Shown here: positions 1-32,651 of the stretch, in pieces | Numbering within the stretch: position 1 is the first letter of the stretch | Layout of the letters: the number at the start of each line of letters is the position of its first letter | Source of the DNA: a virus | Reading direction: 5' to 3' (one strand) | IMG/VR virus record: IMGVR_UViG_3300043419_001725 | Span: 1-32,651 of that record | Length of the DNA stretch: 32,651 nt | The notes under the pieces: generated by a model | The model's input: the letters and a program-made list of their open reading frames with translations, nothing else | Told to the model about the DNA's origin: nothing | Databases searched by the model: none | Position numbers and translations under genes: made by a program

Positions 1-71
1 AAATTTTAGACGTTAACCGTCAAACTGAAATCGACAATGAAATAAATAAATTAGAAAAAACATTTAAATAA
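1..71 (+). CDS. 3' end of an upstream gene (partial, product unknown)
   Basis: The frame starting at base 3 is open from the left edge and ends in TAA at 69-71. It encodes a 22-residue charged C-terminus (ILDVNRQTEIDNEINKLEKTFK). Its stop overlaps the next ATG as TAATG, the coupling used throughout this genome, which supports it as a real gene end. Nothing can be said about function from so short a piece. Confidence 0.6.
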   Translation, partial: ILDVNRQTEIDNEINKLEKTFK

Positions 72-1162
72 TGAAGAATTGGTTTAGTAGAAACTATAAA
101 ACAATAATCGTATTATCATTTTTAATTCCGATTATAACCGTTGCGATAGTTTCAATTTCCCATGTTACTAAATGGTACGGTATATCAAATCCCGTAACAT
201 GGGCACTTTACCTTTCTGTAGGTATTGAAATTGCTGCTTTATCGGCATTAGCCGCGATTTCCGCGGATATGGGAAGAAAAGTTTATTTCCCATTTGGTAT
301 TGTTACCTTGGTTCAATTCATAGGTAACATTTATTTTGCATATTCATTTATTGACATAACAAGTCAGTCATTCATATCTTGGGTTGAGTTAACATCTCCC
401 TTGGTTGAATTTTTGGGTGTTGACCCAACAGATTTAGTTGGACACAAACGATTCCTAGCATTTTTTGCTGGAGGTATGTTACCAATCATCTCTTTATCAT
501 TCTTACATATGTTAGTTAAGTTTACACAGAATGAAAAGTCACCAAAAATTGAAGAACCAAAGGTTGATGCTCCGTCTCCCGAACCCGTAGGTGAAGAAAC
601 ACCGGTTGTGGATGCAAAAGATATTATTGGTGAGGTATCGAGAGTAAGATTAAAAGAGGAAGATTTAGAACTATTAGAAAAGATTCTTTCAAAACAAACC
701 AAACCAAACTTAGAACCCAAGGAAAAACCTGAAGAGGTTGAGGAAATTGAGATTGATGAACCGGTAAATGAAGTAATCCCTGAACCTACTGTAGTTGAAG
801 AAGTGATTCCTGACCCAACACCCGAGCCAATTGTGGAAGAAGTGATTCCTGAACCAACACCCGAGCCAATTGTGGAAGAAGTGATTCCTGACCCAACACC
901 CGAGCCAATTGTGGAAGAAGTGATTCCTGAACCAACACCCGAGCCAATTGTGGAAGAAGTGATTCCTGAACCAACACCCGAGCCAATTGTGGAAGAAGTG
1001 ATTCCTGAACCGATTGTGGAAGAAGTGATTCCTGAAGTTATTGAAGATGTACCCGTAATCGAACCGATTATAGAAGAACCAATCGTTGAAGAACCAATCG
1101 TTGAAGAACCAATCGTTGAAGAACTTCCCACTGAACAAAGTGAGGAAGAAAAAAAAAATTAA
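71..1162 (+). CDS. Multi-pass membrane protein with Glu/Pro repeat tail (zero-frame product)
   Basis: 363 residues. The first ~150 hold about four hydrophobic segments (roughly 10-32, 45-65, 72-95 and 120-150), so the N-terminal half is probably in the inner membrane. From ~160 the protein becomes hydrophilic and very acidic, with a coiled-coil-like stretch and then 13-residue repeats of the type IPEPTPEPIVEEV, which should form an extended, PII-like, negatively charged arm. The start ATG overlaps the previous stop (TAATG). The frame ends in TAA directly after a run of ten A's, and the -1 frame continues with the same acidic character for ~70 codons (see 1156-1368), so the true product may be ~432 residues. 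I do not recognise the family. Its neighbours are other unknown phage proteins. Confidence 0.75.
   Translation: MKNWFSRNYKTIIVLSFLIPIITVAIVSISHVTKWYGISNPVTWALYLSVGIEIAALSALAAISADMGRKVYFPFGIVTLVQFIGNIYFAYSFIDITSQSFISWVELTSPLVEFLGVDPTDLVGHKRFLAFFAGGMLPIISLSFLHMLVKFTQNEKSPKIEEPKVDAPSPEPVGEETPVVDAKDIIGEVSRVRLKEEDLELLEKILSKQTKPNLEPKEKPEEVEEIEIDEPVNEVIPEPTVVEEVIPDPTPEPIVEEVIPEPTPEPIVEEVIPDPTPEPIVEEVIPEPTPEPIVEEVIPEPTPEPIVEEVIPEPIVEEVIPEVIEDVPVIEPIIEEPIVEEPIVEEPIVEELPTEQSEEEKKN
803..1024 (+). repeat. 39-bp in-frame tandem repeat (EPTPEPIVEEVIP type)
   Basis: Five consecutive 39-base units start at 803, 842, 881, 920 and 959, each beginning gtgattcctga and ending gtggaagaa. They differ mainly at one GAC/GAA codon. 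A 27-base shortened unit follows at 998-1024. The repeats are a multiple of three and keep the reading frame, so copy number can vary without breaking the protein. They also keep the opposite strand open, which creates false antisense ORFs. Confidence 0.9.
1076..1120 (+). repeat. 15-bp in-frame tandem repeat (EPIVE)
   Basis: Three perfect copies of gaaccaatcgttgaa at 1076-1090, 1091-1105 and 1106-1120, preceded by a diverged copy (gaaccgattatagaa). They encode EPIVE repeats continuing the acidic tail of the membrane protein. Confidence 0.85.
1149..1158 (+). other. A10 slippery run: candidate -1 frameshift site
   Basis: Ten consecutive A's, read in the zero frame as GAA AAA AAA AAT TAA. This contains the heptamer A AAA AAA at 1150-1156, the classical -1 slippery form, and the zero-frame stop follows at once. 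Slipping back one base gives TTA ACA GAA GAG and a further ~70 codons. The run could act at the ribosome, act by transcriptional slippage, or be a homopolymer length error in the assembly. Confidence 0.55.
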
Positions 1163-1368
1163 CAGAAGAGCTCCAATTACCCGAGGAACCATCGGAAAAC
1201 TATGGTTTGGAGGTGCAGGATGGGGAGTTAAATAACGAAGATGAAGGGGATATCCAAGAAGAGGATTTAGAAACCCCACAAGGTGAAATCTCTGACATGT
1301 CCTCATCTGTGATTAGAAAAAAGGTAACAAGGAATGTTGGAAATACACAACGTAGAAGGTTTAAATAA
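1156..1368 (+). CDS. -1 frame extension of the acidic-repeat membrane protein
   Basis: After the A10 run the -1 frame is open to TAA at 1366-1368. It reads KLTEELQLPEEPSENYG and onward, staying Glu/Asp-rich like the upstream tail, then ends in a basic patch (SSVIRKKV...TQRRRFK). No start codon of its own fits: the only internal ATG lies near the end. Composition and frame indicate it is the C-terminus of the upstream protein, giving 71-1368 (~432 aa) with one slip. The last 35 bases overlap the next gene, which starts at 1334. Confidence 0.6.
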   Translation, partial: KLTEELQLPEEPSENYGLEVQDGELNNEDEGDIQEEDLETPQGEISDMSSSVIRKKVTRNVGNTQRRRFK

Positions 1369-1951
1369 TAAGGATTTTAATATTGTACGTAGAAAAACAA
1401 AGAAGACACAAATCCTATTATACGATACAACTAGGAGAGCTGATGATTTCATCAGTAAATTAAAATATAGAAAAAACGGTAAATATACCGAAATTCCCCA
1501 CTTTATAGTTACCAAATTAGGTACTGTTTATCAATTATTTGACACTAATCATTATTCAAATACATTTGATGAACCTGAAATAGACAAACAATTTATTAAA
1601 ATTGCAATCGAAAATCTCGGATGGTTGAATAAAAACACCATTACGGGATTTTTGAATAATTGGATAGGTGACCCTTATCGAAGTGAACCATTCGTCCGAA
1701 ATTGGAGGAATTACTACTTTTGGGACAAGTACAATGAACACCAAATGTCTGCAATTTCAGAATTATGTGAACATATTTGTGAAAAACATAACATTGAACA
1801 AAAAATTGTTCAGTCACAGGGTTATTTGGAAAACGCGGTAAATTTCAAAGGAGTGGCGTGTAAATCCAATTATTCAAATATTTATACAGATATAAACCCA
1901 TCATTCAATTTTAGATTAATTTTTAACAATGAACAACAGAAACCAATATGA
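1334..1951 (+). CDS. Degenerate amidase/PGRP-like domain protein (putative)
   Basis: 205 residues. The pattern IPHFIVTKLGTVYQLFD at ~54-70 resembles the central strand of the amidase_2/PGRP fold (HyliarDGtvyql), and GVACKSNYSN..TDINPSFNF near 172-193 resembles its C-terminal zinc-ligand region (GHrdv.pgkCPG..f). The zinc ligands look absent: the first-histidine position reads LLYDTT instead of iHhT, and the later His/Cys are replaced by Lys/Ser/Thr. If the fold assignment is right, the protein is probably non-catalytic, for example a structural or glycan-binding domain. It starts inside the frameshifted end of the upstream gene and overlaps the next gene by 23 bases. The fold call is from motif resemblance only. 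Confidence 0.4.
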   Translation: MLEIHNVEGLNNKDFNIVRRKTKKTQILLYDTTRRADDFISKLKYRKNGKYTEIPHFIVTKLGTVYQLFDTNHYSNTFDEPEIDKQFIKIAIENLGWLNKNTITGFLNNWIGDPYRSEPFVRNWRNYYFWDKYNEHQMSAISELCEHICEKHNIEQKIVQSQGYLENAVNFKGVACKSNYSNIYTDINPSFNFRLIFNNEQQKPI

Positions 1952-2480
1952 CGAGATTAAAGGGATGTTAAACAAAATAAGAACCCTTAACGAGTCAAAA
2001 ATAGACAATTCAAAGAAGGTAATCACTGAAGATTTAGAATCAGGTGATGACCCACAGGAACAACCAACAAATGACGAGAATCCTAATGCAGACAAACAAC
2101 AATACGACAATGTTGAAGTTGTAAACGATGTGGAGGTTAAATTATTATCTACTGACCAAGAGGATATAAAACTAAAAGAAGATGAAAAAACTGGTATCAG
2201 TCAACTTATAGATTCTTTTAGACAACAGGTTTCTCAGTTAGCGGAATTGGACCCCGGATTTACCATTAGTGAACAACAAATTCGTCTTGATGGTAATATG
2301 ACTGATGAGACCGAGATTGGTTTTGTATTCATTGCAGGTGAAGAAAGTGGTTTGTATATAAACGGTGATATGTTGTCAATTGACGATAAAACAATTGAAA
2401 TGTTGGGTAAACTATTAAAGTTCCAACCAATATTTGTTACAGCAATGGAACCATTAATTAGAAATAGAAGAACATCATAA
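1929..2480 (+). CDS. Hypothetical acidic phage protein
   Basis: 183 residues. The N-terminus (~1-70) is polar, with a short helix (IKGMLNKIRTLNESK) followed by an acidic, Gln/Asn-rich, probably disordered stretch. From ~75 it becomes a mixed alpha/beta domain with hydrophobic strands (GFVFIAGEESGLYING). No recognised family. The ATG lies 23 bases inside the upstream gene, and the next gene begins one base after the stop, so it is part of a tight run of small structural-looking genes. Confidence 0.7.
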   Translation: MNNRNQYDEIKGMLNKIRTLNESKIDNSKKVITEDLESGDDPQEQPTNDENPNADKQQYDNVEVVNDVEVKLLSTDQEDIKLKEDEKTGISQLIDSFRQQVSQLAELDPGFTISEQQIRLDGNMTDETEIGFVFIAGEESGLYINGDMLSIDDKTIEMLGKLLKFQPIFVTAMEPLIRNRRTS

Positions 2481-2481
2481 G

Positions 2482-2721
2482 ATGGCATTAAGTAACGCTG
2501 ACGTAAAGGAGATTGAAAAGATTGCAAGAAAAGAAATGAAAGATTTCTTGGAATCGACTCAGGCTCATAATATTGTAATAAAAATTATCCAAAAGGAAAC
2601 AGGTGCAAGGTCTATTGATGATAGAATCGTTGACTTGTCAACTAAGGTTGTGGTTGAATTATTTAAGACATTATGGCAACGTAAATCTTTCTGGGAACAA
2701 CCTCTAAAAAGTGTTAAATAA
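2482..2721 (+). CDS. Hypothetical small helical protein
   Basis: 79 residues, rich in Lys, Glu and Ile, with amphipathic helical character throughout and a Trp-containing C-terminus (LWQRKSFWEQPL). It begins one base after the upstream stop, and the next ATG comes one base after its own stop. Family not recognised. The position between similarly small co-oriented genes suggests co-expression with them. Confidence 0.7.
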   Translation: MALSNADVKEIEKIARKEMKDFLESTQAHNIVIKIIQKETGARSIDDRIVDLSTKVVVELFKTLWQRKSFWEQPLKSVK

Positions 2722-2722
2722 A

Positions 2723-3433
2723 ATGGAAAATAAAAAATATTCCAAAGAAGAGGTAAGTAAGTTAATCGGTTTGGCCCATAAGAATATAACGAAAACTAAG
2801 GGTAAGGAATATTCACCTAATGTCCATGAATTACAAAAATGGATTGACAATTATATTTCAAAAGAGTCGGAAACCGAAGTAACCGAAAAATGGTCTAAAA
2901 AATACAAAAATTCGATTGATTGTAATAACCCAAAAGGGTTTAGTCAAAAGGCCCATTGCCAAAGTTTAAAAAAGAAAGACACCACCGAATCTATGACTGC
3001 AGATGCGTCAGGTTCATTTTCATCGGCGTTTGGTACTGAACCTGTAAGAAGAGAAATAACCAAAATCCACAACCTAAAAGAAGAAGAATTAGACGAGGCA
3101 GCTGTAGCAGATGCTTCAGGACCATATGATGTGGCGTTCGGTGATGGAGGTAAAAACCCACTAAAAATTGGTGGTGTGGATAGTATTAAAAAAAGTAGGG
3201 CAGTTAAGGATAAAAAATTTCCTAAATATGGTGGACCCGGTGGTGTTTATGTTAAGGTTAAGGATAAATGTAAAAAATTCCCATATTGTAACCAAGGAAA
3301 CACAGGGGCTTTAGAGTTTTATGAATCTGAAGGTATTCGTGAATCCGTTCAAAGAATTGCCAAACAAAAAAACATACCTTTTTCTATTTTGGAAAAAGAA
3401 GTGATAAATGAACTAAATAAGATATTTATATAA
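2723..3433 (+). CDS. Hypothetical protein with Cys motifs and duplicated ADASG box
   Basis: 236 residues from ATG 2723. An in-frame GTG at 2711 is possible, but it lies inside the upstream gene. Visible elements in order: helical N-terminus; CNNPKGFSQKAHC (C67-C79), a motif I associate with small conserved phage proteins; two copies of an ADASG-x-aromatic-x3-AFG box near residues 94 and 130; a Gly/Lys-rich stretch; CKKFPYC (C183-C189), followed by NQGNTGALEFYES; and a helical C-terminus. The paired Cys motifs could bind metal. The repeated box may be a linear sorting or processing signal of a virion or scaffold protein, which is inference. Function unknown. Confidence 0.65.
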   Translation: MENKKYSKEEVSKLIGLAHKNITKTKGKEYSPNVHELQKWIDNYISKESETEVTEKWSKKYKNSIDCNNPKGFSQKAHCQSLKKKDTTESMTADASGSFSSAFGTEPVRREITKIHNLKEEELDEAAVADASGPYDVAFGDGGKNPLKIGGVDSIKKSRAVKDKKFPKYGGPGGVYVKVKDKCKKFPYCNQGNTGALEFYESEGIRESVQRIAKQKNIPFSILEKEVINELNKIFI

Positions 3434-3437
3434 TAGT

Positions 3438-4772
3438 ATGGAAAAAAGTATTTTAAACATTATTGAAGAGTCTTTATTAAGTGAGGCAAAGTCTTTTATC
3501 TTAAATGAAAACAAAGACTCTAAAGAGGTATTCCATATTACATGTGAAGGTGAACCTGTAGACACATATGAGTCTGAAGAGGTTGCAATGAGACACTTGG
3601 ATATTTATAAGAAGAAACATCCTGAAAAGGAGTTCATAATTGAAAAAACAACATATAATTCACCATCTGAAATGATTGACAAATTAGAAGAGATGGGTGA
3701 GGAAATAGAAAACAAAGAAAACAAACCAATGAAAAAAAACGTAGTTAAAGGTTTAGGTCAAGCAATCTTTGACGCTAAGTCAAAAGGTCTAAAAGAAATT
3801 AAATTTAACGGAGAAGTACATAACGTCGATGAAATTTATAAAGAACTTGAAGAAGAAGAAGGTTCTTGTAATGAATGTGGACAAGGTTACATGGAGGAGG
3901 ATTCCGATATTGAAGAATCTAATGCGTTTATATTAGCGGCAGACAAAGCTAAAGATGATGGCGAAGAAGAGTTTGAATTCCCAAAAGGAAGTGGTAAAAT
4001 GCACAAAGTAACTCTAAGTAAAAATATCGACACTAATGAGGGTGAAATGGGAAGTTGTAATGAATGTGGTTCTTCATTAAATGAAGAAGGCATGTGTTCC
4101 GAATGTGGAATGGGTTTCAGTAATGAATCTAAAAAAACCACAATAAAAATGACTGAAAATGAAGTTGTTTCATTAATTAAGAAAATAGTTAGTGAGGCGA
4201 AAAAAGACGTTAAAGAAGGTGGAACAGGGGTTTCCGGTGTCTTAGTAACTAAAAGAGCACAAACGGGTTCTAAAAAAGAAAACGACGACTACATGAAAGA
4301 AGTTGAGAAGAAATTAAAAGACATTTCAACTTTTGATGGTAATGACAATCCTGAATTCCCAAAACAAGTTGGTAAAGGTGAAAAAATGGCAATAAATGCA
4401 ACACCAGAACAAGAAGAATATTTTGATGATAATAGAGGTGGTACATTAGCGGATTTAAATTATGACCAAGAACCTTCTGAAGGATTCAAAAAAAGATTGA
4501 AAATGGCGTTGGAGGGTGATTCTAAAATGGGTAACTCACAAGACGCGGCGAATGTTATTCCATCTAAAACAGGTGAAAAAATAGCAAAAACCGCATTAAG
4601 GAAAAAAGAAAAAGAATCTAAAGATTCAGTAATTAGTTGGGGTCACTCTTGGAAATCACCTGAAAAGGTTGTTGTCGTTAAAGAGTCTGAAAAACCTAAG
4701 ATGTCATCAATCATTAATGAGGATATTGAGAAAATGAAGAAAATTATAGGTTACAACAAAAAAACTCAGTAA
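3438..4772 (+). CDS. Hypothetical multi-segment protein with zinc-ribbon Cys pairs
   Basis: 444 residues, mostly charged. C144-NE-C147 is a lone CxxC pair, and C207-NE-C210 with C220-SE-C223 makes a plausible four-Cys zinc ribbon. Two related segments occur: GQAIFDAKSKGLKEIKFNGEVHNV (105-130) and AFILAADKAKDDGEEEFEFP (163-182), each an Ala-rich helix followed by a strand. A helix near 235-256 (MTENEVVSLIKKIVSEAKK) and the C-terminal INEDIEKMKKIIGYNK look like short helical tags. The modular, Lys/Glu-rich build suggests a scaffold, core or virion-internal protein, but this is inference. It starts 4 bases after the previous stop. Confidence 0.65.
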   Translation: MEKSILNIIEESLLSEAKSFILNENKDSKEVFHITCEGEPVDTYESEEVAMRHLDIYKKKHPEKEFIIEKTTYNSPSEMIDKLEEMGEEIENKENKPMKKNVVKGLGQAIFDAKSKGLKEIKFNGEVHNVDEIYKELEEEEGSCNECGQGYMEEDSDIEESNAFILAADKAKDDGEEEFEFPKGSGKMHKVTLSKNIDTNEGEMGSCNECGSSLNEEGMCSECGMGFSNESKKTTIKMTENEVVSLIKKIVSEAKKDVKEGGTGVSGVLVTKRAQTGSKKENDDYMKEVEKKLKDISTFDGNDNPEFPKQVGKGEKMAINATPEQEEYFDDNRGGTLADLNYDQEPSEGFKKRLKMALEGDSKMGNSQDAANVIPSKTGEKIAKTALRKKEKESKDSVISWGHSWKSPEKVVVVKESEKPKMSSIINEDIEKMKKIIGYNKKTQ

Positions 4773-4797
4773 TAATCTTCTTTTTATTTTCTTTTAT

Positions 4798-4816
4798 CCT
4801 TATATTTCAAATAAGG
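4798..4816 (+). promoter_or_regulatory. Small inverted repeat just upstream of the next ATG
   Basis: CCTTAT at 4798-4803 and ATAAGG at 4811-4816 with a 7-base loop. The right arm supplies the only purine-rich AAGG before ATG 4822, so a hairpin in the mRNA could mask ribosome entry. There is no T-run after it, so it is not a terminator on this strand. Confidence 0.3.
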
Positions 4817-4821
4817 TAACT

Positions 4822-5277
4822 ATGGAAAATAGAAAAGACTATATTGAGTTTGATATTTCTGACAAATATAAACACCAAATTGATATTTGGTATCGTACAT
4901 ACAATATAAGTCGTGATAAGATAATACTCTTTCACGACTTTCTTTCTGCATTGCATGATTTAATTGATAATACATTCTTAGGTGTTGATGTTTTATTCGA
5001 TGAATCCGACCAACGAAATCACTTCAACTGGTGTTGGGAAAAAATCATCTCTGATTTTAACAAAGAGAAAATATTTTTTAAAGAAAAAGGAAACCATTAT
5101 GAATATTTTTGGAATTTCTTTTTTGAGGCGTTTTATCTGTCTAAGATGGATGAAAAGGACACCAGAATATCTGAATACTTTTATAAACTATTTGATTTTC
5201 GTTATATAAAATCAAGGTCTGAATTGGACATCCTAACTGAAGTTTATAAATTGTTAGAACAAAACTTGAAAAAATAG
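4822..5277 (+). CDS. Hypothetical protein
   Basis: 151 residues, rich in Phe, Tyr, Trp, Asp and Lys, with predicted helices (KIILFHDFLSALHDLIDN, YEYFWNFFFEAFYLSKM). No signal peptide or clear membrane segment despite its aromatic richness. I do not recognise it. It follows a ~50-base intergenic gap with a small inverted repeat directly before the ATG, so it may begin a new transcript or be translationally controlled. It is followed by another gap with a perfect inverted repeat. Confidence 0.7.
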   Translation: MENRKDYIEFDISDKYKHQIDIWYRTYNISRDKIILFHDFLSALHDLIDNTFLGVDVLFDESDQRNHFNWCWEKIISDFNKEKIFFKEKGNHYEYFWNFFFEAFYLSKMDEKDTRISEYFYKLFDFRYIKSRSELDILTEVYKLLEQNLKK

Positions 5278-5281
5278 TTTT

Positions 5282-5312
5282 TTTTCCGTATATTATATAT
5301 AAAAACGGAAAA
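5282..5312 (+). promoter_or_regulatory. Perfect 8-bp inverted repeat abutting the Hc1-like start
   Basis: TTTTCCGT at 5282-5289 and ACGGAAAA at 5305-5312 with a 15-base AT loop. The right arm ends two bases before ATG 5315, so it either hides the ribosome-binding zone as an RNA hairpin or is a protein-binding operator. No T-tract follows on the plus strand, arguing against a terminator for the gene before it. Confidence 0.4.
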
Positions 5313-5314
5313 TT

Positions 5315-5521
5315 ATGGAAACACTAATTAAAATAAAAGACTTAGTGGAGAAGATGTCTGTTGACACCGCTAAAGTGTATGTAAAAGGGAATAGGAGTGC
5401 ATCTATACGTGCAAGAAAGTATGCACAAGAAATTAAAGAGTTGATTCCTGTATACAGAAAAGAACTATTAAAAGAAATTAAAAAACAAGAAAAGCAGTTA
5501 GAGAAACATGGAGATAAATAA
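5315..5521 (+). CDS. Histone H1-like Hc1 family DNA-binding protein
   Basis: 68 residues, Lys/Arg-rich. The sequence VKGNRSASIRARKYAQEIKELIPVYRKE matches the Hc1 core seen in Chlamydia and Bacteroidetes (typically KGNkaAgtRvRk..qelk.l....Rke). Known family members bind and condense DNA; here it may compact or reorganise phage or host DNA. It lacks the long Lys/Ala tail of chlamydial Hc1, as do most Bacteroidetes homologues. It overlaps the next small membrane protein by 14 bases (ATGGAGATAAATAA), so the two are probably co-translated. The call rests on a short conserved core. Confidence 0.65.
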   Translation: METLIKIKDLVEKMSVDTAKVYVKGNRSASIRARKYAQEIKELIPVYRKELLKEIKKQEKQLEKHGDK

Positions 5522-5690
5522 CATATTCACATTTTTAATGGTTTTGAGTACTATTTTTACATTAAGATTTTTTGTTGAGTTTTTAGTAAAATTATTTTCA
5601 GAAACACCAACCGTAATGAAGTTATCTAAAGTGGACAACGTGTTACTTTATTTATCGATATCTTACATAATCACATATATAATCGTATAA
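5508..5690 (+). CDS. Small membrane protein (two TM segments)
   Basis: 60 residues, with hydrophobic stretches at about 6-30 (IFTFLMVLSTIFTLRFFVEFLV) and 44-59 (NVLLYLSISYIITYII) joined by a short polar loop. It starts inside the end of the Hc1-like gene. Likely an inner-membrane protein of unknown role, and small proteins of this sort are common in large phages. Confidence 0.65.
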   Translation: MEINNIFTFLMVLSTIFTLRFFVEFLVKLFSETPTVMKLSKVDNVLLYLSISYIITYIIV

Positions 5691-5693
5691 CAA

Positions 5694-6149
5694 GTGTTTG
5701 ACAATATAATTTTTTTAAGACCATATTTTTTCTCATTAAGAGAAATTGACAGTAATGTAAGTTTAGATATTAAATTACCAGTAACTTGGAAATTTGAATC
5801 TATTATTGCCCCATATAAGACCCTTAAAACAAAAGTTCAAGATAAGAATGAAAAGTTTACTTTGGTGTCTTTAATTTCACACGCCACCGCTGACGGATAT
5901 GAAATTGTTTTTGCATGTGCAAAAGAAATCATATCAGTTAACAAAGAATTGGAAGAAAAACAAAGGTTGTTTCAATCTAAAATAAAAGAACTTGAGATTT
6001 TATTCCAACACCAATCATTGGATAAACTAAAAGAAATATCATTTATTGAAAATGTCAGACAAGAGAATGAGCCAAGCATTAAATTGGTTGACTCGGGAAA
6101 CGGAGAAAGACCAGAAGGAAATACAGAACCACAAGAAACAATTGATTGA
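5694..6149 (+). CDS. Hypothetical protein, GTG start
   Basis: 151 residues from GTG 5694, four bases after the upstream stop. No upstream ATG is available, and the first internal residues (FDNIIFLRPYFFSLREID) look like a true N-terminus. The first ~85 residues appear to be a mixed alpha/beta domain, 86-130 a coiled coil (ELEEKQRLFQSKIKELEILF), and the last ~30 are polar and disordered. That tail overlaps the next gene in another frame for almost 100 bases. Not recognised. Confidence 0.65.
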   Translation: MFDNIIFLRPYFFSLREIDSNVSLDIKLPVTWKFESIIAPYKTLKTKVQDKNEKFTLVSLISHATADGYEIVFACAKEIISVNKELEEKQRLFQSKIKELEILFQHQSLDKLKEISFIENVRQENEPSIKLVDSGNGERPEGNTEPQETID

Positions 6150-6258
6150 TGAGATTAAAAAAATCGACAAGACCAAAATGTTTGTGGAACCTAAAAAAGA
6201 AAAAATAAGTTTTTTAAAAAAAATTGCGATTATATTCGGAAATGGAAAAGAAAGGTGA
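6052..6258 (+). CDS. Hypothetical small helical protein
   Basis: 68 residues from ATG 6052 (a TTG at 6046 is less likely). Highly charged: an N-terminal MSDKRMSQALNWLTRETEKD helix and a Lys-rich C-terminus. The first 98 bases are shared with the tail of the upstream gene in a different frame, and the last 17 with the next gene. No family recognised. Confidence 0.55.
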   Translation: MSDKRMSQALNWLTRETEKDQKEIQNHKKQLIDEIKKIDKTKMFVEPKKEKISFLKKIAIIFGNGKER

Positions 6259-6493
6259 TTTATTAAATCAATTGGCAATCATATCAGATTTATGTGAAAA
6301 AATGAACATAAACCCAAAGTCAACTACCATGGTAATTGAACTTGACGATTCCACCTATCTTGAAACTTTTAATTATTTTTTAAAGAAATATAAGAATAAA
6401 TCAACAAACCCAAGTAAAACATTTACTATCAAGTTAGGGGTAATTGATATTGTCTTTAATAAGAGTAGTGACGGAACAACTCAGTCCTCTTAA
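6242..6493 (+). CDS. Hypothetical protein
   Basis: 83 residues from ATG 6242 (a TTG at 6224 is an alternative). Looks like a compact alpha/beta domain: a helix (LLNQLAIISDLCEKMNI), a strand (TTMVIELD), a helix (YLETFNYFLKKYK) and a strand (FTIKLGVIDIVFNK). Overlaps the previous gene by 17 bases. Its 3' end overlaps the convergent gene below by 38 bases, with no obvious terminator between them. Confidence 0.6.
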   Translation: MEKKGDLLNQLAIISDLCEKMNINPKSTTMVIELDDSTYLETFNYFLKKYKNKSTNPSKTFTIKLGVIDIVFNKSSDGTTQSS

Positions 6494-7091
6494 ACCCTTT
6501 TGATTCTAAAAGAGCATATAAAATTTTTCTTTGAGCGGTAGTTACGTCTTTGACAAAGATGAAATTACCCTTTTTCTTTTTTAAGAGGTCTTCTCTAATC
6601 AAATCAAACAATCTTTCAGCGTCATTTATATTTTTGTTACCGTACAATTTAATGTCATTTTCATTTTGTACGAACAACTTATTGTTCAGTGTGAAAATCT
6701 GACCAATCTCATTAATTCCCATTATTTCATCCAACATCTCATGATACCTGATTCTTTTTTTAAGTTGGTGGTCGTAAATTAATTCCTCTTTCCAATACGG
6801 TATCAATTCCTTAATACGGAATTTATTATCTTCAATTTTAGCTTCTATTAATCTACCGAGACTATCTTTAACATAAGTTTTTGTCGCCCATCGATTATTT
6901 GGGAAAATTAAACCTAATTCATACAATGCCTCCTGATTTCTTTTACCACTTTGTTGTTTTAAGAATCTAGGTTTTTTTTGAGTCTTGAACTCACTCCAAT
7001 AGTCGTGCACAGTTGTTCTTTTTTGACAACTGTATAAGACTTTAACTCTCTTCTTATTACAGAAAAGTACTATGGAGTATTTTTTAATCAT
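6456..7091 (-). CDS. Hypothetical protein
   Basis: 211 residues, basic, with no membrane segments. N-terminal strands (YSIVLFCNKKRVKVLYSC) are followed by an Arg/Lys-rich middle (WSEFKTQKKPRFLKQQSGKRN) and a C-terminal helical part (AERLFDLIREDLLKKKKGNF). The basic patches may bind nucleic acid, but I do not recognise the family. It overlaps the end of the upstream small gene by 4 bases and converges on the plus-strand gene ending at 6493. Confidence 0.65.
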   Translation of the reverse strand: MIKKYSIVLFCNKKRVKVLYSCQKRTTVHDYWSEFKTQKKPRFLKQQSGKRNQEALYELGLIFPNNRWATKTYVKDSLGRLIEAKIEDNKFRIKELIPYWKEELIYDHQLKKRIRYHEMLDEIMGINEIGQIFTLNNKLFVQNENDIKLYGNKNINDAERLFDLIREDLLKKKKGNFIFVKDVTTAQRKILYALLESKGFKRTELFRHYSY

Positions 7092-7255
7092 ATGATTTTG
7101 GTGATGAGACTATAAATCCCATATACTGCAAGTAAACTCCATAAAATAATGACAATATGAGCTCCTTTTTCATATCTCGCCACCATTTTTTCAATTTCTT
7201 CTTTTGTCATCGGAGTTTTACTCGACCCTTTTTGTTTACAAGTTGAACATGCCAT
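7088..7255 (-). CDS. Small CxxC membrane-anchored protein
   Basis: 55 residues from ATG 7255 (MACSTCKQKGSSKTPM). An upstream in-frame start at 7291 would add 12 residues but runs into the probable promoter. CSTC at residues 3-6 could bind metal or act in redox, and a single hydrophobic segment (HIVIILWSLLAVYGIYSLI) sits at the C-terminus. It is the first gene of a short minus-strand pair. Function unknown. Confidence 0.55.
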   Translation of the reverse strand: MACSTCKQKGSSKTPMTKEEIEKMVARYEKGAHIVIILWSLLAVYGIYSLITKII

Positions 7256-7260
7256 AATGA

Positions 7261-7291
7261 TAAATTTACGTATAATATAACTATTAATCAA
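7261..7291 (-). promoter_or_regulatory. Possible Bacteroidetes-type promoter (TTG-N20-TAAATTTA)
   Basis: On the minus strand TTG (7291-7289) is followed after 20 bases by TAAATTTA (7268-7261), one mismatch from the Bacteroidetes -7 consensus TAnnTTTG. Transcription would begin at or near ATG 7255, implying a leaderless or very short-leader mRNA. In AT-rich DNA this match could be chance. Confidence 0.25.
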
Positions 7292-7397
7292 TGGGAAATC
7301 TGACCACCCAATAAAACTTTCGTTATGATTTCTTTTTTTGAAATATTTTGTTTATATTTTTCATAGTTCAACTATTAACACAAGAATTTTATAAGAA

Positions 7398-8282
7398 ATG
7401 ATTTCATACATTGGAGGTAAAGCACGTATTGGTAAATGGATAGTTCCATTCATCCCTAAAGACATTGAAACATACGTTGAGGGGTTCTCAGGTATGTTTT
7501 GGGTATTTTTTAATATGGATTTAAAGGACTACCCTAACCTAAAAACCGTGGTATATAATGACTACAACAAACTAAATGCAAACCTTTTCCGTTGTTCTAA
7601 ACAGTATGATAGGATGATTGAGGAATTGGCAAAGTATCCATGTCAACAATTGGGTGTGGAGGACACACCACCTGAGTATGAAAAGATGTTTAGAGAATTT
7701 CAAAAAGAAGTATTCAACCCGGATTTAGTTATTGGGGATTTACCTAATTTTGACATCGCAGCAAAGTATGTATATGTCCTAACTCAGGTATTTTCTGGTT
7801 CTAAACCAGAAACATCATCATACACGGACTATAAAGGTAAGTATAGGTGTAAGGTTCTTATTTTTATGGATAAATTGAGACATCCCGAATACAGAGCACA
7901 CTTAGAAAAAATAACTTTTGTTGAAAGTATGGACTTCCAAGAGGTTGTTGAGAAATACGATTCCCCAACCACATACTTTTATATGGACCCACCGTATTTT
8001 AGTACTGAAAACTATTATTCAAATCACATCTTCAGTAGAGAAACTCACGAAAGATTGGCCAAAACTTTAAAAAAGATTAAAGGTAAATTCAGTCTGTCTT
8101 ATTATGATTTCCCACAACTATCCCAATGGTTTCCTGAGTTACCAATGGGTAACAATAACCAAATTCTAATGTTTGGTGAGCCACAATATAAATGGGAACG
8201 TAAAGCGTTTAAGAAAGCAGCAGCTGCTAAGAAAGACGGAACCCAAAATGAGGGTATCGAATTGTTAATTATGAACTATTAA
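7398..8282 (+). CDS. D12-class (Dam-like) DNA N6-adenine methyltransferase
   Basis: 294 residues. MISYIGGKARIGKWIVPFIP matches the N-terminal SAM-binding start of the MT-D12 family (YxGGK...), followed by the motif I-like EGFSG (28-32). The catalytic motif IV DPPY is at 197-200 (YFYMDPPYF). Order I then IV fits the alpha class. It transfers methyl from SAM to adenine N6 in DNA. No restriction endonuclease is adjacent, so it is an orphan, probably protecting phage DNA from host nucleases or marking it. It begins a plus-strand unit after a ~140-base divergent intergenic region and is followed 3 bases later by a small hypothetical. Target site not deducible. Confidence 0.88.
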   Translation: MISYIGGKARIGKWIVPFIPKDIETYVEGFSGMFWVFFNMDLKDYPNLKTVVYNDYNKLNANLFRCSKQYDRMIEELAKYPCQQLGVEDTPPEYEKMFREFQKEVFNPDLVIGDLPNFDIAAKYVYVLTQVFSGSKPETSSYTDYKGKYRCKVLIFMDKLRHPEYRAHLEKITFVESMDFQEVVEKYDSPTTYFYMDPPYFSTENYYSNHIFSRETHERLAKTLKKIKGKFSLSYYDFPQLSQWFPELPMGNNNQILMFGEPQYKWERKAFKKAAAAKKDGTQNEGIELLIMNY

Positions 8283-8285
8283 AAA

Positions 8286-8579
8286 ATGTCCTTCTCACCT
8301 GAGGTATTAATTTATTTACAGACATTAAAAAATTATTTCGAGAATAATGAAGAAGCTCGAAGTTACTTCTTATCTAAAGTAGATGAAGAGGAGTTTTTTA
8401 GATTGGTAGGAGAAACCGCAGAACTTAATTTACAAAAAAACGCAGAACCACAACTAACAAAAGAACAACTTGAATTTTTAAGAGTATCTTTAATGGTTTT
8501 TAAAATGGTTGAGGAGGAATCCGACGACAATTTTATCTACCAATATAAACCAAAAAATATTAATTTTCATTTAAAATAA
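8286..8579 (+). CDS. Hypothetical protein
   Basis: 97 residues, acidic and probably all-helical (EVLIYLQTLKNYFENNEEARSYFL; TKEQLEFLRVSLMVFKMVEE). It lies 3 bases after the D12 methyltransferase and 1 base before the AAA+ ATPase, so it is co-transcribed with both and could be an accessory to either. Family not recognised. Confidence 0.65.
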   Translation: MSFSPEVLIYLQTLKNYFENNEEARSYFLSKVDEEEFFRLVGETAELNLQKNAEPQLTKEQLEFLRVSLMVFKMVEEESDDNFIYQYKPKNINFHLK

Positions 8580-8580
8580 C

Positions 8581-9654
8581 ATGGCAAAAAAGACACCAAC
8601 CGATTACCTTATTTACGAAACCTCTTATGGTTCCGATATTCCAATTGAACAAATGTATGTACATACATTCGATGCGTTACCTTCCAAATATGTTGAATCT
8701 AAAAAATATAGTTTGAACATTCTTAATTGGTTTTTTGAAGATGGATACGTACTTCAATGTGAATTGACTCAAACCAGTCGAAGATATGAGAAACCGGTAA
8801 CGTATCTTTACTTATTGAACAAAAAGAAACATACTGCGGTTCAGTTACAAAGTTCACATGAAAAAAATGAGAACTATTACAGTGTAACATTTTACTATAA
8901 TGTAGAACATGGTTCCTTTGCGTCTAATTTTAATTTAGAAGAGTTGAACAAGTATGTTGTTGTATTGAAAAAAAGTGGGATTAATCTTGTAAAAGTCGAA
9001 ATGGGTCACTTAGATACTGAAGAGTATGAATTAAATGTACCAGATATCGATTTAGGACTTAATTACGGGTCTGAATTTGAAAAGATACATAATCTTATCA
9101 TTAAACGATTAAACTCCCCTAATGACAAAGGAATCGTCCTTTTCCATGGTGACCCGGGTACAGGTAAGACTTCATATTTGAAATACCTAACTCGTTTGAT
9201 TACAGATAAGGAAATTTTATTCATCCCACCATCAATGGCAGAGTCTTTATCCGAACCTTCAATCATACCATTCTTGATGGAACACAAAAACTCAATCTTA
9301 ATCATTGAAGATGCGGAAAGAGTAATTGCGGACCGTGAAGGGAACGGGTCATCCGCCGGTGTTTCTAATATCCTCAACCTAACCGATGGTATTCTTGGGG
9401 ATTGTTTAAACATTCAGATTGTTGCAACATTCAACATGAAGAGAGAGAAAATCGACCAAGCATTACTTCGTAAGGGTCGATTAATCGCGGAACATAAGTT
9501 TACAGCGTTGTCCGTTGACGAATCAAACAAACTTTTAAAAAGTCTTGGTAAAGAAAAAACGGTTGACAAACCGACAACTCTTGCCGATATTTACAATATA
9601 GATGAAGAAATCTATAAAACAGAAAATAAAACAAACATAGGATTTAAAAATTAA
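8581..9654 (+). CDS. AAA+ ATPase
   Basis: 357 residues. The N-terminal ~165 residues are a separate domain of unknown type. The ATPase core follows: Walker A GDPGTGKT at 190-197, Walker B ILIIEDAE at ~239-246, sensor 1 Asn in VATFN (~285), and an arginine-finger-like LLRKGRL (R300). The spacing resembles the classic AAA family used for remodelling or unfolding (BCS1-like or other single-ring ATPases) rather than a helicase loader. It sits between a small acidic protein and thioredoxin. In large phages such single AAA proteins are common but rarely characterised; the substrate cannot be told from sequence. Confidence 0.85.
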   Translation: MAKKTPTDYLIYETSYGSDIPIEQMYVHTFDALPSKYVESKKYSLNILNWFFEDGYVLQCELTQTSRRYEKPVTYLYLLNKKKHTAVQLQSSHEKNENYYSVTFYYNVEHGSFASNFNLEELNKYVVVLKKSGINLVKVEMGHLDTEEYELNVPDIDLGLNYGSEFEKIHNLIIKRLNSPNDKGIVLFHGDPGTGKTSYLKYLTRLITDKEILFIPPSMAESLSEPSIIPFLMEHKNSILIIEDAERVIADREGNGSSAGVSNILNLTDGILGDCLNIQIVATFNMKREKIDQALLRKGRLIAEHKFTALSVDESNKLLKSLGKEKTVDKPTTLADIYNIDEEIYKTENKTNIGFKN

Positions 9655-9657
9655 AAA

Positions 9658-9975
9658 ATGGAATTAATTACATCACAAGAATTAGAAGAAATGAAGTCTA
9701 AAGGAGAAAAATTATTAGTAGACTTCTATGCATCATGGTGCGGGCCATGTAAAATGTTAATCCCGAGATTAGAATTATTAGAAACTCAGTATCCTGATGT
9801 TAAGTTTGTGAAACTTGATGTTGACCAAAATAGAGATTTTGCAACAAAAATGGGATTACGTTCAGTCCCAACAGTTCAAATCTTTAATGGTGAAACATTA
9901 ATCACAACATCTTCGGGTGTACAACCTGATAATTTTTACAAAGATTACCTTTCAAAACTTGATAAACATGAGTAA
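9658..9975 (+). CDS. trxA: Thioredoxin
   Basis: 105 residues, standard thioredoxin length. Active site WCGPC with C28 and C31 following VDFYAS. The cis-proline region RSVPTVQIFNG is present, and the C-terminal helix ends NFYKDYLSKLDK. Cytoplasmic disulfide reductase; in phages it typically supplies electrons to ribonucleotide reductase or acts as a polymerase factor. Starts 3 bases after the AAA+ gene. Its stop overlaps the glutaredoxin start in ATGAGTAA, so the two redox proteins are translationally coupled. Confidence 0.93.
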   Translation: MELITSQELEEMKSKGEKLLVDFYASWCGPCKMLIPRLELLETQYPDVKFVKLDVDQNRDFATKMGLRSVPTVQIFNGETLITTSSGVQPDNFYKDYLSKLDKHE

Positions 9976-10258
9976 ACAACTAGTAATTTTCACACTCGAG
10001 GGGTGTGGTCACTGCAAAGAATTAAAAACATTGGTAAATAAGGAATCAATTCCGTTTACTGAAATTGAAGTGAGTAGAAACAAAGAGTTATGGAATAAAA
10101 TTGTTGACCAAACAAAAAACGAATATCTTCCTGCGTTTTTTATTAAAACGGACGGGACTGATAGTGGACCAATTTACTGTCCCGAAAGAGATTTTAGTGG
10201 TACAGAAGAAGCGGTCAATATAATTAAGAGTCACATTAAAATAGAAAAAGAGGGTTAA
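9968..10258 (+). CDS. Glutaredoxin-like protein
   Basis: 96 residues from ATG 9968, chosen because it overlaps the thioredoxin stop (ATGAGTAA). Residues 4-16 read QLVIFTLEGCGHC: a beta strand followed by a CxxC active site, C13-GH-C16. A cis-Pro follows in LPAFFI, and the C-terminal helix is EEAVNIIKSHI. Likely a dithiol glutaredoxin or a thioredoxin-fold reductase. The CGHC pair is like protein disulfide isomerases, while size and fold pattern fit glutaredoxin. It probably works with the adjacent thioredoxin in deoxynucleotide synthesis. Confidence 0.82.
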   Translation: MSKQLVIFTLEGCGHCKELKTLVNKESIPFTEIEVSRNKELWNKIVDQTKNEYLPAFFIKTDGTDSGPIYCPERDFSGTEEAVNIIKSHIKIEKEG

Positions 10259-10269
10259 ACCCTCTTTTT
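10245..10269. terminator. Bidirectional intrinsic terminator
   Basis: AAAAAGAGGGTT (10245-10256) and AACCCTCTTTTT (10258-10269) are perfect 12-base complements. The practical hairpin has a ~10-bp stem and a short TTAAA loop. It is followed by a T-run on the plus strand and, because of the A-rich left arm, by a T-run on the minus strand. It lies exactly between the convergent glutaredoxin and epimerase genes, spanning the glutaredoxin stop. Confidence 0.88.
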
Positions 10270-11334
10270 TTATTTATTGACCATACTATTAATCCACTTA
10301 TAGGTTTTTTCAATCCCATTATAAAGTGGTTCACTAACAGACCAACCTACCTTTTCTAAATATAATTTATTGTCAGAGTTTCGTCCTCTAACACCTACAG
10401 GACATTTGAATCCATATTTTTCTTTAAACTCTTCACCGGCAATATTCTTAATGTACATTTCTTTACCTGAAATATCAATCGCCATTTGTGCTAGTTCATT
10501 AATACTAACTTTTTCTTCTGAACCAATGTTAACAGGACCTAAGAAATTATCTTGAGCCATGAATTTAAGTACTGCTTCAACACACTCATCAATATAAAGG
10601 AATGAACGAGTTTGTTGTCCATCACCCCATACTTCCATTTCACCACCATCTAAAGATTCTGCAACTTTTCTACACATTGCGGCCGGTGCCTTTTCTTTAC
10701 CACCTTTCCATGTACCATAAGGTCCAAAGATATTATGGAAACGAGCAACACGAACATCCAAACCGTAGTTACGATTAAATGCTAAGAATAGTCTTTCACT
10801 GAATAATTTTTCCCACCCATATTCCGAATCAGGATTTGCGGGATAAGCTGAACTCTCTTCACAATTAGGGTTATTAGGGTCTAATTGATTGTGTTCCGGA
10901 TACATACAAGCTGAAGATGAGTAGAACACTTTTTTAACACCTGTTTTTACTGCTTCGTGTGCAACATTTAAATTAATCATTGCGGAATTGTGCATAACAT
11001 TTGCATCGTTCTCTCCTGTAAAGATATAACCAGCACCACCCATATCCGCAGCCAATTGGTAAACCTCATCGAAAGCGACTTCTTCACTATATGGTTGTTT
11101 ATGATATGAGAATGGAATTGTTGCCCCATTATGTGTCTCTAATCTCATCACAGATTTAACATTTTGTGGGTCACGTAAATCGTAAACCAAAAATTCATTA
11201 CACATTTCATCAGGTGTAAAGTACTCGTGATTTTTAATGTCAACAACACGTACCCAATTACCTTCTTCTTTTAATCTTTTTGCTAAGTGACCACCAATAA
11301 AACCGCCACCGCCTAATACTAATATTTTTTTCAT
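10270..11334 (-). CDS. GDP-mannose 3,5-epimerase (GME-type SDR)
   Basis: 354 residues. Rossmann start ILVLGGGGFIGGHLAKRL; then LAADMGGAGYI, catalytic C143 in SSSACMYPE, the SDR Y172-x3-K176 pair, GPYGTWKGGKEKAPAAMCRK with the second acid/base lysine (K215), GDGQQTRSFLYIDE, and GVRGRNSDN near the end. These blocks match plant/bacterial GDP-mannose 3,5-epimerase far better than generic UDP-sugar epimerases. The family converts GDP-D-mannose to GDP-L-galactose or GDP-L-gulose. It is the last gene of the minus-strand glycan block, one base from its neighbour, and ends at the bidirectional terminator. All expected catalytic residues appear intact. Confidence 0.88.
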   Translation of the reverse strand: MKKILVLGGGGFIGGHLAKRLKEEGNWVRVVDIKNHEYFTPDEMCNEFLVYDLRDPQNVKSVMRLETHNGATIPFSYHKQPYSEEVAFDEVYQLAADMGGAGYIFTGENDANVMHNSAMINLNVAHEAVKTGVKKVFYSSSACMYPEHNQLDPNNPNCEESSAYPANPDSEYGWEKLFSERLFLAFNRNYGLDVRVARFHNIFGPYGTWKGGKEKAPAAMCRKVAESLDGGEMEVWGDGQQTRSFLYIDECVEAVLKFMAQDNFLGPVNIGSEEKVSINELAQMAIDISGKEMYIKNIAGEEFKEKYGFKCPVGVRGRNSDNKLYLEKVGWSVSEPLYNGIEKTYKWINSMVNK

Positions 11335-11335
11335 T

Positions 11336-11971
11336 TTACCAATTTTTTGATATTTCGTTTATGTTATATTCAACACCTACCTTATAAAATATACTATTAC
11401 AACTCATTCTATCTGAAAACCATGGAGTAATTTCATCTTCATTAAAGTATTTTTTGTTTATCCACCAATCTTCGTAGAAAAATTCAGGACTTTGCCAATG
11501 TGCAACATCCGAACAAAGTAACGTATAACCGTGTCTTTTCAACATTTCTCTTTGTGGTTCTTTTTCATTTCTCACGTACTGTTCACCAAGATATGAATCA
11601 TGTTCAATGGTGATAATTTTAAACTCATAGTCAGTTAATAAAACCTTTTCTAATAGTTTATATCTGTCACCAACTTTCTCCATATCTAAAGACAAATAAT
11701 CGATGGTTTTATTTGAGTAATGTTCAGAAAGAAAAGAATTGAAATCGATATTAAAACAATCTTGTTGTAAAAATGGTGTCTTTCTATTTTTCCATTCCTC
11801 TGAATAATCGATAATATCTACCGAAACTCCATCCCACCCATTTAATTCAAGTAAGTAAGTATTGTTTATTTTTTTAGGTAGATAACAACCTAAATCTAAA
11901 AATTTTTTATCACCACCTTTTAATAGACTGGCAACAAATAAATCTTGTCCACACTGTGAATATGATTCCAT
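11336..11971 (-). CDS. FkbM-like SAM-dependent methyltransferase
   Basis: 211 residues from ATG 11971, which leaves one base from the upstream gene; an earlier in-frame ATG at 12007 lies inside that gene. ESYSQCGQDLFVASLL followed by KKFLDLGCY...NNTYLLELNGWDGVSVDI is the SAM-binding pattern of FkbM-type enzymes (SqxgQD, vDlGay..sNT..LE..gW.G). YLSLDMEKVG matches the motif IV region (iDfLslDvEG), with the Gly position altered. Likely O-methylates a sugar in the glycan made by this cluster. The next gene upstream is a second, more typical FkbM protein. Confidence 0.68.
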   Translation of the reverse strand: MESYSQCGQDLFVASLLKGGDKKFLDLGCYLPKKINNTYLLELNGWDGVSVDIIDYSEEWKNRKTPFLQQDCFNIDFNSFLSEHYSNKTIDYLSLDMEKVGDRYKLLEKVLLTDYEFKIITIEHDSYLGEQYVRNEKEPQREMLKRHGYTLLCSDVAHWQSPEFFYEDWWINKKYFNEDEITPWFSDRMSCNSIFYKVGVEYNINEISKNW

Positions 11972-11972
11972 T

Positions 11973-12566
11973 TTAATAATTTTTAAGTTTCCAATTTTCC
12001 CAAACAAATGGAAATTTCCACGATGGGTAATGTGTTTTAGAAAGGTCCGATGCTAGTTGTTCATATTCTTCCCTTTTATCCACCCAATCAAATAAATGAA
12101 ACTGTACTTGTAAGTTTTTTACTTTACCAATATTACCAGTCTCAATTAAGTTTCTTATGATGTTATATTCAGCACCTTCCACGTTGATTTTCATTAAATC
12201 AATTTCTTCTTCATTAATCAATTCAAAAATTTTACTTGCAGGAATTGATTGAGATTCAAATTTTGGTTCATAATACATTGAAGACTCACCCTCAACAGTA
12301 CCAAAAGTCAAAACCTCTTCTCTGTCTGCAACTGCGGTACAGAATGTATTATATCCCTTTGTTCTTAGTTCGTTACAAAATTCAGGTACCACTTCAAAAC
12401 AATACATTTTTGGTTGGTATCTTTCTCTAATTATTTTAGCCCAATTACCATGTCTGGCACCTAAGTCAACAACTACTGAATTGTTGTTTAAAAGATAATT
12501 GAATCGTAGTGTTCTGTCGGCATCTAATCTGTCGAACTCACTACCGTCTGATGGTTTTATTTTCAT
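11973..12566 (-). CDS. FkbM family methyltransferase
   Basis: 197 residues. SAM motif VVVDLGARHGNWAKI at 31-45; acidic loop motif MYCFEVVPEF; and the FkbM signature DLMKINVEGAEYNIIRNL (~132-149). The family methylates hydroxyl groups of sugars or polyketides. It is in the glycan operon, six bases downstream of the nucleotide-sugar dehydrogenase gene, so it probably decorates a sugar residue of the product. Complete and of normal length. Confidence 0.85.
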   Translation of the reverse strand: MKIKPSDGSEFDRLDADRTLRFNYLLNNNSVVVDLGARHGNWAKIIRERYQPKMYCFEVVPEFCNELRTKGYNTFCTAVADREEVLTFGTVEGESSMYYEPKFESQSIPASKIFELINEEEIDLMKINVEGAEYNIIRNLIETGNIGKVKNLQVQFHLFDWVDKREEYEQLASDLSKTHYPSWKFPFVWENWKLKNY

Positions 12567-12572
12567 TTTACT

Positions 12573-13772
12573 TTATCCCCAAGGATTGATTATTACTTTA
12601 TTTTTACCAATTTCAGGTAAATCTTTCACGTCGTGCGTGATTACTAAAATATCACAATCTTTTAAGAATAAATCAAGTCTATTTGTGTATTCGGATATAA
12701 TTAATTTATCATAAAACACCACATCATAACCTTCACTGAGTAACCTTTCATAAAGAATATTACCGGGTGATTCTGTTGTTACATATGTGTTTGGTTTAAA
12801 CGATAAACCATAGATACCAATCTTCTTCTTGGTATATTTTTTAACCTTATTATAAAGTAATGTGTTTTGATTTTCGTTGATTTCTTGAGTGGCTTTAATG
12901 TGGACCGCATCTAAACCAATATTCTCCGACATTTTAATAAATGCCCAAGTGTCTCTTGGAAAACAGGTACCACCAAAAGATAAACCACTTTTAATATAGT
13001 AAGGTGAAATCCTTTTATCATACCCTAACGCCTTGGTTATATTATGTGGATTTGCATTGAATTTTTCGGAAACGTTACCAATAAAGTTAGCAAAACTAAT
13101 TTTCATTGTAATGTAGGCATTTAAACTAACCTTAGTTATCTCCGCCTCAACCAAAGACATTCTAACAATTGGTGGATTGTTTTTTAATATTTTAGAATAG
13201 ATTTTTTCCGCAACATCTCCGTACTTAGAATCACTTTCACCCATGATAATTACATCGGGATTTTCAAAATCTTTAATTACACAACCTAACGCAACCAAAT
13301 CGGGGATATAAACAACACCAAATCCTTGATTGAGTTTCCTACCCGTACTAGATTCAATCATCTTAACAATTTCATCGTGACTACCCGGCATAACGGTTGA
13401 ACTTATAATAAACAAGAAATCTTCGTTGTTTGAGTTCTTTAGTTTTTCACATATATTATTAACCGCATCGTAGATGTATTTGTTGGAAAATTCACCCTTT
13501 TCATTTGATGGGGTATTAACCAATATAATAGCAACGTCCGTGTTGTTTACAATATTCTCAAAGTTATCTGAGTACTCAATATTTTTACGACCACCTATCA
13601 AATACTCTTTTAGGTTTGTCTCGTGAAAAGGTAGTTCGTTATTTTTAAGAGTATTAATTTTGTTAACGTCGACATCGATACCGATTATTTTTTGACCGTG
13701 TTTTCCAAATGTTGCCAATAACGGTAAACCAAGTTTACCTAAACCAATCAACGATATTTTATTTGTATTCAT
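12573..13772 (-). CDS. UDP-glucose/GDP-mannose dehydrogenase family
   Basis: 399 residues. N-terminal NAD-binding ISLIGLGKLGLPLLATF; NTP in ILVNTPSN; central helix with K214 and N218 (TKVSLNAY); catalytic C270 in GGTCFPRD with D274; C-terminal Rossmann domain KKIGIYGLSFKPNT. This four-electron NAD oxidation turns a UDP- or GDP-sugar into its uronic acid, for example UDP-glucuronate. The IPDLVALGCVI segment has Leu where UDP-glucose dehydrogenases usually have a second Glu, as in a side branch of the family, so the substrate is uncertain. Overlaps the aminotransferase gene by 14 bases. Confidence 0.88.
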   Translation of the reverse strand: MNTNKISLIGLGKLGLPLLATFGKHGQKIIGIDVDVNKINTLKNNELPFHETNLKEYLIGGRKNIEYSDNFENIVNNTDVAIILVNTPSNEKGEFSNKYIYDAVNNICEKLKNSNNEDFLFIISSTVMPGSHDEIVKMIESSTGRKLNQGFGVVYIPDLVALGCVIKDFENPDVIIMGESDSKYGDVAEKIYSKILKNNPPIVRMSLVEAEITKVSLNAYITMKISFANFIGNVSEKFNANPHNITKALGYDKRISPYYIKSGLSFGGTCFPRDTWAFIKMSENIGLDAVHIKATQEINENQNTLLYNKVKKYTKKKIGIYGLSFKPNTYVTTESPGNILYERLLSEGYDVVFYDKLIISEYTNRLDLFLKDCDILVITHDVKDLPEIGKNKVIINPWG

Positions 13773-14817
13773 TTTTATTTAAAATTGTTTTTATTATTGT
13801 TTCCATATCCTCCCATTCACCAATAGTAATCCTAATGGTATTATGTAAACCTGAAAACATACTTCTATCTCTGACCAAAATATTTTTATCCAATAATTCT
13901 TCTATAATTCTTTTACTATCATCGACTCTAATCAAAATAAAGTTTGCATCCGATTTAATAAATTCAATATCGTTATTCTCTAATATTTTTTCAAATCTAT
14001 TTCTATTCTTTATAATAGTATCGACCCTGTCCTCAATGTAAATGATGTTATCTAATGCAACCTCACCTAATTTTTGAGCGAAAGAGTTAACTTCCTTACT
14101 GTTTCTAATTTTATTTATTGAGTTAATCAATTCCTCATTTGCACATATGTAACCAAGTCTAATCGATGCTAAAGAAAACGCTTTGGAAAAAGTTCGAGTT
14201 ACAATCAAATTGCTGTAGGTGTTGACTAATTTTGAACATGATTTTTTTGAAAATTCATAATATGCTTCGTCAACAATGAATAGTTTTTCAGGATGGATAG
14301 TCAATAAACGTTCAATCACTCTAACATCCAAACAGTGACCTGTTGGATTGTTTGGATTACTAATATAAACTACATCATTATGGATTATATCATAAAAATT
14401 ATATTCATGTGGACCAAATGGACTATAGATTGCAGAATGGTTGACATTATCAGAGTAAAGTTTTATGTACGTTTCAATCTGACTATAGTTAGGGTAATAA
14501 ATTAGTACTCTGGTGTCGGTATTTAAAAATGTTGCAAAGATGTAATGTAGTGCGGAATCTGAACCGTTAAAAGTTTGTACATTTTTTGATTCAACACCAC
14601 AATAAAGACTTAATTTATTAATTAAATTTTCGTTATTAATGTTTGGGTATTCACTATAATTGATATTTGATAATGATGATGATAAAATCTCAGTGTATCT
14701 CTCGTCGTATGGTAAATTACATTCATTCCAGTCTAATTTCTTAACATCCCCACCAACAGTTCTCTTAGATGGTTTATATTCATCAATTAACTCTAATCTA
14801 TTGTTTGTTTTTATCAT
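13759..14817 (-). CDS. PLP-dependent aminotransferase (HisC-like)
   Basis: 352 residues from ATG 14817, which overlaps the upstream TGA as ATGA; an earlier ATG at 14838 lies inside that gene. Fold type I motifs are intact: SNPNNPTG (153-160), DEAYYEF with D183, the PLP Schiff-base lysine K212 in TFSKAF, and R220 in IRLGY. It is closest in pattern to histidinol-phosphate aminotransferase and threonine-phosphate decarboxylase. In a glycan cluster it may make an amino-acid- or aminoalcohol-derived decoration rather than histidine, since no other his gene is present. Cytoplasmic. Confidence 0.85.
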   Translation of the reverse strand: MIKTNNRLELIDEYKPSKRTVGGDVKKLDWNECNLPYDERYTEILSSSLSNINYSEYPNINNENLINKLSLYCGVESKNVQTFNGSDSALHYIFATFLNTDTRVLIYYPNYSQIETYIKLYSDNVNHSAIYSPFGPHEYNFYDIIHNDVVYISNPNNPTGHCLDVRVIERLLTIHPEKLFIVDEAYYEFSKKSCSKLVNTYSNLIVTRTFSKAFSLASIRLGYICANEELINSINKIRNSKEVNSFAQKLGEVALDNIIYIEDRVDTIIKNRNRFEKILENNDIEFIKSDANFILIRVDDSKRIIEELLDKNILVRDRSMFSGLHNTIRITIGEWEDMETIIKTILNKNEYK

Positions 14818-16148
14818 TTTAATTCCGTTATTACGCACCTTATTTTACCGGTATTTTGGTCTCTCGGTATTTCATCTACAATTTCAAATTGTAACGGTAA
14901 ATTACCGACTCTTTTAACAATTTCAGCACGAAGTTCATCCAAAACAGAATCGTTAAAATTATCTTTGATTACTATTTTAAAATATAACGATTTATCTGAT
15001 TTTTGGTAGAGTTGGAACATACTAATTTCCTCTCTTTTTGACATAACAGTATAAAAGTTAACAGAAGGTATTCTTGAGTTACTTTCCGAAATGACCATGT
15101 CATCAACCCTACCGTCTATTTTAGAAACAACTAAAGGTCTTGATATATTATATTCAACATTCTCATTTAACGTAACAACATCATTTGTTTTGTAACGAAT
15201 AAATGGCATAACATAATTCATAAATGAAGTACCAATAATTGTATTTGAGTTGTCAAACTCGGTAAATGAATATGTTAAATCATTATGATAGGATTCACTA
15301 TCGTTAGATTGATACATAAAAGAAACTTTTTCCACTTGACCGTAGTGCATTTTTAAATTAAATCCAAACACTTGTTTAATTTTATCACCCCATATGTCTA
15401 AACATTTTTCAGATGCTCCATGTATTGATTTAATATATGGTAACCTTACGTTATGTTTTTCCAATAAACAGGATAACCAAAATGCAGTTGATGGATAGGT
15501 TACTATGGTTGTTGATTTACTTTGATTGATTAAATCGACATAATATAAAATGGTGTCGTCATTTAAATGGAATGGAGAAATATAAATTCGTTTCAACTCA
15601 TAATCTTTCACCACCAAGTCATTCATGTCTTTAGGAGAATGTCTTCTAATCCATATTGTCCATTTATCATAAAGGTCACCACCATGTGATTTGAAACTAT
15701 GTAGAATATATGCGGCTTCTTTTTTGTACATGGAATCTTCACCATAGAACTTTAATCTACTTCCGGTTGACCCCGATGTTTTAAATAAGATTTTATTACC
15801 GTTGTAGTTTTTAGAAATAAAATCACCAAAATTATCGTAAATAATATCTTTGGTTAGTAACGGTAATTTTTTAACGTCATCAAATGATTGTATTTTTGGA
15901 TTGAATCCATACTTCGCGAATAATTTACCATAATACGGTACGTTATCGTTACAATGTTTTAAAATCTGTTTTAATTGGTCGAATTGGTATTCTTTTGACC
16001 TATCATAAGACCAATTGTCTACTTCATTTAAGAAGTCACAGGTATCGGAAAACGTTTTACCATATCTATGTTTGAATGGTACTAAATCATAATAAATTTT
16101 TTTTATGAATTTAGGTTGTTTCTTTATTACTCGATTAATTATTCCCAT
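14814..16148 (-). CDS. PaaK/CapK-like adenylate-forming enzyme
   Basis: 444 residues. The ATP-binding loop TSGSTGS at 124-130 and the later blocks (SIHGASEKC, MHYGQVEK, MPFIRYKTNDVV) follow the phenylacetate-CoA ligase / CapK / F390-synthetase pattern. Such enzymes activate a carboxylate as an acyl-adenylate, and CapK-type members occur in capsule loci with unknown substrates. Overlaps the HAD gene upstream by 14 bases and the aminotransferase downstream by 4. The pairing suggests an acyl or amino-acyl decoration of the glycan (inference). Confidence 0.82.
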   Translation of the reverse strand: MGIINRVIKKQPKFIKKIYYDLVPFKHRYGKTFSDTCDFLNEVDNWSYDRSKEYQFDQLKQILKHCNDNVPYYGKLFAKYGFNPKIQSFDDVKKLPLLTKDIIYDNFGDFISKNYNGNKILFKTSGSTGSRLKFYGEDSMYKKEAAYILHSFKSHGGDLYDKWTIWIRRHSPKDMNDLVVKDYELKRIYISPFHLNDDTILYYVDLINQSKSTTIVTYPSTAFWLSCLLEKHNVRLPYIKSIHGASEKCLDIWGDKIKQVFGFNLKMHYGQVEKVSFMYQSNDSESYHNDLTYSFTEFDNSNTIIGTSFMNYVMPFIRYKTNDVVTLNENVEYNISRPLVVSKIDGRVDDMVISESNSRIPSVNFYTVMSKREEISMFQLYQKSDKSLYFKIVIKDNFNDSVLDELRAEIVKRVGNLPLQFEIVDEIPRDQNTGKIRCVITELK

Positions 16149-16455
16149 TAAAAAAGTCGTTTGAATTTATTGCCTTATCATCTATAAAGAAATCCGCATT
16201 AAATTTAACACCGGCCCTTAATTCGTGAAATTTTAAACCAAAACCTACTAATTGGTGGTACGTCTGTTCGTACCAATTCTTTTTAGAAACACAACCTCGT
16301 GCAGTTTCCACAATGATACGGTTACCTTTATCATATAAGTCATTAACGACTTTAATTCTGTCGGTAAATGGTTCCGCATTAAGGTAATCCCAATTACCAT
16401 CTTCCTTTTTCTTTGTGTCACACAATGTGTTATCTAAATCAAATACGTATATCAT
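16135..16455 (-). CDS. HAD-superfamily phosphatase-like protein (capsule type)
   Basis: 106 residues. Motif I FDLDNTL (D6, D8), motif II-like VETARG, motif III/IV-like FFIDDKA. The short size without a cap matches the small HAD proteins found next to glycosyltransferases in capsule and LPS loci. Likely dephosphorylates a sugar-phosphate or polyol-phosphate. Overlaps the GT2 gene upstream by 4 bases and the PaaK-like gene downstream by 14. A second HAD of related type lies at 25593. Confidence 0.8.
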   Translation of the reverse strand: MIYVFDLDNTLCDTKKKEDGNWDYLNAEPFTDRIKVVNDLYDKGNRIIVETARGCVSKKNWYEQTYHQLVGFGLKFHELRAGVKFNADFFIDDKAINSNDFFNGNN

Positions 16456-17231
16456 TTTAAACTTCTATTTTCTACAATTTTTTTATCAGATATCATATCA
16501 CCATATCTTTCGTAAATCTTTTTAGCATTGGTAAAGTATTGTTGTTGGAAGAACTGTTGATTTTTGTTCCTTGAAGTTCCCCACTCAACTTTTGATACGT
16601 AATCAATCCAATAAAGACCAGAAACTTTATTTAGTTCTTTAACTGCCCGTAAACAAATGTCCAAGTCATCGTATGAACATGGTGCAAACCAATCATCATA
16701 GTAATTTAATTTTTCAAAGTCTCTAAAATCGTACATAATTGGACCTCTGTTCGCATATTCCCTTGCATAGAATATGTCTCTACTTGAGTTGTCTTTACTT
16801 GCAACATCCACATAGTTAATTGCACCTGTTGATTTGTTGTATATGTTATTGTGAGCAACAAAAGAAGTCACCGAAAACACATCATCAAATGACAGGAAAG
16901 GTTGTAACATTCTTTGGTCAAAATTCTTTTCTTTAATGACCATATCGTCTTGAATTGAAACAACGTAATCGTTTTCTACTAACTTCATTCCCGCGTTGTT
17001 TGCTCTTAATTCAAATACGTCGTCGGTGTAAACATAATCTACTTTAACATTTGACCTAAGATAAGGAAGAATATCTTTTACTCTGGCTTCGGTACCGTCA
17101 GTACAACCATCAAATACTACAATTACCTGATTTACATTTTCACTTATGGTGTCTTTAATACCATGACAAACAAAGTCAATAAGATTTTCTTTATTATGTG
17201 TTGTCAATAAAACTGAAACATTTTTACCCAT
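16452..17231 (-). CDS. Family 2 glycosyltransferase
   Basis: 259 residues. GT-A nucleotide-binding start VSVLLTTHNKENLIDFV, VVFDGCTDGT, RANNAGMKL, then the metal-binding acidic motif QDDM at 94-97 (normally the DxD of GT2). The later DDLDICLRAVKEL block matches the typical catalytic-base region. It transfers a sugar from an activated donor to a glycan or lipid acceptor in the cytoplasm. Overlaps both neighbours by 4-8 bases. Confidence 0.87.
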   Translation of the reverse strand: MGKNVSVLLTTHNKENLIDFVCHGIKDTISENVNQVIVVFDGCTDGTEARVKDILPYLRSNVKVDYVYTDDVFELRANNAGMKLVENDYVVSIQDDMVIKEKNFDQRMLQPFLSFDDVFSVTSFVAHNNIYNKSTGAINYVDVASKDNSSRDIFYAREYANRGPIMYDFRDFEKLNYYDDWFAPCSYDDLDICLRAVKELNKVSGLYWIDYVSKVEWGTSRNKNQQFFQQQYFTNAKKIYERYGDMISDKKIVENRSLK

Positions 17232-17916
17232 ATATTCTCGGTTGATTAAAATTATATTTTATAACATAATTTGGAAAATTTAAACTCTTCAAATTATGTT
17301 TGATTGATAGATTGGTTAAGATACTTTGGTCGTGCCTGTGGTCTTTAAAGTTTGGAAGATTAGGTAAACCACATGTGTTAGGGATGTCGGTTAAAATCTT
17401 TTCATCCTCCATAAATTCAAACCATTCTTTGATTAAGTTGATATTGAAATCATTCTTTTTTAATGCCATTATACCCGCTTCTAATTGAACGGAATTGTAG
17501 TAACTATCATTGTCACAATCCATTAAAACAAAACAATCTCTTTTAGTCCATTCCCCATGTTTATAACCTCTATTAATTAATAACAAATCATTGTTATTGA
17601 AGTGGTCTAATACGATATCAAAAAATATTTTTTCGGGGATGTCAGTTGAGTCGATGTAGATTAATATCTCATCATCATTTAATTTCTGTAACTCATTTAG
17701 GATAATAAAAGGTTTCCATATCCAATAACCGTAACCTCTTTTTTGGTCAAACAAGTTTGAAAATTCATCCATAAACTCACTTGGTAAATCATTGTCTGAT
17801 TTTACAATTAGATTATTTACCCCTATTTGTGTTAAATGTTGCAAAAGATTTTTTTGTGATTCTACAAAGTTACCTTTAGCAAATGTTAGAACTTTTATCT
17901 TATCGTATTGATTCAT
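17224..17916 (-). CDS. Putative glycosyltransferase (GT-A-like)
   Basis: 230 residues. KRGYGYWIWKPFIILNEL at 59-76 followed by DEILIYIDSTDIPEK and later DHRHDQSILTNL are the hallmarks of a family of nucleotide-diphospho-sugar transferases found in polysaccharide loci. IDSTD (88-92) is the likely metal/donor site. Exact donor and acceptor unknown. It lies one base after the two-part glycosyltransferase gene. Confidence 0.7.
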   Translation of the reverse strand: MNQYDKIKVLTFAKGNFVESQKNLLQHLTQIGVNNLIVKSDNDLPSEFMDEFSNLFDQKRGYGYWIWKPFIILNELQKLNDDEILIYIDSTDIPEKIFFDIVLDHFNNNDLLLINRGYKHGEWTKRDCFVLMDCDNDSYYNSVQLEAGIMALKKNDFNINLIKEWFEFMEDEKILTDIPNTCGLPNLPNFKDHRHDQSILTNLSIKHNLKSLNFPNYVIKYNFNQPRIYG

Positions 17917-17917
17917 C

Positions 17918-19333
17918 TTATGAAATTAATTTTCTAACACTTTCCTCTAAATTCACTTCGTGACCTTGGGTCTTATGAGAATCTAATTGTAAATGTTTTA
18001 ATAACCCATTGGTTAATGCCATTTTTTTGTTTTTAACAAACGTATAATAAGTAATGGACCTTTCATGTGCATGACCACACGTCTTCGTTTCTTTAATTTC
18101 ATTTGCAACAGGACTAAACCATTTCATGTAATCATTGAAAATGTCGGACCTAAATGTTGTGTTAGAAGTTGAAGACCAAAACGCCTGTGGGTTTTGAGAT
18201 AGAACTCTATTAACGTAAGCCATTAAGTCAAACTTATACATTCTTTTAACAACCGGTAAAATGTGTTCATTCCATTCAGGGTTCATAATAAATTGAAAGT
18301 GACCCATAGGGAACGGAACATAACCGACCATCTGAACCCCATCAGAAAGGATTTTACTTTGGTGTACACTAAAATGTTCATCTAACATAATATCATACTC
18401 AAACAAATTCACATACTTTGTTTTAATCAAATTATGTTTCCAAAGGATATACCAACCGGTATAAGATGTGAATAAAGGATATTGTTCTAAATTGTTTTCA
18501 TAGTCACGTGCAACAATTAAATTATCTAAATGTGATAACTTATCTATAGGACGATTACCTAAGAAAACATATTTGTAAGAATAAAGATTTTTAAATTTAT
18601 TGTTCTCCTCAAAAGTTAAAATTAAATCTTGGTCGTGAACAAAAATAAATGTCTCACACAAATCTCTATCGTTTATATCAATCGGTAAATCTTCAGAGTA
18701 TTGTTCCGAAAATTTCTTTCTATTTTCTTCCCACTTTTCATTTGTTTGACCCACAGATAAGTGAGTTACCCTAACATCGTACATAACACCAATGTCAACG
18801 TTGTCTAAGTAATTTGGTAAACAAAAACTTAAATCATAAAAGTGAAAACCATTAAACGATTCATCAAATTTATGTTTGATTCTATTTTTCTCCACCGCGA
18901 TAAATAATCCATCAACAATCACAGTTTCCTCTAAACGAGAACCACCATCTTTTGAGTATGTTGATGTCCATTTTTTCTCTTCATTCTTATGGTTTACTAT
19001 ACCGTACATTGATGAAGAAACTTCCCACCATGTTCCACTCTTTGGGAGGTATTTGGTACCGGCTAAACCTAAGATACCGTAGGTTGGGTTACGTTTAAAA
19101 TGTTTCATAACCTTGTCACCCCAATTCTTAGTATCGAATTCCAAATCGTCGTGAATAAAAACAACAATATCTGTTTTTGATTCTGATAAAATCTCATTGT
19201 ATACTTCAGGCAATGATTTATCACCCGTGTTAATTTTTTGAATAACATCTACGTCTTTGTACATACAAGTACTCTTGATTAATTCGATGTATTCTGGTTT
19301 GTCTTCTCTTGTTGAAAATCCTACTGTAATCAT
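17918..19333 (-). CDS. Two-domain glycosyltransferase-like protein
   Basis: 471 residues. The N-terminal ~220 form a GT2-like domain: ITVGFSTREDKPEYIELI, PEVYNEILSESKTDIVVFIHDD (HDD at 61-63), ILGLAGTKYLP, and FHFYDLSFCL. This pattern fits PF13712-type GTs. Residues ~225-471 are a second domain with YKYVFLGNRP, LFEYDIMLDE and GHAHERSITYYTF, not recognised and possibly a second transferase. A bifunctional enzyme adding two sugars is possible. It begins 3 bases after the upstream glycosyltransferase. Confidence 0.75.
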   Translation of the reverse strand: MITVGFSTREDKPEYIELIKSTCMYKDVDVIQKINTGDKSLPEVYNEILSESKTDIVVFIHDDLEFDTKNWGDKVMKHFKRNPTYGILGLAGTKYLPKSGTWWEVSSSMYGIVNHKNEEKKWTSTYSKDGGSRLEETVIVDGLFIAVEKNRIKHKFDESFNGFHFYDLSFCLPNYLDNVDIGVMYDVRVTHLSVGQTNEKWEENRKKFSEQYSEDLPIDINDRDLCETFIFVHDQDLILTFEENNKFKNLYSYKYVFLGNRPIDKLSHLDNLIVARDYENNLEQYPLFTSYTGWYILWKHNLIKTKYVNLFEYDIMLDEHFSVHQSKILSDGVQMVGYVPFPMGHFQFIMNPEWNEHILPVVKRMYKFDLMAYVNRVLSQNPQAFWSSTSNTTFRSDIFNDYMKWFSPVANEIKETKTCGHAHERSITYYTFVKNKKMALTNGLLKHLQLDSHKTQGHEVNLEESVRKLIS

Positions 19334-19336
19334 ATA

Positions 19337-20068
19337 TTAGTTGTTTTTGTACATAAAGTCTCTTGCGGTAAAATCGTCAACATCATTAAATAATGTTTTT
19401 TCATCTTCCCATTGTTTAGGTTCTTTTGTTGGACAATGGTCAGACTGTCCTCTGTTACATCTAATTAACCAATCCTCAAAAGATTTATGATGGTAATGGT
19501 TAATTTGTGCAACATCTGTTGGACCCTGAGGGTTCCATGGTCCTTGGAATACCTTTCCATTGGTATCCATCAATGGTGTATTAGGGTTGTGTGGTAGTTG
19601 CATCCATCCACCCGATGATGATTTTAAAATGGTTTTAATTAATTGGTCAACATCTTTACCTCTCTTGGTAAATTGTTTTAACAATGAGTTTTTATTTTCT
19701 TCTTGTCTATCCACTTGACCATTTGAACCAAAGAAATACCAATTAACCGATACTCCAAATTCATTATCGTGTTCAGTTAAAAATTCCTTTAGGTTATTGT
19801 GTTTTTTTAAAACTAAAAATTCATCAATATCCAAAAACGCAATCCAATCATAATCATCTCTAAAGTGTTTTAGGAAATGATTATATGCGTTCATTTGTTG
19901 GTGTAATCCTGGAAATTTAATTTTGTTTAAAAATGGTCTTTCCACCGGACATTTCCAATCATTTTCATACATAATGATTTCATCAAAACCTAATTTGTGG
20001 TTATAATCTAACCATTCTTCTACATAGTTTTCTTCGTCTTTTGCAATGCAAACTAATACTGTTTTCAT
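19337..20068 (-). CDS. Glycosyltransferase (GT92 / Glyco_tranf_2_4-like)
   Basis: 243 residues. VLVCIAKDEENYVEEWLDYN is the standard start of this group, followed by GFDEIIMYEND, the metal site FLDIDEFLVL (D80, D82, E83) and NHYHHKSFEDWLIRCNRG near the end. Members transfer galactose-type sugars in GT92 and various sugars in bacterial loci. Its ATG overlaps the upstream TGA (ATGA), so translation is coupled to the gp23-motif fragment. Confidence 0.83.
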   Translation of the reverse strand: MKTVLVCIAKDEENYVEEWLDYNHKLGFDEIIMYENDWKCPVERPFLNKIKFPGLHQQMNAYNHFLKHFRDDYDWIAFLDIDEFLVLKKHNNLKEFLTEHDNEFGVSVNWYFFGSNGQVDRQEENKNSLLKQFTKRGKDVDQLIKTILKSSSGGWMQLPHNPNTPLMDTNGKVFQGPWNPQGPTDVAQINHYHHKSFEDWLIRCNRGQSDHCPTKEPKQWEDEKTLFNDVDDFTARDFMYKNN

Positions 20069-20403
20069 TCTCTTAATAATTTAAATTTTTTAAAGTTATA
20101 TCCTCCGTAAACATAGTCTAAGTAAACTATGTTTCCCACAGGTCCGTTCATAGGTTGAACGGGTACCAAGTCTTGACCAATGGTTCTTATTATTTCACGG
20201 TCAATCTCTTCAGATATTTGTTCTGATAGTAAACGAGTTAATTCTTCTTCCGCACTAAGGTTGTGGAACGCTCTAAGGTCCTGAGCCATTTCAGGGACCC
20301 ATCTTGCTCTAATTCTACGAAGATTACTTCTAACTTCAATTGTGTTGAAATTGGGTTCATCATAATCTTTACCACGAAGAAGTTTGAAATTGGGTACGGG
20401 CAT
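20065..20403 (-). CDS. Short protein with permuted T4 gp23 major-capsid motifs
   Basis: 112 residues. EMAQDLRAFHNLSAEEEL and IDREIIRTI (about 38-75) match the T4 gp23 segment ELAQDLRAVHGMDADAEL...EINREVV, with IEVRSNLRRIRARW before it matching the gp23 residues that precede it. Then VPVQPMNGPVG and YVYG (about 80-100) match gp23 CGVQPMNSPTG...AVYG. In gp23 the QPMN segment comes ~130 residues before the AQDLRA segment; here it follows directly. The ORF is therefore a compact, permuted pair of capsid segments, far too short for a capsid subunit (~500 aa). It is intact and coupled (ATGA) to a glycosyltransferase, so it is not obviously a dead fragment. Role unknown. Confidence 0.65.
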   Translation of the reverse strand: MPVPNFKLLRGKDYDEPNFNTIEVRSNLRRIRARWVPEMAQDLRAFHNLSAEEELTRLLSEQISEEIDREIIRTIGQDLVPVQPMNGPVGNIVYLDYVYGGYNFKKFKLLRE

Positions 20404-20428
20404 ATTAAATTATACGAATTTTTTCTCA

Positions 20429-20452
20429 ATTAATCAAAAGATAATGATTAAT
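20429..20452 (-). promoter_or_regulatory. 8-bp inverted repeat at the RHH gene end / operon start
   Basis: ATTAATCA (20429-20436) and TGATTAAT (20445-20452), perfect arms with an 8-base spacer. It spans the stop of the RHH gene and lies 26 bases before the ATG of the gp23-motif gene. It could be an operator for the RHH protein controlling the glycan operon, or a weak AT-only hairpin. No clean T-run is directly adjacent, so it is a poor terminator. Confidence 0.35.
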
Positions 20453-20651
20453 ATTTTGAATTTTTTGCTCCGTTGGTTTGGTGTGATTCAATCTTATTTT
20501 TAAAGTCGGATTCTTTTAGGTATAAGTCAATTGCTCGGTTGACAAATTTCTGTAATGTTAGGTCGGTACCTAATGTTATTTTTTTAAATTCATGATAGTT
20601 TCTATCAATTATTTTCACACTCGTAAGTTTAGTATTTGACTTGTTGTCCAT
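20448..20651 (-). CDS. Ribbon-helix-helix-like DNA-binding protein
   Basis: 67 residues. TKLTSVKIIDRNYHEFKKITLGTDLTLQKFVNRAIDLYLKE has the strand-helix-helix outline of Arc/CopG/ParG-type repressors (polar strand ~8-15, helix 17-28, helix 32-45). Such proteins bind as dimers to short inverted repeats, and two perfect ones flank this gene (20429-20452 and 20680-20698). It probably regulates itself and perhaps the glycan block downstream (inference). Confidence 0.6.
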   Translation of the reverse strand: MDNKSNTKLTSVKIIDRNYHEFKKITLGTDLTLQKFVNRAIDLYLKESDFKNKIESHQTNGAKNSKY

Positions 20652-20679
20652 TTTATATATGTATGTAAATTTTATATCG

Positions 20680-20698
20680 GTATATAATAAATATATAC
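20680..20698 (-). promoter_or_regulatory. 7-bp inverted repeat upstream of the RHH gene (candidate operator)
   Basis: GTATATA (20680-20686), spacer ATAAA, TATATAC (20692-20698), perfect arms, 29 bases before ATG 20651. The position fits an autoregulatory operator of the RHH protein. The simple AT alternation makes chance occurrence possible. Confidence 0.35.
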
Positions 20699-20711
20699 GA
20701 TTAGGGTAAAA

Positions 20712-20735
20712 AATATCGGACTAGTGTCCGATATT
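20712..20735 (-). terminator. Intrinsic terminator of the MGCGC gene
   Basis: AATATCGGAC (20712-20721) and GTCCGATATT (20726-20735) form a perfect 10-bp stem with a 4-base loop. Read on the minus strand it is followed by a T-run (ATATTTTTTACCC), as expected for an intrinsic terminator. It lies 15 bases past the stop of the small MGCGC gene, separating it from the RHH gene, which therefore needs its own promoter or read-through. Confidence 0.85.
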
Positions 20736-20749
20736 ATTATTCAATATGT

Positions 20750-20932
20750 TTAAGTGGTTGGTGTTTCGTCAATCTGATTGTTAATGTCTTCAAGTTTTTT
20801 AACTAAGTCATTAACTTGTTGTTCCATAATTGTAACTTGTTGAGGTGGTTGAGTTGAACTACCTTCAGTTAATTGTACTGTAACTTGTGCATCAGTTACT
20901 GGTTGATTTCTTTTTTTACATCCGCATCCCAT
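20750..20932 (-). CDS. Small MGCGCKKR-start protein
   Basis: 60 residues. The N-terminus MGCGCKKRNQP gives two near-adjacent cysteines and basic residues, then a Thr/Gln-rich linker and a C-terminal coiled coil (MEQQVNDLVKKLEDINNQID). No signal peptide. Function unknown; the Cys pair might bind metal or membrane. It has its own promoter-like pair upstream and a strong terminator downstream, so it appears to be a monocistronic unit. Confidence 0.65.
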   Translation of the reverse strand: MGCGCKKRNQPVTDAQVTVQLTEGSSTQPPQQVTIMEQQVNDLVKKLEDINNQIDETPTT

Positions 20933-20956
20933 GGTTTTAATGTTTTTTTATAAATA

Positions 20957-20989
20957 TTTGGTTTATTACTTTTTATTTCTTACATTTTG
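20957..20989 (+). promoter_or_regulatory. Possible promoter for the beta-class methyltransferase
   Basis: TTTG at 20957-20960 and TACATTTTG at 20981-20989, 20 bases apart. This resembles the Bacteroidetes -33 TTTG / -7 TAnnTTTG pair with one extra base in the -7 box. Predicted start is ~26 bases before ATG 21022. Confidence 0.35.
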
Positions 20990-21000
20990 AATAAAGATAT

Positions 21001-21032
21001 CAAACATAAAACAAATTGTAAATGGAAATCAA
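21001..21032 (-). promoter_or_regulatory. Bacteroidetes-type promoter for the MGCGC gene
   Basis: On the minus strand TTG (21032-21030), 21-base spacer, then TATGTTTG (21008-21001), an exact TAnnTTTG. Transcription would start ~60 bases before ATG 20932. The upstream element lies inside the divergent methyltransferase coding start. Confidence 0.4.
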
Positions 21033-21876
21033 TAAAATTCATCACGGAGATTGTATAGACCTCTTTAAAAACGTAGAAGATAATTTCGTAGACTTAGTAA
21101 TTACAAGTCCTCCATATAATGTAGGTATTGCTTATGATGTTCATAAAGATGATGAACCAATGGGTGATTACTTAGATTGGTGTAGAAAATGGTTAACGGA
21201 AGTTTACCGTACATTAAAAGACGATGGGAGAATTGCACTTAATATTCCTTATGAAATAAATGTGAGAGAACGTGGTGGTCGTATATTTTTGGTATCTGAG
21301 TATTGGCAAATAATGAAAGAGATTGGTTTTGGTTTCTTTGGTGTTGTTGACTTAGAGGAAGACTCTCCTCACCGTTCAAAAACAACCGCATGGGGTTCTT
21401 GGATGTCAGCATCATCACCATATATCTACAACCCAAAAGAGTGTGTGATATTGGCCTACAAAAAAGATTACAAGAAGAAAAACAAAGGACAATCTCAATG
21501 GGACTACGTTGAGACTCAAGTTGAGGATGAGGAAGGTAAAGTAAAGAACAAAAGAATTTACGAAGACAAACATAAAAACGAGTTCATGGAATTGGTTTTT
21601 GGTCAATGGAAATACTTTAATGATACCAAATCATTGACAAAGGCAACATTCTCAATGGACATTCCAATGAAAGCAATTAAAATCCTTTCATATAAAGGTG
21701 ATATCGTATTGGATTGTTTTTCAGGTTCGGGAACGACTGCACTGGCCGCAAAGAAATTAGGTAGAAACTATCTTGGTTTTGAATTGTCAGAAAAGTATAA
21801 AATGATATCGGAACAAAGACTTATCGATTACGATAGACAAACAATACAGTTAGACCTATTTGAACAGGAAATTTAA
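21022..21876 (+). CDS. Beta-class DNA methyltransferase (N4-cytosine or N6-adenine)
   Basis: 284 residues. Starts NKIHHGDCIDLF, catalytic motif IV TSPPY at 28-32 (VITSPPYNVGIAY), a central ~150-residue target-recognition part, then SAM motif I DCFSGSGTTALAAKKLGRNYLGFE near 231-254. The order IV-TRD-I defines the beta class, and the family is N6_N4_Mtase (PF01555). SPPY is commoner in N4-cytosine enzymes, but TSPPY also occurs in N6-adenine ones. No restriction enzyme is adjacent. The stop overlaps the convergent DUF192 gene by 4 bases. Confidence 0.9.
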   Translation: MEINKIHHGDCIDLFKNVEDNFVDLVITSPPYNVGIAYDVHKDDEPMGDYLDWCRKWLTEVYRTLKDDGRIALNIPYEINVRERGGRIFLVSEYWQIMKEIGFGFFGVVDLEEDSPHRSKTTAWGSWMSASSPYIYNPKECVILAYKKDYKKKNKGQSQWDYVETQVEDEEGKVKNKRIYEDKHKNEFMELVFGQWKYFNDTKSLTKATFSMDIPMKAIKILSYKGDIVLDCFSGSGTTALAAKKLGRNYLGFELSEKYKMISEQRLIDYDRQTIQLDLFEQEI

Positions 21877-22232
21877 CGAACAGGGTTCTGAGGTGTACCT
21901 AAGTACATATTAACTCTATCCCCAACTTTAAAATCATTTGCAACACCGGCGGGGAACTCAATAACGTGGTCACCCAAGCCGGTGTACTTTTGCGTACAAT
22001 CTCCGTCACATGGTTGACAATTTGAGTGTATCTTACTGATAGTGTTCTTATTAACAAAAACTATATCAAGAGGAATTAGACAGTCCTTCATCCAAAAAGA
22101 ATGGTGACCCATTCCCATTTTGAAGACCATACAACCTTCTAAGGAATCTCTTCCCATCATACCTTTCATTTTTTCTTCTGAAGTCGAAAGATACTCGGCA
22201 GGGAATTTTTTATTGTTAATAATGATTGACAT
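21873..22232 (-). CDS. DUF192 family protein
   Basis: 119 residues. MKGMMGRDSLEGCMVFKM...HSFWMKDCLIPLDIVFV is the DUF192 signature (GLM.R..l..gMlF.f....fwMknt.ipLDiiFid). It continues with ISKIHSNCQPC and VIEFPAGVANDF..GDRV. In bacteria the family is usually exported. This copy lacks a signal peptide, so it is probably cytoplasmic or delivered with the virion. Function unknown. Convergent 4-base overlap with the DNA methyltransferase, and divergent from the gene at 22283. Confidence 0.88.
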   Translation of the reverse strand: MSIIINNKKFPAEYLSTSEEKMKGMMGRDSLEGCMVFKMGMGHHSFWMKDCLIPLDIVFVNKNTISKIHSNCQPCDGDCTQKYTGLGDHVIEFPAGVANDFKVGDRVNMYLGTPQNPVR

Positions 22233-22247
22233 ATTTTAATAAATATT

Positions 22248-22279
22248 TTGAAATTTGGATTTTTTTATTTATATTTTTG
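22248..22279 (+). promoter_or_regulatory. Bacteroidetes-type promoter, nearly abutting a start codon
   Basis: TTG at 22248-22250, 21-base spacer, TATTTTTG at 22272-22279 (exact TAnnTTTG). ATG 22283 is only 3 bases downstream, so the transcript would be leaderless or the next codon would have to serve as start. Same 21-base spacing as the promoter at 21001-21032. Confidence 0.4.
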
Positions 22280-22282
22280 TAC

Positions 22283-22528
22283 ATGAACAGTTTATTTGGT
22301 GGTCAGTTTGATTTTGACGAAGAACAGGATTTAGAAATCTTGTTGGACAACCTGAATCCTAAGGTGGCAATCAAGTTAATTGAAATGTCACTAAAACACG
22401 CGAACTCTAAAGGTCTTTTTAATTTGACTGAGAGTCATTGTTTATATAAAGCATTGTACACATTGAAAAATTATGAAAATACGAACACTGATTTACGTGA
22501 TGATGATACTGACGGGAATCCTAATTGA
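22283..22528 (+). CDS. Hypothetical protein
   Basis: 81 residues from ATG 22283 (MNSLFGGQFDFDEEQ). A longer in-frame ORF begins at 22226 but would add a hydrophobic run encoded by promoter-like AT sequence, so the internal start is preferred. Helical centre (LEILLDNLNPKVAIKLIEMSLKHAN), very acidic C-terminus. Overlaps the next small gene by 56 bases in another frame. Not recognised. Confidence 0.6.
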   Translation: MNSLFGGQFDFDEEQDLEILLDNLNPKVAIKLIEMSLKHANSKGLFNLTESHCLYKALYTLKNYENTNTDLRDDDTDGNPN

Positions 22529-22646
22529 GAAGTACGGAACCAATACTGCCAATCCTGAATTGGAGAAATATTTTGGTTTTGGGATTATATCTTTAGGGTC
22601 TTTCAATATCATTATTGACTATTTAAAAAAGAAGAAAAATGGATAA
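22473..22646 (+). CDS. Small membrane protein (57 aa)
   Basis: Frame ATG 22473 to TAA 22644-22646. MKIRTLIYVMMILTGILIEKYG and FGFGIISLGSFNIIIDYL make two hydrophobic segments with a polar link, ending in KKKKNG. It starts within the upstream gene and overlaps the next ATG by 8 bases, filling what would otherwise be a 110-base gap in a tightly packed operon. Unknown role. Confidence 0.6.
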   Translation: MKIRTLIYVMMILTGILIEKYGTNTANPELEKYFGFGIISLGSFNIIIDYLKKKKNG

Positions 22647-22848
22647 AAAGGAAAAAAAATACATAACCGATTTCTTTATTATTAAGAAGAAACATCATTG
22701 GTTCCTTATTCCCACACCAATTTTTTATTATCGAAAAGACGAATTTTTTGAAACGGGGGTAAGCTCACCGGCTTGGGGGTTTACTATACGTTTTTTAGTC
22801 TTTATGGTAGGATTACAAGTGCAAAAAAACATATATTATAAAAAATGA
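22639..22848 (+). CDS. Small hypothetical protein, aromatic, possibly membrane-associated
   Basis: 69 residues. Lys-rich N-terminus (MDKKEKKYITDFF), then HHWFLIPTPIFYY, a polar centre and one hydrophobic segment (WGFTIRFLVFMVGLQV). Its last four bases form the ATGA overlap with the glutamine synthetase start, so it is translationally coupled to that enzyme. Family not recognised. Confidence 0.6.
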   Translation: MDKKEKKYITDFFIIKKKHHWFLIPTPIFYYRKDEFFETGVSSPAWGFTIRFLVFMVGLQVQKNIYYKK

Positions 22849-23969
22849 AAACAAAAGTAGAATACGTATGGTTGGACGGATATACTCCGGAACCAAGTCT
22901 AAGAAGTAAAGTAAAAATTATGGACCTACCGGTTCCATTTGAATTAAAGGACATCCCAAATTGGGGTTTTGATGGTAGTTCCACCAAACAAGCGGAAGGT
23001 AACTTTTCAGATTGTTATCTTAAACCCGTAAAAATATATCGTACAAACTCCTCAATCAATAAGATTTATGTTTTATGTGAAGTATATGACGGGAATAATG
23101 AAATTCACCCATCAAACTACAGAGCTAAAATTGGTGAAGAGGATGTAGATTTCTGGGTTGGTTATGAACAAGAGTACTTCATTCGTTCAGGACACAACCA
23201 ATCAATTTTAGGATTTGAAAAAGGTGGTATGATTGACCCACAGGGAATTTATTACTGCGGTGTTGGAGGACAGATTGTTGGTAGACATATTTCTGATGAA
23301 CATTTAGATATGTGTTTGGAATATGGAATCAACGTCGAGGGTACGAACGCCGAGGTTGCATTAGGACAATGGGAATATCAAATCTTTGCAAAAGGTAAAA
23401 TTGGGGCATCTGATGATTTATGGATGTCAAGATATTTTCTTCATAAAATTGCCGAGAAACACGGTTTGTCAATTGAGTTACATTGTAAACCAATTACAAC
23501 AGGAGAATGGAATGGTTCCGGATTACACACTAACTTCTCAAATAAAAAAATGAGGGAAGATGGTGGAGAAGAATACTTCAATTCTATTTTTAGAACATTC
23601 GACTCAAGAGCAAAAGAACACATTGACAACTACGGTTCTGATAATCATTTAAGATTAACAGGTAAGTTTGAAACACAATCTATTGATATGTTCTCATGGG
23701 GATTTTCAGATAGAGGGGCATCAATTAGAGTTCCTAAAATTGTAGGTGAGACTTGGAAAGGTTATTTAGAAGATAGAAGACCAGCATCTAACGCCGACCC
23801 ATATAGAATTATTAAAGTGATTTCGGATTCATTGAATTTGGCGAATGAATTAAATTCAACGTTACATGTAATGTATGCTGATATTAAAACAGAAACAATC
23901 ATAAACAAATACGGTACACTTTCAGGTGAAGAGTTATTGGAGGAATACAAAAAAGACGAAGAAGAGTAA
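22845..23969 (+). CDS. Glutamine synthetase, eukaryotic/GSII type
   Basis: 374 residues, the length of GSII (GlnII) rather than GSI. Beta-grasp region with GFDGSSTKQAEG; metal/ATP motif GYEQEYF; EGTNAEVALGQWEYQ; ammonia/ATP site EWNGSGLHTNFS; RLTGKFETQ; DRGASIRVP; and YLEDRRPASNADPY. All catalytic Glu, His and Arg positions appear conserved, so it should make glutamine from glutamate, ammonia and ATP. Bacteroidetes carry GSII genes, so host acquisition is plausible. The ATG overlaps the upstream stop (ATGA) and its own stop overlaps the next ATG (TAATG), so the gene is embedded in a phage operon. Confidence 0.92.
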   Translation: MKTKVEYVWLDGYTPEPSLRSKVKIMDLPVPFELKDIPNWGFDGSSTKQAEGNFSDCYLKPVKIYRTNSSINKIYVLCEVYDGNNEIHPSNYRAKIGEEDVDFWVGYEQEYFIRSGHNQSILGFEKGGMIDPQGIYYCGVGGQIVGRHISDEHLDMCLEYGINVEGTNAEVALGQWEYQIFAKGKIGASDDLWMSRYFLHKIAEKHGLSIELHCKPITTGEWNGSGLHTNFSNKKMREDGGEEYFNSIFRTFDSRAKEHIDNYGSDNHLRLTGKFETQSIDMFSWGFSDRGASIRVPKIVGETWKGYLEDRRPASNADPYRIIKVISDSLNLANELNSTLHVMYADIKTETIINKYGTLSGEELLEEYKKDEEE

Positions 23970-24217
23970 TGATTATACACATCACACCTGATGAGTTCGA
24001 AGAAGAGTTTAAAGAACCATGGAAAAAACAATATATTAGAAACGTATCCATAGATTACGCAACAAATGCGGTTCACGGGTGGTTTGAAGATAAAGATGTA
24101 ATCATTTTTAGATTTAAAGATTATGGTTTCATAAACGATAATCGTTTTAATACTTATGATATTTCATCAGGTAGTGCAGGTATAACAATTAGAATAACCA
24201 AGACACGAGATGTATAA
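23969..24217 (+). CDS. Hypothetical protein
   Basis: 82 residues, starting in TAATG at the glutamine synthetase stop. A mix of acidic helices (TPDEFEEEFKEPWKKQ) and strands (DVIIFRFKDYGF, GITIRITKTR), so a small folded alpha/beta protein. Coupled to the next gene by an 8-base overlap. Not recognised. Confidence 0.65.
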   Translation: MIIHITPDEFEEEFKEPWKKQYIRNVSIDYATNAVHGWFEDKDVIIFRFKDYGFINDNRFNTYDISSGSAGITIRITKTRDV

Positions 24218-24413
24218 ATTTGAATTGGACGAGACTGAAATAGAAAAATTTGAGTCTTGGAAAAAAAAACAAAAAGAAATAGACCCTCATATAGCAACCG
24301 CTGGTGAGAGATGGACATTCATGTTTACCCCAACCGGATTAGGGACTATGATTAAAGTAAAGGATGAATTACTTGGGGATGAAATCGATTTAACCGATTG
24401 GGACAATTTTTAA
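24210..24413 (+). CDS. Hypothetical protein
   Basis: 67 residues. N-terminal helix (DETEIEKFESWKKKQKE), then GERWTFMFTPTGLGTMIKV and an acidic LTDWDNF end. No cysteine or membrane segment. Overlaps the upstream gene by 8 bases and is followed 3 bases later by another tiny gene. Family not recognised. Confidence 0.65.
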   Translation: MYKFELDETEIEKFESWKKKQKEIDPHIATAGERWTFMFTPTGLGTMIKVKDELLGDEIDLTDWDNF

Positions 24414-24416
24414 ATT

Positions 24417-24596
24417 ATGGGAAAGAAAGCAAAAGAACACAGAAAAAAAGTTGCGGCACGAAACGCTAAACTAAAAAAAGAAGAAGGGTCTTTAATGAAT
24501 CTATTGAAGAAACTTGAAACAATGAAAGATGTTGATTTAGGTGAAGTACCTGAGACACCTGAAGTTGAAGTAATTAACGAAGAAAACAAAGATTAA
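24417..24596 (+). CDS. Small charged protein (59 aa)
   Basis: ATG 24417 to TAA 24594-24596. Strongly basic N-terminus (MGKKAKEHRKKVAARNAKLKK), a short Leu helix (SLMNLLKKLETM) and an acidic C-terminus (VPETPEVEVINEENKD). It fills the space between two genes with 3-base and 1-base spacers, and its codon use looks like that of its neighbours. Could be a nucleic-acid-binding peptide by charge; function unknown. Confidence 0.6.
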   Translation: MGKKAKEHRKKVAARNAKLKKEEGSLMNLLKKLETMKDVDLGEVPETPEVEVINEENKD

Positions 24597-24597
24597 T

Positions 24598-24768
24598 ATG
24601 GTAGCACAAGAAATTTTAGACACATTTGTTTACGAAACATTAAACGGTAAGTTTGGTGTAAATGACCCCACAGAGTTTGATTCTGTCATTGGTTACTTTG
24701 AAACAAAAGTTGAAGCGGAAAACGCCTTTAAAGAATTTATAGTTAGAGAAAAAATTGAATTCGAATAA
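24598..24768 (+). CDS. Small acidic protein (56 aa)
   Basis: ATG 24598 to TAA 24766-24768. MVAQEILDTFVYETLNGKFG followed by a Phe/Glu-rich helix (FETKVEAENAFKEFIVREKI). Begins one base after the upstream stop and ends 14 bases before the thioesterase ATG. A compact alpha/beta miniprotein by pattern. Not recognised. Confidence 0.6.
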   Translation: MVAQEILDTFVYETLNGKFGVNDPTEFDSVIGYFETKVEAENAFKEFIVREKIEFE

Positions 24769-24782
24769 CATTGCAAAATAAG

Positions 24783-25193
24783 ATGGAACTTTTAAACACA
24801 CATCCGATTAAAAAATCGGACTTAGGATTTCACGGAAATTTATTCGGTGGAAAACTTTTAGCTTGGATTGACGCGGCCGCCGCAGGGTATTCAATGCAAT
24901 TGTGTGATTCACCAAGAATGGTAACAGTTTCAATCGACAAATGTTATTTTGAAAAACCAGCTAAAGAAGGTCAACTTCTAAAAATATATGGTTTACCAAA
25001 TAAACTTGGCAACACATCGATTACTCTTTACATGGAGGCGAGAGCTCACAATGTATACACCGGTAATCAAGTTGTAATTTTAAAAACAAATATAAGATTC
25101 GTGAGAATTGACGAGGAAGGAAACCCAATACCGATTGGTGAAAAGGGTAGAAATCGAATCCAAAAATTAATTGACTCACAATCTACAGAATAA
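24783..25193 (+). CDS. Acyl-CoA thioesterase, hotdog fold (YciA-like)
   Basis: 136 residues from ATG 24783; a TTG at 24771 is in frame but less likely. GFHGNLFGGKLLAWIDAAAAG is the hotdog helix signature with the catalytic-region Asp, followed by MVTVSIDKCYFEKPAKEGQLL and AHNVYTG. Family enzymes hydrolyse acyl-CoA thioesters as hexamers of double hotdogs. An acyl-CoA thioesterase is unusual in a phage; it may adjust host lipid or CoA pools, or release acyl groups for a modification. The stop overlaps the next ATG (TAATG). Confidence 0.85.
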   Translation: MELLNTHPIKKSDLGFHGNLFGGKLLAWIDAAAAGYSMQLCDSPRMVTVSIDKCYFEKPAKEGQLLKIYGLPNKLGNTSITLYMEARAHNVYTGNQVVILKTNIRFVRIDEEGNPIPIGEKGRNRIQKLIDSQSTE

Positions 25194-25603
25194 TGGATAA
25201 AAAAAAGAAACCGGATTTAGTTGTTTGGGACGAAAAAAACGGGTACAATTCAAATATGAAAGAATACCCAACTAACATCGGAGCACCATCATTTCAACTT
25301 CCGAATGTTTCATTGATAAGAACTGAAGCATCTAAAAAGATGATGTCAGTTTTTGATAGAGAAAGAGAAGAATTGATAATGAGGGCAGAAAAATTGTCTC
25401 AAGAATTTAATGACTCATTAATGGTATGGGAATCAAAAATATCGTTTGAACCAATTGTTGGTAAAACATATTACTTGTACGATTTCAACGGAGTTAAAAC
25501 TTTGAGTTTAATATCACCAAATGAATGGAATAAACAAGATTGTTCGTTAGGTGGATTTATATTAAATTCGGAAAATAAATGGATAAGAATAAATGAAAGG
25601 TAG
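25193..25603 (+). CDS. Hypothetical protein
   Basis: 136 residues. FQLPNVSLIRTEASKKMMSVFDREREELI followed by a long helix (MRAEKLSQEFNDSLMVWESKI), then a beta-rich C-terminal part (EPIVGKTYYLYDFNGVKTLSLISPNEW, GGFILNSENKWIRI) that looks like a small SH3-like or barrel domain. No catalytic motif seen. Starts in TAATG after the thioesterase and overlaps the HAD gene by 11 bases. Not recognised. Confidence 0.65.
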   Translation: MDKKKKPDLVVWDEKNGYNSNMKEYPTNIGAPSFQLPNVSLIRTEASKKMMSVFDREREELIMRAEKLSQEFNDSLMVWESKISFEPIVGKTYYLYDFNGVKTLSLISPNEWNKQDCSLGGFILNSENKWIRINER

Positions 25604-26213
25604 ATTACAATATCAAAGTGCCGACCCATATTTTTACAATAGTAAAGAGGGTTGGTTTATTAAAAATGAAGAACCCTCTTCTTCAATTTTGTTATCACAA
25701 GAATCAATTGATAAAATTGAAAGTGGTGAATATAATATTAAATCGGGGGACATCGTTGAATACAAAGTGGAACCTTATTGTTTCTCAACTGATGAAGGTA
25801 AAACAATACATAGTACTGTTGCTCATTTGATGTTAGACGAAAAACCGGTAAGTAAGGTTTTCCTTATTGATATTGACGGAACAATATGTGATGACATTAA
25901 AAATGAAGATAGTTACCTCTACCCAACCGCAAATCATTTTCCAAACGCATTGGATATCATTAACAAATGGTACGATGAAGGAAATGTAATCACATTCTTT
26001 ACTGCACGTGAAGGTAAAGACCGAGAAGTAACCGAAACTTGGTTGAAAGAAAAAGGATTTAAGTACCATGGTTTAGTTATGGACAAACCAAGAATCAAAG
26101 ACGACCAAGAATATGTTTGGATTGACAATCGTAAAGTTAGAGCAATAACATATCTTGGTACATGGTCTGAATTAAAAGAGGTTGACGCAAAAATACAAAC
26201 ATTTCAAAAATGA
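25593..26213 (+). CDS. HAD-like phosphatase with extra N-terminal domain
   Basis: 206 residues. The N-terminal ~85 are an unassigned domain whose end (YCFSTDEGKTIHSTVAHLM) is beta-like. The HAD part runs from ~88: motif I FLIDIDGTICDD (D93, D95), motif II FFTAREGKDREVTE, and WIDNRKV as the acidic motif IV. Resembles the small HADs of capsule loci and 5'-nucleotidase-like enzymes; given the thyA neighbour, a nucleotide phosphatase role is possible. It overlaps both neighbours by 4-11 bases. Confidence 0.75.
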   Translation: MKGRLQYQSADPYFYNSKEGWFIKNEEPSSSILLSQESIDKIESGEYNIKSGDIVEYKVEPYCFSTDEGKTIHSTVAHLMLDEKPVSKVFLIDIDGTICDDIKNEDSYLYPTANHFPNALDIINKWYDEGNVITFFTAREGKDREVTETWLKEKGFKYHGLVMDKPRIKDDQEYVWIDNRKVRAITYLGTWSELKEVDAKIQTFQK

Positions 26214-27433
26214 ACAGATTAGATAAACAATACACAGACTTACTCCAATCTATTTTGGATTACGGAGTTGAAAAGAAAGACCGAACAGGTACAGGAACCA
26301 AATCAATTTTTGGTTATACCATTCGTCATAATATGAAAGATGGATTCCCACTTCTTACAACCAAGAAAATGGCTTGGAAAACTATGGTAACTGAATTACT
26401 ATGGTTCCTTCGTGGTGATACAAACATCAAATATCTTGTTGATAATGGTTGTCATATTTGGGACGGAGATGCGTATAAGAATTACTGTACCGCTTATAAA
26501 GATGGTCACGAATTTTATGAGGATGAACAAGTAAAGCGTTCTTTTACACAAGAAGAGTTCATCAACAAAATTAAAACAGATGATAAGTTTGCTAATAAGT
26601 GGGGTGAATTAGGTCCAATCTATGGTAAACAGTGGAGAAGTTGGGAAAAATGGTATATAGATGAAAATAAAAGATACCTCACATTTACTAAAAAAATAGA
26701 CCAAATCCAAAACCTAATCAACGACCTTAAAACAAATCCAGACTCAAGACGATTGATGGTTAGTGCTTGGAATGTAGGTGAGTTAGACCAAATGGTTCTT
26801 CCACCTTGTCATTATGGATTTCAAGTTTATACAAGAGAGTTAAGTGAAGGTGAGAGAGGACTATTGTTACAACCTTACGGATTGGACCCTTTAACAAAAG
26901 AAGGTAGAGATAGGTTATGGAAAGAAAATAATTTACCAACCAGAACAATCTCGTTAATGTTTAATATGAGGTCAAATGATGTCCCATTGGGTTTGCCATT
27001 TAATATTGCATCGTACGCACTTCTTTTAGAGATTATTAGTAAAATTGTAAATATGGTTCCAGATGAATTAATTGGTAATTTAGGTGATTGTCACATATAC
27101 CTCAATCAAATTGAAGGTGTTAAGGAACAAATTGGTAGACCTTATACGCCAGAAGAAAGACATGAATTATTAAAAACCGCCATGGGAGATTTTTACCAAA
27201 CAGCAGTTGACGAACAAGTTCCTTTTGGTGGTGGATTGAGTGAATACTATGAATCATACAAAATACCATACCACTCGAGAGAACCTTTCGAATTACCAAA
27301 ATTAAAATTACCAAAAACTGACGCATTTTGGAAAGGATTTGATGTTAGTTTGTTTGGTCATTTAGAACCATCGGATTTTCAGATTGAGGGATACAAAAGT
27401 CACTCACCAATAAAAATGCCACTTTCAAATTAA
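26210..27433 (+). CDS. thyA: Thymidylate synthase (ThyA type)
   Basis: 407 residues. RTGTGTKSIFGY near the N-terminus binds the dUMP phosphate, ELLWFLRGDTNIKYL and ELGPIYGKQWRSW follow, the catalytic cysteine C200 is in LPPCHYGFQ, with preceding RRLMVSAWNVGELDQM, and GDCHIYLNQIEG is near the C-terminal part. It makes dTMP from dUMP with methylene-tetrahydrofolate. It is longer than E. coli ThyA (264 aa) because of insertions around 90-130 (DAYKNYCTAYKDGHEFYEDE) and 210-245. The C-terminal tail is YKSHSPIKMPLSN rather than the usual HPxIKAP form. A homing endonuclease follows 56 bases downstream. Confidence 0.95.
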   Translation: MNRLDKQYTDLLQSILDYGVEKKDRTGTGTKSIFGYTIRHNMKDGFPLLTTKKMAWKTMVTELLWFLRGDTNIKYLVDNGCHIWDGDAYKNYCTAYKDGHEFYEDEQVKRSFTQEEFINKIKTDDKFANKWGELGPIYGKQWRSWEKWYIDENKRYLTFTKKIDQIQNLINDLKTNPDSRRLMVSAWNVGELDQMVLPPCHYGFQVYTRELSEGERGLLLQPYGLDPLTKEGRDRLWKENNLPTRTISLMFNMRSNDVPLGLPFNIASYALLLEIISKIVNMVPDELIGNLGDCHIYLNQIEGVKEQIGRPYTPEERHELLKTAMGDFYQTAVDEQVPFGGGLSEYYESYKIPYHSREPFELPKLKLPKTDAFWKGFDVSLFGHLEPSDFQIEGYKSHSPIKMPLSN

Positions 27434-27489
27434 CTTTTCTTAAAATTATAGATATTTATATTAAAGGGTAAACCTTAAAGTAAATCAAT

Positions 27490-28344
27490 ATGAAGAAGTT
27501 TTTAGTGTATGAAATCAAAAACAATATAAACGGTAAATCTTATATCGGACAATATAGTGGATTATTATTTGAGAAATATTTTGGGAGTGGAAAGTTGATT
27601 AAGTTGGCAATAAAAAAATACGGATTAGAAAATTTCTCTAAAACTATTTTAGAAGAGTGTTCTAATAAAGACGAGTTGAATGAAAAAGAAATTTTTTGGA
27701 TTAATAAACTCAAAACAATTGAAAACGGTTATAATTTAACAGAAGGTGGTACTGGTGGAGACCTATCTGAATTTATTAAGTATGATGAGAATTGGGTTGA
27801 AAACCAAAGACACTCAACAAAAAAGTATTGGAACAATATAAGTGATGATGAAAGAAAAATAAGAAGTGAAAATGTGTCTGGTGAGAAAAATGGAATGTAT
27901 GGTAAAGACGGATTTTGGAAGGGTAAAAAAATACCTAAAGAAATAGTTAAAAAGCAATTAGATAATAGAAGAAGTTATAATAAAGAACAGAACCCAAATT
28001 GGAAAGGGGGTTTAACTTACGTCTATTGTGAATGTGGTAAAAGAATAGGTTACGGTTACACTCATTGTAATAAATGTAGACCTAGAACTGAAAATAATAA
28101 TCCATTTTTCGGAAAACAACATTCAGAAGAAACAAAAAAGAGATTGAGTGAAAAAAGAAAAGGTAAAAAACCAACTAATATGACGCAAGTTCAAATTGAT
28201 GATATTGTTTATGAGAGTTTAGCGGAAGCCTCAAGACAAACAGGTATCCCATCACCAACTATTTTATGGAGAATAAAATCTAAAAATAAAAAATACGAAA
28301 ATTACCAATCACACCCAATTATTAAAGCACCATTATCGAACTAA
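27490..28344 (+). CDS. GIY-YIG homing endonuclease with NUMOD domains and a ThyA-like tail
   Basis: 284 residues. GIY-YIG core FLVYEIKNNINGKSYIGQY with YFGSGKLIKLAIKKYG and the catalytic Glu region NEKEIFWINKL; NUMOD3-type repeats (NGMYGKDGFWKGKKIPKE and NPFFGKQHSEETKKRLSEKR); a Cys cluster CECGKRIG...CNKC that may bind zinc; and a NUMOD1/IENR1 helix-turn-helix (VYESLAEASRQTGIPSPTI). Such enzymes nick or cut alleles lacking them to spread themselves. The end, YQSHPIIKAPLSN, is not part of the HTH but matches a ThyA C-terminus. The gene overlaps the next ATG as TAATG. Confidence 0.9.
   Translation: MKKFLVYEIKNNINGKSYIGQYSGLLFEKYFGSGKLIKLAIKKYGLENFSKTILEECSNKDELNEKEIFWINKLKTIENGYNLTEGGTGGDLSEFIKYDENWVENQRHSTKKYWNNISDDERKIRSENVSGEKNGMYGKDGFWKGKKIPKEIVKKQLDNRRSYNKEQNPNWKGGLTYVYCECGKRIGYGYTHCNKCRPRTENNNPFFGKQHSEETKKRLSEKRKGKKPTNMTQVQIDDIVYESLAEASRQTGIPSPTILWRIKSKNKKYENYQSHPIIKAPLSN
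28303..28344 (+). repeat. Second copy of a ThyA C-terminal tail at the 3' end of the endonuclease
   Basis: Encodes YQSHPIIKAPLSN-stop. The thyA gene at 27392-27433 ends YKSHSPIKMPLSN-stop, a similar length and pattern, and the canonical ThyA tail is GYxPHPxIKAPxxx. The two copies are diverged at the DNA level. This copy is the closer of the two to the canonical ThyA sequence. Confidence 0.65.
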
Positions 28345-28496
28345 TGAAAATAAGAATAGATAAGGTATTGTACCAATTATACATTTTCCCATATGTGAAA
28401 GTCACATATAATAAATGGTTGAACGGAGATTACGAATTAATTGTCGGTTGGTTTAGTTGGGAGATAGTTATAGGAATAACCCCTAAAACTAATTAG
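28344..28496 (+). CDS. Small hypothetical protein (50 aa)
   Basis: Begins in TAATG at the endonuclease stop and ends in TAG 28494-28496, two bases before the next ATG. Rich in Tyr, Trp and Ile (YQLYIFPYVKVTYNKW, LIVGWFSWEIVIGI), possibly a membrane-interacting peptide. Unknown family. Confidence 0.55.
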   Translation: MKIRIDKVLYQLYIFPYVKVTYNKWLNGDYELIVGWFSWEIVIGITPKTN

Positions 28497-28498
28497 TT

Positions 28499-28723
28499 AT
28501 GAGTCCATTCAAATCAATATTATTATTTATGTTAGGAATAATTTTTTACCCACTAATCGCTATTTTAATTTTCTTAGAAAATGTTGGCGTTATAGATAAA
28601 CTAAGAGAAGTTAATTGGACAAATCTTATAACTTATGTTGCAATTGGGTTTGTTGCATTTTTGTGGGTTCGATATTTTGTACTTCCACTTTTTTATTATT
28701 TTTCGGGAGATATTGTTGATTAG
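28499..28723 (+). CDS. Small membrane protein (two TM segments)
   Basis: 74 residues. Hydrophobic segments at about 6-27 (ILLFMLGIIFYPLIAILIF) and 43-68 (ITYVAIGFVAFLWVRYFVLPLF) with a charged loop (DKLREVNWTN). Probably inner membrane. Two bases after the previous gene; about 50 bases of AT-rich spacer then precede the lipoprotein. Confidence 0.65.
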   Translation: MSPFKSILLFMLGIIFYPLIAILIFLENVGVIDKLREVNWTNLITYVAIGFVAFLWVRYFVLPLFYYFSGDIVD

Positions 28724-28772
28724 GCTCCACTTTTTGTCTGAAATTATTTATAATTAAAAAAAAATAATAAAG

Positions 28773-30158
28773 ATGAAAATAGCAAAAATTTTAATTTTAT
28801 GTTTGGGTTTATTCGCGGTTTTTTATTCGTGTACCAAAACAGAAGAAACGATTACTCCCGTTTCGTTCCCTAAAAATTTATCCATTAAAGGATTTAACTT
28901 TCCTGAGGACTCCTCAACTATTTACGGTTGGTTAAAAGACCAAGATACCACAAAGATTGTGAGTCACGCTTGGGGCATTTGGGCCGGACTTACCGAACCA
29001 ACCAATCAAAAATACAATGGACAAGATTTACTTGTATTTGAAACGTGGATGGGTGTCCAAGAATTGGCGGCAATGTCTGCACAAGGTAGAATTGCCGAAG
29101 AGGGTGAATCTAGACATGAAAGAACCTCATTGAGTGTCCCAAAACAATTTTTACACGGTCGTTTATTAACTAACGGACCAAAACCAATCGATACAAACTT
29201 TGTAGTATTAGAAACAGTTTCTTATGACCCATCAGGTGCATACTTTGTGACGATGAATCAATTGTTTAATAAAAGTAAATTGGAATCGTACAGTGTTAAA
29301 GACGGTATCGGTAAAATTCCTGAGTTTCCTAATACCGCAATTACAACTAAACCTACATATTATGCGGGTGTACCAAGTAAAGATGGTTTAATTAGGGTAC
29401 CTGTATGGGAAGAACCAAATCCAGCCAAAGCATACAAATACACAAGTTGGCAAAAATTTGTTTATGCTGATGTTAATAACAAACAAAAACCAAATAAACA
29501 TTTGGTACCTGTTACATCATCAAAACCAACACAATCAGAAATCGAGGCTGCAACCTGTAATGTAAGTGACTTCATCAACTACAAGATTGATAGAGTTGGT
29601 GCGGATTATCTAAACAATCACCAAGACGTTGGAACAACTCCAAGTAGACAATTCGTTGAAGGTGATTATGTGTTGTTAGTTGCAATGCATGTAACAACTA
29701 AAGAGTTTAAGAATTGGACATGGCAAACTTACTTCTGGTGTCCTGACCCGTCTAATCCACCATCACCAAGTTCAAAATTTGAAGCGAGTTTACAACCTAA
29801 AGAATTAAAAGGTGCGGCATCACATTATGCTGTTAGTGCTGCATATGCAATGGTTTGGCCCAACCAACCAGAAACGGGTGGTACCGATAAAAACTGTCGA
29901 CCAATTATTGCTTACAATCCATATTTGGAAGGTGGTTTCGGTCCTAAAGTATTTAGTTTACCAAACACATTCCGACCTGATTTTGTATATGGTATGCAAA
30001 CCAATTGTATGTCTTGTCACGCATTATCTACCTTTAGTGGTAAAAACGGTTACAGTACCAATCAATATATTGATATGAGAGACACAGGGTTATTTAAAAA
30101 TGATGTTAAGTTAGATTTTACTTGGTCTATTCAGGGTAACATAAACCAAGATAAATAA
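28773..30158 (+). CDS. Lipoprotein with a single c-type heme motif (CxxCH)
   Basis: 461 residues. The N-terminus has a Lys-start, a hydrophobic core (ILILCLGLFAVF) and a lipobox-like FYSC with lipidated Cys20. TKTEE follows, an acidic pair near +5 like the Bacteroidetes lipoprotein export signal, so an outer-membrane surface location is plausible. The long central part (WGIWAGLTEPTNQKYNG, ETWMGVQELAAM, and an FWCPDP region) is unassigned. C412-MS-C415-H416 in QTNCMSCHALSTF is a standard covalent heme c site. It resembles bacterial mono-heme lipoproteins rather than virion proteins. No cytochrome-maturation gene is present here, so heme attachment would use the host. A cytochrome-like gene is unexpected in a phage. 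Confidence 0.7.
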   Translation: MKIAKILILCLGLFAVFYSCTKTEETITPVSFPKNLSIKGFNFPEDSSTIYGWLKDQDTTKIVSHAWGIWAGLTEPTNQKYNGQDLLVFETWMGVQELAAMSAQGRIAEEGESRHERTSLSVPKQFLHGRLLTNGPKPIDTNFVVLETVSYDPSGAYFVTMNQLFNKSKLESYSVKDGIGKIPEFPNTAITTKPTYYAGVPSKDGLIRVPVWEEPNPAKAYKYTSWQKFVYADVNNKQKPNKHLVPVTSSKPTQSEIEAATCNVSDFINYKIDRVGADYLNNHQDVGTTPSRQFVEGDYVLLVAMHVTTKEFKNWTWQTYFWCPDPSNPPSPSSKFEASLQPKELKGAASHYAVSAAYAMVWPNQPETGGTDKNCRPIIAYNPYLEGGFGPKVFSLPNTFRPDFVYGMQTNCMSCHALSTFSGKNGYSTNQYIDMRDTGLFKNDVKLDFTWSIQGNINQDK

Positions 30159-30166
30159 AAAATTAA

Positions 30167-30724
30167 ATGATTAAAATGATGAGTCTATTAAATGAAAATA
30201 AAAACCATAAGTATGAATATGGTTGCGTAATGTTGTATTTTACATTTCCTGAAATGAAATACCTACATAACATGATAGACCCAAAAGATATTTACACAGA
30301 GGAAGGTGATGGTTCATTCGGATTAGAGGATGAACCACACACCACTCTTTTATTTGGGCTACATGATACAGTTTCATTGGATGATGTTAAAGAAGTATTG
30401 AAAAAATTCACCTTTGGTGATTTAACCGCACACCAACCGTCTTTATTTGAAAATAAAAAATACGACGTATTGAAGTTCGATATGAAGTACCCAAACAAAG
30501 GAGATAATTTTTTACATAAATGTAATAATGCATTAAAAAATTATCCTTTTACTTCAGATTTCCCCAATTACCATCCACACATGACAATTGGATACATTAA
30601 ACCGGGAAAGGGGTTGAAATACGTTAGAAAAATTGGTCAAATTGAATATACGTTAACACCTCAATATGGGGTTTTCTCACAACCGGACGGAACCAAAACA
30701 AAAATAGAAATTAATGTCAGATAA
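30167..30724 (+). CDS. 2H phosphoesterase superfamily protein (LigT-like)
   Basis: 185 residues from ATG 30167 (in-frame ATGs at 30176 and 30179 are also possible). Two HxT motifs, H58-T-T60 in EPHTTLLFGLH and H138-M-T140 in YHPHMTIGYIKPG, are spaced ~80 residues apart, as in 2H phosphoesterases. The family cuts or ligates 2',5' or 2',3'-cyclic phosphate bonds in RNA or cyclic nucleotides. In phages, known members include the anti-CBASS protein Acb1, which degrades cyclic oligonucleotide signals; RNA-repair roles are the alternative. Which applies here cannot be told. The stop overlaps the next gene by 11 bases. Confidence 0.82.
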   Translation: MIKMMSLLNENKNHKYEYGCVMLYFTFPEMKYLHNMIDPKDIYTEEGDGSFGLEDEPHTTLLFGLHDTVSLDDVKEVLKKFTFGDLTAHQPSLFENKKYDVLKFDMKYPNKGDNFLHKCNNALKNYPFTSDFPNYHPHMTIGYIKPGKGLKYVRKIGQIEYTLTPQYGVFSQPDGTKTKIEINVR

Positions 30725-31037
30725 TAATAAATTCACCAAAATAGTTAAGGAATATAAAAATGCGACATATCAAGAAATTTGGGAGGGAATTAGAGACAAT
30801 TTTATATACGGATTCATCGGTGCAACACTCGTTGTATTCATTTCAACAAGAACCGACATTGCTGTTTTGGTGGGTTATATTATCTACTATTACTACATGG
30901 GTAGGATAGTAAACAGACCTAAATATGTGACCGATTTGGGTAAATTGATAGTGTTCCCAATACCTTCGGCATTAGGTGCATTTACAGGTTACAAGTTGTC
31001 ATTCTACCTGTTACAACATTTCTTTGGGGTTAATTAA
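30714..31037 (+). CDS. Small membrane protein
   Basis: 107 residues. A polar N-terminus (MSDNNKFTKIVKEYKNATYQ) is followed by hydrophobic segments at about 30-60 (YGFIGATLVVFIS, IAVLVGYIIYYYY) and 78-103 (LIVFPIPSALGAFTGYKLSFYLL). Likely inner membrane. Overlaps the phosphoesterase gene by 11 bases and converges with the small basic gene at 31034 by 4 bases. Unknown function. Confidence 0.65.
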   Translation: MSDNNKFTKIVKEYKNATYQEIWEGIRDNFIYGFIGATLVVFISTRTDIAVLVGYIIYYYYMGRIVNRPKYVTDLGKLIVFPIPSALGAFTGYKLSFYLLQHFFGVN

Positions 31038-31180
31038 TGAGACCTACCTTGTCCTCTATAGTTTTTCTCTCTATTATCGTGTTTGTTAAAAGACTTACAC
31101 GCTTTACCTTTTTTTCTTTTACCGAAGTTCACTTTAATTGAACTTGAAGAAGATTTCCCTTTACTAGATTTTGCTGCCAT
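31034..31180 (-). CDS. Small basic protein (48 aa)
   Basis: ATG 31180-31178 to TAA 31036-31034 on the minus strand. MAAKSSKGKSSSSSIKVNFGKRKKGKACKSFNKHDNREKNYRGQGRSH: Lys/Arg/Ser/Gly-rich, no hydrophobic core, probably disordered and nucleic-acid binding by charge. The convergent 4-base overlap with the membrane protein gene and the clean start suggest it is real. Confidence 0.55.
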   Translation of the reverse strand: MAAKSSKGKSSSSSIKVNFGKRKKGKACKSFNKHDNREKNYRGQGRSH

Positions 31181-31221
31181 GATTTTTTTCATATAAATAT
31201 GGATATTCTAAAAAAATACAT

Positions 31222-31240
31222 TACATTTGTCGGAAACCGA
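31222..31240 (+). promoter_or_regulatory. TAnnTTTG box and small hairpin before the last gene
   Basis: TACATTTG at 31222-31229 is an exact -7 consensus but has no TTG at the usual distance. It is followed by TCGG-AAA-CCGA (31230-31240), a tight inverted repeat ending 8 bases before ATG 31249. This could be a promoter with an initial-transcript hairpin, or chance. Confidence 0.3.
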
Positions 31241-31248
31241 TAAAAACA

Positions 31249-32651
31249 ATGGATATCTTAGTACAAAGAATCAATTATGCGAAAATTGCTTTAATCAAAG
31301 ATTATTGTCAAATACAAAAACCCCTACCGTTACCCATCGTTCCTACCAATTTTTCTGATTTTGAAGAGATGGTCCAATCCACCCCAAAAAAAGATTACAG
31401 TAAAGTCCACCACCTCAACGTTTCACCAAAAAAAGAAAAGGGTGCCCAAACTCGATTCTTTCATGTAGACAAAATGTGTCAAATTTCGTTTGAGACTGCA
31501 TTTAAAGATGGTACAACTTATGATACAACAAAAGACAGACATATTAAAAGACATTTTTTAAATCCATTTGCAGCAATCACATTGGTAACGATTGAAAGGT
31601 CGATTAGGATAAAAGAAGATAAATTAATTGTAAGGTCTTATAAACAGGTTCGTTTTAGGGAGTATAACCACAAATATTTTAAGAAAAGTGTTTATACTAA
31701 TGTGTTATCGTTTGACTTGAAAAAGGGTAACATTATTTTTGGTGAGTCCAGCAAATATCGTAAGACCAATAGTCAAAGATTCAGAAAAAATTCTTTTGGT
31801 ATAATACGAGACGCTATTTTAAAAAATGGGTTTATGGTAATGAAAGATTTCACTTACCAAGACTCCTCAATTCGTGATGAATTTATGGAAAAGATGAATG
31901 ATACTACATTCGTTAAAACCATATTTGAACAATTAAACCAACCTTTACCATATAATTTTAATCTCGAAGGACTTAAAACAGATTCGGGCGAACTTAAAGA
32001 TTTTTTATTGTCTAAAGTTGCCAAGTTTTTTGTGGAGACTAAAAAAATAAAAGTTCCAAACGACTACTTAAAATTATTATACACCTATTACCCCGGTGAA
32101 AAGTTTTTAAATAAAAATGAAAGGAAATTAATCCAAGCAATACTTGATAGTTTTGGGATTAAAACAAAGTCGACCATAAAATTATTACACGACCACGTCA
32201 ATTTGGACATTGACTCTTACAAAAGATTTTCTCGGTTTTTTGGTGATAAATTCCCAAAATATTTTAGTGGATTAACTGACGAGGCAAAGAAAATGTTTTT
32301 GAGTAATGTACCAATAAATGGTGCTATCCCAATTAAAGAAAGAAACAATATTAATTTAAGAAGTTATTTGGTTGATGATAAAACAAAGGAGAATATAATC
32401 AAAGTTTTAAACGACCTTAAAAATGGTAGTCAATCCCTTGGTACAAGTATACTTGGTTTAATTATTGACCACATTGAAATGATTGAAAAAATAAATGAAT
32501 TTGACCCAAACATTAGGTGGAGGTCAACAACATATACCGATTTTCATAACGAACACATGGAGTTCAGTAAAATCATTTCTTTAATGAAAAAAGGTTGGAC
32601 CATGGAATATGTTTTTGATAATAGAATGGTTAGAAAAGTAGAAGAACCAAT
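31249..32651 (+). CDS. Large hypothetical protein (partial, runs off the window)
   Basis: Open from ATG 31249 to the right edge (467 codons, no stop). Basic and aromatic, with strand-rich blocks (KLIVRSYKQVRFREYNHKYF) and helical blocks (LILDSFGIKTK-like region, KMFLSNVPINGAIPIKER). Near the end WRSTTYTDFHNEHMEFSKIISLM...MEYVFDNRM resembles the region before the H-x-C core of PcfJ-like proteins, but the decisive motif would lie outside the window. No signal peptide. Identity uncertain. Confidence 0.6.
   Translation, partial: MDILVQRINYAKIALIKDYCQIQKPLPLPIVPTNFSDFEEMVQSTPKKDYSKVHHLNVSPKKEKGAQTRFFHVDKMCQISFETAFKDGTTYDTTKDRHIKRHFLNPFAAITLVTIERSIRIKEDKLIVRSYKQVRFREYNHKYFKKSVYTNVLSFDLKKGNIIFGESSKYRKTNSQRFRKNSFGIIRDAILKNGFMVMKDFTYQDSSIRDEFMEKMNDTTFVKTIFEQLNQPLPYNFNLEGLKTDSGELKDFLLSKVAKFFVETKKIKVPNDYLKLLYTYYPGEKFLNKNERKLIQAILDSFGIKTKSTIKLLHDHVNLDIDSYKRFSRFFGDKFPKYFSGLTDEAKKMFLSNVPINGAIPIKERNNINLRSYLVDDKTKENIIKVLNDLKNGSQSLGTSILGLIIDHIEMIEKINEFDPNIRWRSTTYTDFHNEHMEFSKIISLMKKGWTMEYVFDNRMVRKVEEP

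Follow-up and report, generated by a model that had tools for sequence, protein, structure and literature searches.

The protein encoded at positions 28773–30158 of the window (the whole stretch of DNA analysed, a 32.6-kb fragment in an IMG/VR virus record), here designated P0001, is best explained as the product of a host-type auxiliary gene, an exported mono-heme enzyme resembling the cytochromes P460; we assign to this reading as a whole a probability of about one half. The gene occurs in large, uncultured phages of fresh water that belong to several lineages, and comparison of sequences suggests that its product is probably a distant relative of the cytochromes P460, working in their manner and standing outside the Pfam family PF16694.

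Gene, export signal and heme motif

The open reading frame starts with ATG and runs uninterrupted to its stop codon, and the features that define its product are the following:

28773–30158, plus strand: coding sequence of a putative exported mono-heme c lipoprotein of 461 residues (P0001), with relatives in 22 other virus contigs and in cellular genomes and a dN/dS of about 0.07
28773–28832, plus strand: predicted signal peptide with lipobox FYSC and lipidation cysteine C20
30006–30020, plus strand: CxxCH motif for heme c attachment, C412/C415/H416

The single CxxCH of P0001 (C412-M-S-C415-H416) has a probability of 0.002 in shuffled sequences of the same composition, and it is not a chance occurrence, since it is found in all 32 aligned family members from phages, Bacteroidota and Proteobacteria. 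It is located near the C-terminus (residues 412–416 of 461) and would supply the proximal histidine, as in P460 and c'-beta proteins. The Ser-Cys of the lipobox is kept in eight of nine distinct phage sequences, the exception being L073, which has no cysteine at this position, and in most Bacteroidota homologues. Altogether, these features suggest that P0001 is an exported, usually lipid-anchored mono-heme protein, and the open frame, lipobox cysteine and single c-type heme site proposed in a sequence-only reading are thus borne out, the latter as a conserved motif.

In respect to selection, dN/dS against the phage relatives is ~0.07–0.11 (dN 0.075 and dS 1.09 against L002), and P0001 is therefore kept under strong purifying selection. 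About 25 positions are fully invariant in the family alignment, many of them His, Lys, Glu, Asn or Trp outside the heme motif; among the invariant residues are H65, W67, W92, K193, W212, H306, E311, W315, N382, P383 and E386, as well as N411, C412, C415, H416, D448, F449 and W451.

We have also considered the acidic pair E24-E25, at +4/+5 from C20, as a surface signal of the Bacteroidota LES type, and rejected it because it is not kept among close phage homologues: only the window and L002 have it (TEE/TED), the residues after the cysteine being SDTSK, IKNKK, QRNNT or AKVEK in the others. Of the surface lipoprotein initially envisaged, predicted export and usual lipidation stand, whereas the acidic surface signal does not. 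This bears on the proposal that the protein blocks superinfection by masking a surface receptor, with the heme motif secondary. Phage T5 has such a lipoprotein (abstract of PMC9586334), and most phage copies retain the lipobox; however, the lipobox is lost in L073, conservation is strongest in the heme core and not in the export signal, and the heme site and catalytic-looking residues are invariant in homologues from cells without any phage context, which renders receptor masking improbable.

Phage genomes carrying the gene

The search of other phage genomes for the same family identified 22 further IMG/VR contigs carrying the gene, which fall into about eight sequence types with 52–88% identity. 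An identical 17-kb stretch is common to twelve of these contigs, among them L003, the rest representing several lineages. A T4-type portal (Portal_T4) was found in four of the 11 records searched, G001, G002, G003 and G960, and not in the other seven, several of which are short fragments; the records with a portal measure, in order of size, 154, 187, 288 and 348 kb. The carriers are probably large T4-like phages infecting Bacteroidota.

The closest named relatives of P0001 are bacterial, as would be expected if the contig were host DNA or had been mis-binned, an outcome that had been set as a refutation of the initial proposal. Against this, about 20 genes, from a methylase through the downstream neighbours of the heme gene, are syntenic between the window and the 288-kb record with its T4-type portal, and the gene occurs in several distinct phage contexts; contamination has been rejected on these grounds, and we attribute to it a negligible probability.

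A tblastn search of 50,697 GenBank phage records with P0001 and a homologue from Flavobacterium as queries gave no match. The claim that no phage system of this type had been described thus stands for GenBank phages, but the protein belongs to a cellular family found in Flavobacterium, other Bacteroidota and Proteobacteria. Among phage protein families, P0001 matches PHROG 19967 (function unknown) over its full length (residues 33–454, E 2.1e-25), and this match recurs in other phage records. Two sets of hits were set aside: a 72-residue hit in L101, with no convincing open reading frame, and the IMG/VR loci L097–L100, left out of the phage count, of which the two inspected have an integrase gene nearby and show ~93% matches to Sinorhizobium plasmid proteins.

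Cellular relatives and origin

The closest cellular relatives in the genome collection are from Flavobacterium (43–59% identity), and the gene is for this reason considered of host type; it is a host-type gene within a genuine phage genome, as defines an auxiliary metabolic gene. Remoter relatives, at 25–35%, are found in Chromobacterium, Cellvibrio, Iodobacter, Alcanivoracaceae and Rhodocyclaceae. In cells the gene is rare, being present in five of 299 genomes in the Flavobacterium family sample, eight of 395 in the phylum of Flavobacterium and three of 274 in the class to which the Chromobacterium genome belongs. The tree joins nine phage and five Bacteroidota sequences (support 99/95), with one or two phage groups, and the joint clade of the phages and their nearest cellular relatives from Flavobacterium has a support of 97/96. 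Bacteroidota copies have a lipobox, which the signal peptide of most proteobacterial copies lacks.

In F. suaedae the heme protein is fused in frame to a flavin amine oxidase, and a similar long open frame is present in a second genome of the same phylum. The two proteins occupy one uninterrupted frame at L021 2550–6320 and L066 49–2913, of 1256 codons in L021 and ~1274 in the genome of L066, with the lipobox in mid-frame and Tail Collar genes downstream. A remote relative in Sinorhizobium meliloti (L102 5899–7128) has Nif11-type RiPP precursors and radical SAM maturases as neighbours.

Neighbouring genes

The heme gene is part of a same-strand run of phage-type genes, in agreement with the phage operon initially proposed, and its immediate neighbours are:

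28499–28723, plus strand: small membrane-protein-like open reading frame of 74 residues, upstream, conserved in L040
30167–30724, plus strand: protein of the 2H-phosphoesterase type (2'-5' RNA ligase superfamily), downstream after an 8-base gap that does not imply a functional link to the heme gene

No family match was obtained for the upstream frame. The downstream product has matches to 2'-5' RNA ligase and to the anti-CBASS protein Acb1, both weak and below the cut-off, and on this basis it is possibly a counter-defence gene placed directly 3' of the heme gene. Around the heme gene, the window encodes a thymidylate synthase, a GIY-YIG homing endonuclease, DNA methylases and the RNA-ligase-type protein. 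The GIY-YIG gene (27490–28344), located between the thymidylate synthase and the heme gene, is missing at the corresponding place in L036 and L031, the latter having an unrelated membrane-protein-like gene, and this spot is therefore variable. The region 5' of the heme gene was searched for a conserved promoter and gave AT-rich sequence only, with nothing clearly in common.

Further away in the window are a glutamine synthetase (22845–23969; PF00120, E 3e-16, and PF03951) conserved in L031, L036 and L040, a 4HBT thioesterase of hot-dog fold in a run of phage auxiliary genes (24783–25193), and, on the minus strand (10270–20068), a glycan cluster with a nucleotide-sugar epimerase, a UDP-glucose dehydrogenase and several glycosyltransferases. 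In other carriers, a gene of the PEP synthase/pyruvate phosphate dikinase type precedes the heme gene within the phage stretch of L040 (6359–8767), and the 32-kb virus contig L047 has, besides the heme gene, a GroEL-like chaperonin gene as judged by eye (11322–12953).

Two phages and three Flavobacterium-type loci have a Tail Collar gene close to the heme gene. In the two phages, L043 and L050, it encodes an 85-residue protein directly 3' of the heme gene (11356–11613 in both), whose collar domain is 48–60% identical to those near the Flavobacterium-type copies. An endolysin-like peptidoglycan-binding gene also lies a short way upstream of the heme gene in both phages, and this order, along with the collar genes of the three Flavobacterium-type loci, could indicate that the heme protein belongs to a lysis or tail-adhesion module. 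However, the order is absent in the lineage of the window and in L044 and L073, no collar match was found in records G000, G001, G004, G008 and G960, and virions assemble in the cytoplasm, which closes them to a protein that is exported by Sec and matured in the periplasm; we consider a role in such a module improbable as well.

Likeness to cytochromes P460

Searches of the whole P0001 sequence against Pfam, NCBIfam and PDB sequences returned nothing useful, and a full-length hhalign of the family against P460 aligned the CxxCH alone. We have carried out a comparison by blocks, in which two family segments were joined to the CxxCH tail and then aligned to a P460 profile derived from the loci that PF16694 had retrieved. 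A hand-picked three-block alignment gave a probability of 92% and E 7e-7, a value that refers to excised pieces and is not to be taken literally. In order to remove the hand choice of blocks, a grid scan of 2,275 segment pairs was performed, resulting in a maximum of 45.5 against a mean of 29.3 (sd 1.4), where the pieces are again excised and the ranking constitutes the evidence. The top five pairs all combine the K193 strand (start 180–185) with the M305-H306 hairpin (start 285–295), and the corresponding blocks are:

29325–29384, plus strand: P460-like block A, residues 185–204, the grid-scan maximum, with K193 (bases 29349–29351) invariant in 32 of 32 sequences
29640–29726, plus strand: P460-like block B, residues 290–318, from the alignment and the grid scan, with M305-H306, E311 and W315 invariant and W317 nearly so

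The K193 strand, the M305-H306/WxW hairpin and the C-terminal CxxCH are collinear with P460, with a block-to-block spacing far larger in the family than in P460. When the CxxCH is removed, hhalign still aligns the columns of the K193 strand, with a score of 17.6 compared to a mean of 11.6 and a maximum of 17.4 in 60 column shuffles. Family residues 185–193 read mostly F-P-x-x-x-I/V-x-x-K, the P460 counterpart being WPDGAILVK, and K193 aligns to the heme-crosslinking lysine of P460. The aligned lysine of McP460 has an aspartate at +24, the same distance that separates Lys78 from Asp102 in PMC11928373. The position of the P460 distal carboxylate corresponds to V303 and is hydrophobic across the family, so that the carboxylate looked for as a mark of NH2OH oxidation is absent and classical hydroxylamine oxidation is unlikely.

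P0001 thus shares with the cytochromes P460 (PF16694; McP460, NeP460 and NsP460) a C-terminal CxxCH, a beta-rich core, here predicted, a collinear lysine strand, a GD[FY]xxxxxM hairpin and an invariant lysine at the crosslink position. It differs from them in being ~3 times longer, in the lipid anchor of Bacteroidota and most phage copies, in lacking the distal carboxylate, and in remaining under the PF16694 threshold (one family member reaches E 2.1) and without a Foldseek match. The cytochromes c'-beta, gas-binding heme c proteins of the P460 superfamily, also lack the distal carboxylate, but have Phe or Met in place of the lysine that is invariant in the P0001 family.

A second family of exported heme proteins, characterized by the motif SWQxFVALNWP and occurring in Proteobacteria and Bacteroidota, is homologous to the P0001 family (hhalign 97%, E 2e-11); we have found no library name for it. 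It contains the same Lys, [M/L]H and CxxCH blocks, the latter in most of its members, whereas its N-terminal and C-terminal parts are different. The block match to P460 was repeated more weakly, with 36.7 against a random mean of 32.5 (sd 0.5) and a best random value of 35.4. Genes of this family adjoin a P0001-type gene in some Bacteroidota and a tyrosinase in Paracoccus denitrificans PD1222, where tyrosinase, a hypothetical gene and the heme protein stand in a row (L141 2353–7368). With one query, no relative was found in viral contigs.

The structure prediction proposed as a check for a heme pocket gave an AlphaFold model (21 sequences) with many strands, pLDDT 79.7 and pTM 0.84, in which the heme end has lower confidence and the heme itself is not included. 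Foldseek comparison of AlphaFold models with the PDB (two models) and a viral library yielded no significant match: P460 chains appeared only at E ~4–5 with the first model and were missing from the top 50 with the second, so that the beta-fold of P460/c'-beta proteins was not recovered, a result that is not a strong test given the weakness of the model in the heme region. The lower confidence around the motif and the missing fold match would be compatible with a CxxCH that is free of heme, forming a metal site or a disulfide, and with a convergent resemblance to P460. Yet the two cysteines and the histidine are invariant in 32 of 32 sequences, most members of the second family have the motif, and three blocks match P460; we consider a heme-free site quite improbable, slightly more so than receptor masking.

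Proposed function

On the reading as a P460-like enzyme, P0001 would be exported by Sec and lipidated at C20, and the cytochrome c maturation system of the host would covalently attach one heme through C412 and C415, H416 serving as its proximal ligand. The heme would be housed in an enlarged core of the P460/c'-beta kind, with K193 at the position of the lysine that is crosslinked to the porphyrin in P460 proteins, and with the M305-H306 strand lining the pocket. During infection, the protein may sustain a detoxifying or oxidising activity of the host envelope, or supply one in addition. The lysine-heme crosslink, the enzyme activity and the benefit to the phage are what we infer from this comparison, and NO, hydroxylamine-like compounds, peroxide and amines or phenols are candidate substrates.

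A simpler proposal is that of a plain cytochrome c lipoprotein that carries electrons or buffers redox state in the host envelope, with no chemistry of its own. One CxxCH and a lipid anchor would suffice for this, and the fused flavin amine oxidase could pass electrons on; however, 461 residues and ~25 invariant positions exceed the needs of a carrier, and no significant Pfam match to electron-transfer cytochromes was obtained. So dense an array of invariant His, Lys, Glu, Asn and Trp residues favours a small-molecule heme enzyme over a simple electron carrier, which we regard as unlikely, if the foremost of the alternatives. Together with the signal peptide and anchor, the heme motif, the amine oxidase frame and the RiPP maturases and tyrosinases beside remoter members, these residues point to a putative extracytoplasmic oxidation of small molecules. 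Since P0001 belongs to a cellular family, it is more likely to act as the host protein does than as a new phage device.

The P460/c'-beta superfamily has been described so far from Proteobacteria (PMC11928373), and a full-text literature search for P460 proteins in phages or among viral auxiliary genes evidenced no phage P460 protein in titles and the opening parts of abstracts. Viral alaS (PMC11480375) and viral norB and nirK (PMC8115048) are likewise host tetrapyrrole or redox genes carried by aquatic phages, but in the partial texts of these sources none encodes an exported mono-heme lipoprotein. It is a tentative possibility that the virus heme enzyme, with a lysine-porphyrin crosslink, represents an unrecognised branch of P460, enlarged three-fold, present in Proteobacteria, Bacteroidota and large phages and used in the host envelope against NO, hydroxylamine or peroxide or for oxidation.

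If the proposed reading is correct, phage auxiliary genes would extend to an exported enzyme loaded with heme after translation, and the phage would therefore be obliged to use the cytochrome c maturation route of its host. The P460/c'-beta superfamily would be widened to Bacteroidota and viruses, and K193, H306 and H416 would be testable residues for a family of exported heme proteins that has no name in the libraries used.
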